64,000 nt of DNA. Source: Acidimicrobiales bacterium (GTDB lineage Bacteria > Actinomycetota > Acidimicrobiia > Acidimicrobiales > SHLQ01). The translations under genes and the position numbers were made by a program. The first letter of the stretch is position 1; the number at the start of each line of letters is the position of its first letter. This document shows positions 1 to 64,000 of this stretch, one piece after another. The notes below the pieces were generated by a model. The model had not been told where the DNA came from. It made no database searches and saw nothing but the letters and a program-made list of their open reading frames with translations. Location: positions 143,480-207,479 of the forward strand of contig JAHDCX010000003.1 in the NCBI GenBank assembly GCA_020629635.1, given 5' to 3'.

Positions 1-3000
1 GCCGGCGGTCTGTCCGCACCAGGAACAGGCCGAGGAGCAGAAGCCCGAGGGCGATCTGGACGAGCGTCAACGAGTTCGCGCCCGTGAACGCCAACGGAGG
101 TGGACTCGACACCGCAAACGTGATCTCGGCGCTGTTGTCGTCGGGATCGTCGGGCGTGATGCCGACCGGGTTGGTCACATCGTTCGACAGGATCTCCACC
201 TGATTGGCGAAGTCGCCCGTGGCGTTCATCCGAAGCGAATACTCGATCTCGAAGACTTCGCCGGGGCCGAGTTCGTCGATCGTCCATCGCAGCACGTCGC
301 CATCGCGAACCGTGTCGTCAGGTACCGCCACCACCTCGGTTCCCGACGTTGGTGTGTCGGCGACCTCGATGTCGGTCAGTGTCCGACTGCCGTCGTTCGA
401 GACGATGAGCGTGAAGTCGACAACGTCGCCGAGCTGCGCGGTCTCGGAGTTGGCGAGCTTTTGCACAGAGAAGCTCGCCGGTTGAATGACCTCGGCGGTG
501 TCCGTGCTCGTGATGTCGCTGTTGCAGAAGGCCAACGAACGATCGTCACAGTCGGTACCGGTGTCTTCGACCGGCGAAGTTCCGACCACGGTCGCAACGT
601 TCTCGAAGAAGTCCACGATCAGCTCAACCTCGGTGATCGAACAGGTCCACGCCTCGGACTCGCCAGGCGCCAATGCAGCGATGGACCGCTCGCACTCGGG
701 GACGGCCGGGTCGATCGCCTCGATGTCGGTGAGCTCGACGTTGCCGGTGTTGGTCACCTCGAGGCGCCACACGGCCTGATCGCCCGTGGCGACGACGGCC
801 TGCTCACCCCAGTGCGTTGGATCGTCGATGTCGCAGTCGTCGACAACGCACACCGTCTTGTTCATCTCGATTGCCGGTCCGGATCCGAAGTGGTGCGCGG
901 CGTCCTCGCCCGAAGATGGCGTGACGGGCGTCGTACCGTCGGGATTGGTCACGAGCGTCAGCGGCGGCAATCCCGTATCGGGATCGATCGGCTCACCCGG
1001 AGTCGGAATCGCTGGCGACCCGGTCACGGTCCCGACATTCACATAGGCGCCTGCGGTCACGAGCTGAATCTCGCTCGTGCAGGTCATCGTGTCACGACCG
1101 GCAGCATCGCCGAATGGCGCGAGGACGGTGGCGGGGCAGGTCACCGCTACGCCTTGATCGTCGGTCACGACGACATCGGTGAGCCAGACACTGCCCGTGT
1201 TGGTGACCACATAGGTCCACGACACCGGATCGTCGATCGCCAAGTACGGGCCGGGGGCTTCGTCGGCGTCTTCGCCGTTGACGAACTTCTCGATCTCGAC
1301 CGAGGAGGACCAGCCATAGTGAGAAGCCGTGTCGCCGCCCGTGAGCGTTGCACCCGGCACGGTCGATCCGTCCGGTGCGGTCGTTTCCGGTCCGGTTCCC
1401 TCGACGACTGCGGAGTTCGTGTACTGGCCAAGCGTCGCGAGGCCGGTGGCCTCGAAGATCCAGGTTTCACCGACATCGAGCTCATCGTCGGCGTCGTCAT
1501 CACCCGAGACGAGGTCGGCGACGGTCAGCACCCAATCGTCGGCGGGGTCACTCGGGGTCCCGGCATCGTCGGTCACGGACACGTCGGTCAACGCGGTGTT
1601 CGAGGTGTTGGTGACCTCGTAGCGCCAATCAACGGCTTGACCGGGCTCAACGAACAGGCCCGGATCGGTGTCCGCTCCGTCGCCATTCACGCTCTTGGCG
1701 ATCGCGATCCCGCCATCGGTTCCGAAGAGTTCTGCGTCGTCGTCGCTCGTGACTTCCTCGCCTGGGTCGCTCGACCCGTCAGGAAGCGTCGTGTCGGGAG
1801 CGTCTCCGGAAACGGCGGCCGTGTTCGTGAAGGCGCCTGGTGTGGCGGTGCCGTCCACGACGAAGGTCCACGTCTCGCCGGGATCGAGTCGACCGTCGTT
1901 GTCGGTGTCGCCAGAGTCCAGGTCGGCGACCGTGAGTGTCCAGTCGTCTCCCGGGTCTCCTGGCGTCCCGTTGTTGTCCACCACCTCGACGTTGTCGAGC
2001 TCGATGTTGCCGGGGTTCGTGACCGTGAAGGTCCACTCGATCGGCGAACCGGTCGGCACGAAGATGCTCGATCCCGAGCTGGTGTTCACGGCCTTGTCGA
2101 CCTCGATCGCGGGCGAGGTACCGAAGTACTCGCTGTCGTCGGTGTCTGAGGCTTCGTCGCCGTCGACGGTCGAGCCGTCGTCGGCAATCGTGTCCGGCCC
2201 ATCGCCAGACGCGGTTGCCGTATTCTCGTAGCCGCCCGACACTGCAGTACCCACCGCTTCGAACACCCAGGTCTCGTCGAGATCGAGCAGCGAGTTCATG
2301 TTGTCGTCGCCGGAGAGAAGCAGGGTGCCGAAGTCGTCGGTGGCGTTTGCGGATGTGCCGTTGTCGTCAACCACCGTCACGTTTGCGATCGGCACGTTGC
2401 CGGTGTTGGTCACCGTGTAGGTCCACGTCACATCGGCGCCTTCGGCGATGAATGGCACATCCCCAGCACCGGTGTCGACGGTATTGGTCACCTTTTCGAC
2501 GTTGATCCCAGGGTCGGTACCGAAGTGATGGGTGGTGTCGGAGTCAGCGAAGGATTCGCCCGGCGTCGTCGACCCATCGGGGTTGGTCGTCTCCGGTCCT
2601 GTTCCCTCGACCGTCGCCGTGTTCTCGTACGCCCCAGCCGTTGCCGTGCCGGTGATCTCGTAGATCCACGTCTCGGTCGGTTCGAGAATCGAGTTGTTGT
2701 TGGCGTCACCGCTGATCAAGGTCGCCGGACCTTCTTGATCGTCGGTCACCGAGACGTTCGAGACCGGCGTGTTTGACGTGTTGGTGACGGTGTAGGTCCA
2801 GGTGATGTCGTCACCAGTTGCGATGTTTGGACCAGGCGCGGCGCTCGAGTCCTGGCCGTTCACTCGCTTGTCGACCTCGATGCCGCCCCCATCTGCACCG
2901 AAGTACGAGGCCGGGTCCGAGTCGAGTACCGGCCCCTCTGGACCGACGGGGTCGGCCGCAACAGCGGCGAAGTTCGTGTACAGACCTTCGACCGCGGTCC

Positions 3001-6000
3001 CGGTCGCCGGCGCCTCGAACAGCCACGTTTCATCGGTGTCGAGGAGTCCATCACTATCGGTGTCTCCCGAGAGGAGGGCAGCGTCGGTGATCGTCCAGTC
3101 ATCGGAATCGTCCGCAGGCGTTCCGGCGTCGTCGACGATGGTGACACCATCGAGAGGAATCACGCCCGGGTTCGTCACCCGGTAGGTCCACTCCACGACA
3201 CCGCCCACCGGCACGTAAACCCCCGGAGCGGCGTTGGCATCCTGTCCATTGACGAACTTCTCGACGACGATGTCGGGTGAACCGGCGGGCACGTCGACCT
3301 CGGCCGCATCATCGTCCGAGACCATGCCAGACACCACACCATCCGCGGTGACCGAAGCGGTGTTGACAAAGCCGTCGACAACGTTCGTGCTGGTACAGAG
3401 CCATGCCACGGAGTCATTCGGAACGATCTGGGCGAGGTCCGCCTCGGTGACTTCGGTTCGGGCACAGTCACTCTCGACCGGGTCGGTGACGACCACGTTC
3501 TCGAGGACTTGGTAGCCGTCGTTGGTCACGATGATTCGCCAGAGGGCGTCCTCGGTGTAGTCGACGGTCGCCGTGTCGGCCCAACCACCCGTGCCAACGG
3601 CATCGCCCACCGCACAGGAGTTGTCCGCAAGCGTGCAGATCTCCTTCTGGATGGCAATCGAGGGCGGACCTACGAGGCCGATGTCGAGGGTGAGGTTCGA
3701 GAAGTCGTCGAGCGTCTCGTCGAACAGGCCCGCAGGGTTGTCGCCGAGCGGCTCCTCGCCAACGGGCAGCTGTCCAGGGGCCGGCGCGATGGCCGAAAGC
3801 GTGATCGTGTTGGTCTCGACGCCGTCGGCGGTCTCGGTTCCGGCGGTGATGCCGTGCTGGTCGTTGTCCTCGTTGAAGTCGTCGTCTTCGGTGCCGGTCA
3901 CAGGGGTGACCACCCAGTCGGCGAGCACGCCGCCCGCAGCGAAGTCCGACGCCGGAATCGTCAGCTCGTAGTCACCAGAGGCCAAGAGGTCGAACAAGAA
4001 GCGCCCGCCTCCGAGCACACTCGTATCGGTCGTGCCCACGAGCGTGCCATCCGGACGACGCAGTTCGACGGTGACGCCGTCGGGTGCCGGAATGTCGATC
4101 GTGGGGTCGAAGGCGCCGTCGCCATCGGCGTCGGCGAAGATGAAGTCACCGATCGAGAAGGAGGCGATCCGAACGGTCACGTTGTTCGACCGCAAGAACT
4201 GCTCGGGCGGCAACGTGGCCGAATCGAGCCCGAAGCGGTTCGTGTAGAGGTCGCCTGGCGTGTTGCCACGGGCCTCCATCGTGAAGTCGATCAGCATGCC
4301 CTGACGAGGGTTTCCATCAACCTCGAGGTCGTAGTTCGAGGTGAACTTCAGCGCGGTCACGTCGGCGAACGTCGTCGGGCATGTTCCGGCGACGCCGCTG
4401 GACTGGGTAAACGATCCGGCTGCGTAGCTGCACCAGACCGTGACTCCGTCGACTGCGTTGGCGTCGGGGTCGTAGGTGATGAGGGTGGGGTCCGTCGCAG
4501 AGTATTCGAAGAGACCGAGCGTGGCGAAAGGGTCACCGCCACCCGGTGTCGATCCGTCGAGCCACGTGATCGTCGGCTCGCCTGCCAGTTCGTACGTCCC
4601 GGTGTAGTCGGACTCTGGGTCTCGTTCGGAGAGCCCGCCGAGACCGTCGCCGGCATGCGGAAAGACATCAATCAACGTCGGCGGCTGAACGGTGAACGTG
4701 CTCGAGAAGTTCGAGAAGCCGAGCTGGAACTCCTGATCGTCGTCGAGATCGTCGAGGGTGAGGTCGACGGACTTCGACACCTGAATCGACCCGGCTTGCT
4801 CGAGAACAATGGTGTGATCGTCGGACCGTTGCGACAACGACGAGATCACGTTGTCGGCGCGCATCTCGGCGTAGTTGATGACCGACGTCCCGTTCGGGGC
4901 CAGCGGGTCAGAGTCGGTGCAGATCACGAGTCGATCGAGAGCGACGTTGGCAGGACGATCGCCCAGCACCCACGTGAGACGGGTGTATCCGGGAGCGGAG
5001 GACCCGTCGAGGGCGGTGTTTGGTTCCACCAGTCCCGCAGGTGTGCCCCCAGCCGTCGCGGCAGTACACGTGGCGTTGTACGTGACCTCGGGAGGGAGAA
5101 CGTCGACGATCGTCACATTCGTGGCCTCTGCGCCGTCGACGGTCGACGAGATCGTCGGGATGAGTTCCCAGACGATCTGGTTACCAGCGAGCGTTGCGCC
5201 TGCCTCTCCCACATCGGCGAAGGGAACGAGGCTGCGCTTTTGGAGGCGGATCTGTGCACGCGTGAGCGTGACGCGGTCGCCGTCGGTGTTGCTCGTCTCC
5301 GGCGAGGGGCGGTACTCGCGGTTACGCCAGCCGGGCAACCATTCGTCGGTCCGGACGTTGCCGAAGTTCGCAAGAACCGTCCCGGTTGGAATCAGATCGC
5401 CAGCGTGGGGGCCGCCGTTGAACGTGTCGCGGGCCTGGAGTGGCACGTTGAGCCGCATGAATTCTCCCGACGCGAGCGAGTTGGTTGGATCGACGAAACG
5501 CGCTCGTACGGCGTTCACGGCGTCGATGCCGCCCGGGACAGCATTGGGGTCTGCGAACCACCCGTCGGGGAAGACCGCCAGGTCATCATCGCAAAACGTC
5601 GAGCGCTGGACATCCCACGTGCCATCCCATCGGTTGGTCAACACGTTGAAGCCATCCACGAGTGGGTCGTCGCCGGTGAAGTCAGCCGACGCATACTCGA
5701 CAATGAAGTTCGATGGCCAGGCTGCGTTGTTTTGATCCTGAGCAGTCCGGTATGTCCCGATGTAGGCGTAGTCGCTCGGCGTGACGCCGAGGTTCGATCG
5801 GTCGGTCAACACCATGGTCGCGTTGTCGAACACATCACACACGACGGGATTGTTGAGCCCTTGAGTACCACTGTTGCGGAAGTCGACGAGGCCGTGGAAG
5901 AACTGTCCTGGCTCGATCTCGCCATCGCCACCGTGCGAACCGGTCTGCCCAGACACCAGAGGGTGGCTCGTGCCGTTGATGTTCATCGGCGATCCTCGGA

Positions 6001-7729
6001 GGTACTTGGTCCACGCCCCCGCAACTCGAAGCTCGAACGTCGTCGGGCCGATCATGTTGTTCGATCGTGAACCATCCTCCATTGGTGCCTGGTTGTAACC
6101 GGGCTCAACCCCATCGCCGTAGTTCGAGGTACCCGACGTGCCGTTGGGGTCGAAGTCTTCGATCGAGTTGTAGAGCTGAATGGCGCCGTTGCCGTTGTCC
6201 ATCACGCCATCCTCGGCGTCGATGACGCGGAAGGGAATGAAGATCTGGGCCCGGTAGAAGCCGACGTAGAACGGGCCGGCAGAGAGGTCAGCACCACCCA
6301 TCCGTTGCGTCGGATAGCGCAGACCCGACATGTCCAAGCCGCTAATTGTCATTTCGTAGGGACTGTTCAGATCAGCCGGATCAGTTCGACTGAATCCGCA
6401 GGTACCCGAATCGATAACCTTCGAGTCCGGATACTGTGCGGTGCCGTGGTACGACTCGACGCCCAGAACGACCTCGGGCCAGTTCCAATTCGGGTGTGGT
6501 CGACACTCAATCATCTCGTACTCGATGGGATACGGCGTCGTACCGTCACTTGCGAAAGCGAACACATTCTCTGTGAACGTGAAGGGCTGTTCGAGCGCCT
6601 CGATACCGACGGCACGATCCGAACCGATGCCGAAGCTGAAGTAGGTGCGGTAGCCCTCCTCCGGACCGTTTCCGATATCGCGGACGATGATGTCCTGATG
6701 ACGGAACTGGAACTTGTCGATGTCGAAGCGAGGTGAGGCGGAGATCTCGAAACTGTCGGTCTCGGGAACATCGTCGGGCACGGCGTTGGGTTCGCCGCCC
6801 GCACCGTTCGAGTAGACACGTTGCGTTGTGGTGAAGCTCGATCCGTTGGGAGACGTGCCCTTGGCCTTGATCGAGGTCGAGAATGACTCCTGGCCGCCCT
6901 CGGTGAATTCGCCGAGGTTGCAGATCAGCGTGACCGATCCGTCGGGATTCTCGACGATGGAGGAGATCGGGTTGGTTCCGCCCGAGCCGGACGGGGGCGC
7001 GACGCAGACGACGGGGATCGACTCGAAGGCCATTTCGGCGCCACCGGACGGGATGATCGTCTGTTCGAAGATGACGTCGCTGAGGTTGGGGGCTCCCGGC
7101 TCGTAGTTGTCGGCCGTGACCGACCAGACGAACTGGGTGATGTCCTGGGTTCGCACGACACCGTTGTCGGGTCCGCAGTCTTCGCCGTCCGCGATCGTGT
7201 CGGACGGATCGGCGCAGGCGCCGTCGAGATTGAAGTCTGGAGTGCCGTCGATGATTCCGGGACCGAAGTAGCCGAGGCCCAGCTCGGGCCGCGGCCGAAC
7301 AGCTGCGCCGATGACGATGTCGTCGGTCGCGCCGAGCACGATCGGATCGCTGCGTCCGACCTTCTCATTGCCGGCGATCGGATTGATCTGGTTGTCCACG
7401 GTCGCATCGGACACGAGGAAGTTGTCCGGCGACGTCACCCGAACCCGGTAGGTGCCCTCGGGTTGGTTCTCGAACACGAACGCACCGTCGGGTCCGGTGG
7501 TCACCGGTCCAGCAACGATGAGCCCAGTCGTGGCGTCTCGCAACTCGACTTGAGCGCCGGCGAGGGGGTTCTCGTCAGCGTCGAGCAGACCATCGGCGTT
7601 CACGTCTCGAAATGCCACACCGGAGATCGCTGGCGGCGAGGCCGCCTCGAGGGGGCTGAAGCTGAGCAGCGACGCAAAGAGCGCTAGTGCGGTGAGTACG
7701 CGTGCAGACGTGAGCCAACCAATCCTCAT
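1..7729 (-). CDS. Giant LAFTG-anchored surface protein with tandem Ig-like (DUF11/DUF7507-type) repeats; 3' end cut by window
   Basis: An uninterrupted minus-strand frame starts at ATG 7729 and is still open at base 1 (at least 2,576 codons). It opens with a Sec signal peptide (MRIGWLTSARVLTALALF, cleavage near residue 30) and an SdrD_B/Cna-B-like domain around residues 33-95 (GVAFRDVNADGLLDADENP). A large beta-rich region follows, then a second Cna-B-like domain near 1186-1270 (IGDFIFADADGDGAFDP). Residues from about 1355 to 2460 are nine Ig-like repeats with WTYTVTNTGN-type cores. The C terminus is LAFTG (2546-2550), a hydrophobic helix and Arg/Asp-rich residues, so only a few codons are probably missing. 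DUF11-type repeats are known from long cell-surface stalks. Sortase-like or other C-terminal processing at LAFTG is inference. Adhesion or envelope architecture is the likely role. Confidence 0.88.
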   Translation of the reverse strand, partial: MRIGWLTSARVLTALALFASLLSFSPLEAASPPAISGVAFRDVNADGLLDADENPLAGAQVELRDATTGLIVAGPVTTGPDGAFVFENQPEGTYRVRVTSPDNFLVSDATVDNQINPIAGNEKVGRSDPIVLGATDDIVIGAAVRPRPELGLGYFGPGIIDGTPDFNLDGACADPSDTIADGEDCGPDNGVVRTQDITQFVWSVTADNYEPGAPNLSDVIFEQTIIPSGGAEMAFESIPVVCVAPPSGSGGTNPISSIVENPDGSVTLICNLGEFTEGGQESFSTSIKAKGTSPNGSSFTTTQRVYSNGAGGEPNAVPDDVPETDSFEISASPRFDIDKFQFRHQDIIVRDIGNGPEEGYRTYFSFGIGSDRAVGIEALEQPFTFTENVFAFASDGTTPYPIEYEMIECRPHPNWNWPEVVLGVESYHGTAQYPDSKVIDSGTCGFSRTDPADLNSPYEMTISGLDMSGLRYPTQRMGGADLSAGPFYVGFYRAQIFIPFRVIDAEDGVMDNGNGAIQLYNSIEDFDPNGTSGTSNYGDGVEPGYNQAPMEDGSRSNNMIGPTTFELRVAGAWTKYLRGSPMNINGTSHPLVSGQTGSHGGDGEIEPGQFFHGLVDFRNSGTQGLNNPVVCDVFDNATMVLTDRSNLGVTPSDYAYIGTYRTAQDQNNAAWPSNFIVEYASADFTGDDPLVDGFNVLTNRWDGTWDVQRSTFCDDDLAVFPDGWFADPNAVPGGIDAVNAVRARFVDPTNSLASGEFMRLNVPLQARDTFNGGPHAGDLIPTGTVLANFGNVRTDEWLPGWRNREYRPSPETSNTDGDRVTLTRAQIRLQKRSLVPFADVGEAGATLAGNQIVWELIPTISSTVDGAEATNVTIVDVLPPEVTYNATCTAATAGGTPAGLVEPNTALDGSSAPGYTRLTWVLGDRPANVALDRLVICTDSDPLAPNGTSVINYAEMRADNVISSLSQRSDDHTIVLEQAGSIQVSKSVDLTLDDLDDDQEFQLGFSNFSSTFTVQPPTLIDVFPHAGDGLGGLSERDPESDYTGTYELAGEPTITWLDGSTPGGGDPFATLGLFEYSATDPTLITYDPDANAVDGVTVWCSYAAGSFTQSSGVAGTCPTTFADVTALKFTSNYDLEVDGNPRQGMLIDFTMEARGNTPGDLYTNRFGLDSATLPPEQFLRSNNVTVRIASFSIGDFIFADADGDGAFDPTIDIPAPDGVTVELRRPDGTLVGTTDTSVLGGGRFLFDLLASGDYELTIPASDFAAGGVLADWVVTPVTGTEDDDFNEDNDQHGITAGTETADGVETNTITLSAIAPAPGQLPVGEEPLGDNPAGLFDETLDDFSNLTLDIGLVGPPSIAIQKEICTLADNSCAVGDAVGTGGWADTATVDYTEDALWRIIVTNDGYQVLENVVVTDPVESDCARTEVTEADLAQIVPNDSVAWLCTSTNVVDGFVNTASVTADGVVSGMVSDDDAAEVDVPAGSPDIVVEKFVNGQDANAAPGVYVPVGGVVEWTYRVTNPGVIPLDGVTIVDDAGTPADDSDDWTITDAALLSGDTDSDGLLDTDETWLFEAPATGTAVEGLYTNFAAVAADPVGPEGPVLDSDPASYFGADGGGIEVDKRVNGQDSSAAPGPNIATGDDITWTYTVTNTSNTPVSNVSVTDDQEGPATLISGDANNNSILEPTETWIYEITGTATAGAYENTATVEGTGPETTNPDGSTTPGESFADSDTTHHFGTDPGINVEKVTNTVDTGAGDVPFIAEGADVTWTYTVTNTGNVPIANVTVVDDNGTSANATDDFGTLLLSGDDNMNSLLDLDETWVFEAVGTAVSGGYENTATASGDGPDTIADDGSTVDGDEASDTDDSEYFGTSPAIEVDKAVNTSSGSSIFVPTGSPIEWTFTVTNPGNIELDNVEVVDNNGTPGDPGDDWTLTVADLDSGDTDNDGRLDPGETWTFVVDGTATPGAFTNTAAVSGDAPDTTLPDGSSDPGEEVTSDDDAELFGTDGGIAIAKSVNGDGADTDPGLFVEPGQAVDWRYEVTNTSNTALTDVSVTDDAGTPSDPADDWVLTVADLVSGDDDADDELDVGETWIFEATGLATLGQYTNSAVVEGTGPETTAPDGSTVPGATLTGGDTASHYGWSSSVEIEKFVNGEDADEAPGPYLAIDDPVSWTYVVTNTGSVWLTDVVVTDDQGVAVTCPATVLAPFGDAAGRDTMTCTSEIQLVTAGAYVNVGTVTGSPAIPTPGEPIDPDTGLPPLTLVTNPDGTTPVTPSSGEDAAHHFGSGPAIEMNKTVCVVDDCDIDDPTHWGEQAVVATGDQAVWRLEVTNTGNVELTDIEAIDPAVPECERSIAALAPGESEAWTCSITEVELIVDFFENVATVVGTSPVEDTGTDCDDRSLAFCNSDITSTDTAEVIQPASFSVQKLANSETAQLGDVVDFTLIVSNDGSRTLTDIEVADTPTSGTEVVAVPDDTVRDGDVLRWTIDELGPGEVFEIEYSLRMNATGDFANQVEILSNDVTNPVGITPDDPDDNSAEITFAVSSPPPLAFTGANSLTLVQIALGLLLLGLFLVRTDRR
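330..3670 (-). repeat. Nine diverged coding tandem repeats of about 385-425 bp
   Basis: Within the giant surface-protein gene, repeat units begin near 3660, 3275, 2885, 2510, 2110, 1710, 1305, 880 and 480, reading leftwards. Each starts with a V/I-x-K signature (for example IEVDKRVNGQD, INVEKVTN, VEIEKFVNG). It continues through a W-x-Y/F-x-VTN core, a V-x-DDxGTP segment, and, in most units, a GDxDxDGxLDxxETW calcium-loop-like motif. The units are diverged enough that they are old protein repeats, not recent DNA duplications. Confidence 0.85.
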
Positions 7730-7746
7730 GCTGTGATCGGTCGGCG

Positions 7747-7761
7747 GAAAATGCCATTTTC
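7747..7761. promoter_or_regulatory. 15-bp perfect dyad upstream of the giant surface-protein gene
   Basis: GAAAATG-C-CATTTTC is a perfect inverted repeat with a one-base centre. It lies 17 bp upstream of the ATG at 7729 in an AT-rich patch unlike its surroundings. No Shine-Dalgarno sequence separates it from the start. It may be an operator or overlap the promoter; no binding factor is identified. Confidence 0.35.
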
Positions 7762-7820
7762 GAAAGGGTCGTTCGGCCTACGTGGGCAGAATTGACCAGA
7801 TTGTCACGGAGGGTTGCGGG

Positions 7821-8468
7821 TCAGCGTCGACGCCAGCAGGTCCAGGCCCCGAGTCCGTTCGTTTGCTCGCGCTCGACGACGGCTGCCATGTAGCCGTTGA
7901 GCATCGGGTCGCGGATCCACTCCTCGAAGGGCACGCCGGTCAGCTCCGTGAAACGACGCGACCAGGTCGGCCGGTTGATCTGGGCTCGCCCCCAGTCGTC
8001 GGTCGGGCCGACTGCCGCATCCGGGTCCGGTTCGCCGCCGGACTCGCAGGGAAGGATGATCGATTCGAAGGCATCGAGGCTCGAGCCACCACCGATCGTG
8101 TAGCCGATGACCCACTCGGCGAACGCGTCGTCTCGTTCGGCGTCGGTCAGGCCTCCTTCTTCCTGAAAACGAAGGATCGTTTCTCGCTGTGAGTCGAGGC
8201 GTTCTTCGGAGTGGAGCGCCGCCTGGCGGGCGAAGGCCAGCTGCTCGGTGAGGACCTGGATCTGCTCGGCTTGGGCATCGATGATCGCCTGGACGTCGTC
8301 TGGCGCATCGGTTGCGGGCGCCGACGGAGTGTCGGTGGATGTCTGAGCGCCGCTCCCGGACACGCCGAACAACACGCTCGCCACGAGCGCCGTCAGCAGT
8401 GCGGCGAGGGCGACACGAAATGGCAGGCGTTCGTGGCGGGGCGTCACCGAATCGTAATGTTCATTCAT
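7821..8468 (-). CDS. Secreted or membrane-anchored lysozyme/SLT-fold protein
   Basis: The product is 215 aa. A hydrophobic segment at about 19-38 acts as signal or anchor. It is followed by a low-complexity Thr/Ala/Asp linker and a predicted coiled coil (about 60-105: AQAEQIQVLTEQLAFARQAAL). The C-terminal 90 residues carry the lytic-transglycosylase/resuscitation-factor pattern: a Cys-Glu-Ser-Gly-Gly motif (candidate catalytic Glu), GRAQIN, then GLGAWTCW, with two Cys placed to form a disulfide. Such proteins cleave peptidoglycan between MurNAc and GlcNAc. The fold assignment is firm by motif, the enzymatic activity is inferred. The gene lies upstream of the giant surface protein on the same strand, separated by about 90 bp. 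Confidence 0.72.
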   Translation of the reverse strand: MNEHYDSVTPRHERLPFRVALAALLTALVASVLFGVSGSGAQTSTDTPSAPATDAPDDVQAIIDAQAEQIQVLTEQLAFARQAALHSEERLDSQRETILRFQEEGGLTDAERDDAFAEWVIGYTIGGGSSLDAFESIILPCESGGEPDPDAAVGPTDDWGRAQINRPTWSRRFTELTGVPFEEWIRDPMLNGYMAAVVEREQTNGLGAWTCWRRR

Positions 8469-8544
8469 CGCCGGAGCAGAGTAGGGAGCCCGAGTGACAA
8501 TCAGAACCCGCGGTGACGAAGTTCACCGAACAGGTGTTCGTGGA

Positions 8545-9363
8545 TCAGAAGCTGTCCGGCGCCGCCCGCAACGGCAATCCACCGCCGGCAGACGCTGACC
8601 AGTCGGCAACGAAGCGATAGCGGTCTCCCCGAATCGTCGTTGTCCTCCACTCGATCGGACGCTCGCCGTGTCGTCCGAGCCGCTCCAAGAAGAACGCCGC
8701 ATCGTTTCTTCCCAGACCGAGTTGCTCACGATCCCCGAAGCTCGGGAGCACCGGCGCCAGTCGCTCCCAGCCTCGATCCGGGCGAATCCCGACCCGCCGC
8801 TCGAGCTCGTCATAGAGCGCCGTCCGCGAAAAGTCTGCGTCAAGAAGCGGTGCCGCAATCGACAACGGCAGCCAGGCTCGGTCAACCGCGAGAGGCTCGC
8901 CGTCCGCCCGGCGCAATCGCTCGAGATAGAAAAGACTCTCGGACTCCGCCAGCTCGAGCATGCCCGCGATCTCGGGTTCGGTCACGACGCGACGATCGAG
9001 GACCTCACTCGTTTGGGGCACGCCAGACGATTCGATCGAACGGAACAACGAGTACAACCCGCCGAGTGGCTGCTCGAACTCCGCCCGAGTCACCACGGTC
9101 CCCCGGCCACGCTCGCGACGAAGAACGCCGTCGCGATTGAGGGCACGGATCGCCTCACGAACGGTGTGTCGACTCACTTCGTATGCAGCAACGAGCTGTG
9201 CGTCGGTCGGGAACGAGTCAACGAACTCACCGTTCGCGAGTCGACGATTCAGGTCGGACTCGAGCTGGGCCCACAACGGAAGTGGGCTGCTCCGATCAAG
9301 AGGGTGCGCAGCCAACCCGCTCCAGCGTACCGACGCTTCCTGATCCGTCCGGCCCAAGAGCAC
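8545..9363 (-). CDS. GntR-family regulator, HutC/UTRA type
   Basis: The N-terminal winged helix is recognisable (PLWAQLESDLNRRLANGEF, then FPTDAQLVAAYEVSRHTVREAIRALNRDGVLRRERGRGTVV). A UTRA effector-binding domain follows (FRSIESSGVPQTSEVLDRRVV through FLERLGRHGERPIEWRTTTIRGDRYRF). I place the start at GTG 9363 (272 aa). A TTG at 9315, with GGAG four bases upstream, would give 256 aa, nearer the usual HutC size of about 240-250. The frame stays open far upstream, but that part is antisense to the next gene and I reject it. The gene is divergent from the NHL/FG-GAP surface gene with about 50 bp between starts, so it may control that gene. The effector is unknown. Confidence 0.85.
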   Translation of the reverse strand: MLLGRTDQEASVRWSGLAAHPLDRSSPLPLWAQLESDLNRRLANGEFVDSFPTDAQLVAAYEVSRHTVREAIRALNRDGVLRRERGRGTVVTRAEFEQPLGGLYSLFRSIESSGVPQTSEVLDRRVVTEPEIAGMLELAESESLFYLERLRRADGEPLAVDRAWLPLSIAAPLLDADFSRTALYDELERRVGIRPDRGWERLAPVLPSFGDREQLGLGRNDAAFFLERLGRHGERPIEWRTTTIRGDRYRFVADWSASAGGGLPLRAAPDSF

Positions 9364-9414
9364 TGGGCGATCCGGCCGATGTGCGTCGAGCCGAAATGAC
9401 CGATCAGCACCACC

Positions 9415-12400
9415 ATGCAACTGTCGATCGTCCGCCGCTGGCTCTTCAGCACGTCTGCCGCGCTTCTGCTCGCCGGCTCGATACTGGTCGTCGTCGGGCA
9501 GCCGGTCGACGCACAATTCAGCGGGTGCCTGCAGCCGACCGGCATGACCATCGACCGCATTGCGGGCGCACGCCCGGACAACGGGGTTGCAACGCCCGCC
9601 ACATCGGTCGTGTTCGAGCAGGTCGGCGACGTGGACCAGCTCCCCGACGGCACCCTCCTGGTGTCGGACCGACTCGGCTCCCTGGTCTACGCCGTGGACC
9701 TCACGACCGGCGAGACGTCGCCGTGGCTCGGAACCGGTGTTGCCGGTGACGCGATCGACCGGGCAGCTACCAACGCCGTCGACCTCGACGACGTGTTCTC
9801 GATCCATGTCGGCGCCGACGGCACGACGGTCGCAACCAGCCGTCGAGGCCATTCGGTCGTGGCTGTGAACCCCGGATCGGCAACCGTCGACGTTCTGACC
9901 GGAGACGGGCTCTACGGCAGCGACGTTCTCGGCATCGACGACGAGTATCTGCGACCCCGGTTCCCGCAAGGTGTTGCTCGGGCCTCGGACGGCACGACCT
10001 ACATCTCCGACGCCGGCTTCCATCGGATCTTCCGGATCGAAGCCGACCAGACCCTGACGTTGATCGCCGGCGGCGATGCAGCCGGCCCTGACGGCGATGG
10101 CGGTCGGGCCGACGAAGCAAAGTTGTGGACTCCCGCAGGAATCGCCCTGAGCCCCGACGAAACCATTCTCTATGTGGCCGAGAGTGGTTCCCATCGAATC
10201 CGCGCGATCGACCTGGTCGGCGGCGGGATCAGCACGGTCGCGGGAGACACGACCGGTGCGTACGGAGGCGACGGCGGACCTGCCACCGACGCCCAACTTC
10301 GCAACCCGTACGACGTCGCAGTGGACGCGAGCGGCAACCTCGTCATCGCCGACACGAACAACCACCGCATCCGGTACGTCGATCGAACGACCGGCATCAT
10401 CACGACGATCGCCGGCACCGGCCTGAACGGGACCACCGGCGACGCAGGCGCAGCGACCGACGCACGAATCGGATCGCCGCGCGGCGTTGCGATTCTCGAC
10501 GATGGCGACATTGCCATTGCGCACGTCACCGGCAACCGTGTTCGGCGAATCGACTCCACGACGGGAACGATCACCACCATCGCGGGCGGCGCAGTCCGCT
10601 CGAGCGACGGGGACGGCGGCCCCGCCACCGACGCGGTGCTCTTCCAACCCTGGGACAGTGTCGAAGCCCCGGACGGCTCGACGTGGATTGTCGAACGGTC
10701 AGCGAATCGGGTGAGGCGGATCGCCGCCGATGGGACGATCACGACCGTCGCCGGGGGATCTCAAGGATTCAGCGGTGACGGCGGACCGGCCACCGCCGCG
10801 CAGCTCGGGCTTCCGAGGGGCATCGCCTTCGGTCCCGACGGCACGGCTTACCTCGCCGACACGAACAACTGGCGTGTCCGGGCCATCGCGCCAGACGGAA
10901 CCATCTCGACCGTGGCCGGCAGCGGTGTGCGTGGCGCGCCGATCGAGGGGGCCGCCATCGCCAGCCCGTTTGACCATCCGGTCGACGTCGCCGTCGACGG
11001 AACCACGCTCTACATCTCGCTGCTCCTCAACCACCAAGTCGCCGCGGTTGATCTGACGACCGGCGAGTTGACGATCGCCGCCGGAACGGGCGTCGCATCA
11101 TTCTCGGGCGATGGCGGCGCAGCAACCGCTGCCGAGCTCAACCGACCGGACGAGATCGCCGTGATCGATGGCGCGCTCTGGATCAACGATCGAACGAACC
11201 AGGCGCTTCGCCGTCTCGATCCGGCCAGCGGCCTGATCACCACGGAGTACGAACCGAGCCTGAACATGGACTCCTTCGTCGTCGACGATGCCGGGATGAT
11301 GCATCTCGCATCCGCAAATCGCCTCTGGACCATGGAGGACCGGACGACCCGAGTGGCCTTTGCCAACACGCTGACGGTGGCCGGGCAAGTAGCGAGCAAC
11401 TCCGGCGACGGCCCATCGAGCGAGACCGGCCTGTGGGGACCCCGGGGTTTGCACCTCCACAGCGACGGGGCGATCACCGTCGTCGCGAGCGGAGGACACG
11501 AAGTCTTCGAGCTCACGCCAGCCACCGATTCCGACGCCGACGGGCTCTCCGACGCCCAGGAGGGCACCCTCGACCGGAACGAGAACGGGACACCAGACCA
11601 TCTCGATGCCGATTCCGACGGTGACGGTGTGCTGGACGGCGACGAGTGTCCGGAGAACGTGCTCGCCGATGCGGACAGCGACGACATCAAGGACGTCTTC
11701 GACGACGACGACGACAACGATGGTGTCGCCCGACTCGACGAACCCGGCGACACCGACGGCGATGGCACCCCAGACGCCATCGACATCGACGACGACGGCG
11801 ACTTCATCCCGTCCTGGGTCGAAGGAACTGCCGACGCCGACAACGACGGCATCGGAAACATGTGGGATGACGACTCCGATGGCGACGGCATTCCCGACGC
11901 ACTCGAGGGGTACGCCGACGCCGACGGCGACACGATCCCCGATTTCCTGGATCCCGATCTCGGCGGATGGCGGTTGGCGCTGACCGAATCGGTGATGCTC
12001 GCGGATGGCCAGAACGGTCTCGTCATCGGCAACGAGACCAACGACCGATTCGGCACTGACGTGAAAGCGATCGGCGACCTCGATGGCGACGGTGTCGTCG
12101 ACATCCTCGTCGGCGCACAGGAGGAGAATGGAAACGAGGGCGCCGCCTATGTCGTGTTCCTCAATACCGACGGTTCGGCCAAGGCGACGACCCGTATCGA
12201 CCCGACGACGATGGCGCTGACGGGCAACTCATCGTTCGGCGTGTCGATCGCGCCGCTCGGCGACCTCGACGGTGACGGCGTTCAGGAAATCGCGATCGGG
12301 GCACGGTCGGCAGACTCCGCCGCCCCCTCTCGAAATCCGGGCGCGGTCGTCATCGCAGAACTGCCCGCCAACGGCGCCGCGACCCTCGAGCGGCTCATCG

Positions 12401-13851
12401 ATGACACGGACCCCGCGATCGCCGCACTCGGCATTCAGACCTCGGACTCGTTCGGCCGCTCGGTTGCGGCTATCGGCGACATCGACGGCAATGGCGTCGA
12501 CGACCTCGCCACAAGCGCCTGGGCCGCGGACAGGCAAGGCGTCCGTGGTGTCGGATCCGTACAGGTTCTCTTCCTCGATCAAAGCTTCGGGATCGTCGCG
12601 GCGACGACGTTCGATCCCTTCGACCTCGGTGAAACGCTCTATCCGAACACGTCGTTCGGCGACGACGTCACCTCCGCAGGCGACGTGGACGGCGACGGCG
12701 TGCCCGACCTGTACGTCTCCGCTCGAGCCACCAACTGGCGAAATACCGTCCACGGCTACGACGGCGAGGTCTGGGAGGTCCTTCTCAATCGAGACGGAAC
12801 CCCGAAGGCATCCCGCCGGATCCTGTCGACTGACGACGTCTGGGCAGCGTCGACCTACAACGACGACGCTGCCGGAACCGGAATCGAGATCATCCCGGAC
12901 CTCGACGGCAACGGTGTCGACGATCTCGCCATTGGCATCTACGCCCACGACACGATGGAGGCGGACGAGGGCGGCGTGATGATCGTGCTTCGCGACGACA
13001 CGGGCGCCGCGATCGGCACCCAGACCATCGATCGCCGACATCCCCTACTCCACGGCACCCCCACCGTCGGAGCCGGCCTGTCGCTCAACGCGAATGCCGA
13101 TTCTGGACTCGGATTCCACTACTTCTTCGGCCACGACGTCTCCTGGCTCGGGGACCTCGATGGCGACGGCCGACCATCGCTCGCCATCGCCAACCACCAG
13201 AACAATCAGAACGGCGAACGACGTGGCGCCGTGTTCATCGTCGAGATCGGCGAGTCCGACCTCGACGGCGACGGCATCCCCGACACCGAAGAACAGCCGG
13301 GGGACACCGACGATGACGGCCGCGCCGACGTGCTCGACCCCGACGATGACGGTGATGGGATCCCGACCGCAGACGAGGATCGAACCGGCGACTTCGACGG
13401 CGACGACGTACCCGACCACCTCGATCCCGATCTCGAGCGAGTCGAGGTCATCGTCGAGCTTCTGGACGGCGACGGAAACCCCGTGGCGAACGCCTCGATC
13501 ACCCTCGTCGATGCTGCGGGCAACCCGATCGTCCTGACGACCGACGCCAACGGTCTCGTTCGGTTCGTTTCCGTGCTCGGCGACGAGATCGTTCCCGGAG
13601 CCGCCCTCGTGTCCTCGACCGGGGCATCCTCGGAGCAGACGACGATCGGCGCAGGCACCCAGCGGGTCACGCTTCGCCTTCCCGGTGCAGCAGCACCCAC
13701 ACCGCCTCCCGCCCTTGCGTTCACCGGCGCAGAGTCAAGCATTGTGGCCAAGCTCGGCTTCGTCTTGTTGATCGCCGGCATCGCCATGGTGGCGGCGGGC
13801 GGTGGCCTGACGCTGATCCGCGAAGAACTCGACGGACGCCGCTACTGGTGA
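9415..13851 (+). CDS. LAFTG-anchored surface protein: NHL propeller, Ca-binding TSP3 repeats, FG-GAP repeats
   Basis: This 1,478-aa protein has a signal peptide (about 1-34) and then NHL-type propeller repeats (about 70-690) with recurring VAGD-GGPATDAQL-PxxVAVD patterns. An Asp-rich thrombospondin-type-3/EF-like calcium region (about 703-850) follows. Six FG-GAP/integrin-alpha repeats lie between about 877 and 1250 (FGTDVKAIGDLDGDGVVDILVGA is the first in shortened form). A second short Asp-rich block and a Cna-B/carboxypeptidase-regulatory-like domain (LLDGDGNPVANASITLVD) come next. It ends with LAFTG near 1434, a transmembrane helix and a positively charged tail (REELDGRRYW). Extracellular, calcium-dependent binding or matrix function is likely; the ligand is unknown. 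It shares its anchor signal with the giant protein at 1-7729. Confidence 0.88.
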   Translation: MQLSIVRRWLFSTSAALLLAGSILVVVGQPVDAQFSGCLQPTGMTIDRIAGARPDNGVATPATSVVFEQVGDVDQLPDGTLLVSDRLGSLVYAVDLTTGETSPWLGTGVAGDAIDRAATNAVDLDDVFSIHVGADGTTVATSRRGHSVVAVNPGSATVDVLTGDGLYGSDVLGIDDEYLRPRFPQGVARASDGTTYISDAGFHRIFRIEADQTLTLIAGGDAAGPDGDGGRADEAKLWTPAGIALSPDETILYVAESGSHRIRAIDLVGGGISTVAGDTTGAYGGDGGPATDAQLRNPYDVAVDASGNLVIADTNNHRIRYVDRTTGIITTIAGTGLNGTTGDAGAATDARIGSPRGVAILDDGDIAIAHVTGNRVRRIDSTTGTITTIAGGAVRSSDGDGGPATDAVLFQPWDSVEAPDGSTWIVERSANRVRRIAADGTITTVAGGSQGFSGDGGPATAAQLGLPRGIAFGPDGTAYLADTNNWRVRAIAPDGTISTVAGSGVRGAPIEGAAIASPFDHPVDVAVDGTTLYISLLLNHQVAAVDLTTGELTIAAGTGVASFSGDGGAATAAELNRPDEIAVIDGALWINDRTNQALRRLDPASGLITTEYEPSLNMDSFVVDDAGMMHLASANRLWTMEDRTTRVAFANTLTVAGQVASNSGDGPSSETGLWGPRGLHLHSDGAITVVASGGHEVFELTPATDSDADGLSDAQEGTLDRNENGTPDHLDADSDGDGVLDGDECPENVLADADSDDIKDVFDDDDDNDGVARLDEPGDTDGDGTPDAIDIDDDGDFIPSWVEGTADADNDGIGNMWDDDSDGDGIPDALEGYADADGDTIPDFLDPDLGGWRLALTESVMLADGQNGLVIGNETNDRFGTDVKAIGDLDGDGVVDILVGAQEENGNEGAAYVVFLNTDGSAKATTRIDPTTMALTGNSSFGVSIAPLGDLDGDGVQEIAIGARSADSAAPSRNPGAVVIAELPANGAATLERLIDDTDPAIAALGIQTSDSFGRSVAAIGDIDGNGVDDLATSAWAADRQGVRGVGSVQVLFLDQSFGIVAATTFDPFDLGETLYPNTSFGDDVTSAGDVDGDGVPDLYVSARATNWRNTVHGYDGEVWEVLLNRDGTPKASRRILSTDDVWAASTYNDDAAGTGIEIIPDLDGNGVDDLAIGIYAHDTMEADEGGVMIVLRDDTGAAIGTQTIDRRHPLLHGTPTVGAGLSLNANADSGLGFHYFFGHDVSWLGDLDGDGRPSLAIANHQNNQNGERRGAVFIVEIGESDLDGDGIPDTEEQPGDTDDDGRADVLDPDDDGDGIPTADEDRTGDFDGDDVPDHLDPDLERVEVIVELLDGDGNPVANASITLVDAAGNPIVLTTDANGLVRFVSVLGDEIVPGAALVSSTGASSEQTTIGAGTQRVTLRLPGAAAPTPPPALAFTGAESSIVAKLGFVLLIAGIAMVAAGGGLTLIREELDGRRYW

Positions 13852-13854
13852 TCA

Positions 13855-13943
13855 GCCGCCCCGGAGGGCGGTCACTCGCCGCCCCGGAGGGCAGTCACTC
13901 GCCGCCCCGGAGGGCGGTCACTCGCCGCCCCGGAGGGCGGTCC
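13855..13943. repeat. Four-unit 23-bp tandem repeat with hairpins between convergent genes
   Basis: Units occupy 13855-13877, 13878-13900, 13901-13923 and 13924-13943 (last partial). Each contains CCGCCC-CGGA-GGGCGG, a 6-bp stem with a four-base loop; unit 2 has one G-to-A change in the stem. The last unit and the start of the third are the terminal codons of the CoxL-like gene (TALRGGE and stop), so the array looks like tandem duplication of a gene's 3' end. It probably works as a bidirectional transcription end. Confidence 0.8.
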
Positions 13944-16197
13944 ACACCAGCTTCGGGGTGAGCGGCATGTCGAGGTGCCGGACACCCGGTAGCGCATCGA
14001 GCACCGCGTTGTGAATCGCCGGCGTCGACCCGATTGTCCCCGACTCACCAATGCCCTTCGCTCCCAGCGGATTGCGGAACGTCGGCGTTTCGGTGTTCGA
14101 CGTGTCGAACATCGGAAACTCGGTGGCTGCCGGCATCGAGTAATCCGCGAGGTTCGACGTGACGGGATTCCCGAAATCGTCGTACTGCACGCCTTCGAAC
14201 AACGCTTGGGAGATACCTTGCGCGATCCCCCCGTGCTGCTGACCGGTCACCAACATCGGATTGAGGATCTTCCCCGCGTCGTCGACCGCCACATGGCGCC
14301 GCAACATCACCTCACCGGTGTCGGTGTCGACCTCCACTACCGCAACGTGGGCACCGAAGGGGTACGTCGCGTCGTTCCCGTCGAAGTCCAGCTCGAACTC
14401 GAGGCCCGGTTCCACACCGTCGGGCAAGCGGCTCGTGTCGTGGGCGGCGGCGTAGAGCTCGGCCCAACTCAAGACGTTGGCCGGCACCCCGGCGACGTGG
14501 AGGCCTGATGCGCTCTTGACGATGTCGGAGGGAGCGGCTTCGAGGACATGTCCCGCAATCGCCCGGGCCTGGTCGAGCACGGCTTCACTTGCCACGTGCA
14601 TTGCGGATCCGGCGGTCTGCAAGCTCCGGGACCCGAGCGTGCCGGCCCCCTTCGGCACCTCAGCGGTGTCGGACTGCAGGATCTCGATGTCGTCCATCGA
14701 CACACCGAGCATGTCGCTGATGATCATAGAGAACGCGGTGATGTGGCCCTGCCCGTGCGAGCTGGTGCCCACTCGGGCGAGCACCGTGCCCTCCGGCGTG
14801 ATCTCGACCTTGCCGTACTCGACGTGGAGTCCGGCCGGTGCGGTCACTTCGACGTATGCGGAAACACCGATGCCGAGCTGAACGGGGTCGTTCGCACGAC
14901 GTCGTTCTGCCTGCTCGGCACGGAGGGCGTCGTAGTCAGCCTCTCGAAGGGCCGCCGACAGCGCCACGTCGTACTCGCCGTTGTCGTACACGGCTCCGCT
15001 GTGGCAGGTGAAGGGGAACTGGTCGGGCGAGATGAAGTTCTTCCGTCGGATCTCCACCGGGTCGATGCCGAGCTCGCCAGCAGCAACGTCGAGCACACGT
15101 TCGAGCATCTGGGTCGCTTCGGGCCGCCCGGCGCCGCGATAGGCGGCGGTGGTCGGGGTGTTGGTCACGACCGAGTCGGCCACATACCGAAGCTTCGGGA
15201 TGTCGTAGACGCCTTGGATCATCGTCTGGGTGAACGTGGTGAGCACGGCGCCGACGCCGGCGTATGCACCGCAGTCGGCGACGACTTCGCAGTTCATGCC
15301 CGTGATCCGGCCGTCTGCGGTGAAGCCCATCTTGGTGTCCAGGACCATCGCACGGCCCTGGTTCATCGCCACCATGTTCTCCGAGCGCGACTCGACCCAT
15401 CGACACGGCCGGTCGAGGAGACGAGCGAGCCAACAGACGAGCAGGTGCTCGGTGTACAACCCAGACTTGGAGCCGAAGCCTCCACCCATCGCCTTGGGAA
15501 CCGCCACGCGGAGCTCGGGTGCCCGCATCCCGAGCAGCTTGCCCAGCGGGCCGATCACCGATTGCGGATTCTGAGAGGGGATCCACAGCGTGAGGTTGTC
15601 GCCTTCGGGAACGGCGACCGCAGCGTTCGGCTCCATCGGCACTCCAGCGAGTCGCTGACTGACGATCCGGAGTTCGGTGACGTGATCAGCCCCCTCGAGC
15701 GCGTCGACGTCGGCCCCTACTTCGGTGTGGAAGCAGACGTTGGTGCCCATCTCCGGGAAGAGCAGGGTGTCGCCAGCGACCGACGCGACCGGGTCGAGCA
15801 CCACGTCGAGCTCGTCGTAGTCGATGTAGATGAGCTCTGCGGCATCAACCGCCTGCTCCTTCGTCTCCGCCACGACGACAGCGACGATGTCCCCGACCAA
15901 TCGCACCCGATCACGAGCAAGGGCGGGCCGCGAGAAGCCAGGATCGCCGAATCCATAGCCCATGTCGGGGACGTCCGTGTTGGCAGCAGTGTGGATACCG
16001 ATCACGCCGGGCATGCCGAGCGCGTCGTCGATGTCGAGCTCGGTGATCACCGCATGCGCAATGGTCGAGCGAACGAAGTGCACGTGAGCTGCACCCTCGA
16101 CCACGAGGTCGTCAACGTATTGCTCGTCGCCGACGAGCAGTGCCGGGTCCTCGCGTCGCAGGACGGCGTTTCCGAGAATCGATCCATCGGTTTGCAC
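13918..16197 (-). CDS. Molybdopterin-binding large subunit, form-II CoxL-like (xanthine dehydrogenase family)
   Basis: The 759-aa length fits the CoxL/xanthine dehydrogenase molybdenum subunit. Visible signatures are GGGFGSKSG, the AYRGAGRPE motif in the active-site-loop position (form I CO dehydrogenases have AYxCSFR instead), and GAKGIGESGTIG near the C terminus with the expected catalytic Glu. The start is GTG 16197, preceded by AAGGAG seven bases upstream. Neither the FAD (medium) nor the 2Fe-2S (small) subunit is encoded nearby, so it must partner with products encoded elsewhere or belong to a solitary type. The substrate is probably an aldehyde, purine or other heterocycle rather than CO, by motif. 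Its 3' end lies inside the hairpin array. Confidence 0.88.
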   Translation of the reverse strand: MQTDGSILGNAVLRREDPALLVGDEQYVDDLVVEGAAHVHFVRSTIAHAVITELDIDDALGMPGVIGIHTAANTDVPDMGYGFGDPGFSRPALARDRVRLVGDIVAVVVAETKEQAVDAAELIYIDYDELDVVLDPVASVAGDTLLFPEMGTNVCFHTEVGADVDALEGADHVTELRIVSQRLAGVPMEPNAAVAVPEGDNLTLWIPSQNPQSVIGPLGKLLGMRAPELRVAVPKAMGGGFGSKSGLYTEHLLVCWLARLLDRPCRWVESRSENMVAMNQGRAMVLDTKMGFTADGRITGMNCEVVADCGAYAGVGAVLTTFTQTMIQGVYDIPKLRYVADSVVTNTPTTAAYRGAGRPEATQMLERVLDVAAGELGIDPVEIRRKNFISPDQFPFTCHSGAVYDNGEYDVALSAALREADYDALRAEQAERRRANDPVQLGIGVSAYVEVTAPAGLHVEYGKVEITPEGTVLARVGTSSHGQGHITAFSMIISDMLGVSMDDIEILQSDTAEVPKGAGTLGSRSLQTAGSAMHVASEAVLDQARAIAGHVLEAAPSDIVKSASGLHVAGVPANVLSWAELYAAAHDTSRLPDGVEPGLEFELDFDGNDATYPFGAHVAVVEVDTDTGEVMLRRHVAVDDAGKILNPMLVTGQQHGGIAQGISQALFEGVQYDDFGNPVTSNLADYSMPAATEFPMFDTSNTETPTFRNPLGAKGIGESGTIGSTPAIHNAVLDALPGVRHLDMPLTPKLVWTALRGGE

Positions 16198-16286
16198 GTG
16201 CGTCTCCTTGTGGTGGTGCGGAGATGATCATTTCATCGTCAGCGTCCCGAACCCGAACCGTACACCCAATGGAACAGTCCTCACCC

Positions 16287-16315
16287 TTGACCCCTTACAT
16301 ATAGTGCCCTATTCT
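16287..16315 (+). promoter_or_regulatory. Sigma-70-type promoter, apparently leaderless
   Basis: TTGACC (16287-16292), a 17-bp spacer and TATTCT (16310-16315). The predicted transcript start falls at or beside the ATG at 16322, and no ribosome-binding site is present, so the message is likely leaderless. Confidence 0.6.
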
Positions 16316-16321
16316 TGATAT

Positions 16322-16780
16322 ATGCAATCCACGGATACCGATTTCGTCTCTCCAACGCAGCACGACCGTGTGCTCCGCCACGTGCACGACGCATTGCGCG
16401 GACAGCTCTACCCACAAGAACGAGTGACAGCGGTCGCCAGCGAACCGAGCCCGTGGGCGTTGCTCGGCTTCTTCGCTCCGGTGCTGTCCCTCGGCGCGCT
16501 GCTCTTCCGGCAACGACTGGGCGGCCCGAAGACGCCGATCCTGGTCGTCACCGACGAACGGGTGCTCCTCACGAAGATGGAGACACCGTTCCCTGCGAAA
16601 CTCTCCGCGACAGTGATGCCGGCACCGATCGTCGAACAGCGGATGCGCACATCCGACGAGTCGTTCGACTTCGCCACCTCCGCCCGCGCCTACGGTGAGC
16701 CTGGCCGTGGCAAGGTGCGCCGACGGATCCACGTCGACGGCACCGACTTCTTCCCGACCAAGGGATGGATCTACGCGTGA
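16322..16780 (+). CDS. Small membrane-associated protein of unknown function
   Basis: The product is 152 aa and I do not recognise it. An acidic, soluble N terminus leads to one hydrophobic segment (about 45-61, WALLGFFAPVLSLGALLF). A beta-rich stretch follows (TPILVVTDERVLLTKMET), reminiscent of bacterial PH-like proteins, then a basic tail. It has its own convincing promoter directly upstream. Its 3' neighbour is convergent cobT, separated by a hairpin. Confidence 0.7.
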   Translation: MQSTDTDFVSPTQHDRVLRHVHDALRGQLYPQERVTAVASEPSPWALLGFFAPVLSLGALLFRQRLGGPKTPILVVTDERVLLTKMETPFPAKLSATVMPAPIVEQRMRTSDESFDFATSARAYGEPGRGKVRRRIHVDGTDFFPTKGWIYA

Positions 16781-16782
16781 TC

Positions 16783-16799
16783 GGCCGCAGTCCGCGGCC
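16783..16799. terminator. Hairpin between convergent genes
   Basis: GGCCGC-AGTCC-GCGGCC is a perfect 6-bp stem with a five-base loop, three bases after the stop of the small membrane gene and downstream of convergent cobT. There is no T-run, so termination is plausible but weakly supported. Confidence 0.45.
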
Positions 16800-16835
16800 C
16801 GACGGAACCAGTTGGTGATCGACGGGTGAGCCCCT

Positions 16836-18524
16836 CTATGAACGGAACAGCCGTTCAAGCACCCGGTAGTCGGCCAGCGTCAGGGTGCCGGTGAGGTCCA
16901 TGTCGACCGAGCGGGCGAAGAACATGTCCACCGGCTGATCGATGGCGATCGCGCCGATGTCGACCCGGGGATCGCGTTCGATGTGGGCGACGACGTTGGC
17001 GAGATGCGCTTCGAGGAACGCCTCGCCGTTCGCGTTCATCGTGGCGGCGTCCATCGGCGCGCCGTCGGAAACGACCACCAGAATCTTGCGGGACTCGGGC
17101 CGTGCGAGCAGCCGTCGATACGCCCAGGTGATCGCCTCACCATCGATGCCTTCCCGGAAGTGCTGGGTCCGCATCATCGACGCCACCGACAGCCGCGACC
17201 GCTTCCAGGGCGTGTCGGCGTCTTTGTAGACAACGTGGCTGAGTTCAGCCAGACGCCCTGGGCCTTCCGGCTCCATCGCCCGACGCCATTCCTTGAGCGC
17301 CGCTCCCCCATTCCAGGCGTTGGTCGTGAAGCCAAGGATCTCACTCGTGGCCCCGGCGAGATCGAGCGCTCGGGCCAAGGTGTCGACGAGCACGGTCACC
17401 GTCTCATGGCGTTGGCGCTTCATCGATCCAGAGTTGTCGATCAGGAACGACACGCATGCCGGACTCGTCACGCGCCACCGTTCGCGCTGAAAGATCTCGC
17501 GTTGCGAGGGATTGGCGACAACCTGACTCAGCCGAGCCGCGTCAAGAATGCCCTCCTCGTGTCCGTGGTTCCAGCCATCACGCTCGGCACCGACCAACAG
17601 TCGCTGGAGACGACGGGCCACCGTGTACACGCTGACCGCCTGCGCCCCGATCTCCCCGTCGAGACGGTCCCGCAGCTCGCGACGCTTGGCCTCGGGGTAG
17701 AGGCTCGCCCCCACGTGTTCGACGTCGTGCTCGCGGGTGAACACGTGGTATCCGCCCACATCGTCGAGGCTCCGGTCGTCGACGCGGTCGATCGTCGAGA
17801 CGGCTCCCGGTCCGTCGGCCCCGTCGTCGACGTTGTCCTCCGACCAGTCCGGCGGGATGAAGAGTTGGGCAGCCACCGACGAGCGCGATGCCGACGTCGA
17901 CTCGGTCGAGGACTCTTCGACCATGGCGGCGATCGCGTCGGCGAGGCGTCGGGCGTGAAGGGCGTATGCGGCCTGATCGTCGACCGTCTTGCGAAGACCC
18001 GCCAGGTCGGTGCCGATGATCGGTGAGATGTTGGCCCGGGTGGACTCGATGGTGTCCTCGATCTGTTCGTTCTGCAGGGGATGGACCAGCCGGCTGCGGA
18101 CGACATGGAGCACGGTGAAAACGAGCAGGCCGAGCGCGGTTTCGCTGATGCCCTGGCGCCGGTTCCAGTCGCGGAAGGCCCACTCGATGTTGGCGCGCAC
18201 GCCGTCGAGCGCGAGCGGCACAACCGCTTCGCACCGCACCTGTTCGACGATGTCGTAGACCAGTCGTGCGACGAGGTCGGTGGGTTCGGACCCTCGGTGA
18301 ATTTCGGGATCGGAGTAGCGGAGGCGAACCGCGATGGCGTCGACGACGCCGCGGTAGGCCCGGTCGTCGATCGATGCGGCCGCATCCGCGTCGAGAAGCA
18401 GCCATGGCGCCGCAAGCCCAACCTGGCGCTCGGCGATCGTCAGTTGTTGGGCGCGGTACTCCGCGTCCGGGCGGGCCCCCACGGCTCGGAGCGCCGCGGC
18501 GCCGTGTCGCTCGCGAGCGCGCAC
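16836..18524 (-). CDS. cobT: CobT-like cobaltochelatase subunit (VWA protein)
   Basis: The 562-aa product has a helical N-terminal region, a Ser/Glu/Asp-rich acidic middle (about 200-270), and a C-terminal von Willebrand A domain with the MIDAS motif FLIDNSGSM. It also shows the CobT-type stretch around RRLLARPESRKILVVVSDGAPMD. In aerobic cobalamin synthesis CobT forms a ring with the AAA+ protein CobS and drives cobalt insertion by CobN. The GTG start lies six bases after the cobS stop, so the two are co-transcribed. No CobN or other cobalamin gene is nearby. The VWA/AAA+ pairing also resembles CoxD/CoxE-type maturases, so a metal-insertion role other than cobalt is possible. Confidence 0.85.
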   Translation of the reverse strand: MRARERHGAAALRAVGARPDAEYRAQQLTIAERQVGLAAPWLLLDADAAASIDDRAYRGVVDAIAVRLRYSDPEIHRGSEPTDLVARLVYDIVEQVRCEAVVPLALDGVRANIEWAFRDWNRRQGISETALGLLVFTVLHVVRSRLVHPLQNEQIEDTIESTRANISPIIGTDLAGLRKTVDDQAAYALHARRLADAIAAMVEESSTESTSASRSSVAAQLFIPPDWSEDNVDDGADGPGAVSTIDRVDDRSLDDVGGYHVFTREHDVEHVGASLYPEAKRRELRDRLDGEIGAQAVSVYTVARRLQRLLVGAERDGWNHGHEEGILDAARLSQVVANPSQREIFQRERWRVTSPACVSFLIDNSGSMKRQRHETVTVLVDTLARALDLAGATSEILGFTTNAWNGGAALKEWRRAMEPEGPGRLAELSHVVYKDADTPWKRSRLSVASMMRTQHFREGIDGEAITWAYRRLLARPESRKILVVVSDGAPMDAATMNANGEAFLEAHLANVVAHIERDPRVDIGAIAIDQPVDMFFARSVDMDLTGTLTLADYRVLERLFRS

Positions 18525-18530
18525 GTCGAT

Positions 18531-19469
18531 CTAGGAGAGCTCGACGTCGAAGGCGCGCTGAAAGTACTCAGCCACGAGCGGCTCCTCGGCCTCATCGCAC
18601 TTGTTGACGAAGGCGACCCGAAATGCCTTTGCGACGTCTCCGAAAATCGCCGTGTTCTCTGCCCAGCTGATGACCGTGCGGGGAGACATGACCGTCGACA
18701 GGTCACCGGCGGCAAACCCGTGGCGCGTGAGATCGGCGACGGCCACCATCTTGGCCACTTGGCCTGCATCGGCTCCGGGAACCTGGGCAGTGACGACTCC
18801 GATCTCATGATCGGCATCGAGGTAGTCGAGGCGCGAGACCACGTTGAATCGGTCGATCTGGGCCTGATTGAGCACCTGCGTGCCGTGGTAGAGACCGGTG
18901 AGATTGCCGAGCCCGACCGTGTTGGCCGTGGCGAAGATCCGGAAGGACGGGTGCGGGGTGATCACCCGGTTCTGATCGAGCAGCGTGAGGCGGCCGTCTT
19001 TTTCGAGGATCCGTTGGATGACGAACATCACGTCAGGGCGGCCCGCATCGAACTCGTCGAAGACCAACGCCACCGGATTCTGGATCGCCCACGGAAGGAT
19101 GCCCTCGACGAACTCGGTGACTTGCACGCCTTCGCGCACCACGATCATGTCTCGTCCGACAAGGTCCATCCGAGAGATGTGCCCATCGAGGTTCACCCGC
19201 ACACATGGCCAGTTCAGCCGGGCCGCGACTTGCTCGATGTGGGTGGACTTGCCCGTCCCGTGCGCCCCCTGCACGAGCACCCGCCGGTTGAAGGCGAATC
19301 CGGCAAGAATCGACAGCGTGACCTCCGGATCAAACCGATAATTCGGATCAACCTCCGGCGTCCACTCGCTGGGTTCGGGAAAGGCCGCAACCTGAAACGG
19401 CGCGTCAACGCCAAAGAGGTCGAGCGTGTCCGCAACGACCAGCGGAGCACCAGCGAGAGTCTCGGTCAC
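18531..19469 (-). CDS. cobS: CobS-like cobaltochelatase AAA+ ATPase
   Basis: The 312-aa length is close to the CobS norm. Walker A is [10 protein letters not shown], and the CobS-typical stretch [20 protein letters not shown] follows. Walker B is LVFDEFDAG, sensor 1 is FRIFATANT, and an arginine-containing helix follows. It hydrolyses ATP to power the CobN chelatase together with CobT. The start is GTG 19469 with AGGG about eight bases upstream. It follows xsc on the same strand after a 142-bp gap holding a large hairpin, so co-transcription with xsc is uncertain. Confidence 0.9.
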
Positions 19470-19531
19470 AGGATCACCCTAAAGAAGGAAGGGGCGAAGA
19501 ACGGAGCCCAGCGGGGCTGGTGTGGGAATCG

Positions 19532-19596
19532 GGGATGGTGGCGGCGCCAAGGAGTTCGCCGTTCCGAGGCGAACGGAGTGGTGCCGCCACCATCCC
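19532..19596. terminator. Large nested hairpin between xsc and cobS
   Basis: A perfect 14-bp inverted repeat (19532-19545 with 19583-19596) encloses a second stem, GTTCGCC-N7-GGCGAAC, around 19554-19574. It lies just after the xsc stop. It has no T-run, but its stability suggests termination or mRNA 3'-end protection. A smaller hairpin, AGCCC-AGCG-GGGCT, follows at about 19505-19518. Confidence 0.6.
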
Positions 19597-19611
19597 GTCC
19601 CGACGCCAGGC

Positions 19612-21378
19612 CTAGACGTAGTCCTTGTACTTCGCAAGATGACGCACCGGCTTCGACAACGCATCCTTGCGGAACGGGTCGCCGAGCTCCTTCGTGCACA
19701 TGATCTCGATGACCGTGGTCTTTCCCTCGTTCATCTGCGCGTCGATGGCCGCCTTGAGCGCCGGGCCGACCTCGTTGATGTCGTCGACTCGCACGCCAAC
19801 GGCGCCCATCGACTCGGCGATCTCGGCGTAGTTCTCGCCGCCTTCGAGTTCGCCAGCGACGAAGCGTTCGCCGTAGAAGTCGACCTGGTTCTTCTTCTCG
19901 GCGCCCCATTGACGGTTGTGGAACACGATCGAGGTGACCGGGATGTCGTGGCGGACCGCGGTCATGATCTCGATCATGCTCATCGCCCAGGCGCCGTCAC
20001 CCGCGTACGAGACCGCAGGGCGATCCGGCGCAGCCGCCTTGGCGCCGATGATGGTGGGAAGGGCGTAGCCGCAGTTGCCCCAGCTCATCGCCGCGAAGAA
20101 GCTGCGCGGCTCTTCGAAGCGGAGGTAGCTGTTCGCAACGGAGTTGATGTTGCCGATGTCGGTCGAGACCATCACCCGCTCGGGCATGGCCTTCTCGAGC
20201 TCGCGGAGCACCTGACGAGGATGGAGCCAGTTGCCCTCAGCCGCTTCGGCTTCGGCGATCATTCGCATCGAGAAGTCGTCCTTCTCGTGGATCCACTCGT
20301 CGAGCTCTGCCTCCCAAGCGTCCTTCTCGGCCTGGATTGTGGCGGCTCGTTCCTCTCGAGTGGCGTCGCAGACCAGCTCACGACCGTCGAGGCGGGAAAC
20401 GAGTGCCGCAGCGGCGGCGCCCGCGTCGCCGTGGATGCCGACAGAGACCGGCTTGACGAGCCCCAGCATGTGGTGATCGGCGTCGACCTGGATGATCTTG
20501 GCGTCCTTCGGCCAGTAGTCCATGTCGTGCTGCGGGAGCGTGCCGAACGGGCCGAGACGGGTGCCCAGGGCGAGAACGACATCGGCCTTGTTGATCAATT
20601 TCATCGCAGCCTTGGAGCCCTGATAGCCGAGGGGGCCGGTCCAGAGTGGGTGGCTCGCGGGGAACGAGTCGTTGTGGAGGTAGCTGTTGACGACCGGGCA
20701 GCCGAGTCGCTCGGCGATCGCCACGGCTTCGTCCATGGCGTCGCCCATGACGACACCGCCGCCCGAGACCATCACCGGAAACTCCGCATTGGCGAGCATT
20801 TCCGTGGCCTCGTCGAGCGACTTTTCGCCGCCGGCTCCACGATCGAGGCGATTTGGCGTCGGGATCTCGACGTCGATGTCGCCGTAGAAGCGGTCTCGTG
20901 GAATGTTGATCTGCGTCGGACCCATTTCGGAGATGGCCCGATCGAAGGCGCGAGCCGTGAGCTCGGCCATGCGACTCTCGTTGTCGACTTGCGCCTGGTA
21001 CTTGGTGAACTCCTCGAACATCGGGAGCTGGTTGGCTTCCTGGAAGCCGCCGAGTCCAATGCCGCCGGAGCCGGTCTGCGGCGTCACGATCACGACAGGG
21101 CTGTGCGCCCAGAAGGCCGCGGCCACAGCCGTCACGCAGTTGGAGATACCGGGCCCGTTCTGCCCGATGACGACGCCGTGGCGTCCCGACACGCGGGCAT
21201 AGCCATCAGCCATGTGGGCGGCGCCCTGCTCGTGGACGACCGGTACCAAACGGATACCCGCCGGGGCAAAGATGTCCATCGCATCCATGAACGCCGAGCC
21301 CATGATGCCAAAGGTGGTGTCCACCTCGTTGGCGACCAACGTCTCGACGAACGCCTCACTCGGCGTCATTCGTGTCAT
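19612..21378 (-). CDS. xsc: Sulfoacetaldehyde acetyltransferase
   Basis: This 588-aa thiamine-diphosphate enzyme converts sulfoacetaldehyde and phosphate to sulfite and acetyl phosphate, the desulfonating step of C2-sulfonate breakdown. It matches Xsc end to end: FGIMGSAFMDAMDIF at the N terminus, the ThDP-activating Glu in VVHEQGAAHMADGYARVSG, the HNDSFPASHPLWTGPLGYQGSKAAM segment, and GDGAWAMSMIEIMTAV with HNRQWGAEKKNQ for ThDP/Mg binding. The start ATG 21378 has AAGGGAG upstream. Divergent iclR, two operator dyads and a structured leader lie upstream. The nearby pta gene would process the acetyl phosphate. Confidence 0.95.
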   Translation of the reverse strand: MTRMTPSEAFVETLVANEVDTTFGIMGSAFMDAMDIFAPAGIRLVPVVHEQGAAHMADGYARVSGRHGVVIGQNGPGISNCVTAVAAAFWAHSPVVIVTPQTGSGGIGLGGFQEANQLPMFEEFTKYQAQVDNESRMAELTARAFDRAISEMGPTQINIPRDRFYGDIDVEIPTPNRLDRGAGGEKSLDEATEMLANAEFPVMVSGGGVVMGDAMDEAVAIAERLGCPVVNSYLHNDSFPASHPLWTGPLGYQGSKAAMKLINKADVVLALGTRLGPFGTLPQHDMDYWPKDAKIIQVDADHHMLGLVKPVSVGIHGDAGAAAAALVSRLDGRELVCDATREERAATIQAEKDAWEAELDEWIHEKDDFSMRMIAEAEAAEGNWLHPRQVLRELEKAMPERVMVSTDIGNINSVANSYLRFEEPRSFFAAMSWGNCGYALPTIIGAKAAAPDRPAVSYAGDGAWAMSMIEIMTAVRHDIPVTSIVFHNRQWGAEKKNQVDFYGERFVAGELEGGENYAEIAESMGAVGVRVDDINEVGPALKAAIDAQMNEGKTTVIEIMCTKELGDPFRKDALSKPVRHLAKYKDYV

Positions 21379-21418
21379 GTTCGTGCTCCCTTAGAAGAAC
21401 GTGGGCGGAAGTCCCGAA

Positions 21419-21454
21419 GTTACAGGCTCTCACGGATTCGTGAGGGGGTGTAAC
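21419..21454. promoter_or_regulatory. Nested dyad in the xsc leader
   Basis: GTTACA (21419-21424) pairs with TGTAAC (21449-21454), and inside it CTCACG-GATT-CGTGAG (21429-21444) forms a 6-bp stem. The structure sits about 40-75 bases upstream of the xsc ATG. It could be an RNA stem-loop with an internal loop or a second operator. Confidence 0.5.
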
Positions 21455-21482
21455 TCCCGGGTGAGGCGCACCTTAGCGAACA

Positions 21483-21519
21483 CGGAACGATGATTCCACA
21501 TTGTGGAATCGCCGTTCTA
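21483..21519. promoter_or_regulatory. Double IclR-type operator between xsc and iclR
   Basis: CGGAA-N6-TTCCA (21483-21498) and TGGAA-N6-TTCTA (21504-21519) sit 21 bp apart. The central part forms a perfect 19-bp dyad, GATTCCACA-T-TGTGGAATC (21492-21510). Position and match to other sites in the island point to binding by the adjacent IclR protein. Confidence 0.75.
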
Positions 21520-21622
21520 CGGAGCTCGCGTCGCCTCGATTCCTTGACCAGCCGCGTGATCCGTGCTCCATTGGGGGAGCCGTGGCTGGTCGGCGCCTTC
21601 ATCGTGGACACGGGAGTTGTAC

Positions 21623-22459
21623 ATGCCGTCCAAGAAATCCGGCACATCGACTGGGCGAGTCGAATCGAACGCTGGTGCCGGCACGAAAGCGATCGATCGA
21701 GCGCTTCTCGTTCTCTCCAGTTTCGTCGACGCCCCCGAGCAGGGGATCACCGACATCGCCCAGCGCGTCGACATGAGCCCGAGCACGGTGCACCGCATTG
21801 TTCGGGCACTACTCCAGAACGGCTACGTCGAGCAGAGCCAGGAGACCGACCGCTACCACCTCGGCCATGCCGCTCACGTGCTCGGCGAACGTGCCCGGGA
21901 GACCTGGGGCTTTGACCGCGCCCTGCCAATGCTCGAGCGGATCGGGTCGATCACGGGAGAGTCGGTGAACATGGGCGTCGCCGATGGCACCGACGTCGTC
22001 GTGTTGCTCCGAATCGAATCTGTTCAGCCGCTGCGCTTCGACCAACCTCCGGGGTCCCGAATCTCGATGCATTGCTCGTCGATGGGCAAGGCGCTGCTCG
22101 CCTTCTCGGATGCGGCGCTGCCCGACCTGGATTTCCGGCCGATCACCGAGACCACGATCACCTCGAAGAAAGACTTCGAAAAGGAGCTCGCCGAGGTTCG
22201 TGAACGGGGGTACTCAACCGACGATGGGGAGAGCATCGAGGGCGTGTCCTGTGTCGGGGCACCGATCCTCGACTCGAATGGCGTGGCCGTCGCAGCGATC
22301 GCCGTGCAGGGGCCATCCGTTCGGATGACCGCCGAACGACGGGCGGCGATCGGCGATCAGGCAATCGCGATCGCCACCGAGATTCGAGAGGCGCTCGGGC
22401 TCGACAAGTTCGCTCCCGGCCTCGCCATCGGCTCGCTTCGCTCGACTACCAGTAGCTGA
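21623..22459 (+). CDS. IclR-family regulator, predicted controller of the sulfonate island
   Basis: The 278-aa product has an N-terminal winged helix ([13 protein letters not shown], then [30 protein letters not shown]) and a C-terminal IclR effector domain ([61 protein letters not shown]). I chose ATG 21623 because GGGAG lies eight bases before it; the frame extends upstream but with unlikely sequence. It is divergent from xsc and overlaps the convergent dehydrogenase gene by 14 bp. Proteins of this family bind dyads of the TGGAA/TTCCA type, matching the sites found across the island. The effector is probably a sulfonate or a pathway intermediate (inference). Confidence 0.92.
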
Positions 22460-23753
22460 TTGCGCCTTCGTACATCGTCGTCAGGATCTGTTCGTCGATC
22501 TCCATTGGCGCATTGTCGAGCAGGCGACGCTGGTTGATCGACCCGGCGACCAACGACGTCACATCGTCGGGCCCATACCCGACCCCGGAAAGACCGTTCG
22601 GCATTCCGGTCGCTTTCATCAGCTCGATGATTCGCTCGGAAAGTGCATCACCCGCCTCTGACGGAGCGGCGTCGGCGACATCGGCACCGAGGAACCGGGC
22701 GCCATCGAGATGGCGGTCGGGCTGATCGGCCGCGGTCATGCGAAACACCGACGGCGAGTTGACGATGACGCTCATGCCGTGGGGCACGATCGGCTCGCCG
22801 AGCGGATAGCCCGCGGGCTGAAAGTCACGGACGAGCCCCGACACCGAGTACGACATGCCATGGGGCGCGTGACAGCCCGCATTGCCGAAGGCGATCCCGG
22901 CGAGCGTCGATGCCCACATCAGTTGATGTCGGGCTTCGATGTCGTTGGCGTCAGCAACGGCGCGCTCGAGATACAGCCCGGCGAGCCGGAGTGCTTCGGC
23001 GCAGCCGAGGTCGCTCCAGGGGTTGGCGCCCTGCGACGATGGCCGAGCGGATGGCGCCGACGGTGCGGGACGCTGGGTGTACGGGCGAGCCGTGTAGCTC
23101 TCGAGGGCGTGACTCAACACGTCGAACGCGCTGGCGGCGACGACGTTGGCGGGCAGGGTCAGGGTGGCATCGGGATCGATGAGGGCCCGGGTCGGCCGCA
23201 GCATCTTCGAGGCGATCCCGGTTTTGGCCTGCATCTCGAGCAGGTCGAACACCGCGATGCCCGTGCATTCGCTCCCGGTTCCTGACGTGGTCGGGCAGGC
23301 GATGTGGGGTTTGAGCGGCCCCGGCACCGGCACCGCGTTGCCGATCGGCGCGTTCACATAGTCGAGGAACTCGGCCGGATGGGTGGAGTAGAGATTGGCG
23401 GCCTTGGCCGTGTCGATCACCGACCCACCGCCGACGGAGATGAACCCGTCCACATTTGCGTCCATCGCAAACTTCGTCCCGGCCTTGAAAGACTCGTCGG
23501 TCGGTTCGACCCGAACGTCGTCGTACAAGGCGATGTCGACGCCGGCGGCTTTCAGGGAGTTCAGGACCGTCGCCACGTGTTCGGTGGCGACGAGGCCGGC
23601 GTCGGTGAAGACCGCGATCCGAGCAATCCCGAGCGACTTGGCGATGTCACCGGCTTCGGCGAGACACCCAGCACCGAAGGTGATGTTGGAAGCGTCGACG
23701 GAAAAGGCCGAATCCGCGCCCTCGTGAATGTGTTCGTAGTGTTGGCACAACAT
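22446..23753 (-). CDS. Iron-containing dehydrogenase of the hydroxyacid-oxoacid transhydrogenase (ADHFE1) type
   Basis: The 435-aa protein shows the Fe-ADH nucleotide motif [33 protein letters not shown], and metal-ligand His regions [19 protein letters not shown] and [17 protein letters not shown]. The [10 protein letters not shown]... GANPWSD insertion and VPHGMSVIV resemble ADHFE1-like transhydrogenases more than butanol dehydrogenases. Those enzymes oxidise 4-hydroxybutyrate using 2-oxoglutarate, forming D-2-hydroxyglutarate. ATG 23753 is preceded by GGAGGA six bases upstream. In this context oxidation of a hydroxysulfonate such as isethionate to sulfoacetaldehyde is my inference; an NAD-dependent reductase/dehydrogenase is the alternative. 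It shares a divergent control region and one operator with the FAD/Fe-S gene. Confidence 0.82.
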
Positions 23754-23824
23754 GGACGTTCCTCCGAAACGCTTCGTCCCCTCGACGATTGAGCGTGTGT
23801 GATTCTGCACCGGATTCGCGAAAA

Positions 23825-23840
23825 TGGAAAGCTGGTTCCA
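23825..23840. promoter_or_regulatory. IclR-type operator between the two dehydrogenase genes
   Basis: TGGAA-AGCTGG-TTCCA, symmetrical to ATGGAA...TTCCAT (23824-23841). It overlaps the start codon of the FAD/Fe-S gene and lies about 70 bp upstream of the divergent iron dehydrogenase start. Confidence 0.7.
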
Positions 23841-26674
23841 TGAACGTGCCCTCTCGTCCAACGCGAGCCACTTCCTCCATCGACGACGGGGTGGGCCGCG
23901 TCCTCGAGTCCGACGACGCCCGTACGGTCTACTCGACCGACAACTCGATCTATCAGGTCTTTCCAACGCAGGTGTTCGTACCCGAGTCGGTCGAGGCACT
24001 TGTCGCGCACGTTCGAACCAACGCTGCACTTCCCGACCCCCAACCACTCACCGCCCGCGGCGGCGGGACGGGAACCAACGGCCAGAGCCTGACCTCGGCG
24101 GGCATGATCGACCTCAAACGTGGACTCGACGAAATTCTCGAGATCGACGCCGATGCGGGCATCGCCCGTGTCGGCCCGGGTGTCGTCACCCAACGCCTCA
24201 ACGATCAGCTGGCCCCGCTCGGGCTCCAATGGGCCCCGCACACCTCGACCGTGAGCCGAGCCACCGTGGGCGGGATGATCGCAACCGACGCCGCCGGCAA
24301 GGGTTCGCTGATCCACGGGCGGGCCCACCGCCATGTGCTGGCGCTCGACGTGTGTCTTGCCGATGGCACCCTCTTTCGGGCCGAGCCGATCACCATCGTC
24401 GAAGCCGAGTCCCGCGCCTCACAGGCTGATCGAACGGGAGCCATCTGGCGAGCACTTCTCGATCTCGACATCGCCGACGGCTCGACGTTCGACCTCCCCG
24501 AACTCGCACGAGGGTTTTCGGGCTATGGGATCGACCGGCTCCGATACGACAACATGATCGACCCGCTCGCCTTGTTCGTCGGCTCGGAGGGGACGCTCGG
24601 GATCACGACCGAGGCGACGCTTCGACTCGTGCCTCGGGCGTCCCACGTCGCCATGATCATCGCGGCGTACCCCTCGTTCCGGGCCGCCCTCGAAGATGCC
24701 GTCGAGCTCCGCGAGACCGGGCCCGCAGCGATCGAGACCTTCGATGAACGCACGCTGGCAGCAGGCCGCCAGTCGCCGGCCTGGCCGGCCCTCGGCAGCG
24801 TGGTTGGCGATCTCGACGGGGCCGTCCTCATCCTCGAGTACGAGAGCGATTCAGCGATCGACCCCGACCCTTTCGCCGCACACATTCGTGACAACGGGCG
24901 GGCGATCTCGGTCGGCGCGCTCGTCGAGCCGGCCGCCCGTGGTTCGGCCTGGAAGGTCCGCGCCGATGCGGTCGGCCTGCTCGGCAAGGTCGAGGTCGGG
25001 GCACCAGAGCTGTCGGCGCGACCGACCGCCATGGTCGAAGATTGCGCGGTGCCGGTTGCGGCGATGGTCGACTTCATCGACGACTTTCGCGCCGTTCTCG
25101 ACCGGTTCGGCCTCGAGTACGGCATGTTTGGGCACGCCGACGTTGGTTGCGTCCACGTTCGCCCAGCGCTCGACCTCACCGATCCGGATCACGAGCGCCT
25201 CGTCGCCGAGGTGACGAACGCCGTGGTGGCGGCGGTTGGCCGTCACGGTGGGATCCTGTGGGGCGAGCACGGCCGCGGTCTGCGCGGTGACGTCGCTCCG
25301 GAGTTCCTCTCGGCGGAGACCATCACGGTGATGCGCCGGGTGAAGACGATCTTCGATCCGCACGATCTCCTCAACCCCGGCAAGTTGTACCGACCGCTGG
25401 AGAACGCCGCGCCCTTGATCGGTCTTTCCGAAGCCCCGATGCGCGGCCAGAGAAATCGCACCGTGCCCGTCGAGATCCGCCGAGAGTACGCCGGCGCCTT
25501 CGCCTGCAACGGAAACGGCCTCTGCCAGCAGTACCGGCCGGACGATGTGATGTGCCCGTCCTACAAGGCGACCGGCAATCCCGCGTTGTCCCCGAAAGGA
25601 CGCGCAGACCTTCTGCGTGAGGTCCTGCACCGTGACGAGACCGGTCGGTCGGATCCGGCCTTCGACCGGGCCGTCGCGGAGAACTTGCACCAGTGTCTCT
25701 CATGCGCCGCGTGCACCGGCACCTGTCCGATCGAAGTGGACATTCCTGAGCTGAAGAGCCGCTTCCTCGAACGACACCATCGCACCGTTCGTCGTCCGAT
25801 CAGCCATGCCCTGCTCTCACGATTCGAGCAGTTGGCCTCGCTTGCCGCACGAACACCCCGTCTCGCGTCCCTCGGCGCCGGGCCGGCGGGTTCAGTGCTC
25901 GGACTCGTCGACCTTCCCACCCCAAAGCGTCGAACCAGAGAACTCGCGGCACCGCTGTTCCGACCGGGAACGGAAGAGAACTACGACATCGTCATCGTGC
26001 GTGAGGTCTTCACGAGCTTCCTCGAACCGGACACCCTCGCGCTCGCTGTCGACGTGCTCGGCACGCTCGGACTCGATGTCGCAGTCTCACCGTTTGTTCC
26101 TTCGGGCAAGTTCGACCACGTAAAGGGCAAGCGCCACGCCTTCGCCCGCGCCGTCGCCGCACAACGGACACTGACGGAATCAATCTCGTCGACAGGAGCG
26201 GTTCCCGTCGTGCTCGAGCCGGCGATCGCGTTGCTCCACGGTCACGAGTACCAGATCGCGGACCCGGACTATCCAGCGACCGTGCGGTATCTGGCCGACG
26301 TCCTCGCCGACCACGCCGAACACATCGCCGAGCGACTCGAACGTCGCACGGGGACGGTGACCCTGCTCGGCCACTGCACGGAGCGAGCAACGTCGCCGTC
26401 GTCACTCGAATCCTGGGGCCGGGTCCTCGAGACCGCGGGCTACGACGTCACGACGCCGGCACTCGGCTGCTGCGGGATGGCGGGGATCTTCGGCCACGAG
26501 GCCGCAAACCAGCCGATCTCGGATCGACTGTGGGAACTCGGCTGGGCCGATGCCGTCGAGCGGTCCGGCCATGTCGTCGCGACCGGCTACTCGTGCCGTT
26601 CGCAAGCGGCTCGAAAGGCCGGTACGACACCGCTCCACCCGCTCGTCCTCCTCGATCCGAAGACGAGTCGCTGA
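23840..26674 (+). CDS. FAD- and Fe-S-binding D-2-hydroxyacid dehydrogenase (GlcD-GlcF fusion, YdiJ-like)
   Basis: With ATG 23840 as start the product is 944 aa. The N-terminal half is an FAD-binding PCMH oxidase domain ([55 protein letters not shown]) plus an FAD-oxidase C domain ([39 protein letters not shown]). The second half has ferredoxin-like Cys motifs ([30 protein letters not shown]) and CCG-type heterodisulfide-reductase domains ([17 protein letters not shown]). The family oxidises D-lactate, glycolate or D-2-hydroxyglutarate and passes electrons to the respiratory chain. Beside a transhydrogenase-type enzyme, D-2-hydroxyglutarate is the most economical substrate guess. Sulfolactate is an alternative, but no sulfopyruvate decarboxylase is present. 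Confidence 0.88.
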
Positions 26675-26692
26675 CCCGAACCGCGCGACGTG

Positions 26693-26708
26693 TGGAACTT
26701 CGATTCCA
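26693..26708. promoter_or_regulatory. IclR-type operator upstream of the dctP promoter
   Basis: TGGAA-CTTCGA-TTCCA, within the longer perfect dyad TGTGGAA-N6-TTCCACA (26691-26710). It lies just upstream of a TTGACA -35 box, an activator-like position. Confidence 0.75.
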
Positions 26709-26716
26709 CATTCGGA

Positions 26717-26745
26717 TTGACAAGGGTCCCGCCACCCGCAAGGAT
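26717..26745 (+). promoter_or_regulatory. Predicted dctPQM promoter
   Basis: A perfect -35 box TTGACA (26717-26722), a 17-bp spacer and a weak -10 box AAGGAT (26740-26745). Operators flank it on both sides. Confidence 0.5.
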
Positions 26746-26749
26746 CCTG

Positions 26750-26775
26750 TGGAACGGGTCTTCCATCTCGTGGAA
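26750..26775. promoter_or_regulatory. IclR-type operator downstream of the dctP promoter
   Basis: TGGAA-CGGGTC-TTCCA (26750-26765) is followed five bases later by another TGGAA half-site (26771-26775). This reproduces the 21-bp phasing of the xsc operator. It covers the predicted transcript start, a repressor-like position. Confidence 0.7.
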
Positions 26776-28079
26776 TGCGTGCACTCGATCGCAGCTTTTG
26801 CGCCTACTTGCGATGTTGTTCGCAACGGCGTTGTTTGCCGCTGCCTGCACCGGAGATGCCGTGTCCAACCAGGACGCGGGTAGCGACTCGGGATCAGACT
26901 CGTCCGACTCGGGCGATGACGATTCCGGAAGCGACGATTCCGGAAGCGACGACTCCGGAAGCGACGATTCCGGAAGCGACGACTCCGGAAGCGACGATTC
27001 CGGCGACGACTCCGAATCGGTCGATCTCGTCGCGCAGGGCGAGACCTTCGAATTCCAGGTCCAGACCGGTGTGCCGGCGTCGTCGGTGTATCACGCCGAG
27101 ATCGTCGAATGGGGCGAGCGCCTCGAGCGCATGTCGGGTGGCCGCCTCCAGGCCGAGGTCGTTCCCTCGGGCGCGGTCGTCGGTGCACTCGAGATCCTCG
27201 ACGCCGTCGACACCGAGATCGTGCCGGTCGGTATGGCCTGGTCCAACTACTGGACGGGCAAGAACCCGACCGCTGCGCTCTTCTCGAACCCGCCGGTGGG
27301 CTCCACCGGTCTCGACCAGAGCTCCTCGCTCGCGTGGATGTACGACGGTGGCGGCCTCGAGCTGTACCAGCGCCTCTACACCGAGGAAAATCGGCGTGAA
27401 CGTCAAGCCGCTCCCGGTCTGCCCGATGGGCCCGGATCCCTTCGGTTGGTTCTCTGAGCCGATCACGAGCGTCGCCGACGTGCAGGGCCTTCCCTTCCGC
27501 TCACCTCCGGGCCTGCCAGGCTTGACCTTCCAGGAGCTCGGCGTCGAGGCCATCGCCATGCCGGGCGGCGACATCGTCCCGTCGGCGCAGTCGGGCATCA
27601 TCGACGGCGCCGAGCGGATCTCGCCCGCAGACGACCGTGCACTCGGTCTCTCGGACGTGTGGGACAACTACTACCTCCAGGGCCTGCACCAGTCGACCGA
27701 CATCGGCGAGCTGTTGTTCAACCTCGACTGGTGGGACGCACTGCCGGCCGACCTCAAGGAGATGGTGATGGTCGCCACCCAGGCGACGATCGTCGAGTGC
27801 CAGAACGTGTCCATCACGGTCAACGCCGACGCGGTGGCCGAATACCAGGAACAGGGCATCAACATCTACAACACGCCGCCGGAGTTCTACGGAGCCTTCA
27901 TCGATGCGTGGGAGTCGGTTGCGGCCGACCTCGCTCAGGAAGATCCCTTCTTCGCCGAGGTGCGTGAATCGCAGCAGGCGTACGCCGACCGCGTGATGCC
28001 CTTCCGTCTGACGATCACCGAGCTGTACCAGGAGATCGGTGAGACCTACTACCCAGAGAAGGTCGGTCAGAATCCGTGA
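26775..28079 (+). pseudogene. dctP: TRAP transporter solute-binding protein, reading frame broken by two compensating indels
   Basis: Read straight through, no frame encodes the whole protein. ATG 26775 gives MRALDRSF. A missing T in the T-run at 26796-26799 then shifts the frame to the lipoprotein signal LRLLAMLFATALFAAAC. An extra A in the A-run at 27387-27390 restores the first frame at IGVNVKPLPVCPMG. Corrected, it is a lipoprotein of about 434 aa with an acidic Ser/Asp/Gly linker and a DctP-type domain (VASSVYHAEIVEWGERLE-like start; PFRSPPGLPG; FVWDNYYL-like region). Both flanking halves and dctQM look intact, so sequencing or assembly error at homopolymers is as likely as a real lesion. 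The protein would capture the island's organic acid substrate outside the membrane. Confidence 0.8.
26921..27010 (+). repeat. 15-bp minisatellite in the dctP linker
   Basis: Six tandem 15-bp units start at 26921, 26936, 26951, 26966, 26981 and 26996, encoding the pentapeptide D-S-G-S-D. Units alternate GATTCC and GACTCC at their starts; the last is degenerate. The array forms the flexible spacer between the lipid-anchored Cys and the binding domain. Confidence 0.85.
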
Positions 28080-28684
28080 CCAGCACGACCGACGCTGAAG
28101 TAGCCGCAAGGTATGGCGTTTCGGTCGACGAGGAAGCCGAAGGCATCGCCGAGCCGTGGAACACGGACGGCGGAGGCATTCGGCCAATCTCCGCACTGAG
28201 TGAGGGGGTGGGGAAAGCCGCAGCGTGGCTGACCCTCCCCCTCCTGGCGGTCCTCGGCGGCGAAGCACTCCGGCGAGCGTTCTTCGGGAACTCCTTCATC
28301 TGGGCGCAGGACGTGGGCTACATGCTGTACGCCACGCACTTCTTGCTCGGGGCCGCCTACACGCTCAAGAAGAGCGGACACATCCGGACCGACTTCGAGT
28401 ACCGCAAGTGGTCCACGAGGCGGCAGGCAGGCATGGACATCTTCATCTACGCCTTCTTGTTCATTCCCGTGATGCTGCTCGCACTCGACGTCTCGATCGA
28501 GTTCGCCTGGAAGTCCTTCGAACAGCGCGAGCAGGTGATCACCAGCGCCTGGGACGGGCCACTGTGGCCACTCAAGGCCATGCTGCCGATCGCGTTGTTC
28601 CTCTGGACGCTCCAGTCGATCTCGGAGCTGGTCAAGTCGATCCGGGCATTCCGGAAGGGTGAATGGGAGGAGCCCCTTGGGTGA
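28076..28684 (+). CDS. dctQ: TRAP transporter small membrane subunit
   Basis: The 202-aa product has four hydrophobic segments (about 42-60, 78-98, 125-143, 160-180), typical of DctQ. The GTG start overlaps the dctP stop (GTGA), so translation is coupled. The N-terminal extension of about 40 soluble residues is longer than usual. It forms the membrane complex with DctM for sodium-driven uptake of the substrate bound by DctP. Confidence 0.85.
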   Translation: MTSTTDAEVAARYGVSVDEEAEGIAEPWNTDGGGIRPISALSEGVGKAAAWLTLPLLAVLGGEALRRAFFGNSFIWAQDVGYMLYATHFLLGAAYTLKKSGHIRTDFEYRKWSTRRQAGMDIFIYAFLFIPVMLLALDVSIEFAWKSFEQREQVITSAWDGPLWPLKAMLPIALFLWTLQSISELVKSIRAFRKGEWEEPLG

Positions 28685-30029
28685 TGTTATCCAGAACGTT
28701 CTTCCCGAATGGGAAACTCACGTCATCGGGTTCTTGATGCTGGGAGCGTTGTTCATCGCCATCGTTGCCGGGTTCCCGATCGCACAAACCCTGCTCGTCG
28801 TGAGCTTCGGTTTTGGGGCGTGGGCGATCGGCGACACGGTGTTCAATCTGTTCACCCTGTCCGCTATCAACAACATGACCAACGTGCAGTTGGCCGCCGT
28901 GCCGCTGTTCATCTTCATGGGGTACCTGCTCGAGCAGGCCGGGTTGATGGACCGATTGTTCCGAGCGCTGCAACTGGCGATGGCGAACCTCCGAGGCTCG
29001 CTGTATCTGGCGGTCATTTCGGCCGCCACGATCTTCGCCGCCGCGACCGGCATCGTCGGGGCGTCGGTGACGCTCATCGGGTTGATGGCGATCCCGTCGA
29101 TGACCCGAAGTGGCTACGACACGAAGCTCTCTGCGGGAGCGATCACGGCCGGCGGAACGCTGGGCATCCTCATCCCGCCGAGCATCATGCTCGTCGTGAT
29201 GGCGCCGGTGCTCGGGGTCAACGTGCTCGAGTTGTTCGCTGCGGCGATCTTCCCGGGCCTGATCCTGTCGGGGCTGTACGTCATCTACGCGATGATCCGG
29301 AGCTTCCGGAACCCCGAGCTCGGCCCCCCGCTGCCGAAGGAAGAACAGACGCTGTCTCGGAACGAGATCGCCAAGGAGATCCTGCTTGGCATCATTCCGC
29401 CGACAGTGCTGATCGCTCTGACGCTCGGGTCGATTCTGTTTGGGGTGGCGACCACGGTCGAGGGCTCGGCACTCGGCGCCTTCGGCGCTTTGCTGTTGGC
29501 GGTCGGGTCCCGGCGACTCGACTTCACATTGCTGAACAGCGCGCTGAACTCGACCATGTTGACCACGTCGATGATCATGATCCTGGTCGTGGCATCGGAC
29601 TTCTTCGGGAGGGTGTTCTCCCGGGTCGGCTCCGCGTCGACCATGGCGAACACGCTCGTCGAGCTCGATCTGCACTTCTTGATCATGCTCGGGTTGATCC
29701 TGCTGTTGATCTTCGTGCTCGGGTGGCCGCTCGAATGGGTGCCGATCGTGTTGATCTTCATCCCGATTCTGCTTCCGGTCGTCGAGGAGTTCGGCTTCGA
29801 CAAGGTCTGGTTCGGGGTGCTTGTCGCCGTGACGCTTCAGACGGCGTGGCTCTCGCCACCCGTGGCGCTCTCGGCATACTTCCTCAAGGGAGTCGCCCCG
29901 CATTGGGATCTGAAGGACATCTACGCCGGCATGTTCCAATTCATGGGGCTGCAGGTGCTCGGCCTGATCATCGTGCTGGCGTTCCCGCCGGTCGCGCTGT
30001 GGCTTCCGAGCGTCCTCGTGGGGAATTAG
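28677..30029 (+). CDS. dctM: TRAP transporter large membrane subunit
   Basis: The product is about 450 aa with 11-12 membrane segments and DctM signatures (LFIFMGYLLEQAGLMDRLF; AATGIVGASVTLIGLMAIPSM; GGTLGILIPPSIMLVV). I favour TTG 28677 because GGGAGGAG lies just upstream; GTG 28659 is the alternative. Either overlaps the dctQ end. DctM carries the transport pathway. Substrates of the family are carboxylates, sulfonates and related organic anions; the neighbouring xsc and pta favour a sulfonate. Confidence 0.9.
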   Translation: MGDVIQNVLPEWETHVIGFLMLGALFIAIVAGFPIAQTLLVVSFGFGAWAIGDTVFNLFTLSAINNMTNVQLAAVPLFIFMGYLLEQAGLMDRLFRALQLAMANLRGSLYLAVISAATIFAAATGIVGASVTLIGLMAIPSMTRSGYDTKLSAGAITAGGTLGILIPPSIMLVVMAPVLGVNVLELFAAAIFPGLILSGLYVIYAMIRSFRNPELGPPLPKEEQTLSRNEIAKEILLGIIPPTVLIALTLGSILFGVATTVEGSALGAFGALLLAVGSRRLDFTLLNSALNSTMLTTSMIMILVVASDFFGRVFSRVGSASTMANTLVELDLHFLIMLGLILLLIFVLGWPLEWVPIVLIFIPILLPVVEEFGFDKVWFGVLVAVTLQTAWLSPPVALSAYFLKGVAPHWDLKDIYAGMFQFMGLQVLGLIIVLAFPPVALWLPSVLVGN

Positions 30030-30058
30030 CTCCAGGAACGACGAATCCCCTCAACGTG

Positions 30059-30097
30059 CCCCGCACATCGAATGGCCCTCCTGTTCGGTGTGCGGGG
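30059..30097. terminator. Stem-loop between dctM and tetR
   Basis: CCCCGCACA (30059-30067) pairs with TGTGCGGGG (30089-30097) across a 21-base loop, in the gap between two convergent genes. There is no T-run. Confidence 0.5.
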
Positions 30098-30115
30098 TCT
30101 GTCGCGTCCGGGGAC

Positions 30116-30682
30116 CTATGTGGCGAGGTTGCGGATACCTGCGCAGAGGAGGACGACGATGTGCTCGAAGGTGTCGTCGAGGTCGTGGGGTTGTGGGTGT
30201 CCATCGCCGGCTTCGAGATGCGCAAAACCGTGGAACGCGGATCGAAGCGCTCGGGCTGCGTGGACCTGGTCATCAGCGTTCAGACCGTATGACGACAGCG
30301 CCGAGCCGATCACCTCGACGATCGCCTCGACCGCCTGCTCGAGCTCGTCGTCACCGGCGCAGGGGTAGCGATCCGTCGCGGCCATCAGGCCCGGTCGGTC
30401 GGCGACGACGCGGCGCCAGGCCCGGCCAACCGAGCGGACGGCATCGTCACCCGCGACACCGACCGCAGCTTCTTGCAACCGCGTCTTCAGCAGATGTCGA
30501 CCTTCGAGGCTCAAGCTGCGCAGCAGGTCGTCGTAGCCCTCGACGTGGCGATACAGCGCTGGCTGGCTGATGCCCAGCTCCTTCGCCACTCGAGTGAGGG
30601 TGACCGCGTCGAGTCCTTCAGCGTCTGCGATGACCCCGGCGGTCTCCACGACAAGCGTCGAATCGATCTGGGTGCGTTGCAC
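30116..30682 (-). CDS. TetR-family regulator
   Basis: The 188-aa product has the N-terminal helix-turn-helix VKELGISQPALYRHVEGYDDLLRSL in slightly varied form (AKELGISQPALYRHVEGYD). It also has a WHG-type C-terminal domain with ALRSAFHGFAHLEAGDG, which marks a large TetR subgroup. It follows pta on the same strand by 48 bp and has a dyad upstream, so it may be autoregulated. The effector is unknown. It could add a second control layer to the pta/ABC operon. Confidence 0.88.
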   Translation of the reverse strand: MQRTQIDSTLVVETAGVIADAEGLDAVTLTRVAKELGISQPALYRHVEGYDDLLRSLSLEGRHLLKTRLQEAAVGVAGDDAVRSVGRAWRRVVADRPGLMAATDRYPCAGDDELEQAVEAIVEVIGSALSSYGLNADDQVHAARALRSAFHGFAHLEAGDGHPQPHDLDDTFEHIVVLLCAGIRNLAT

Positions 30683-30705
30683 TCGGCCTTCCTCGGTCTC
30701 ACCAA

Positions 30706-30718
30706 ATGGTTAGACCAT
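30706..30718. promoter_or_regulatory. Dyad upstream of tetR
   Basis: ATGGT-TAG-ACCAT, flanked by two TCTCACC copies in direct orientation, lies 24 bp upstream of the tetR start. This is a candidate TetR operator. Confidence 0.45.
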
Positions 30719-30730
30719 CTCACCGTAGCG

Positions 30731-31696
30731 TTAGAGCGGGTTCGCCGCTCGTGCTGCTCGACGTTCGATCGCCTGCACGGCACCGATGACGGCGACATTG
30801 ACGATGTCGTCGACCGAGCATCCTCTCGAGAGATCGTGAAACACCCCGTCCAGGCCCTGCAGCAACGGACCGTACGCGCTCGCTCCGCCGAGCCGCTCGG
30901 TGATCTTGTACGCGATGTTGCCCGAATCGAGGTCGGGAAAGACAAAAACGTTTGCCCGTCCCGCAACTGGGGATTCTGGCGCTTTGCGATCCGCGACCGC
31001 GGGAACCCACGCCGTATCGAACTGGAGCTCACCATCGATCTGCAGGTCGGGATGACGGGCGCGAGCGAGATCGGTTGCTTCGATCACCTTGTCGACCCGA
31101 GCATGACGGGCTGAGCCCTTGGTCGAGAAGGAGAGCATCGCCACACGCGGCTCGAGGCCGGAAAGCTGCTCGTAGGTCGCTGCGCTTGACGCCGCGACGG
31201 AGGCGAGCTGCTCGGCGGTCGGGTCCGGAAGAACCCCACAGTCGCCGTACACGATGGGCGATCCGTCGGGCAGCACGAAGAAGAAGCAACTGCTCACGGC
31301 ATCGACATCAGGAGCCACGCCGAGCACACGCAACCCGGCCCGGATCACGTCACCGGTCGATCGGCTCGCGCCAGCGACCGCAGCCGAGGCTGCACCGCTC
31401 CCGACGAGCGCGGCCGCCATGACGAGTGGGTCCGTCCTGTCGAGCGGTCGACCAGCGAACGGGCGGTCCGGGTCGGCTTCGACGACATCGAGCAGCTCGA
31501 GTGCAGCGTCTGATCCGTAGTCGTCGAGCGAACCGAAATCGTCCCCCGCAACGACTGCGTCGGCGAGGCCTTCGTCGTTGAGTCGTGCCGCCGCAGCGAG
31601 TGCCCGTTCGTCGCCGGCATCGGCCAGAACCACGGGTTGGCGATCGGCGGAGGCCCGCTCGAACCACGCGTCCTGAATGGCCGACCCCCCGCTCAC
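30731..31696 (-). CDS. pta: Phosphate acetyltransferase
   Basis: The 321-aa length is typical of the compact PTA_PTB catalytic domain. It converts acetyl phosphate and CoA to acetyl-CoA. Signatures are [75 protein letters not shown] and [34 protein letters not shown]. The GTG start lies four bases after the ABC permease stop, so pta is the last structural gene of the transporter operon. Xsc produces acetyl phosphate, so this pairing is the expected carbon-salvage step of C2-sulfonate metabolism. Confidence 0.93.
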
Positions 31697-31700
31697 GTCT

Positions 31701-32687
31701 TCAGCCCTTGCCCTGCCACGGAAGCAGGATTGATTCGAGCTTTCGAAGGATCAGGTCCATCGCCACGCCGAGCACCGCAATGATCACGATGCCAACCACG
31801 ATGACGTCGAGGCGGGAGAAGTTCTTGGCAATCGAGATCATCGCGCCTAGGCCTTCCTGAACGCCGGAGAGTTCGGCCGCCACGAGGGTTCCCCAACTGA
31901 CGCCGAGTGCCACTCGGAGGCCGGTGAAGATCTCGGGAAGGGCATTCGGAAGGAGCACCTTGGTGAGCAGCTGCCGTTTGGATGCGCCGAGCGAATAGCC
32001 CGCACGCACCTTGGACAGCTTGGTGTTCCGGATACCCGCGCGGGCGGCGATGATCATGATCCAGATCGAAGCAAACACGAGCAGCGGAACGGCCGACTTC
32101 TCGCCGAGACCGAAGGTCAGGGTGAACAGCGGCAGGAGGGCAAGCGGCGGGATCGGACGAAACGACTCCACGATCGAGTCGAAGAACCCGCGGGCCCGGC
32201 TCGACAGACCCATCGAGAGTCCGATCGGCACGCCGACGAGCGTCCCCCAGAACATGCCCTTCAGCACTCGCCAGAGACTCGCCCAGGCGTGGGTCCACAG
32301 TTCGACGTTTCGATAGCCGTCGCTGAAGAGGTCGAGCCCGGCATTCCAGGTGTCCCGCACGCTCGGGAAGGTGAGCGGCGACACGATCTGGGTGTAGCTG
32401 CCGGTGTCGCACTCGTCGGCGCGTTGGCATTGTTCGAACAACTGGCGATCGCGCAGGCCGCTTTCGAGCGTGGCCTTGAAATCCTCGGGATATCCCCATG
32501 CTCGCGTGACCGCCCACCACGTCAGCAACAGGAGGATGGCCGAGATCGCGCTCCACAGCGGGAGACTCCGTACCGCGCTCGCATCACCGAACGCGACGGT
32601 CTTGTTGTCGCTACGACGCTTCGCCCCATCGGGCTTTGCGTCGCGTTGGTTCATCGTCTTCTCGTCGACGACTCCGACCCGGTTCAT
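31701..32687 (-). CDS. ABC transporter permease, SsuC/TauC type
   Basis: The 328-aa product has a soluble N terminus of about 40 residues and one membrane helix. After a periplasmic stretch with two Cys ([12 protein letters not shown]) comes a five-helix BPD_transp_1 domain containing the permease EAA-like loop ([37 protein letters not shown]). Family members import taurine, alkanesulfonates or nitrate. The start overlaps the ATPase stop. Tight coupling to pta supports sulfonate uptake. Confidence 0.88.
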
Positions 32688-33583
32688 CAGCTGGCCTCCC
32701 GTCCCATGATCTCTTCTTCCATCTCCCAGATGAACCCGAGGATCTCTTCCTTCACCTCTTGGAACTCGGCCGATGCCTTGATGTCACGCGGGTCCTCGGT
32801 CAGCGCCCGCTTGGCGAACGGCAGCTCGTAGATCTTCTCGACCCGGCCTGGGCGAGGCGCCATCACGAACACCACGTCGCCGAGGATCAATGCCTCTTCG
32901 ACGCTGTGAGTCACGAGCACGATGCTCTTGCCGGTCTCGCTCCACAGGTTGAGGATGAGGCTCTGCATCTTCTCCCGGGTCAGGGCGTCGAGCGCCCCGA
33001 GCGGCTCGTCCATCAGCATCATCTCGGGGTCGTTGGCGAGACAGCGGGCCAATGCCACACGCTGCTGCATGCCACCGGACAGCTCGTACACCTGCTTGTC
33101 GCCGAAGCCCTGAAGCCCGACGATGTCGAGCAGCTCGTCGACCTGCGGCTGGAACTGCGCCTTGTACTGGTTGAACAAGAACCGCTGCAGCGGCGGGATC
33201 TTGGAGATCGGCCCGCCAAGAAGCAACAGCGCCGGGCTGAGCAGCCTCATCCAGAGCGGTGGTGGCGTCTCCATCTGTGGACCGAACGAGATGTTGTCGG
33301 AAACGCTTTGCCACTCGAAGAGCGCGCCTTGTTGAAACACCATGCCCCGGTCGCTGCCAGGGCCGGTGATCTCGGTGCCGCCGAGCGACACCGACCCGTC
33401 AGTCGGTGCCAGAAACCCGGCGATGATGTTGAGCAGCGTCGTCTTGCCGCACCCGCTCGGGCCGAGCAGGGTGAGCATTCGTCCGGCTTCCAGCTCGAAC
33501 GACACGTTGCTCAGCGCGTGCACGGGTGCGCCGTTCGGCACCTCGTACACCATGTCCAGGTTCTGGACGCTCAGTGGTTTCAT
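32687..33583 (-). CDS. ABC transporter ATPase, SsuB/TauB type, with an unusual insertion
   Basis: The 298-aa product carries Walker A GPSGCGKTT, the Q-loop GMVFQQGALFEWQSV, signature LSGGMQQR and Walker B MMLMDEPLGALD. Between the Q-loop and the signature is an extra stretch of about 35-40 residues (PPPLWMRLLSPALLLLGGPIS then KIPPLQRFLFNQYKAQF) not seen in ordinary TauB proteins of about 255 aa. It drives uptake with the adjacent permease. A hairpin separates it from the upstream binding-protein gene. Confidence 0.9.
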   Translation of the reverse strand: MKPLSVQNLDMVYEVPNGAPVHALSNVSFELEAGRMLTLLGPSGCGKTTLLNIIAGFLAPTDGSVSLGGTEITGPGSDRGMVFQQGALFEWQSVSDNISFGPQMETPPPLWMRLLSPALLLLGGPISKIPPLQRFLFNQYKAQFQPQVDELLDIVGLQGFGDKQVYELSGGMQQRVALARCLANDPEMMLMDEPLGALDALTREKMQSLILNLWSETGKSIVLVTHSVEEALILGDVVFVMAPRPGRVEKIYELPFAKRALTEDPRDIKASAEFQEVKEEILGFIWEMEEEIMGREAS

Positions 33584-33627
33584 TTATTGGCCCCCCGATT
33601 CATGTTTGGTCCCCCCAGGAAGTGAGA

Positions 33628-33659
33628 AGGGGCGCCCCGGACTAGCCCGAAGCGCCCCT
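33628..33659 (-). terminator. Intra-operon hairpin after the binding-protein gene
   Basis: AGGGGCGC (33628-33635) pairs with GCGCCCCT (33652-33659), extended by flanking GAG/CTC. It lies between the binding-protein stop and the ATPase start and probably lowers downstream expression relative to the binding protein. Confidence 0.55.
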
Positions 33660-33696
33660 CTCGTCATGTGTTCAGCGTTGTCGTCGTGGCGACGAA

Positions 33697-34773
33697 TCAG
33701 CCAGCGGCCTCGAGGAAGCTGGTGTCGATGAACTGGCTGTAGTCGTCAGCCACCGAGTCGATCTCGCCCTGCTCCTGGAAGAAGGTCAGCTGTTCCTTCA
33801 TGACCTCGGCAACGCTCTGACCGAGCCAGGCGTCGCTGAGCTGGTCATCGACACTCGGGAACGTGAACCAGGTCTCGCCTGCAAGGAAGTTGCCGACGTC
33901 TTCCATACCGGCGGCCTGGGCGATGATCGGATTGTTCGTATCCGGGTCGGCTGCCCACATCTGGTTGAACTCTTCGTTCGCCTTGAGGAATGCGGTCACG
34001 ACGCCCGGGTTCTCCGCAGCGAAGTCGTCGCGGACAGCGGTGACGTCGTAGGTCTTGATGCCGACCTCGTTCGAGGTCTCCTCACCGGTCAGCAGCGGAA
34101 CGCCACCGGCGTCGGCCATCGTGACGAGCGGACCACCGAACGCACAGCCGACCTGGATGTCACCAGCAGCGAATGCCGCAGCGGTGGCATCGCCCGACTC
34201 GTGCGGAAGAATGTCGACCGAGCCCTGATCCACGCCGAGGAACTCGAGGGTGTTCAGGAGCTTGTAGTGCGTGATGTTGCCGATCGGGGTGAGGATCGTC
34301 GCACCCTCGAGGGCGCTGGCGTTGTCCCGGCTGTAGCCGAGATCGCCCTGCACGAAGCAGTTGTCGGCGTCCGCATAGGACACCGCAATGCCAACCATCG
34401 TGATTGGGGCGCCGTTGGTCGCCTTCACGGCGAAGGGCGTCAGGCCGATCGAGTACGAGATGTCGATGTCGCCCGCGATCATCGCGTCCGCCATCGATCC
34501 ACCGTCCGGCAACGCGACCCAGTTGATCTCGTCGACGCCGACCGCGTCGGCGAAGCTTCCGTCGGCTTGACCGATCTGGGGCGGCAGCGGCCAACCCGAG
34601 AAGTACGCGACATTGAGGGTTTCGACGCTGGATTCTTCCATGGCGTCATCACCCGAATCGGACGATTCCGACGACGACGCTTCTGAGCTCGTGTCGGTCG
34701 CGTCGTCTGAGCCGCATGCTGCGGCGAAGAGCGCAAGGCTCAGCAGTAGGACGAGAAGTCGTGTGATCTTCAT
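33697..34773 (-). CDS. Taurine/sulfonate-type ABC solute-binding lipoprotein
   Basis: The 358-aa product has lipobox LFAAAC with the acylated Cys at residue 20, an acidic Ser/Asp linker, then a TauA-like domain (VAYFSGWPLPPQIGQADGSF; DISYSIGLTPFAVKATNGAPITMVGIAV; GDIQVGCAFGGPLVTMA). I start at ATG 34773, which has GGAGGGG seven bases upstream. TauA/SsuA proteins bind taurine or other sulfonates. Which one cannot be read from sequence. A candidate IclR operator lies 55-70 bp upstream. Confidence 0.9.
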   Translation of the reverse strand: MKITRLLVLLLSLALFAAACGSDDATDTSSEASSSESSDSGDDAMEESSVETLNVAYFSGWPLPPQIGQADGSFADAVGVDEINWVALPDGGSMADAMIAGDIDISYSIGLTPFAVKATNGAPITMVGIAVSYADADNCFVQGDLGYSRDNASALEGATILTPIGNITHYKLLNTLEFLGVDQGSVDILPHESGDATAAAFAAGDIQVGCAFGGPLVTMADAGGVPLLTGEETSNEVGIKTYDVTAVRDDFAAENPGVVTAFLKANEEFNQMWAADPDTNNPIIAQAAGMEDVGNFLAGETWFTFPSVDDQLSDAWLGQSVAEVMKEQLTFFQEQGEIDSVADDYSQFIDTSFLEAAG

Positions 34774-34827
34774 GTATTCACCCCTCCGAGGGCGTTGCCT
34801 GCCGACGAATGGCACCGGCAGGCGACG

Positions 34828-34843
34828 CGGAACCGGCGTTCCA
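34828..34843. promoter_or_regulatory. IclR-type operator upstream of the ABC-pta operon
   Basis: On the coding strand it reads TGGAA-N6-TTCCG, one mismatch from the island consensus, with the flanking TTG giving TTGTGGAA. Confidence 0.6.
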
Positions 34844-34921
34844 CAACCGCGAACCTAGCAGCGAGGAGTTAGGAGTTCTAGCGGTCGCGCAAGAACCTCT
34901 AACTCGCTGTTCACGGGCACG

Positions 34922-35572
34922 TCACAGATCGGCCGCCGTCGCTCCCCAACGATCGACAAACGTGATCTCGGCAGCCGGTCGACGCGGCGTGACGAAGAAA
35001 CCCTCGCCGGTGTAGTACCCGACCGGGAGGAGACAGACCTGTGTCACCGAATCCGGGATGCCCAACAACGCGCCGACCTCCGCTTCGAATCCGAGATGGA
35101 GCGTGGTCCAACACGAGCCAATCCCACGGGACCGCAGCGCGAGTTGGAAACTCCACACGCCCGGAAGCACCGAGCCGTACCAGCCCGCCTGATGTTCGAC
35201 GCCGGCATCCTCGACGCGGTCGTACCGCATCGGAATCACCATCGCCGGCACCTCGTGCATGCGCTCGGCGAGGTACATCGCCGAGTCCACCACCCGCGAC
35301 TGACGGTCGTCGTCTCTGAAGGCGTCGCTCTGATTCAGGTATGGACGAGCGTTCTCGAGGTAGTACCCGCCGATCGCCGCGATCGTGTCGCGGTCCTCGA
35401 CGATCAACCACTTGTTGCGCTCGACATTCGAACCCATCGGCGCGCGGCTCGCGACGTCGATGCACTCGAGCAGAACCTCCCGAGGCACGGACCGATCGAA
35501 GTCGAGTCGTTTCCGAACCTGTTTGGTCGTCTGCAGGAGCCGGTCCGTCTGTTCGAGGTCGAAGTCACTCAT
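34922..35572 (-). CDS. Nitroreductase-family FMN oxidoreductase
   Basis: The 216-aa product has the family's N-terminal pattern (TTKQVRKRLDFDRSVPREVLLECIDVASRAPMGSN), a central SVLPGVWSFQLALRSRGIGSCWTTLHL segment and a C-terminal LLPVGYYTGEGFFVTPRRP. Such proteins use FMN and NAD(P)H to reduce nitro, quinone or other electron-poor compounds. It sits alone between the sulfonate operon and a stress-protein gene. Its physiological substrate is unknown. Confidence 0.88.
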   Translation of the reverse strand: MSDFDLEQTDRLLQTTKQVRKRLDFDRSVPREVLLECIDVASRAPMGSNVERNKWLIVEDRDTIAAIGGYYLENARPYLNQSDAFRDDDRQSRVVDSAMYLAERMHEVPAMVIPMRYDRVEDAGVEHQAGWYGSVLPGVWSFQLALRSRGIGSCWTTLHLGFEAEVGALLGIPDSVTQVCLLPVGYYTGEGFFVTPRRPAAEITFVDRWGATAADL

Positions 35573-35598
35573 GGACCTCGACCGTAGTCGGGGCCTGC

Positions 35599-36009
35599 TT
35601 ACGCCGTCTTGGCGATGAGCACCGCGCAGGGAGCCTTCTGGGCAACGCCTTCGGCGATGCTTCCCATGATGCTCGAGATGTTCTTGTTGCCGACCAGAAT
35701 GAGGTCGGCATCGATGCGGGTCGCTTCGTCGACGAGCACCTGCGCAGGGGCTCCCGTTGTCGCGGTCACGCGAACATCGAGATGGTTCATCGAGCCGGCG
35801 AGGTCGACCAGACGGTCGCGGGCAATCTCGACGTCGGACAAGAACTGCTTGTCGGTCGACTCGCCGATCTCGTGGATCCGGTTCTTCCCGTTGACCGCAG
35901 TCACGAGATTCAATTGTGCACCGACGGCGGTTGCCAGATCAGCAGCCTCGTCCACCGCCAACTTGGCGCGGTCCGAGCCATCGAAACCAACGACGATCTT
36001 CTTGTACAT
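35599..36009 (-). CDS. Universal stress protein (UspA family)
   Basis: The 136-aa single-domain Usp begins MYKKIVVGFDGSDRAKLAVDEA. I chose ATG 36009 because AAAGGA lies seven bases before it. The C-terminal ATP-binding loop is LILVGNKNISSIMGSIAEGVAQKAPCAVLI, close to the G-x2-G-x9-G-S/T pattern. These proteins respond to starvation, hypoxia or oxidative stress. Two perfect palindromes lie 77-117 bp upstream. Confidence 0.92.
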   Translation of the reverse strand: MYKKIVVGFDGSDRAKLAVDEAADLATAVGAQLNLVTAVNGKNRIHEIGESTDKQFLSDVEIARDRLVDLAGSMNHLDVRVTATTGAPAQVLVDEATRIDADLILVGNKNISSIMGSIAEGVAQKAPCAVLIAKTA

Positions 36010-36085
36010 GGCACATTCCTTTGGAAGGACGCAGGGAGCGTCGGGAGGTTGTTTCCAAATGAGACGGTAAGGCCCCACCTTGGGT

Positions 36086-36126
36086 TACCGATCGGTAGGA
36101 ACGACGACAGCGGTCACATGTGACCG
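36086..36126. promoter_or_regulatory. Two palindromes upstream of the universal stress gene
   Basis: TACCGATCGGTA (36086-36097) and CGGTCACATGTGACCG (36111-36126) are both perfect. The second contains TCACA/TGTGA half-sites of CRP/FNR flavour, but without the usual six-base spacer. These are candidate operators. Confidence 0.45.
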
Positions 36127-36182
36127 ACATCAATTTGCATGTGTCTCGGCGATGAAAATCCCGTGATCATCACGTGGATCGA

Positions 36183-37160
36183 TCACGCCTCGCGGACCAC
36201 CTCAGACGGGTCCTTGTCGGTCCGCAGACCCAGCAGACTCGGGTGCCGAAGATGTCCGTCAGGGGTCCATTCGCCAAACGCTACTTCGACCACATGGGTG
36301 GGCTCGACCCAACGATGCGTCCGGCCCGGCGAGGGCGGAACCGGACCATCGAATGGGCTCGACGCTCGTGCCGCCTCCTCCACCCGCTGCATCCACGCCT
36401 CCAACGACGCACCGTCGAGCCCGGACCCGACGCTGCCCACGTAACGAAGACCGCCGCCGTCCTGCACACCGAGGAGCAGCGACCCGATCCCGCCGGCGCG
36501 GCCGTCGCGACCGGTCGACCAACCCCCCACCACGAACTCCTGCCGCCGACGCGGCTTGATCTTGCGCCACGACGGCGACCGCTTGCCGGGGTGGTACGCC
36601 GACCGCCGTTGCTTGGAGACGATCCCTTCGAGCCCGCGCTCGGTCACCACCTCGAGAAGGGCCGCGGCGTCGCCCTCATGCACGGAGGCGCAGCGCCACC
36701 ATTCGCCACCCTCCTCGAGCACCTGCTCGAGCAAATTCCGGCGATCCTCCCAGGCGAGACCCATCAGGTCGTGGCCCCCGAGATGAAGAAGATCGAATCC
36801 AATGAACGTCACGGGGGTTGACACCGAGCGTCGCGAGGCTTCGACGGGATCCTGCACGTGCATGCGGTCCTGCAGCCGGGAGAAGCTCGGGGTCCCGGCG
36901 TCGTCGACCGCAACGATCTCCCCGTCGACGACGAGGGGGCCAAACGTTGCGAGCGCCGAGCCCATCGCCGCGAGCTCGGGGTAGGCGGCGGTTGCGTCGT
37001 TGCCGTTGCGGCTCTGGATCCGGATGTCACCCTCTTCGACGAACACCACGCCGCGCATGCCGTCCCACTTGAGTTCGTGGATCCAATCGTCGCCGTCGAC
37101 GAGCTCGCCCGCCGACGCCTTCATCGGAATGATCGTCCGGGACCCGAACGGGCGAATCAC
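36183..37160 (-). CDS. ATP-dependent DNA ligase (LigC/LigD-ligase type)
   Basis: The 325-aa product joins nicks in duplex DNA through a lysyl-AMP. The adenylated Lys is in ELKWDGMRG (Lys31). Other ligase motifs are VDGEIVAVDD, EGIVSKQR and WRKIKPRRRQEFVVGGW, followed by an OB domain ending THVVEVAFGEWTPDGHLRHPSLLGLRTDK. The GTG start at 37160 overlaps the upstream stop (GTGA). Without attached polymerase or nuclease domains it resembles stand-alone LigC involved in repair or Ku-linked end joining. No ku gene is in the window. Confidence 0.9.
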   Translation of the reverse strand: MIRPFGSRTIIPMKASAGELVDGDDWIHELKWDGMRGVVFVEEGDIRIQSRNGNDATAAYPELAAMGSALATFGPLVVDGEIVAVDDAGTPSFSRLQDRMHVQDPVEASRRSVSTPVTFIGFDLLHLGGHDLMGLAWEDRRNLLEQVLEEGGEWWRCASVHEGDAAALLEVVTERGLEGIVSKQRRSAYHPGKRSPSWRKIKPRRRQEFVVGGWSTGRDGRAGGIGSLLLGVQDGGGLRYVGSVGSGLDGASLEAWMQRVEEAARASSPFDGPVPPSPGRTHRWVEPTHVVEVAFGEWTPDGHLRHPSLLGLRTDKDPSEVVREA

Positions 37161-37642
37161 GAATGGCGTTCCGCGAGCCGTTCGAGCGATCGACCCCAGG
37201 CATCGATCATGCGCTGCGTGGTGAATCCGGCGCCGAGGCGGTGCTGCCACCCGAGCTCGAGTGCGCCCGTCCACCGCAGCGTCGTCCGCACCTCGCCGTC
37301 GCGCGACGTGTCGATCAGGTCGAGCACTTCGATGGCGGCCGAAGCGAGCGGGAGATTCGTGCGATCGAGACGAAAGCCCCATCGCTTCTCCGGCTCGAAG
37401 ACGATGCACGTCTCGTCGACGACGAGTGGTCGGACGTCGATTCGTCGAGTGTCCCCAACGGCGGTCCAGACCGTCGGTTGACCCTCGCAGGATCGACAAC
37501 CGTCGAACCACCCCGACCACGTCGAGTTGTCGACGATGGTCGACCACAGACTCACCGCGTCGACCGGAACGTCCACCTCGGTGCTGACGACCCGGTCACC
37601 CGTGTCGAGCAGCTCGAGGCCGGCGGCGCGCAAACGAGGCAC
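37157..37642 (-). CDS. SRPBCC (START/polyketide-cyclase-like) protein
   Basis: With GTG 37642 as start it is 161 aa. The start has AAGG five bases upstream and follows the stop of the small ORF by one base. The fold is suggested by STEVDVPVDAVSLWSTIVDNSTWSGWF at the N terminus, alternating strands, and the long C-terminal helix (MIDAWGRSLERLAERHS). Such proteins bind hydrophobic ligands; the ligand is unknown. It is translationally coupled to the DNA ligase, an odd pairing. Confidence 0.78.
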   Translation of the reverse strand: MPRLRAAGLELLDTGDRVVSTEVDVPVDAVSLWSTIVDNSTWSGWFDGCRSCEGQPTVWTAVGDTRRIDVRPLVVDETCIVFEPEKRWGFRLDRTNLPLASAAIEVLDLIDTSRDGEVRTTLRWTGALELGWQHRLGAGFTTQRMIDAWGRSLERLAERHS

Positions 37643-37643
37643 G

Positions 37644-37772
37644 TCAGCCTTCGTCTGACGGCGGCGAGGCCGCCTCGTCGCCAGACCGAGCATCCTGTGG
37701 CACCTCGGGCTCACCGAAGAAGTCGAGCAGATGATCGAAGAAATCCGTGAGCGGATCGGTCGGTTCGGCCAT
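37644..37772 (-). CDS. Small acidic 42-aa protein, candidate
   Basis: ATG 37772 to TGA 37644 encodes a 42-residue acidic peptide with an amphipathic stretch (PLTDFFDHLLDFFGEPEVP) and a Ser/Pro/Asp tail. It heads the SRPBCC-ligase operon, with one base before the next start. Its codon use matches neighbouring genes, but the ribosome-binding site is weak. I do not recognise it. Confidence 0.5.
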   Translation of the reverse strand: MAEPTDPLTDFFDHLLDFFGEPEVPQDARSGDEAASPPSDEG

Positions 37773-37830
37773 GGGCTTCAGTCTAGGGATCTGCGATACT
37801 TGCGCATCGCACGCGGCGGGAGGACGGGCA

Positions 37831-39420
37831 ATGACCGCAACATCGGCACGGGTCGACCCGAAGTGGTCGGATCACGCCAAGGCATTCGGCATCCGAGCGA
37901 TGCGCTGGTCGCATCGCCGAACCCTCGAGACCACGAGTGCCAAGACCTACCGGCGCCGCGTGGTCCCGACGTCGCCGAGCCCGAGGTTGATGCCCGCCGC
38001 ACGCGTCCACAAGGGCATGGGCTGGTTGCCGACCTCCCTGATCGTTCCCGATGTGCTCCCGAAAGAAGCCAAGCTGCCGCTGCCGTACTACCTCGCCTAC
38101 TACGCGACCTCGAAGATCGGCTGGACGCTGTACGGCAAATCTCCGATCGACCCCGATGTCACGTTCGACCCGTCGTCGACATGGAACGAATGGTTCCCCG
38201 ACGCTAGCCGCGGCTGGGGCTCACCGACCGACGACGCCGCCTTCACTGCGCTTCGGCTTCAGGGGCCGAATCCGTGCATGTTGCGCGCCGCCAACGCCAA
38301 TCCCGACCTCGGCGAGACGGGCTACGCGCTGATCTACTCGCTCGACTTCGGCCCGTTGTTCGACGGCGTGTTCCCCGCAACCGAGGCACGATTCGCGACG
38401 ACCTCCACCGGCCTCAAGCCGTTGTCGATTCGGATCGGCGAACGGGTCGTCACGCCAGACCACGACGGTTGGGCCGATGCGAAGCGAGTCGTCAACGGCC
38501 TCGATGCCCGCTACGCGATCTTCATCCGGCATCTCCTCAACGTGCATCTCATGGTCGGCCAGGCATATGCGCTCGCGGCCTACGCCCTCCCGGTTTGGCA
38601 TCCGCTCCGACCATTCATGCAATTCTTCACCTACGGCACGCTCGTCGTGAACGATGCGGCGTACAAGGCATTGCTCACCCCAGACAGCTACTTCATTCGA
38701 TCGAACTTCGTGTCGGCCGACGACGCCCACACCCTGATCGAGAATGCGATGACCTGCTTCGACTTCCGGGAGTGGTGTTGGCCGCTCGACAAGACCGCCC
38801 GCGGACTCGCAGGAATCCCGAACCACCCCTTCGTCGAGGAGGCCGAACCACTCTGGGAGATCCTCGAGCGAACGGTCCGACGCCATCTCGTGCACCTCGA
38901 CCTCGACGCTGCGGCGATCGACGCCGACCGGGATCTCCGCCGGTGGCACGAGATGTTGACCGAGGTCCTCCCCGACGATTCGAACGTGCCCGACCTGGCC
39001 TCCGTCGACGATCTCGTGCTCCTCATGACCGCACTGCTGTGGAACAACGTCATCCACGAGGTGTGCGGCAACCTGTCACCCCTGCTCGACACCCGCGACG
39101 ACGCCGACCTTGCGGCGGTCAACTTCGAGAATCTTCGTGCGCTGGCTGACCCGGATCGGCAGCCGTCACCGCCAACCGCGGCGGACGTCTTCTTGATGGA
39201 TCAGGCCACTCACGTCAGTCGATTCAACGTGGCCGGCAACGCGCTCATGGAGGTGGACGCCAACGCGAACATCGACGACCCACGCCTGCGCGATCTCGTC
39301 ATCGACCTCCAACGAGAGCTCGTCGCGGCGGACGCCGCCGTTGACGAACGGAACCGACGCCGCCTCATCTCCTTCGAGACCATGCGCCCCAAGAAGTTCG
39401 AGGCCTCAATCTCGTTCTGA
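37831..39420 (+). CDS. Lipoxygenase-like protein
   Basis: The 529-aa product starts at ATG 37831, with GGAGG eight bases upstream. The core matches lipoxygenases: WADAKRVVN, then HLLNVHLMVGQAYALAAYAL with the two iron-binding His spaced H-x4-H, and the HPLRPFMQFFTYGTLVVN segment. A third His is in LLWNNVIHEVCGNLS, where lipoxygenases have H-x3-N/H; here the spacing is x4. It ends in SISF rather than the usual C-terminal Ile ligand. It would dioxygenate polyunsaturated fatty acids if active. The altered ligands mean activity is uncertain. It converges on and overlaps the catalase-fold gene by 15 bp. Confidence 0.68.
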   Translation: MTATSARVDPKWSDHAKAFGIRAMRWSHRRTLETTSAKTYRRRVVPTSPSPRLMPAARVHKGMGWLPTSLIVPDVLPKEAKLPLPYYLAYYATSKIGWTLYGKSPIDPDVTFDPSSTWNEWFPDASRGWGSPTDDAAFTALRLQGPNPCMLRAANANPDLGETGYALIYSLDFGPLFDGVFPATEARFATTSTGLKPLSIRIGERVVTPDHDGWADAKRVVNGLDARYAIFIRHLLNVHLMVGQAYALAAYALPVWHPLRPFMQFFTYGTLVVNDAAYKALLTPDSYFIRSNFVSADDAHTLIENAMTCFDFREWCWPLDKTARGLAGIPNHPFVEEAEPLWEILERTVRRHLVHLDLDAAAIDADRDLRRWHEMLTEVLPDDSNVPDLASVDDLVLLMTALLWNNVIHEVCGNLSPLLDTRDDADLAAVNFENLRALADPDRQPSPPTAADVFLMDQATHVSRFNVAGNALMEVDANANIDDPRLRDLVIDLQRELVAADAAVDERNRRRLISFETMRPKKFEASISF

Positions 39421-40368
39421 CTCCGCCTCGGGGCGGAAGACGTTGTTGATGCGGCGGAGGTCCCATCGGCGAAGGCGGTCGGCCTCGGCGACGTGGTGTC
39501 GAAAGAAGAGCCGGTCGACGCCCGGGGCACACACGAAGGTCGAGGTCGCCGTGATCGTGCCGATCACGCGACGCTCCTCGTGAGGACCAATCGCTTCGAT
39601 CTCGTAGAGGTCGAGCTCGGGTTCGAGGCTCAGGAAGGGCACCCGGAAGTCCTCTTTGGCCGTGGTTCGGTAGACCGCTTTCACCGCACGATGCGGATGG
39701 AACACGAGCCGATCAGGCACCGCCGGCGCCGCTTCGGTCGATCCGTCGGGACGAGTTGTCGCCAGGTGATCGATCGTGAGACGACGCGGCTGCGTCGACA
39801 CCATCCGGAAGAAGAACGCGAGGAGTTTCTGTGGCGGACGGAGCGCCGAATGCTCACCACGAAGATCATGGCTGAACGTGTTCGCGAACACGTTGTGATC
39901 CCGGCCCTGACCCACCGTGTGGTTCATCGCGAGCAGGTCGAGCGACGGCGCGCCGTCGACAAACACCTTCAGGCCGAGACCCGGGGTGAACGATTTCTTG
40001 CCCGATGGCGGCGTCGCAAGCGAGAACCGGGCCACGCCCACGGGCGTGGGGCCGCCACCGAGCACGCCGGTGAACGGCGAATCGCCCGCGATCCGGAGTT
40101 CGACCATCGCCGCAACACCCTGTGCATGAATGATCTTCGGACGGTCGGCTTCCATCAGGTCGTCGGTACGGTCCAGCGTGCGCGACAGCACGTCCGGCTT
40201 CGCACCGACGGAGGCCATCGTCCACGGCTTCGCCAACGTCAGATCCGGGCGCTCGACCGGCGAATACTCGCCAGCGCAGAAGAGCTCCTCCCACATCCAG
40301 CGATGTTTCTCTGCCGCCGACCACGACTCGTACCCCGCCGGCGTCGTGGCCGTGAGGTCTGCCGTCAT
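39406..40368 (-). CDS. Catalase-fold (catalase-related/allene-oxide-synthase-like) protein
   Basis: The 320-aa length suits the small catalase-related class. The distal-His motif is KIIHAQGVAAMVEL, followed by PTPVGVARFSLA, FTPGLGLKVFVDGAPSLDLLAMN and a HNVFANTFS segment, in catalase order. Near the C terminus RWDLRRINNVFRP aligns with the region that holds the heme-ligating Tyr, but Phe stands there, so heme binding is uncertain. Relatives break down fatty-acid hydroperoxides or act as peroxidases. Its start overlaps the cyclase-STAND stop (ATGA), and its end overlaps the lipoxygenase-like gene. Confidence 0.6.
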   Translation of the reverse strand: MTADLTATTPAGYESWSAAEKHRWMWEELFCAGEYSPVERPDLTLAKPWTMASVGAKPDVLSRTLDRTDDLMEADRPKIIHAQGVAAMVELRIAGDSPFTGVLGGGPTPVGVARFSLATPPSGKKSFTPGLGLKVFVDGAPSLDLLAMNHTVGQGRDHNVFANTFSHDLRGEHSALRPPQKLLAFFFRMVSTQPRRLTIDHLATTRPDGSTEAAPAVPDRLVFHPHRAVKAVYRTTAKEDFRVPFLSLEPELDLYEIEAIGPHEERRVIGTITATSTFVCAPGVDRLFFRHHVAEADRLRRWDLRRINNVFRPEAESERD

Positions 40369-43058
40369 CGACTCGCCACCACGTCTTCGAGTGTCGCGAT
40401 CGCCAGCGAGGCCGCATCATTCGTCGACAAGGAAGCTCCGTCGTTCTTGGCCGATTCGGCATCAGGACCGAGCGCCTTGTCGATCGCACGGATCGCGTTC
40501 TCCCGAGGCAGGTGTCCGTTGGCCACCATCGAGCCGATCAGCCGGGCGCCAGTCGGCGCCATGCCGACACGAGACAGCACGATCGCCGAGACGCCAAACA
40601 AGTGCGAGGTCCCCGACAGGTAGTGCTGGGCGTGGGCACGGCGCAACCCATCGAGGGTCTTTGCGAGCACGTCATCGAGATCGCCCCGGGTCGCCGAGAA
40701 GTGGAGCTCGAGCCCGACGATCAGATGGACGAGAAGGTGCACGTCGGTGATCGACCGAGCTGCGTCGAGACCGAGCCGCCACTGCCGCAGGCCCGCCTCC
40801 ATCGACGAGAAAGTCTCGACCATGCCGTTGGCCCATCGGGCGAGCGCCTGTGCCGAAGCGCTGCCGGACGACTCGGCGATCGCCACCATCTCGGCGGCGT
40901 GAACGGCCGCTTCGGGCGACGGCGCATTGGTGCACAGATGAAATGTCCGCATGCCGAGCGCCCAAAGGCGTGACATGTCCGGCGAATCATCGCCCAACGA
41001 GTCGATCCAGTCCGCCGTCCACCGCTCGGAGTTCTCCGCCACGTGCACGTTGTTCAACGAGACGGACGTGAGCGCAAGACGACAGAATCCGTACGGGTCG
41101 GAGGGGTCGATCGCAAGCCCGGCCTCGGCGTCGGCCGAGCCGTCCGAGGCGACGGAGATGTACTTGCGGATCGCCCGGAGACCATGAATCGAGGCGGCCG
41201 AGTCGAGCGAATCGAACCCCTCGTGCCGAGCCACCTCCTCCGCCCATGCGAAGGCCTCGGTCCGCAGGGACAACGTTGCGTACCAACCGACATCGAGCAA
41301 CAGCCCCGCAGCACCCTCGAGGCGGTCCTGCAGAAGCAGCGTCTCGAACGACGCTCGGATGTTTGCCCACTCCCGATCGAGGAGCTCCCAGACTTCGGCT
41401 TCCTTCGACGTCACGAGCAGATCGGCTTGGTCGTGCACGAGCGCCCGGTAGTGATCCGCGTGGCCCGTGCGATAGATCGTCGACGTGCCTCGGTCGTCGA
41501 GTCGTTCCTGGCCGAACTGACGAAGGATGCCGAGCATCGAGAACCGGATGTGTCCCGCCCCGCGCTCGCTCATGACCATCGACTTGTCCACGAGCGACAT
41601 CACGATGTCGAGAACCTCGTCGGGATGGATCTCGACCCGACCCTCTACGGGTTCGTGATCCGCACAGACTTCCATCACCGAGTCGAGCGAGAAACCGCCG
41701 ACGAAGACCGACAGACGATCGAACAGCGTCGCCTGCTTCTCGTCGAGCATCTCGTACGACCAGCGCACGGTGTCGCGCAGCGTCGTGTGCCGACCTCCTG
41801 AACGACCCGAGCGAAGCACCTGGAACCGATCCTCCAGGCGATCGAGCAGGTCTTGTGGCGACAACACCCGCACCCAGGCTGCGGCCAGCTCGATCGCCAG
41901 CGGGACGCCGTCGAGGCGTTCGCACACCGACCGAATCAGATCGTGGTCGCCAGCGGTCGGCCGAAACGACTGGTCACGTTCCAGAGCACGCTCCAGAAAC
42001 AGCTCGACGCCTGCGCTCGACGCGTCGAGCGGGCGAAGCCCGAACAGCTGCTCACCAGCGACGCCGAGCGGCTCGCGAGAGGTGAGGAGAAGCGATGTCG
42101 ACGTCGCGGCCAGCAGCTGGTCGGCCAACAGGCGAACTTCGTCCGCAACATGTTCGCAGTTGTCGAGAATCACGAGCGCGTTCCGACCCTCGAGATAGTT
42201 GACGATGCTCGCCGACAGGCTCAAGCCGGGCTGCGGTCGGGCGCCAAGCGCTGCAGCCACCGCCTCGACGACCGCTTCGGGTTCGGAGATCGTGCCGAGT
42301 TCGCAGAAGACTGCGCCATCGGCATGTGCGTGCTGTCGCTGCCGGCCGATCTCGAGCGCGAGGCGGGTCTTCCCGACACCACCGGGGCCGATCACCGTGA
42401 TGACCCGGTTGTCTTCGCACAGGCCGACCAGGTTCTCGATCTCACTTTCTCGACCAATGATCCGCTGCGCCACCTCCGGGAGTGACCGTGCGCCGACGCC
42501 GACCCGGCTTCGCAGTGGCCGGTCGTCGGTGACCAGATCGTCCGCCGTGAGCAGGTCGATCTGCTCGGTGCCGATTCCCTTGAGCTGGTGGTCGCCCATG
42601 GGGACTCGGGCAAAGCTCGACAAGAATCGGGACACGACTCCACTGATCGCGATCTGATCGCCGTTGGCGACATCCATGACCCGCGCCGCACGATTGACGG
42701 GCGGCCCGTAGTAGTCGCCGCGGGTCGGCTGCGCCTCGCCCATGTGCAAACCCATGCGGACCTTCAGCCGCTCGATGCCGTTCCAGTCACTCGCCTGCAG
42801 GGCCCGCTGGCAGGCGATTGCTGCCGACGCTGCATGTTCGGGATTTCCGAACACGGCCGCCACACCATCACCGGTGTTCTTGAAGACGACACCGTTCTTG
42901 GCCGCGATCTCCCGGCGCAGGATCTCGTCGTGGATGTTGATCGCCTGACGCATGTCGTCGGGAGCGGCCTCCCACCGAGGTGTGGAGTCCTCGACATCGG
43001 TGAACAAGAAGACGAGGATCCCCGATGGGAGTTCGGCGTCCGGAAGCGGCGTGCTCAC
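40365..43058 (-). CDS. Class III adenylate/guanylate cyclase fused to a STAND-type ATPase
   Basis: The 897-aa product has a cyclase domain at about 10-180: FLFTDVEDSTPRWE and GDGVAAVF supply the metal-binding Asp residues, FKNTGDG the substrate Lys, and PVNRAARVMD the transition-state Asn and Arg. An NB-ARC-like ATPase follows (Walker A GPGGVGKTR, Walker B ALVILDNCEHV, LLTSREPLG, GVPLAIELAAAW), then a helical repeat tail. Mycobacterial relatives usually end in a LuxR helix-turn-helix; none is visible. The start is GTG 43058, with AGGA eight bases upstream. It probably makes cAMP under control of the STAND module. It sits 10 bp after the hydrolase gene. Confidence 0.88.
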   Translation of the reverse strand: MSTPLPDAELPSGILVFLFTDVEDSTPRWEAAPDDMRQAINIHDEILRREIAAKNGVVFKNTGDGVAAVFGNPEHAASAAIACQRALQASDWNGIERLKVRMGLHMGEAQPTRGDYYGPPVNRAARVMDVANGDQIAISGVVSRFLSSFARVPMGDHQLKGIGTEQIDLLTADDLVTDDRPLRSRVGVGARSLPEVAQRIIGRESEIENLVGLCEDNRVITVIGPGGVGKTRLALEIGRQRQHAHADGAVFCELGTISEPEAVVEAVAAALGARPQPGLSLSASIVNYLEGRNALVILDNCEHVADEVRLLADQLLAATSTSLLLTSREPLGVAGEQLFGLRPLDASSAGVELFLERALERDQSFRPTAGDHDLIRSVCERLDGVPLAIELAAAWVRVLSPQDLLDRLEDRFQVLRSGRSGGRHTTLRDTVRWSYEMLDEKQATLFDRLSVFVGGFSLDSVMEVCADHEPVEGRVEIHPDEVLDIVMSLVDKSMVMSERGAGHIRFSMLGILRQFGQERLDDRGTSTIYRTGHADHYRALVHDQADLLVTSKEAEVWELLDREWANIRASFETLLLQDRLEGAAGLLLDVGWYATLSLRTEAFAWAEEVARHEGFDSLDSAASIHGLRAIRKYISVASDGSADAEAGLAIDPSDPYGFCRLALTSVSLNNVHVAENSERWTADWIDSLGDDSPDMSRLWALGMRTFHLCTNAPSPEAAVHAAEMVAIAESSGSASAQALARWANGMVETFSSMEAGLRQWRLGLDAARSITDVHLLVHLIVGLELHFSATRGDLDDVLAKTLDGLRRAHAQHYLSGTSHLFGVSAIVLSRVGMAPTGARLIGSMVANGHLPRENAIRAIDKALGPDAESAKNDGASLSTNDAASLAIATLEDVVASR

Positions 43059-43068
43059 ACTCACGATC

Positions 43069-45921
43069 CTATGAGTCGGCGGGCACGGGTGACCCCACGG
43101 ACAACCCGGTGATCTGTCGAGCAAGGTCGTGAAGCGCCGAGTCGGCGTCGGCCGGAAGGAACGCACGGAGATCAAGATCCGGGGCGATGTGCCCGGCAGC
43201 GAGGTGATCGTCGAGTGTCCGCCGTGCTCCGGCATCGCCCTTGGCGAGCATCGCAAACGCCAGCTGCATCTGCTGGTCCGGAAGCATGCCGGTCATCGAC
43301 TTCTCCAGATCGACGTCGGCGGGTGTGCGGTCTCCGACCGCCAGCTCTGCGGCGAGATGATCCGCCCGCCGTCGGTTGGCCGGACGAACCCGACCGAGCT
43401 GTCCGCGCGCTCGCTTCGTCTCCCCAAGCAAATGCCACTCCACCGCGGCTGCGACCCGGGCCCGGTCGGACACGCCTCGGACGTCGGTGACCTGCTCGAC
43501 GAGGGCGCAGCGATGAACATAGGAATCGATGTCCTCCGAAACGGCCATGCCGGTGAGGATCGCACGTTGCCGCAAGAGGTTGCGGACGCGGAGGAGACCA
43601 GCGGACGCATGCACGTCACCCCATGCCGCCGTCTTTGCGTCGAGCCGTGCCGATCCAAACGTCTCGTGCGCACGATCGAGGTGACCTTCGCTGAGCTGCC
43701 AATCGCCAAGACGTAGTCGGGCTTCGACACGGCTGTTGTATCGATGCATGACCCAGTCCTGGAAACGGCTCGAACGCAAGATCGCGGGCAAGCCAGCCGC
43801 CAACGCCACTGCGGCGACGATGGGCAGCACCAGCCGACCGATCCCGCTCCACGAACGCAGATCGAGCCCCGACCACCAATCACCAACCCACCCCGGTGCT
43901 ACGGCAAACGAGCTCCACAGGGCGAGGGCGGCGACAAGGACCACGAACGCCGGCGTTGCGCCGTGGCTCGCCTCTCCGGGTCCCAGCTCCTGGCGGCTCT
44001 GTTGACGGTCCCACGACGACCACACGGCGTGCGCCACCTGCACCACGATGGTCGCCACGACCAGATACGCGCCGACGGCCATCACCCCGTCCCATGGCTC
44101 GACAACCACCCGCGGAACGAACGAGGGCAAATCGATCGGTGACCATCGGTCGATCGGGCCACCGTCGGCGACGACGTGCTCGTACCAACCCGCAACCGTC
44201 GCGGGCCCGTCCGCCCAGGTGCGTAAGGCGAAGATCGTCGAGCTGACGACGCCGACCCAGGTCGCAATCATCCGCCAACCGACGCGCCACCGACGCACGA
44301 ACCCGTAGTTGGCCGTGCGCTGTCGAACACGCTCGGCCTGCATCGCCCCCACATTGGCGAGCTCCAACAGCTCCACGCCGAGGAAGGTGAGGCATTCGTC
44401 GGTGTTGCTCGTGTAGGTGTTGTGGTCTCGGGCGATCGATCCAAGGTTGGACACCCGCCACGAGTTGGGCCAACCCGCCCGGGTCGTGATCGTTGGTCCC
44501 GCCGGAACCGGGTCTCGTCCCGCGTACAGATCGAGCCACCGTCGGGTTCCGGTGCGATAGAGGTCATTGGGAATCGGCGGAATCTCGTCGGCCGCGATGA
44601 GCGCGATCGAGCCGAAGCCGACGATCACCGAGACAGCGGCGATCAGACCCACGATGCCTCGATCGACCAAGGCGACGGAGACGACGACGGCGCACCCGCC
44701 CGCGATGGCCAGCACGCTCGGCAACGCCGCCTCGAGCGACGGCCGAAATACCCCCGCGCGATTCAGAAGTGAATCGACGTAGTCACCCGGCCCGAGGCGG
44801 ACTTCGTCGTTCTCGCTCGATGACGCGACGGCGATCTTTCGCAATGCCGTCCACAGCGTGGCAACCGCAGTGACCGCAACGGCTACACCCACCCATCCGA
44901 AGGAGCTCATCGCATTCGTCCGCTCGAGCTCACGCAGCGAGATCGAGGCCGCAACGGCACAGATGGGGACGAGCAGCGACGCCGTTCTCAAGTTGCGAAG
45001 TCCGCGTGCTCGGCCGAGATGTTCGAGCGCATGCACCTTCGGGAGTCCCGACCCGACGGTCACGAGCGAATCGACGGGCACGAGTTCGTGTGCCTCGTGA
45101 TCTCCGTCCCTTGCGGCGATGGCGAGGTCGGCCAGAGCTTTGTACGAGACGGCGGCTCCCTGTGAGTGTGCGACGATCACCACTCGCTCGCACCCCGCTT
45201 CACGGAGCCAGCGCAGACCGTCCACGATCGGCGCCTTGATGGCGCCGGCCTGGGTTGGGCTCCCGGTCAGTCGTTTCGTGTCGCCGATCGTCCCGATCGC
45301 CGCCAGCTGCGCTTTTGCGACGGCCAGCCGAACCGCATCGATCGGGATCAACGTCCCGACGAGGCCGGCGACGAGCAACACGGTGAACACCGCCAGAATC
45401 ACCGGCGAGATCATCACCAGCCCGATGAGTGCCGTGAGCACTGCGAGGATTCGGAACGCCTCGAGGACCCGCCACACGGGACTACTCGAGAAACGAAACC
45501 GGGCAACTGCGGACCGAACGATGGCGTTGGCGTGCATCGCTGCGGTCGCCGGTACCGACACGAAACTCCAGGACCACAGCTCGCCGAACGTCGGGGGCTC
45601 GAAGGTCCCGGCCCACCACCCTTCAGCCAACAACCATCGTTGCGTCTGCACGGCTCCCGGGTGGTGACCCGACGGGTCGTCGGGTTCGAAGCGAAGCTTC
45701 ATCGTCAGATGTGCGGGTTCGCCGACGGGCTGCAGCGAGGCTTCGGTGATGGATGCGACAGGAGATCGCCACGTGACTTGTTCATCGACCGACCACGACT
45801 CGAGCCATCGAACAAGGGCGTCGGCCCACTGGGTGAGGGTCTGACCCCGTCGTTGATTTCCGATTCCGTGCACCACGAGCACACCGAGCTCGTAGTCCTT
45901 GCTCCCGCCCGACTCGATCAA
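43069..45921 (-). CDS. Multi-pass membrane protein with alpha/beta-hydrolase (lipase-like) motifs and a helical-repeat tail
   Basis: The product is 950 aa from a TTG start at 45921 with GGAGGG nine bases upstream. The N terminus holds VLVVHGIGNQRRGQTL, an oxyanion-hole-type motif, and the nucleophile elbow VVIVAHSQGAAVSYKAL (G-x-S-x-G variant) follows near residue 250. The two are separated by a pair of membrane helices (about 155-195). More helices lie at about 315-355, 405-450, 560-580, 625-650, 680-700 and 720-745. The last 200 residues are TPR-like. Hydrolysis of a lipid at the membrane is plausible but not proven. Confidence 0.7.
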   Translation of the reverse strand: MIESGGSKDYELGVLVVHGIGNQRRGQTLTQWADALVRWLESWSVDEQVTWRSPVASITEASLQPVGEPAHLTMKLRFEPDDPSGHHPGAVQTQRWLLAEGWWAGTFEPPTFGELWSWSFVSVPATAAMHANAIVRSAVARFRFSSSPVWRVLEAFRILAVLTALIGLVMISPVILAVFTVLLVAGLVGTLIPIDAVRLAVAKAQLAAIGTIGDTKRLTGSPTQAGAIKAPIVDGLRWLREAGCERVVIVAHSQGAAVSYKALADLAIAARDGDHEAHELVPVDSLVTVGSGLPKVHALEHLGRARGLRNLRTASLLVPICAVAASISLRELERTNAMSSFGWVGVAVAVTAVATLWTALRKIAVASSSENDEVRLGPGDYVDSLLNRAGVFRPSLEAALPSVLAIAGGCAVVVSVALVDRGIVGLIAAVSVIVGFGSIALIAADEIPPIPNDLYRTGTRRWLDLYAGRDPVPAGPTITTRAGWPNSWRVSNLGSIARDHNTYTSNTDECLTFLGVELLELANVGAMQAERVRQRTANYGFVRRWRVGWRMIATWVGVVSSTIFALRTWADGPATVAGWYEHVVADGGPIDRWSPIDLPSFVPRVVVEPWDGVMAVGAYLVVATIVVQVAHAVWSSWDRQQSRQELGPGEASHGATPAFVVLVAALALWSSFAVAPGWVGDWWSGLDLRSWSGIGRLVLPIVAAVALAAGLPAILRSSRFQDWVMHRYNSRVEARLRLGDWQLSEGHLDRAHETFGSARLDAKTAAWGDVHASAGLLRVRNLLRQRAILTGMAVSEDIDSYVHRCALVEQVTDVRGVSDRARVAAAVEWHLLGETKRARGQLGRVRPANRRRADHLAAELAVGDRTPADVDLEKSMTGMLPDQQMQLAFAMLAKGDAGARRTLDDHLAAGHIAPDLDLRAFLPADADSALHDLARQITGLSVGSPVPADS

Positions 45922-45946
45922 CGCAACATGCCCTCCTCGGCTCGCC

Positions 45947-47083
45947 TCATCGCTCCATGCGGTCCGTCAAGGACCGTGTGGCATCGATGAACTCGTCCAC
46001 CATGTCGAACACGACCTGGGCGGCGGGCTTTGACTCGTTCATCGTCCCGACGATTTGCCCGACAAAGTAGTTGGCCAACTGGGCCGCGCCCGAGTCGGTC
46101 TGGTGAGCAGCTCGGTCGATACGGGCAATGGCCTCATCGACGAGGATGGGCTGAGCGGGCATGCCGAGCGGCATCGGTGTCGCCGGGTCCTCCCACTCGT
46201 CGGTCCACGCGGTCCGAAGCTGTCGAGCAGGCTTGCCGGTTCGGGACCGGCTGCGGATGGTGTCGGCTGACGTTGCGTTGAGGAACTTCTTCTTGACCGT
46301 CGGATGCGTCTCGGCTTCTTCGGTCGTGAGCCAGACCGAACCACACCAGACCCCTTCAGCGCCAAGTGCCATCGCCGCCGCCATCTGGCGTCCTCGTCCG
46401 ATGCCACCGGCGCCGAGCACGGGCGTGCCCGGGATGGCGTCCACGATCTCGGGAATGAGGACCATCGATCCGATCTCCCCCGTGTGCCCGCCGGCCTCAC
46501 CGCCTTGGGCGATCACCAGATCGACCCCCGCGTTCACGTGTCGTTCGGCGTGTTGGGGTCGGCCGGCCAGCGCACCCACCCGTCGCCCGGCCGCGCGGGA
46601 CTTCTCGATCATCTCGGTCGTGGGCGGGCCGAGCGCATTGACGATCAGATGGGACCGGAAGGCCAGCGCGATCTCGAGCTGCGGTGCTGCAGCACTCGCA
46701 GAGAACAAGGCCTCTTCGCCGCCGGCGATGGACGAGCCGCGCTCGCCGTCGGGCATCGCCGGAACGTCGTACTTGTCGAGCAGCTCATCGACGAATGCGC
46801 GGTGCTCGGGCGGAATGGTCTCCGCAATGGCTCTGGTGGTGAGTCCACCGGCGTCCGAACCCTCGTATTTCGCCGGGATGATCAGATCGACGCCGTAGGG
46901 CCGGCCGCCGACCTCGCTTTCGATCCACTCGAGGTCGATCTCCAGGCTCTCCGGCGAATGAGCGACCGCGCCCAACACGCCCATGCCGCCAGCCTTCGTC
47001 ACCGCAGCGACGACGTCACGACAGTGGCTGAAGGCGAGGATCGGAACGTCGATGTCGAACATCTCGGTGATCGCGGTCTTCAT
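45947..47083 (-). CDS. Nitronate monooxygenase / 2-nitropropane dioxygenase family flavoprotein
   Basis: With ATG 47083 as start (GGGGG upstream) it is 378 aa. It is an FMN-binding TIM barrel: VPILAFSHCRDVVAAVTKAGGMGVLG at the N terminus, DLVIAQGGEAGGHTGEIGSMVLIPEIVDA, and GAGGIGRGRQMAAAMALGAEGVWCGSVWL for phosphate binding. Family members oxidise nitronates or act as enoyl-ACP-reductase-like enzymes. It is the first gene of a possible operon with the hydrolase 25 bp downstream, and it is divergent from an enoyl-CoA hydratase. Confidence 0.88.
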   Translation of the reverse strand: MKTAITEMFDIDVPILAFSHCRDVVAAVTKAGGMGVLGAVAHSPESLEIDLEWIESEVGGRPYGVDLIIPAKYEGSDAGGLTTRAIAETIPPEHRAFVDELLDKYDVPAMPDGERGSSIAGGEEALFSASAAAPQLEIALAFRSHLIVNALGPPTTEMIEKSRAAGRRVGALAGRPQHAERHVNAGVDLVIAQGGEAGGHTGEIGSMVLIPEIVDAIPGTPVLGAGGIGRGRQMAAAMALGAEGVWCGSVWLTTEEAETHPTVKKKFLNATSADTIRSRSRTGKPARQLRTAWTDEWEDPATPMPLGMPAQPILVDEAIARIDRAAHQTDSGAAQLANYFVGQIVGTMNESKPAAQVVFDMVDEFIDATRSLTDRMER

Positions 47084-47108
47084 TGCTGCCCCCTTCGATC
47101 CACGCACC

Positions 47109-47140
47109 CCCGACAGTACCGCCACGCCCGACAGTACTGT
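47109..47140. promoter_or_regulatory. Direct repeat and palindrome between divergent genes
   Basis: CCCGACAGTAC occurs twice, at 47109-47119 and 47127-47137 (18 bp apart). The second copy extends into the perfect palindrome ACAGTACTGT (47131-47140). The site sits in the 63-bp divergent gap and ends seven bases before the hydratase ATG. Confidence 0.45.
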
Positions 47141-47146
47141 TCGTCC

Positions 47147-47923
47147 ATGGCTCTCGTCCGAACCGAGCTCGACTCGCGCGGAGTGTTCACCGTCACCCTC
47201 GCCGATCCGGACAACAAGAATGCGCTGGGTCGACAGCTCACGAGCGAGCTCATCGCGGCCGTCGGCCGCGTCGCCGAGGATCCGTCGATCCGACTCGCCG
47301 TGCTGACCAACGAGGGCTCGACCTTCTGCGCCGGCGCCGATCTGCGCGAACGGTCTCGGCGATCCGAGGTCGACGACTCCTCGGACCCGGATCCGCTCGC
47401 CCTGTTTCGGGGCATCCTCGACTCACCGAAGCCGTGGGTCGGAGCCATCGCTGGACACGCGGTTGCGGGCGGTCTCGGCCTGGCGGCGGCAGTCGACATC
47501 TCGATCATGGACGAAGCCGCCAAATCCGGCTTCACCGAAGTCCGGGTCGGCGTTGCGCCAGCGATGATCTCGGTCATCTGCCTCCCGAAGATGACCGCTG
47601 GTCGAGCGGCCGACGCGATGTTGCGCGGCTACAGGTTCAGCGGCGCCGACGCCGCGACGATGGGCCTCATCACCACAGCAGTCCCCCGCGACCAGATCGA
47701 CCTAGCGGTCGACGAGGTCGTGACGGATCTGTTGCTCGCCGGACCAGAAGCACTCACCGCGACAAAGCAACTCCTCCGGCGGGTCCCGAACCTCGAGCGC
47801 GAGGAAGCGTTCGGCTGGACGAGCGACCTGTCCGCCGAACGCTTCGAGTCCGCCGAGGCTGCCGAGGGGATGGCCGCGTTTCGTGAGCGACGAGCACCGT
47901 CTTGGACGCCATCCACGGATTGA
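47147..47923 (+). CDS. Enoyl-CoA hydratase/isomerase family protein
   Basis: The 258-aa crotonase-fold protein has oxyanion-hole stretches NKNALGRQLTSELIAAV... GSTFCAGADL and IAGHAVAGGLGLAAAVDI, then GFTEVRVGVAPAMIS with the usual acidic residue. The true start is ATG 47147; the frame extends far upstream only as antisense to the monooxygenase gene. It acts on acyl-CoA thioesters, probably in fatty-acid or branched-chain degradation. It ends three bases before a convergent gene. Confidence 0.9.
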   Translation: MALVRTELDSRGVFTVTLADPDNKNALGRQLTSELIAAVGRVAEDPSIRLAVLTNEGSTFCAGADLRERSRRSEVDDSSDPDPLALFRGILDSPKPWVGAIAGHAVAGGLGLAAAVDISIMDEAAKSGFTEVRVGVAPAMISVICLPKMTAGRAADAMLRGYRFSGADAATMGLITTAVPRDQIDLAVDEVVTDLLLAGPEALTATKQLLRRVPNLEREEAFGWTSDLSAERFESAEAAEGMAAFRERRAPSWTPSTD

Positions 47924-47926
47924 CCG

Positions 47927-48775
47927 TCAGCGAATCGAGCGCCAGAGATGGTCGGCGATGGCCCGGTCGCGCCCGGCGAGATGGGTGGTTTCGAGCGAGC
48001 GAGGGCCTGCCGCCTCGATGAATCGAATCATGGCCTCGGCGACCTCAGGACGTGCGGCGATCGCGGACATCGGTGCGATCTGTGTCTTGACCGTGAACAC
48101 GATCATGCCGCTGAAGGCCAGTCTCCACAGCACCTGACGTTCGGACCGGATCCACAACTCGTCGACTTCGTCGACGTCGTCGATCGGGCGAGCCGCGACG
48201 GGCCCGGGGGCAAACAATTCGGGGTGATCGTGCACGAAGAAGTTGCGACGCCAGACCGGACGGGCCGGGGCGAGACGATCGAACACCCGGTCGACGCGTC
48301 GTGCGAGCAACTCGTCGTAGCCATCCACCGGCGCGTGAATCTCGCCCATGGGCAGACCGAGCTTGTCCGACAGCCGCCAGTGGTTGGGGAACACGAGGGC
48401 ACCCGCGACGAGCCGCCAGCCCTCGGGATTCCCCCGCTTGTCCATGACGAAGACGTCCTCAGGAATCGTTCGGGCGATCTCGCCAAGGTGATCGACCGCC
48501 GTGGTCCCCGCCGGCGACAGCGGTTCGGTCCGCCGAACGCCGAGCAGACCAACGAGCTCCGACGTGGCCGCGTCGACGTCGTCGAGCGATTGCACCAGAT
48601 CCCCGTGTGTGGCGAGCAGTTGCCGACGAAGCCGCAACTCGTCCTCGGTGTTCGCGTCTGTCACGAGCCACTCGTCCGGCGACAGGGCTCGGGTCCCGAG
48701 TTGGAGCTCGGGAGGGCCCGGCGTGAGCGGAAGCTCGCTCAGCCAGTTGTGATTCGGATCGGGAGCGTCCGTCAC
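47927..48775 (-). CDS. DUF3445 / heme-dependent oxidative N-demethylase-like protein
   Basis: The 282-aa product matches DUF3445 by VFPNHWRLSDKLGLPMGEIHAPVDGYDELLARRVDRVFDRL in segments (FPNHWRLSDKLG, IHAPVDGY) and RRNFFVHDHPELF. Family members include the alpha subunit of a heme-dependent oxidative N-demethylase acting on secondary amines. I start at GTG 48775; a TTG at 48781 overlapping the upstream stop is also possible. It closes an operon with the PLP enzyme and a hydratase. Confidence 0.75.
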   Translation of the reverse strand: MTDAPDPNHNWLSELPLTPGPPELQLGTRALSPDEWLVTDANTEDELRLRRQLLATHGDLVQSLDDVDAATSELVGLLGVRRTEPLSPAGTTAVDHLGEIARTIPEDVFVMDKRGNPEGWRLVAGALVFPNHWRLSDKLGLPMGEIHAPVDGYDELLARRVDRVFDRLAPARPVWRRNFFVHDHPELFAPGPVAARPIDDVDEVDELWIRSERQVLWRLAFSGMIVFTVKTQIAPMSAIAARPEVAEAMIRFIEAAGPRSLETTHLAGRDRAIADHLWRSIR

Positions 48776-48777
48776 GG

Positions 48778-49902
48778 TCAACCGAATGCTGCGTCGAGGG
48801 ATCGATCGATGTCGGACCACAGATCCTCGACGTGCTCGCAGCCGACGGAGAAGCGAATCAACCCATCGGGAATTCGCTCCTGACCCGGGATCACCGAGCG
48901 CCGCTCCCACGTCGACTCGACACCACCGAGACTCGTCGCATGATTGATCACCGACGATGCACTCACCACCGTCGACGCATCGGCTCCACCCCCGGCGACC
49001 TCGAAACTCAGCACGGCGCCAAAACGGTGCATGAACGAGACGGCGTGCTCGTGGGTGGGGTGCGTCGCCAGCCCCGGATAGCGAACGAGCGTGACGCGAG
49101 AATCCTCGGCAAGCCGCTCGGCCAGCACCTGGGCATTTGCGCAGCCACGTTCGACCCGGAGTGGCAGCGTCCGAATGCCGCGGACGGTCAAGAACGCGTC
49201 GAGTGATCCGATCGTGCCCCCGTCGATGAGTCGGCGATCGAACAGCGTCTGGTGGAGTTTGGTGTTGTCTGGCGCGACGACGAGCACGCCGGCCATCAGA
49301 TCCGAGTGGCCGCCCAGGAACTTCGTCGCCGAGTGCATGACGACATCGGCACCGAGCGCGAGTGGCCGCTGGACGAGCGGCGTCGCGAAGGTCGAATCGA
49401 CGGCCAGGACGGTGCCGTCACGACGATCTGCCGCGCAGATCGTGGTGAGGTCCGCGACATCGAGGAGGGGGTTTGCTGGGGTCTCGACCCAGACGAGATC
49501 GTGGGTTCGGAGCGCCGTCATCCACCCGACCGTGTCGGCGGGATCGATCCGGGTGACGGTCCACCGCCCTTGCTCTCGACCCGTTTCCGCCAGGGCTTCG
49601 ACCGCGTGATACGGGTCGGTCGGTATGGCGATCGACGAGCCGACCGCGAGCCCATGGAACAGGCACGCCGCGGCGGCCATGCCAGAGGAGAACGCCAGTC
49701 CGGAGCCGCCGTCGAGTCCTCCCACGAGAGACTCGAGCGCGAGTTGGGTTTCCGTGCCTTCGCTCCGCGTGTACACGCGCGTCGCCGGCGGATCATCCGG
49801 ACCCGGTAGCCGAAAGTTCGACGCAGGGATCGGGGGCACGTTGAGTGGCGCGTCGCGAGCCTCGGGTCGGCCGCCCCGAATCGCCCAGGTGGAGGGATGC
49901 AT
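48778..49902 (-). CDS. Cys/Met-metabolism PLP enzyme (cystathionine gamma-synthase/lyase family)
   Basis: The 374-aa protein has fold-type I landmarks: YTRSEGTETQLALESLVGGLDGG, SSGMAAAACLFHGL, DSTFATPLVQRPLALGADVV and the PLP-binding Lys in MHSATKFLGGHSD. A C-terminal IRFSVGCEHVEDLWSDI follows. It could be a cystathionine synthase, lyase or methionine gamma-lyase; sequence alone does not decide. It lies 15 bp after the hydratase gene and directly before the DUF3445 gene. Confidence 0.88.
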   Translation of the reverse strand: MHPSTWAIRGGRPEARDAPLNVPPIPASNFRLPGPDDPPATRVYTRSEGTETQLALESLVGGLDGGSGLAFSSGMAAAACLFHGLAVGSSIAIPTDPYHAVEALAETGREQGRWTVTRIDPADTVGWMTALRTHDLVWVETPANPLLDVADLTTICAADRRDGTVLAVDSTFATPLVQRPLALGADVVMHSATKFLGGHSDLMAGVLVVAPDNTKLHQTLFDRRLIDGGTIGSLDAFLTVRGIRTLPLRVERGCANAQVLAERLAEDSRVTLVRYPGLATHPTHEHAVSFMHRFGAVLSFEVAGGGADASTVVSASSVINHATSLGGVESTWERRSVIPGQERIPDGLIRFSVGCEHVEDLWSDIDRSLDAAFG

Positions 49903-49917
49903 CCTGCGAGTCTGGCA

Positions 49918-50709
49918 TCAGCGATTCGATGAATCACCTCGACGACGGGCCAGCTCGGCGAGGGAGGCGTCGGCGCGGGCTCGCCCTTCGGGATCGTGCA
50001 GTCCCGTGAGCAATGCGTCCGCATCCGCCCACGACCCGTCGAGCGCCACCGCAGCGCCAGTGATCGCGTTCACCGACCGTTTCGTCGCGGTGATCGCGAA
50101 TCGAGGCCGCTCGACGATCGCCTGCGCAAGCTCCGCGACCGCGTCGTCGAGTGCGTCGAGCGCCACGACCCGGTTGACGAACCCCATCGACTTCGCTTCG
50201 GCAGCGTCGAAGGGCCGACACGTCATCACCAGCTCCTTGACGATCGCCGGTCCGAGCTCTCGGAGCAGCCGGGGAACCCCTCCCCAAGCCAACGGAATCC
50301 CGAGATCGACCTCGGGAATCGAGAAACGAGTGCTCTCAGCGGCGATACGAAGATCGCAGGCGGCGGCAAGCACGATTCCACCCCCGACGCAGTGACCGTG
50401 AACTCGAGCAATCGTGACGGCGTCGACGGCTTCGACGGCGTCGGCCATCCGTCTCCCAGCATCTGCAGCGCGACGATCGGTCGATCCCTCTGCGAACGCC
50501 GACACGTCGGCCCCGGCGCAGAACGCTCGTCCTCGCCCGCCGATCACGATCACGCGCACGCCCGGGCGAGCATCGAGATCACCGACCCGTTCGGCGATGG
50601 CATCGAGGGTCGCCGGGGACAAGGGGTTGAGGCGATCGGGATCGTCGAGCCAGAGATGGGCAATCGGGCCGTCGATTGATGCCTGAAGCTGCGTCGATTC
50701 TTCCGTCAT
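49918..50709 (-). CDS. Enoyl-CoA hydratase/isomerase family protein
   Basis: The 263-aa crotonase-fold protein has GRGRAFCAGADVSAFAEG and VHGHCVGGGIVLAAACDLRIAAEST for the oxyanion hole and CoA pocket, and FSIPEVDLGIPLAWGGVPRL. The ATG start at 50709 is only 17 bp from the divergent histidine-fusion start, so the promoters must overlap. It heads a three-gene operon. Confidence 0.9.
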   Translation of the reverse strand: MTEESTQLQASIDGPIAHLWLDDPDRLNPLSPATLDAIAERVGDLDARPGVRVIVIGGRGRAFCAGADVSAFAEGSTDRRAADAGRRMADAVEAVDAVTIARVHGHCVGGGIVLAAACDLRIAAESTRFSIPEVDLGIPLAWGGVPRLLRELGPAIVKELVMTCRPFDAAEAKSMGFVNRVVALDALDDAVAELAQAIVERPRFAITATKRSVNAITGAAVALDGSWADADALLTGLHDPEGRARADASLAELARRRGDSSNR

Positions 50710-50726
50710 GACTCCATACTTAGCGG

Positions 50727-51971
50727 GTGCTCATCCCTCCGATCGACCTCATGGACGGCGAAGCGGTCCAACTCATCGGCGGCAAGGAGAAGGCGTTGTC
50801 GGCCGGCGACCCTCGTCCCCTGGCCCGTTCGTTCGGCCGAGTGGGCGAGATTGCGGTCATCGATCTCGATGCCGCGCTCGGACAGGGATCCAATGCCGAA
50901 GTGATCCGGGAGCTTCTTCCGCTGGCGCGGTGCCGGGTCGGCGGCGGCATCCGATCGGTCGACGCGGCCATCGAGTGGTTGGACGCTGGCGCCGAGAAAG
51001 TCATTCTCGGCACGGCGGCGACACCCGAGGTGCTCTCGCAGCTTCCCCGTGAACGGGTGATGGTTGCGCTCGACTCCTTCGACGGAGAGATCGTGACCCA
51101 CGGTTGGACGAAAGGAACCGGTGCTCGGGTCGAGGACAAGCTCGCCGAGCTCCGCAACCTCGCCGGCGGCTTTCTCCTGACCTTCGTCGAACGCGAGGGC
51201 CGCATGACCGGCACGGACCCGGAGACGCTCGAGCGATACCTGAAAGCGGCCGGCGACACTCGGGTCACCTTCGCCGGCGGGATCCAATCCGCGGCGGAGA
51301 TCGGACGAATCCACCAGCTTGGCGCTGACGCCCAAGTGGGGATGGCGCTCTACCGCGGCGACCTCAGTCTCGCCGACTCGCTCGTCGCGTCGCTTCGAAG
51401 CGACCGGGCCGACGGACTCTGGCCGACGGTCGTCACGAATCGACGCGGCCAGTCGCTCGGGCTCGCCTACTCGAACGAGGCAAGCCTTACGGCGACGATC
51501 GAGACTGGCGAAGCCCACTACTGGTCACGAAGCCGAAACGAGCTGTGGCACAAAGGGGCGACATCGGGCGCCACCCAATCCGTGCATTCCGTTGACCTCG
51601 ACTGCGACAGCGACACGATCCGGCTCGTGGTCGACCAGGATGGCCGTGGCTTCTGCCACCTCCCCCAGACGACGTGCTTCGGCGATCTCGACGGCTTCGC
51701 CGATCTGGAGCGTCGGCTCCACGAACGAGCTGCTCACGCCCCGGAGGGCAGCTACACCAAGCGGCTCTTCGACGATCGCAGCCTGCTCGGAGCGAAGATC
51801 CTCGAGGAGGCGCAAGAACTCGTCGAGGCCGAGGACCGCTCCGACGTCGTCCACGAGGCCGCAGACGTCATGTTCTTCGTCATGACCCGTCTCGCTGCAG
51901 AGGGCATTCCCCTCGATGACATCGAACGAGAGCTCGATCGGCGAGCGAAGAAGGTCACTCGTCGCGAGTGA
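50727..51971 (+). CDS. Trifunctional histidine-biosynthesis fusion: HisA-HisI-HisE
   Basis: The 414-aa product covers three consecutive steps. HisA (about 1-230) is a TIM barrel that keeps catalytic Asp7 (PPIDLMDG), Asp116 (VALDSFDG) and the Thr of LLTFVEREG. HisI (about 231-325) has CDSDTIRLVVDQDGRGFCHLPQTTCF with its zinc-binding Cys. HisE (about 330-414) has GAKILEEAQELVEAEDRSDVVHEAADVMFF. The parts would remove pyrophosphate from PR-ATP, open the PR-AMP ring and isomerise ProFAR. HisI-HisE fusions are common; attachment to HisA is not usual. The start is GTG 50727; CATACT at 50715-50720 suggests a leaderless promoter. No other his genes are nearby. Confidence 0.88.
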   Translation: MLIPPIDLMDGEAVQLIGGKEKALSAGDPRPLARSFGRVGEIAVIDLDAALGQGSNAEVIRELLPLARCRVGGGIRSVDAAIEWLDAGAEKVILGTAATPEVLSQLPRERVMVALDSFDGEIVTHGWTKGTGARVEDKLAELRNLAGGFLLTFVEREGRMTGTDPETLERYLKAAGDTRVTFAGGIQSAAEIGRIHQLGADAQVGMALYRGDLSLADSLVASLRSDRADGLWPTVVTNRRGQSLGLAYSNEASLTATIETGEAHYWSRSRNELWHKGATSGATQSVHSVDLDCDSDTIRLVVDQDGRGFCHLPQTTCFGDLDGFADLERRLHERAAHAPEGSYTKRLFDDRSLLGAKILEEAQELVEAEDRSDVVHEAADVMFFVMTRLAAEGIPLDDIERELDRRAKKVTRRE

Positions 51972-52305
51972 GCTCGCGGATGTCCCATTCGCCGACGTCG
52001 GTCGCCGCCGGATCTCCATGGTCTTCGATGCACCGTTCGGCGACCGGAGCCGGAAGTCCATGACGGACGCGGTCACGTTCGCTGACGAACAAGCTCGGAG
52101 GCAGATGCCGCTCCGATTCGAACGACTTGAGGTAGGCCTCGCCTGCGCCGTCGTGCAAGTAGTCCCAGGCGTTGGAGAACCCGTTGCCCGTGGCGCCGAT
52201 GATCCCCCGTGCGGCATGAAAGGTGGACTTGTCGTTGCCCATGGCAAGACGTCCGGCGCGTCGAGCTTTGACCTCGAGCCAGAACTCTCGCAGCCAACGA
52301 CGCAT
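51955..52305 (-). CDS. Hypothetical protein
   Basis: The 116-aa product begins MRRWLREFWLEVKARRAGRLAMG. I prefer ATG 52305, with AGAGGG six bases upstream, over ATG 52341; a TACAAT -10-like element lies by the latter. The N terminus is strongly basic and amphipathic, and the middle contains GIIGATGNGFSNAWDYLHDGAGEAYLKSFE. I do not recognise the family. It overlaps the convergent histidine fusion by 17 bp and follows soxR by 42 bp. Confidence 0.65.
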   Translation of the reverse strand: MRRWLREFWLEVKARRAGRLAMGNDKSTFHAARGIIGATGNGFSNAWDYLHDGAGEAYLKSFESERHLPPSLFVSERDRVRHGLPAPVAERCIEDHGDPAATDVGEWDIRELTRDE

Positions 52306-52347
52306 CAACAACCCTCTGCCTTCGCTTGCGTAGCCCCTCATTGTAGA

Positions 52348-52854
52348 TCAGTCGTTCGGGCGGCGGCGGTCGGAGTCGACGTCTTCGAGGGACTCGCCTT
52401 CGAGCCAACGTGCACCGGTTCCGAGTGTTGCGGCGGCGTCGTCGGGATTCCAGAGCGCGCACCGCTCGAGCGACAAGCAACCGCAGCCGATGCAGCCGTC
52501 GAGGCGATCCCGAAGTGCCTCGAGACGGGCGATCTGTTCGTCGAGACCGGGTCGCCAGGAGCGGGCGATGATCGACCAGTCCTGATGAGTCGGGGTCCGA
52601 ACTCCCGGGAGTGATTCGAGCGCATCGGCGACCTCGTCCAACGACTTGCCGACCCGCTGCGCCGCCGTGATGAAGGCGATGCGACGAATGGTGTCTCGGG
52701 AGAAGCGTCGTTGTCCGCCGGCGGTTCGCCGGGACCGAATCAGGCCGCGGTCGTCGTAGTAGCGGACGGCGGAGGGCGCCAGACCACATCGTTCGGCCAC
52801 CTCACCGACGGAGATCCATGTTTCGTCTGAAGAATCACTTGACTTCAAGTTCAC
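52348..52854 (-). CDS. soxR: SoxR redox-sensing MerR-family activator
   Basis: About 168 aa. The MerR helix-turn-helix is VGEVAERCGLAPSAVRYYDDRGLI, followed by a dimerisation helix and the 2Fe-2S motif CIGCGCLSLERC, the same C-x2-C-x-C-x5-C spacing as in enteric SoxR. It is activated by redox-cycling compounds through oxidation of the cluster. The exact start is unclear: GTG 52854, TTG 52848 and ATG 52878 are in frame, and the operator overlaps all of them. It is divergent from the Rieske-protein operon, its likely target. Confidence 0.92.
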   Translation of the reverse strand: MNLKSSDSSDETWISVGEVAERCGLAPSAVRYYDDRGLIRSRRTAGGQRRFSRDTIRRIAFITAAQRVGKSLDEVADALESLPGVRTPTHQDWSIIARSWRPGLDEQIARLEALRDRLDGCIGCGCLSLERCALWNPDDAAATLGTGARWLEGESLEDVDSDRRRPND

Positions 52855-52869
52855 TTGAAGTTTTACGGT
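52839..52869 (+). promoter_or_regulatory. SoxR-type promoter with dyad in a 19-bp spacer
   Basis: TTGACT (52839-52844), a 19-bp spacer and TACGGT (52864-52869). A perfect dyad ACTTCAAGT-N2-ACTTGAAGT (52842-52861) fills the spacer and closely resembles the enteric SoxR box core CTCAAGTTAACTTGAG. An over-long spacer is the hallmark of MerR-activated promoters. The predicted transcript starts at or beside ATG 52877. Confidence 0.82.
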
Positions 52870-52876
52870 ACTCCTC

Positions 52877-54550
52877 ATGAGCAACGAAACCACCTCAGAC
52901 CGCATTCGTCGCGAGAACCTCGGCGCGCTGGAGGATCTCCCGGTCGACTCGATGCGGATGGCACGGGTCGGTGAGCGTCGAGTGGTCGTGGTCCGAACCG
53001 CGACCGGCGTACATGCACTCGACAACGCATGCCCGCACCAGGGATACGGACTCGCCACCGGCCAGCTCGACGGCGAACTCCTCACCTGCCAGTGGCACAA
53101 CTGGAAGTTCGACGTGTCGACCGGGACCTGCGTCATGGGCGAAGAAGACGTGGCCTGTCACGCCGTCGAGATCGTCGACGGCGAGATCGAAGTCACCGTC
53201 GTCGAACCGACCGACGAAGAGATACGTGCGCAGGTGTTCCCCAGCCTCACCAAAGGCGTGGAGGAACACCAGGTCGGCCAGATCGCCCGCGACACGGCAC
53301 GTCTTCTCGAGGCGGGCGCCGAGCCAGCCGACGTCATGTGGGTCGGGCTCGAGCACGCGTTCCCTCGGGAGCGCTGGGGGCCGGGTCATGGCATGGCGAC
53401 GGCCGTCGACTGCTTGGCGTTCGCCACTAACACCGACAACGACGACCGGCGGGTGCTCGCCACCGTGCAGGGCCTGACCGCGCTGGCCGAACCGACCCGC
53501 GCACGACCAGCGCGGACCCTTCCCCCAGCCGGACCCGGCGAGGGGCTCGGCGCCGCGATCGAACACGAACGACTCGACGATGCGATCGCCGCCGCACGCG
53601 GCCTGGCCCGTGGCCCGGTCGACGACGCTCGATCGGCGTTCATCGAAGCCACGAGTCAGCACCACCTCAGCTACGGGCACGGGATGATCTACACCCAGAA
53701 GGCCTTCGAGCTGCTCGAACGCACCGGCTGGGAACATGCCGACACGGTGCTCGCCAACCTTGCCGTGTCGATCACGTGGTCGACCCGAGAAGACACGCTC
53801 CCCTACATGCGCAAGGCGATGCGAGCGATCGAGGGAGCCGACCTCGATCGGCTTGCTGCCATCGCGCCCGACCCCGAATGGGTCGACACTGCGCTCCCCA
53901 ACGACCTGCTCGACGCGGCAGATGCGCCGATCGGGCGAGCGCTCGATGCGCTCGCGGCCGGCGCAGGAGTCGAACGACTTCTCGACGCCGTGGTCGACGC
54001 CGTGTCGGTCCGCATGCTTCGCCACGACATCGAGCTCGAGGTCGATCCGGACGAGTCGTTCGGCTGGCTCGACATCACGCACGGGTTGACCCTGGCGCGA
54101 GCCGCCCGATGGGCGTGGCGCAACGCACCTGGACCGGACACCGTTCGCCAAGCACTTTTCGCCGTGTGGCTCTGCCACGACACGGGCCGAGCCGAACGCG
54201 AACGCGGTATCGCTCGAACCGTCGATCAGCGCGGCGGAGCCGAGCTCGCCCGATCGATTCGACTCGGCGACGTCGAAGCGACGCTTGGGGCGATCGCCTC
54301 GGATCCTTCTGGCTCGACCGAGACGCTGATCGAATCGGCCCTCGCCGATGGTGCTGGGTCGTTCATCGTGACCGCACATTTGATCAAGCTGACGCAAGCC
54401 TGCATTGAGGAGTTCGAACACTCCGGGTCAGTGCTGCCGCTGCTCGCCGCCGGACGATTCCTCGCCGCGCCTCGGGCCGAGCGGTTCGTGGCCAACAACG
54501 TGGCCGAGGCGATCGGCTTCGTGCGGACCGGAAAACCGCCCGCCCGGTAG
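52877..54550 (+). CDS. Rieske 2Fe-2S protein with a large helical C-terminal domain, predicted SoxR target
   Basis: The 557-aa product has an N-terminal Rieske ferredoxin domain with cluster ligands Cys52, His54 (CPHQG) and Cys71, His74 (CQWHNWKFD). The remaining 430 residues are mostly helical, with conserved-looking SQHHLSYGHGMIYTQKAFEL and WLCHDTGRAERERG; I do not recognise this part. It is not a ring-hydroxylating dioxygenase alpha subunit, since no mononuclear iron motif is evident. An electron-transfer or oxidative-detoxification role is inferred from SoxR control. The MFS gene follows after nine bases. Confidence 0.8.
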   Translation: MSNETTSDRIRRENLGALEDLPVDSMRMARVGERRVVVVRTATGVHALDNACPHQGYGLATGQLDGELLTCQWHNWKFDVSTGTCVMGEEDVACHAVEIVDGEIEVTVVEPTDEEIRAQVFPSLTKGVEEHQVGQIARDTARLLEAGAEPADVMWVGLEHAFPRERWGPGHGMATAVDCLAFATNTDNDDRRVLATVQGLTALAEPTRARPARTLPPAGPGEGLGAAIEHERLDDAIAAARGLARGPVDDARSAFIEATSQHHLSYGHGMIYTQKAFELLERTGWEHADTVLANLAVSITWSTREDTLPYMRKAMRAIEGADLDRLAAIAPDPEWVDTALPNDLLDAADAPIGRALDALAAGAGVERLLDAVVDAVSVRMLRHDIELEVDPDESFGWLDITHGLTLARAARWAWRNAPGPDTVRQALFAVWLCHDTGRAERERGIARTVDQRGGAELARSIRLGDVEATLGAIASDPSGSTETLIESALADGAGSFIVTAHLIKLTQACIEEFEHSGSVLPLLAAGRFLAAPRAERFVANNVAEAIGFVRTGKPPAR

Positions 54551-54559
54551 GGTGCGCCG

Positions 54560-55735
54560 GTGAATCTCCGACTCGCTGGTTTCTCGGTCATGTTGCTCAT
54601 GACCATGGCGATGTCGACGATCTCGCTGTTCGCCCTGGCAGTCGTCGCGTCAGAGCTCGAGGCGGAGTTTGGCCTCTCCAAGTTCGAGATCGGCCTGCTC
54701 GGCGCCGCCAACACCGGAGTCGGAGGGCTCTTCGCCCCGCGAGCGGGACGCTTGTCCGATCGGCTCGGCGGACGGAGATCGATGGGGGTGGTGCTCGCTG
54801 GCTCGGGACTCTCCACCGCATTGATGGCGGCGGCGCCGAGCTACGGCTGGCTGCTCGCGGCCAACATCGTGGCGGGCATCCCACAGGGGTGGGGCAATCC
54901 GGCCACCAACAAAGCCATCAGCCGGGGCGTCTCCGCATCTCAGCGCGGCACCTTGACGGGCATCAAGCAGTCCGGCGTCCAGCTCGCGGTGTTCCTCGCC
55001 GGGGTCGTCATGCCGCCGGTGACCGCTTCAGCCGGCTGGCGCGCAGGGCTCTGGGTGGCGGCCGGGCTGTCCGTGGCCGCGTTGTTCGGATTGCGGTTCG
55101 TTCCCGAACTCGACGACGAGCAGCTGGGCGAGACGCGCAACACGACGCCCACCGACGTTGACCCCGACCGCTCGCCGCTTCGGCCCTTCGTTTACCAGAT
55201 TGCGATCTACGGATTCCTGCTCGGTTTCGTCGGCGGCGGGCTGGGCCGGTTTCTCCCGCTCTTCGCCGAAGAAGCGGTCGCCTTCACCGCTGCGGGGGCG
55301 GGTCTCGTCTTCGGCCTGCAGGGGCTCGTCGCCATCCCCATGCGGATCAGCACCGGCATGGCGCTCGATCGGGGCCTGTCGGTCCGGACGACGCTCACCA
55401 CGATGGGCCTCGTCGGTGGCGTCTCCGTACTACTGATCCTCTCCGCAGCGAGCGTCGGCCAGTGGATGATGTGGGTGGGCACGGTGCTCGCAGGCCTGAC
55501 CCTCGGCGCCTGGAACACCGCCGCCAACCTCTCGATGATCCGAGAGGGCGCCAGTGCCGGACGTGCGAGCGGCATGTTGATGTTCGGCTTCTTGCTCGGC
55601 CTGACCGTCGGCGGCCCGACGATCGGGTGGTCGATCGACACCTTTGGGTACACCCCAGGCTGGATCGCGTCGGCCGTCATGGCGTGGCTCGGCGCCGCAG
55701 TGGTCGCCCGTCGCATCGATACCCTCGACCCATGA
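54560..55735 (+). CDS. Major facilitator superfamily transporter
   Basis: The 391-aa product has about 12 membrane helices. The MFS loop 2-3 motif appears as GRLSDRLGGRRSM. Its position between a SoxR-controlled Rieske gene and fdhD suggests efflux of a redox-active compound, as in SoxR regulons of non-enteric bacteria that export such metabolites. The substrate is unknown. Confidence 0.87.
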   Translation: MNLRLAGFSVMLLMTMAMSTISLFALAVVASELEAEFGLSKFEIGLLGAANTGVGGLFAPRAGRLSDRLGGRRSMGVVLAGSGLSTALMAAAPSYGWLLAANIVAGIPQGWGNPATNKAISRGVSASQRGTLTGIKQSGVQLAVFLAGVVMPPVTASAGWRAGLWVAAGLSVAALFGLRFVPELDDEQLGETRNTTPTDVDPDRSPLRPFVYQIAIYGFLLGFVGGGLGRFLPLFAEEAVAFTAAGAGLVFGLQGLVAIPMRISTGMALDRGLSVRTTLTTMGLVGGVSVLLILSAASVGQWMMWVGTVLAGLTLGAWNTAANLSMIREGASAGRASGMLMFGFLLGLTVGGPTIGWSIDTFGYTPGWIASAVMAWLGAAVVARRIDTLDP

Positions 55736-56523
55736 ACCAACCGGCGCCCCGAGGACGAACCCGCAACGTGTTCGTGCGCCGTGTCGGGCCCGATGCCGAC
55801 CGACGTCGCCCCGACGACTTGATCGTCGAAGAGCCGCTGTCGATCCAGCTCGACGGCACGCTGGTTGCGACCACGATGCGGACCCCCGGCAACGACTACG
55901 AACTCGCAGTCGGCTTCCTTCACGCCGAGGGCATGTTGGACGGCGCAACAGTGCACGGTGTTCGCTACTGCGCCGACGGCTCGGCGCTCGAATCGCAGTT
56001 CAACGTCGTGACTGTCGAGACGGGCGGAACGGCCGCCGAGCCGACTCCCCGTCTGGGTTCGACGTCGTCGTCATGCGGCCTGTGCGGAAGCGAAGCCATC
56101 GAGACGCTGACCGACCGCCTCGCACCGATCAACGACGACCCGATCGACCCGATGCTGCTGATCGAGGTGTCCGAAGCGGTGCGGGCCAAGCAGGACCTCT
56201 TCGCGAAAACCGGCGCCGTCCATGCGGCTGCTGCGTTCGATGTGAGCGGCGCAATCCTGTCGATCCGCGAAGACATCGGTCGCCACAACGCCGTCGACAA
56301 GGTCGTCGGGCGCATGGTTTTGGACGGCGAGATGCCCGCCGCCGGACTTGGCCTGTATGTGTCGGGCCGGGCGAGCTTCGAGATGGTGCAGAAGGCGTGG
56401 GCGGCGGGCTTCGGCACCGTGGTGTCGGTGAGCGCACCGAGCGCGTTGGCCGTCGACACCGCCCACGCCGGCGGCATCCATCTCGCCGGCTTCATCCGCA
56501 ACGACGAGATCAACCTCTACTGA
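55732..56523 (+). CDS. fdhD: Formate dehydrogenase accessory sulfurtransferase
   Basis: The 263-aa FdhD transfers sulfur to the molybdenum cofactor of formate dehydrogenases. Its CxxC motif is in SSSCGLCGSEAIE. Further signatures are MRTPGNDYELAVGFLHAEG, KTGAVHAAAAFD, REDIGRHNAVDKVVG and GRASFEMVQKAWAAG. ATG 55732 overlaps the MFS stop (ATGA). No formate dehydrogenase is in the window. The stop codon's last base is the first base of the REP-flanked element. Confidence 0.92.
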   Translation: MNQPAPRGRTRNVFVRRVGPDADRRRPDDLIVEEPLSIQLDGTLVATTMRTPGNDYELAVGFLHAEGMLDGATVHGVRYCADGSALESQFNVVTVETGGTAAEPTPRLGSTSSSCGLCGSEAIETLTDRLAPINDDPIDPMLLIEVSEAVRAKQDLFAKTGAVHAAAAFDVSGAILSIREDIGRHNAVDKVVGRMVLDGEMPAAGLGLYVSGRASFEMVQKAWAAGFGTVVSVSAPSALAVDTAHAGGIHLAGFIRNDEINLY

Positions 56524-56587
56524 GTCACTTCGGGGTCAGACACCAACGTGACCACCAGTCACTTCGGGGTCAGACACCAACGTGACC
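56523..56587 (+). repeat. Left REP doublet
   Basis: Two identical 31-bp copies, 56523-56553 and 56557-56587, three bases apart, contain the core GGGGTCAGACACC. Inner GTCAC...GTGAC ends can pair into a hairpin. The outer copy begins on the last base of the fdhD stop codon. Confidence 0.88.
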
Positions 56588-57351
56588 AGTCGGGCCTCGG
56601 CGACGTCGTACAAGCGCGCCAACGCCGCGTCGGCCTCCAGGGCTCGACGGGCTCGCCGCAAGGCCACGGAGACCGAGTTGGATGTCGGATACCCAAAACG
56701 TTGCTGAAGTTCTCGCGAAGTGGCTCCTGCCCGGTCGCGACCAAGCAGCAACGCCACTCGTTGTTCGGGTCGCGACCGCGCAGCAGCCATGACCGCCTCG
56801 ACGGGCAGACCCGTGGCCGAGGCCACCGCGGCAATGACTTCCTCCAGCCCTGGAACAGCCAGGATGGGTCTCAGCCTCGTGCTGACGACCCCGGTCTGAA
56901 GCCACGATGGTGCGCGAACCCGACCTTCGAGCGCGTCGAAGCTCGACCACGGGAACCCGGGCCGGATCACCCCGTCATCGAACGGATTGGCATGGATGTA
57001 CTGCACGATTCGGTCCTGATGATCCCAGTCCTCGACCAGAACCGAATGAAACCGCCCCCGGAACACCGGTCCGTCTCGTTCCCAACGCACGTTGGTGCTT
57101 CGGGTATAGCGCTCAGACAACGACTTCATCATCTCGCTGAGACCGCCTCGAATCGAGTGAAGCAACAGGTGGTAGTGATTGTTCATCAGACAGAAGGCAT
57201 GCACCTCCATGCCCGACGTCGTGGAGCTCTCTCCGAGGAGCCGGAGAAAGCGAAGTCGGTCGAGGTCGTCGACGAAAATGTCACGTCGATCGACTCCCCG
57301 GTTCATCACGTGATGCCACGCCCCGGCAGCATCGATTCGCGGCGGACGCAT
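56536..57351 (-). CDS. REP-associated tyrosine transposase (Y1_Tnp, HUH endonuclease)
   Basis: With ATG 57351 as start it is 271 aa. It shows HHVMNRGVDRRDIF, the HUH metal-binding pair in CLMNNHYHLLLH, a downstream Tyr in SLSERYTR, and GPVFRGRFHSVLV with RIVQYIHANP typical of RAYTs. A helix-turn-helix-like tail follows (GATSRELQQRFGYPTSNSVSVALRRARR). The last dozen codons and the stop are supplied by the left REP copies. RAYTs are thought to mobilise REP sequences and are usually single-copy, domesticated genes. Confidence 0.9.
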   Translation of the reverse strand: MRPPRIDAAGAWHHVMNRGVDRRDIFVDDLDRLRFLRLLGESSTTSGMEVHAFCLMNNHYHLLLHSIRGGLSEMMKSLSERYTRSTNVRWERDGPVFRGRFHSVLVEDWDHQDRIVQYIHANPFDDGVIRPGFPWSSFDALEGRVRAPSWLQTGVVSTRLRPILAVPGLEEVIAAVASATGLPVEAVMAAARSRPEQRVALLLGRDRAGATSRELQQRFGYPTSNSVSVALRRARRALEADAALARLYDVAEARLVTLVSDPEVTGGHVGV

Positions 57352-57441
57352 GAGTTCGAGTGTCTTTCTTGCCGGAGGACGGCAACCAACGAGGGCGGCG
57401 GTCGAACCGCTGCGATATCCCACCATCGCGCGAGGCTGTGA

Positions 57442-57494
57442 CACCGACCTCGAAGTGACTGGCGGTCACGTTGGTGTCTGACCCCGAAGTGACT
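57442..57494 (-). repeat. Right REP copies, inverted
   Basis: A perfect 31-bp inverted copy of the left repeat at 57464-57494, preceded by a degenerate partial copy at about 57442-57462 that shares GAAGTGACTGG. Confidence 0.85.
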
Positions 57495-57511
57495 GGTCGT
57501 AGGCTCGGGGA

Positions 57512-58195
57512 ATGACTGAAGTTCGGCCCTCTGAGGGCCTTGGCGTTGTCCATCTGTTCTGCAAGCCGAATGCCGCGTTCGATCGAAACGCGGCGATCGC
57601 CGCGGTCGAAGCTGCAGTTGCCGGTGATGCCCAGGTCGTGACCATCTCGATGCTGGGGCACAAGGCTGACGTGGCGTTCATGGCGCTTCATCCGGACTGG
57701 TGGGCGCTACGGCGGTTCCAGTCGGCGATCCAGGCGGCGGGGCTCGACGTCGTCGATTCGTTTGTATCGCTGACCGAGATCAGCGAATACGCCGCGGGAG
57801 TCCCCGAGGAGATGCGCAACATGCGCCTGTACCCCGAGCTCGCCGAAGTCGGCGACGACAAGCCGGCGTGGTGCTTCTATCCGATGTCGAAGAAGCGCAG
57901 GCCCGAAGGCAACTGGTTCACGCTGCCCTTCGACGATCGCAAGAACCTCATGTACGAGCACGGCGCATCCGGCCGCAAATTCAAGGGCCGTATCCTCCAG
58001 GTGATCACGGGCTCGACCGGCGTCGACGACTGGGAATGGGGAGTCACGCTGTTCGGTCAGCATCCCGACGACCTCAAAGAGGTCGTCTACACGATGCGCT
58101 TCGACGAGGCCTCAGCCATCTACGCCGAGTTCGGGGCGTTCTACACCGGCATCGTTGCCGAACCTGGGGTCGCCCTCGACGCCCTCGCCGCCTGA
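57512..58195 (+). CDS. hemQ: Coproheme decarboxylase (chlorite-dismutase family)
   Basis: The 227-aa product belongs to the HemQ/ChdC clade. It has AWCFYPMSKKRRPEGNWF, whose Tyr123 fits the catalytic radical Tyr, LMYEHGASGRKFKGRI, and DDWEWGVTLFGQHPDDLKEVVYTMRFDEASA. It performs the last step of the coproporphyrin-dependent heme pathway of Gram-positive bacteria, converting coproheme to heme b. It begins just downstream of the RAYT element. No other heme genes are adjacent. Confidence 0.93.
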   Translation: MTEVRPSEGLGVVHLFCKPNAAFDRNAAIAAVEAAVAGDAQVVTISMLGHKADVAFMALHPDWWALRRFQSAIQAAGLDVVDSFVSLTEISEYAAGVPEEMRNMRLYPELAEVGDDKPAWCFYPMSKKRRPEGNWFTLPFDDRKNLMYEHGASGRKFKGRILQVITGSTGVDDWEWGVTLFGQHPDDLKEVVYTMRFDEASAIYAEFGAFYTGIVAEPGVALDALAA

Positions 58196-58202
58196 CTGAG
58201 GA

Positions 58203-58247
58203 TCTGTGGACGCGGAGCCCCCCATAGCGAGGCTGGGCGTCCACAGA
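58203..58247. terminator. Stem-loop after hemQ
   Basis: TCTGTGGACGC (58203-58213) pairs perfectly with GCGTCCACAGA (58237-58247) over a 23-base loop that includes an AGCC/GGCT sub-stem. No T-run follows; the next gene starts 23 bases later. Confidence 0.5.
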
Positions 58248-58270
58248 CGCGAGGGGACTACGCTCCTCCC

Positions 58271-59626
58271 ATGGGTGACACGCTTGATCGACTGACCGAA
58301 GAAACGGCGGAACTGCTGCAGCAGATGATCCGCAACGAGTGCGTCAACGACGGCACACCCGACTCCGGCCACGAGTACCGCAACGCACGGCTGCTCCGCG
58401 ACGAACTCGAGGGCACGGGCGCCGAGATCGAGATGTTCGAACCCCATCCCGGTCGCGAGTCGATCGTGGCTCGGCGCCGCGGCACCGATCCCGATGCACC
58501 AACCCTCATGTTGATGGGCCACACCGACGTGGTCCCAGTGTCACCCGAAGGCTGGAAGGTCGACCCGTTCGGCGGGGACCGGATCGGCGACGAGATCTGG
58601 GGCCGAGGTGCAGTCGACATGCTCAACGTCACGTCCTCGATGGCCGTCGCGTTCCGCCACATCGCCAAGGCCGACATCCCCCACGCCGGCGACATCGTCT
58701 ACTTCGGGGTAGCCGATGAAGAGGCCGGCGGTCCGCTCGGCGCGAAGGTGCTCGTCGAGGAGCAGTGGGACGCGCTGCAGTGCGACTACGTCCTCACCGA
58801 ATACGGCGGCACGCCGCTCGTACAGAACGACGGTTCGCTGAAGGTTCTGCTGACCACGGCAGAGAAGGGCACGGGCGCGCAGATGATCATCGTGCACGGC
58901 GAACCCGGTCACGGCTCGATGCCGTGGGGCACCGACAACGCGATCATGAAAGCGGCCGCGATTGTCCGACGCATCGAGGCGTACAACCCCGGCGCGAAGA
59001 TCGACACGCTGTTCGAGAGCCGAATCAAAGCCCAAAACTTCGATCCCGACACCGAAGCGCGCCTCCTCGATCCCGGACGAATCGACGAGGCGCTCACCGA
59101 GCTCGAACCCGGCTTGGCCCGCAACCTGCACTCGTGCTGCCACACGAGCTTCTCGCCGAACCTGATCGAAGGCGGCACGAAGATCAACACGATCCCCGAC
59201 AAGGTCGTGCTGGGTGTCGACATTCGAACCTTGCCGGGCGAAACCAACGCGGACATCGTCGCGCACCTGACCGAAGCGATCGGCCCAGAACTGATGGCCT
59301 CCGTCGAGCTGAAGCGCTACTTCGAGGACGAGAACATCTCGACCGAGTCGTCGACCGACACGCCGCTGTGGTCGGCGCTCGTCGACTCGATCCACATGAC
59401 CTATCCGGGCGCCACCGTGCTGCCGTCGATGGTGACCGGCGGCACCGACGCCCGCTTCTTCCGTCGCAAGGGCATCCCGTCCTATGGCGCGGGGCTGCTC
59501 AGCAAGGACATCAGCCTCGGCGAGTTCATGAGCCGATTCCACGGCCACAACGAGCGGATCGACATCGAATCGCTGCGTCTCACCACCAAGCTGTGGCTCG
59601 ACGTCGTCGACCGACTCTGGGCCTGA
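58271..59626 (+). CDS. M20-family metallopeptidase/amidohydrolase
   Basis: The 451-aa zinc hydrolase has MGHTDVVPVSPEGW, WGRGAVDMLN and VADEEAGGPLG, which hold the metal ligands and catalytic Asp/Glu. It also has the HGEPGHGSMPWGTDNAI dimerisation-lid His. Family members cleave dipeptides, acyl-amino acids or carbamoyl compounds. It precedes a nucleoside-type ABC operon, so it may act on an imported or related compound, but substrate prediction is not possible. Confidence 0.87.
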   Translation: MGDTLDRLTEETAELLQQMIRNECVNDGTPDSGHEYRNARLLRDELEGTGAEIEMFEPHPGRESIVARRRGTDPDAPTLMLMGHTDVVPVSPEGWKVDPFGGDRIGDEIWGRGAVDMLNVTSSMAVAFRHIAKADIPHAGDIVYFGVADEEAGGPLGAKVLVEEQWDALQCDYVLTEYGGTPLVQNDGSLKVLLTTAEKGTGAQMIIVHGEPGHGSMPWGTDNAIMKAAAIVRRIEAYNPGAKIDTLFESRIKAQNFDPDTEARLLDPGRIDEALTELEPGLARNLHSCCHTSFSPNLIEGGTKINTIPDKVVLGVDIRTLPGETNADIVAHLTEAIGPELMASVELKRYFEDENISTESSTDTPLWSALVDSIHMTYPGATVLPSMVTGGTDARFFRRKGIPSYGAGLLSKDISLGEFMSRFHGHNERIDIESLRLTTKLWLDVVDRLWA

Positions 59627-59643
59627 CCCTGCGTTAAACACTT

Positions 59644-59662
59644 CCGTCTACGTGACGGTTTT
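59644..59662 (+). terminator. Weak rho-independent terminator after the M20 gene
   Basis: CCGTC-TACGT-GACGG followed by TTTT, 17 bases after the stop codon. Confidence 0.5.
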
Positions 59663-59761
59663 CGCACCGATTTTGAACGTTGTGTTGCCGGGCTTTGTCA
59701 CCTCCCCTTCCCCAAAGTAGGAAGGTTCGCGAAATTCCCGAGGAGGAGGGGTCCCCCCAAC

Positions 59762-60985
59762 ATGACCATCTACAAGCGCCTATTGGCCTTGCTCGCCGTA
59801 CTTGCGCTGCTCGCAGCCGCCTGTGGCAGCGACGGCGACAGCGAGACGACAACCGACGAGGCCGACAGCGCCGAAGCCGAAACGACCGACGAGGGCGACT
59901 CCTCAGAAGACGACGGTGCGATGGAGGAGGCCTCCGACGTGAAGGCCGCCTTCGTCATGGTTGCCCCGATCGGCGATGCCGGCTGGAACTTCATGCACAA
60001 CGAAGGTCGCCTGGGCGCCGAAGCGGCGACCGGCGTGGAGACCGCGTTCGTCGACAGCATCCCCGAGGGGGGCGCCGAGTTCGACAACGCCGTGCAGAAC
60101 TTCATCGACCAGGGCTACAACGTGATCATCACGACGTCGTTCGGCTACATGGACGCGACCGAGACGTTTGCCGCCGCGAACCCCGACGTTCGCTTCGAGC
60201 ACGTGTCGGGCTTCAAGATGAACGACACCAACTTCGGCAACACCTTCGGCCGCATGTACCAGCCCCGCTACATCGCGGGCATGGCAGCAGGCGCCGCGAC
60301 CGAGTCGAACAAGATCGGCTACGTCGCCGCCTTCCCGATCCCCGAGGTCATCCGCGGCATCAACGCCTTCGCCCTCGGCGTCGCCGCCACCAACCCCGAC
60401 GCCGTCGTCGAGGTCAGCTGGACCAGCACCTGGTTCGATCCCGGTGTCGAAGGCAACTCCGCGCAGGCCCTCATCGATGCGGGCGCCGACGTGCTCACGA
60501 TGCACCAGGACTCGACGGCGACCGGCCAGGCCATCACCGAAGCGGGTGGAACGTTCATCGGCTACCACAGCGACATGAGCGCTCAGGTCGACTCGTACCT
60601 CACCGCTCCGGTGTGGAACTGGACGCAGCGCTACGCCGACATCATCGAAGAGGCCAAGGCTGGCGAGTTCATGCCGCAGGCGTGGTGGGGCGGCATGGCC
60701 GACGGCGTCGTGGACATCGACATTCCGTCGAGCTCCCCCGTCGCGGACGACATGCAGGCCGTCAAGGACTCGATCCTCGCTGGAGACTTCGACGTCTTCG
60801 ACCAGGGCACGATCTCCGACCAGGACGGCACCGTCATCATCGACGAGGGTGTCGTGCAGGTCGAGCTCACGGATCCCTTTGCGCCTGACGTGGTCGTCGC
60901 AGGCCCCGGTGACGAACTCCACGACGGCGTGCTCGCAACGATGAGCTTCTTCGTCGAGAACGTCGTGGGCTCCCCCACCGGCTGA
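59762..60985 (+). CDS. BMP/PnrA-type ABC substrate-binding lipoprotein
   Basis: The 407-aa product has lipobox LLAAAC with Cys21, a long acidic Asp/Glu/Thr linker, then a BMP domain (MVAPIGDAGWNFMHNEGR; DQGYNVIITTSFGYMDAT; AAFPIPEVIRGINAFALG; WWGGMADGVVDIDIPSSS). PnrA relatives bind purine nucleosides. GGAGGAGGGG precedes the ATG. A strong hairpin follows, before the ATPase gene. Confidence 0.9.
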   Translation: MTIYKRLLALLAVLALLAAACGSDGDSETTTDEADSAEAETTDEGDSSEDDGAMEEASDVKAAFVMVAPIGDAGWNFMHNEGRLGAEAATGVETAFVDSIPEGGAEFDNAVQNFIDQGYNVIITTSFGYMDATETFAAANPDVRFEHVSGFKMNDTNFGNTFGRMYQPRYIAGMAAGAATESNKIGYVAAFPIPEVIRGINAFALGVAATNPDAVVEVSWTSTWFDPGVEGNSAQALIDAGADVLTMHQDSTATGQAITEAGGTFIGYHSDMSAQVDSYLTAPVWNWTQRYADIIEEAKAGEFMPQAWWGGMADGVVDIDIPSSSPVADDMQAVKDSILAGDFDVFDQGTISDQDGTVIIDEGVVQVELTDPFAPDVVVAGPGDELHDGVLATMSFFVENVVGSPTG

Positions 60986-61024
60986 GCTGTCCTTTCCCGC
61001 AGGCTCGCCGAGCCTCATGCTCGC

Positions 61025-61056
61025 AAGATCCCGGGTGGCTCGCCACCCGGGATCTT
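61025..61056 (+). terminator. Strong intra-operon terminator/attenuator
   Basis: A perfect 14-bp stem (61025-61038 with 61043-61056) with four-base loop CTCG, followed by CTCATTTT. It sits between binding-protein and ATPase genes and should favour binding-protein expression. Confidence 0.8.
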
Positions 61057-61116
61057 CTCATTTTGGCGACGCCCGATTGGGCGGGTCTCGCACCCACGAG
61101 AAAGGCTGCTAGCGCC

Positions 61117-62630
61117 ATGTCCGACACGCCCGCAGTCGAGCTGGATTCGATCTGGAAACGCTTCCCCGGAGTGACGGCGAACGCTGGCGCGACGTTGCGC
61201 GTCCGACCTGGAAGCGTGCACGCCGTGCTCGGTGAGAACGGTGCCGGCAAGACCACGCTGATGAACGTTCTCGCCGGGGTCTATCGGCCCGACGAGGGCC
61301 GCGTCCTCATCGACGGAACCGAACAGCACTTCTCGAAGCCCGCCGACGCCATTGCGGCAGGCGTCGCCATGGTCCACCAGGAATTCCGACTCATTCCGAC
61401 CTTCACAGTCGCCGAGAACGTCGCCCTCGCAGAGTCGCCGACGCTCATCAACACGAGCCGTCTCGAGACCGAGGTCGCCAAGCTCGCCGACCGCTTCGGC
61501 CTGGCGACCGAGCCGGACAAGGAGGTCTGGCAGCTCTCCATGGGCGAACGCCAGCGGGTCGAGATCCTGAAGGCGCTCTGGCGTGACGCTCGGGTCCTCA
61601 TTCTCGACGAGCCGACCGCAGTCCTCACCCCGGCGGAGGCCGACGAGCTCGGCAGGATCACCGCCGCGATGGCCGACGATGGTCGGGCCATCATCTTCAT
61701 CTCGCACAAGCTCGACGAGGTGACCTCGTTCTGCGACGACGCGACGGTCCTGAGACACGGTGCCACGGTCGCCGGCGACATTCCGGTTTCGACGCTCGAC
61801 GCGACGCGACTCGCCGAGCTCATGGTGGGCGAAGCCACCGCCGTGTCCCAACGGCGGACCCGCACGACTCCGGTGGCCGATCGAGTCGTCCTCGACGTCG
61901 CAGAGCTCTCCGTCGTCGATGTCCATGGGCGTGCCGTCGTCGATGGTGTGGACCTGACGGTGCGGGCTGGCGAGATCGTTGGCGTTGCGGGCGTTGCCGG
62001 TAACGGTCAGCGGCCGCTTGCCGATGCGATCGCCGGTCTCCGGCCGACCCAACACGGCACGATTCGGCTGCGCGGCGAGTCGCTCGACGGGCGTTCCCCT
62101 CGGGCTCGGAACGACGCCGGCCTCGCCTACGTTCCAGAGGATCGCATCGGCGTCGGACTCGCACCGCGAATGAACGTCATCGAGAACGCCATGATGCGGG
62201 CGTATCGCGCCCTGTCGAAGGGCCCATTCATCGACCGTCGTGCGGCCACACGACACGCCGACGACCTCGTCGAGCGTTACCGGGTCAAGGTCGCCAAGCT
62301 CCAGAATCCGATGGCCGGCCTGTCGGGAGGCAATCTGCAACGCCTTCTCGTCGGTCGCGAACTCGACGTCTCCCCCGCCGTCGTCATCGCTGCACAACCC
62401 ACCCGGGGCCTCGACGTTCAGGGCGTCGCCGCAATCCAACAGATCCTTCTCGAGCAGGCGGCCAGCGATGCCGGGATTCTGCTGATCAGCGAGGACCTCG
62501 AAGAGCTCTTCGCCCTCAGCGATCGCATCCTCGTGATGCACGAAGGATCCATCGCCGGCGTCTTTGACCCCGACACTGCCTCACGAGCGGACGTCGGTGC
62601 GGCGATGGCGGGATCTCGAACGGCCGCCAC

Positions 62631-62634
<4 letters not shown>
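61117..62634 (+). CDS. ABC transporter ATPase with two nucleotide-binding domains, nucleoside type
   Basis: The 505-aa product has two cassettes. The first has Walker A GENGAGKTT, signature LSMGERQR and Walker B VLILDEPTAVLTP. The second has the degenerate Walker A GVAGNGQRP and signature LSGGNLQR, as usual in the sugar/nucleoside (YufO, MglA) group. ATG 61117 is preferred to an upstream in-frame start inside the terminator region. The stop overlaps the permease GTG. Confidence 0.92.
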
Positions 62635-63691
<1,057 letters not shown>

Positions 63692-63695
<4 letters not shown>

Positions 63696-64000
63696 CCGAA
63701 GAGACCCTGCTCGGACTCATCGTGTCGATCATCGAATTCGGCACACTCCTCTACCTTGCGGCGCTCGGGGAAACGATCGCCGAGCGCGCCGGCGTGCTCA
63801 ATCTCGGAGTCGAGGGAATGATGGCGATGGGTGCGATGTCGGCGTTCTGGGTCGGCGTCGAAACCGGAAGTCCTTGGGCGGCACTGTTGTTCGCCGCGCT
63901 CGTCGGTCTGGGACTGGCACTCGTTCACGGAATCGTGTCGGTGGTGCTGGGGGCCGACCAGGTGGTGAGCGGACTTGCCTTGACGATCCTCGGGCTGGGG
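63692..64000 (+). CDS. ABC transporter permease (YufQ/NupQ-like), 5' part only
   Basis: ATG 63692 overlaps the previous stop (ATGA). The frame stays open to the window end, giving 103 codons. ETIAERAGVLNLGVEGMMAMGAMSAFW is the typical start of the second permease of this family, shown here in part as AGVLNLGVEGMM. The C-terminal two thirds lie outside the window. Confidence 0.9.

Follow-up and report, generated by a model that had tools for sequence, protein, structure and literature searches.

In uncultured Acidimicrobiales, a lipoxygenase gene (LOX) is obligatorily paired with a gene for a predicted catalase-fold protein (CAT), a cyclase-STAND gene and a lipase gene are constantly near this pair, and in part of the genomes the lipase is fused to LOX. 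With moderate confidence, we propose that these genes form a conserved lipid-oxidation cassette in which a lipase, LOX and CAT would act in that order under the control of cAMP. The locus lies in a window of 64,000 nucleotides from contig JAHDCX010000003.1 of an Acidimicrobiales genome assembly of 4.45 Mb in 37 contigs (GCA_020629635.1). A sequence-only reading of the window had suggested that four genes, including a membrane hydrolase gene (HYD), might constitute a bacterial oxylipin system. All four open reading frames were recovered (Table 1), and the functional link among them is better supported than at first noted, except for the comparison of CAT with allene oxide synthase.

Table 1. 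Features of the module in the window and transporter genes of three related loci
Feature	Position	Strand	Basis
Lipoxygenase (LOX), 529 aa, stand-alone catalytic domain	37831..39420	+	PF00305, ALOX15B phmmer, predicted structure
Catalase-fold protein (CAT), 320 aa	39406..40368	-	AlphaFold model, structural match, alignment
LOX/CAT stop-end overlap, 15 bp, tail-to-tail	39406..39420	.	convergent contact conserved in relatives
Class III adenylate cyclase + STAND/NB-ARC ATPase + helical-repeat region	40365..43058	-	Pfam, alignment of 14
HYD, membrane alpha/beta-hydrolase-like protein, 950 aa	43069..45921	-	motifs, hydrophobic segments
MFS transporter, C-terminal cNMP-binding domain	L048:5996-7705, L050:5073-6734, L054:14111-15766		

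CAT, cyclase-STAND and HYD follow one another head to tail on the minus strand in an operon-like arrangement. The junctions described earlier are all present in the sequence, namely the convergent overlap of LOX with CAT, an ATGA in which the CAT start codon is shared with the cyclase-STAND stop (cyclase ORF end at 40365), and a gap of 10 bp between the HYD stop (43069) and the likely cyclase start, a GTG at 43058; a second in-frame GTG is located at 43064. Near the module, the window also encodes a HODM_asu-like protein (haem-dependent oxidative N-demethylase alpha-like, 1e-47) at 47927-48910 on the minus strand. An ORF for an ATP-dependent DNA ligase (ligase and C-terminal domain) lies at 36183-37547, also on the minus strand, and its open frame overlaps an SRPBCC-type gene at 37157-37714.

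A gene-neighbourhood survey had been set beforehand as a test of the locus, and relatives of the genes proved to be neighbours in other genomes. Among 148 genomes of the order, the nine with a LOX match were also the nine with a CAT match, and in profile searches of 397 genomes the LOX clade and CAT were found in the same 17 and never apart; the one further LOX match among the 397 (G267) was to a distantly related LOX of a different type. Three more genomes (L041, L042 and L049) came from scanning genome contigs, for 20 genomes in total. The relatedness of the genomes inflates these counts as independent cases, but there are genomes of the same genus and family that have neither gene. LOX and CAT are adjacent and convergent in 20 of 20 genomes, with measured stop-to-stop distances between -15 bp (overlap) and +55 bp (gap), of which the automatic value for L037 was distorted by read-through past the CAT gene's own stop. 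Where the source is named, all relatives come from Acidimicrobiales metagenome-assembled genomes, and the carriers form a rare and patchy group within the order. Recurrence in 20 genomes argues that the arrangement is not due to chance.

In order to delimit the module, the flanking ORFs of 18 loci were clustered. The families present in more than two loci were LOX, cyclase-STAND, CAT, HYD and an MFS transporter with a cNMP-binding domain; three CAT genes masked by longer antisense ORFs were recovered by tblastn. The edges of the module therefore coincide with the four genes noted at first, plus the transporter in three loci. Chance adjacency and plain ancestral synteny were rejected as explanations, since all other flanking genes differ. 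The divergence of LOX correlated most strongly with that of CAT (r = 0.967), followed by the fused lipase (0.941) and HYD (0.47), with an r of 0.41 for the cyclase that became 0.61 once one outlier was removed. This ranking indicates that LOX and CAT are the core of the module, with the sensor more loosely held. In the window's own genus, five genomes have LOX of the fusion type. The window itself has the stand-alone type, and the LOX proteins most similar to it (62%) are found in genomes of another family. Movement of the cassette between lineages is therefore probable, as judged from an incomplete tree.

The LOX protein, previously described as lipoxygenase-like, matched Pfam PF00305 over the family cut-off (E 9.6e-8) and human ALOX15B in a phmmer search (E 1.5e-11). 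Its AlphaFold model (pLDDT 83) aligned with human 12-LOX (8ghb) over 454 residues (model residues 41-527) with a Z of 29.8; the predicted structure thus folds as a full-length lipoxygenase catalytic domain, which bears out the earlier description. Candidate iron ligands His234, His239 and His409, assigned from an alignment as HxxxxH and a later histidine, are invariant in 18 sequences. Canonical lipoxygenases end in isoleucine and have a fourth side-chain ligand (His, Asn or Ser) four residues past the third histidine. In this clade, the usual fourth-ligand position is Gly413 in 18 of 18 proteins with Asn or Asp at 414, where a register shift is possible, and the C-terminal residue is aromatic throughout, with 16 Phe and 2 Tyr among the 18 (Phe529 in the window). 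The glycine and the aromatic C-terminus together mean that normal lipoxygenase activity is not assured. The C-terminal isoleucine of lipoxygenases binds iron through its carboxylate (PMC11011848), and the terminal carboxylate of this clade aligns at the right place, so that the side chain departs from the canonical one while the iron ligand itself may not. No hydrophobic export segment was found in either LOX or CAT, and a pattern scan of viral contigs found no LOX relatives.

A lipase gene is present at 18 of the 20 loci; the contigs of the other two (G138 and G641) are broken beside the module, so every unbroken locus has one. The lipases are of three unrelated kinds. HYD occurs only with stand-alone LOX, in the window and in L037 and L039-L042. 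It matched no Pfam family over cut-off, with DUF900/LCAT matches below threshold located at the nucleophile elbow, and its profile returned only repeat-protein noise from PDB sequences. Its sequence motifs comprise a nucleophile elbow, an oxyanion motif, an aspartate and a histidine (VHGIG, AHSQGA, D470 and H500, invariant in six members), from which a candidate triad of Ser253, Asp470 and His500 is assumed, and each member has 7-9 hydrophobic segments. In 11 genomes (L044-L054), LOX carries a class-3 lipase as an N-terminal fusion (PF01764 8.7e-11; invariant GHSLGG motif), and there is no HYD. Finally, a patatin phospholipase adjoins LOX in L087 (PF01734 8.8e-25). The two main lipase types track two LOX clades. 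That unrelated lipases can stand in for one another argues for fatty-acid release as a needed step, and the lipase-to-LOX link, inferred in the earlier reading, takes the literal form of a fusion protein in these 11 genomes. Among the open-access papers searched, we found none on lipase-lipoxygenase fusions or on lipoxygenases of Acidimicrobiia, which leaves novelty unproven. With three unrelated lipases, one of them LOX-fused, fatty-acid release becomes directly testable.

The cyclase-STAND protein, present at 18 of the 20 loci with the other two limited by contig, matched the Pfam families Guanylate_cyc (2.7e-11) and NB-ARC (3.9e-9). Class III cyclases use two metal-binding aspartates, a Lys/Asp pair for adenine and an Asn/Arg pair for the transition state. 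The window protein retains this adenylate cyclase set in an alignment of 14 (D87, D130, K126, D181, N188 and R192) together with the Walker Lys296, with residue numbers counted from the ORF start at 43256; the cyclase of L051 looks degenerate. In three loci, the MFS transporter with a cNMP-binding domain (1.5e-17) is encoded between cyclase-STAND and the lipase-LOX gene. The intact residues and this transporter strengthen the proposed link to cAMP. Relatives of cyclase-STAND are common across the order, some of them in genomes without LOX. One such relative (L133:7856-11686, 49% identity), from a genome without the LOX-CAT pair, directly precedes an uncharacterised 350-aa gene, and this different neighbour suggests that the sensor type also pairs with other outputs. 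The cyclase as an exclusive partner of LOX by descent was rejected on the basis of its weaker co-variation and its relatives without LOX.

The presence of STAND sensors, cyclases and swappable lipases recalls known phage-defence designs. A defence or self-limiting system was considered, in which the STAND protein would sense attack, cAMP would be made, the lipase and LOX would destroy or peroxidise membrane lipid, and CAT would protect LOX or restrain it. Such a system would fit the patchy occurrence of the module and the difference between the window locus and the loci of its congeners. It would also fit PADLOC matches in relatives, in which Pycsar effector domains are resembled by the cNMP domain of the transporter (8.8e-15) and phospholipase effector models by the patatin (9.4e-36). 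However, LOX, CAT and HYD gave no PADLOC match, and the only match of the window proteins to CBASS or Pycsar components is that of the cyclase to PycC, which is weak (0.0039). Moreover, constancy and co-evolution are strongest for LOX and CAT rather than for the sensor, unlike in effector-swapping systems, and no further family, not even one of defence genes, is shared by more than two flanks. We consider a defence role unlikely, but a live alternative given the effector-like parts of relatives.

For CAT, phmmer and profile searches gave no match in Pfam, NCBIfam or the PDB. Its AlphaFold model (pLDDT 79, pTM 0.81) was informative, as the catalase superfamily accounted for all of the top 50 matches in a structure search (Z 10.6-11.4); the Foldseek matches included the allene oxide synthase of coral (1u5u). 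The predicted structure has the catalase barrel of cAOS and cHPL, in agreement with the catalase fold claimed earlier. The heme site of the coral enzyme comprises Arg64, Arg102, Arg360, the distal residues His67, Thr66 and Asn137, and the proximal Tyr353 (PMC5617202). CAT His81 and Asn149, invariant in 18 proteins, correspond to the distal His67 and Asn137, and the invariant Arg114 matches Arg102 by position. Lys78 stands in place of Arg64, the Arg360 region is absent, and the residue preceding the distal histidine, Thr66 in cAOS, is Ile80 in 18 of 18 CAT proteins. The structural alignment stops at residue 353 of human catalase, which we take to be just ahead of the Arg354-Tyr358 proximal helix, and where the barrel ends there is an invariant RLFFRH-type motif that includes His291. 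No tyrosine is present past this motif in 17 of 17 complete CAT tails. CAT thus ends before the proximal helix, and none of the relatives has the heme-ligand tyrosine found in catalase and in the coral enzyme. The likeness to allene oxide synthase accordingly holds for the predicted barrel and the distal His and Asn and fails at the missing proximal Tyr and the Thr-to-Ile replacement, so that the allene-oxide-synthase label is not supported. A frameshifted or broken catalase was rejected, because 17 complete relatives share the short end. The host genome (96.5% completeness) has no PF00199 catalase.

Without the proximal tyrosine and its helix, heme binding by CAT is not assured. The His291 motif may supply a new heme ligand, or CAT may be heme-free. 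As a variant of the last step of the cassette, CAT could be a non-enzymatic, heme-free catalase-barrel partner or chaperone, with LOX alone making the product. This would agree with the lack of the proximal helix in all members, with the strict pairing and co-divergence with LOX, and with a tail-to-tail contact that keeps the genes linked; however, the invariant His81, Asn149 and Arg114, whose counterparts in relatives take part in heme chemistry, exceed the needs of a scaffold, and we regard a purely non-enzymatic CAT as rather unlikely.

For the lipid-oxidation cassette, we infer the substrates, the order of steps, the cAMP output and the chemistry of CAT from protein families and genomic context. 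The lipase, HYD in the window, would act on lipid of the membrane or on imported lipid to free an unsaturated fatty acid, which LOX would oxygenate to a fatty-acid hydroperoxide. CAT, encoded on the opposite strand with a touching 3' end, would convert, handle or channel the hydroperoxide. Cyclase-STAND would sense a cue, make cAMP and control the output of the pathway, and in some relatives cAMP may gate the transporter moving a substrate or product. Against this proposal, no PUFA synthase, PfaA included, was found over cut-off in the host, where PF00487 identified only five desaturase-family genes. It is quite unlikely that the module instead serves catabolism or detoxification, with lipase and LOX opening foreign polyunsaturated lipids of algal or other eukaryotic origin and CAT removing peroxides with no signalling product: a host without PfaA over cut-off may take its substrate from outside and the lack of a PF00199 catalase would also fit, but the flanks share no recurrent gene family for beta-oxidation, aldehydes or peroxidases, CAT is missing the proximal ligand that catalase chemistry requires, and neither LOX nor CAT has a detected export segment.

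The locus is a variant of a known pairing of lipoxygenase with a catalase-fold protein. Fusions of catalase-related hemoproteins with lipoxygenases are documented (PMC5617202, PMC11719350), and in Plexaura AOS-LOX, Capnella HPL-LOX and the Acaryochloris and Anabaena catalase-LOX proteins, as here, a catalase-fold protein is strictly linked to a lipoxygenase. In contrast to these fused proteins, the Acidimicrobiales genes are separate and convergent, and in relatives LOX is fused to a lipase instead. CAT differs in its lack of the proximal Tyr and in having Ile for the distal Thr, and the cassette adds a cyclase-STAND gene and an actinobacterial host. MAP-2744c of Mycobacterium avium (3e4w/3e4y), about 300 aa, shares the barrel predicted for CAT (Z 11.0) without a phmmer or profile sequence match; unlike it, the CAT family stops right past the barrel with no tail Tyr. 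LoxA of Pseudomonas aeruginosa (PA-LOX) has the same fold as the model of the window LOX (Z about 27), whereas identity to LoxA and other stand-alone bacterial lipoxygenases is about 20%, and the window LOX differs from these in its aromatic C-terminus, linked partners and lack of a detected hydrophobic export segment. The domain order of the window cyclase-STAND (cyclase, NB-ARC, repeats) is that of other actinobacterial class III cyclase-STAND/NB-ARC proteins, but the window copy has been recruited beside LOX-CAT, with the 49%-identical relative lying beside a different gene.

Experimental data on the natural function of bacterial lipoxygenases are limited to Myxococcus, Nostoc and Pseudomonas (reviewed in PMC11011848). 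The role of these enzymes is largely obscure. The genome context described here gives a concrete pathway, and the cassette suggests that bacteria can make and control their own oxylipin chemistry. The most specific form of the proposal remains tentative, namely a cAMP-controlled oxylipin cassette containing a CAT without proximal Tyr, in which His291 or a partner would supply the ligand or heme would be dispensed with, and served by three unrelated lipase forms including a LOX fusion. A CAT without proximal ligand would change the view of what a catalase barrel needs.

A second, canonical-looking LOX type (PF00305 9.9e-62, C-terminus ...ASIDV) was also encountered, at L031:1282-2928 and L032:4918-5922, with a 46%-identical copy at L093:6154-7737. 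No CAT was found beside this type at these three loci. In L031 and L032, the gene is divergent from an adjoining BTAD/NB-ARC regulator.
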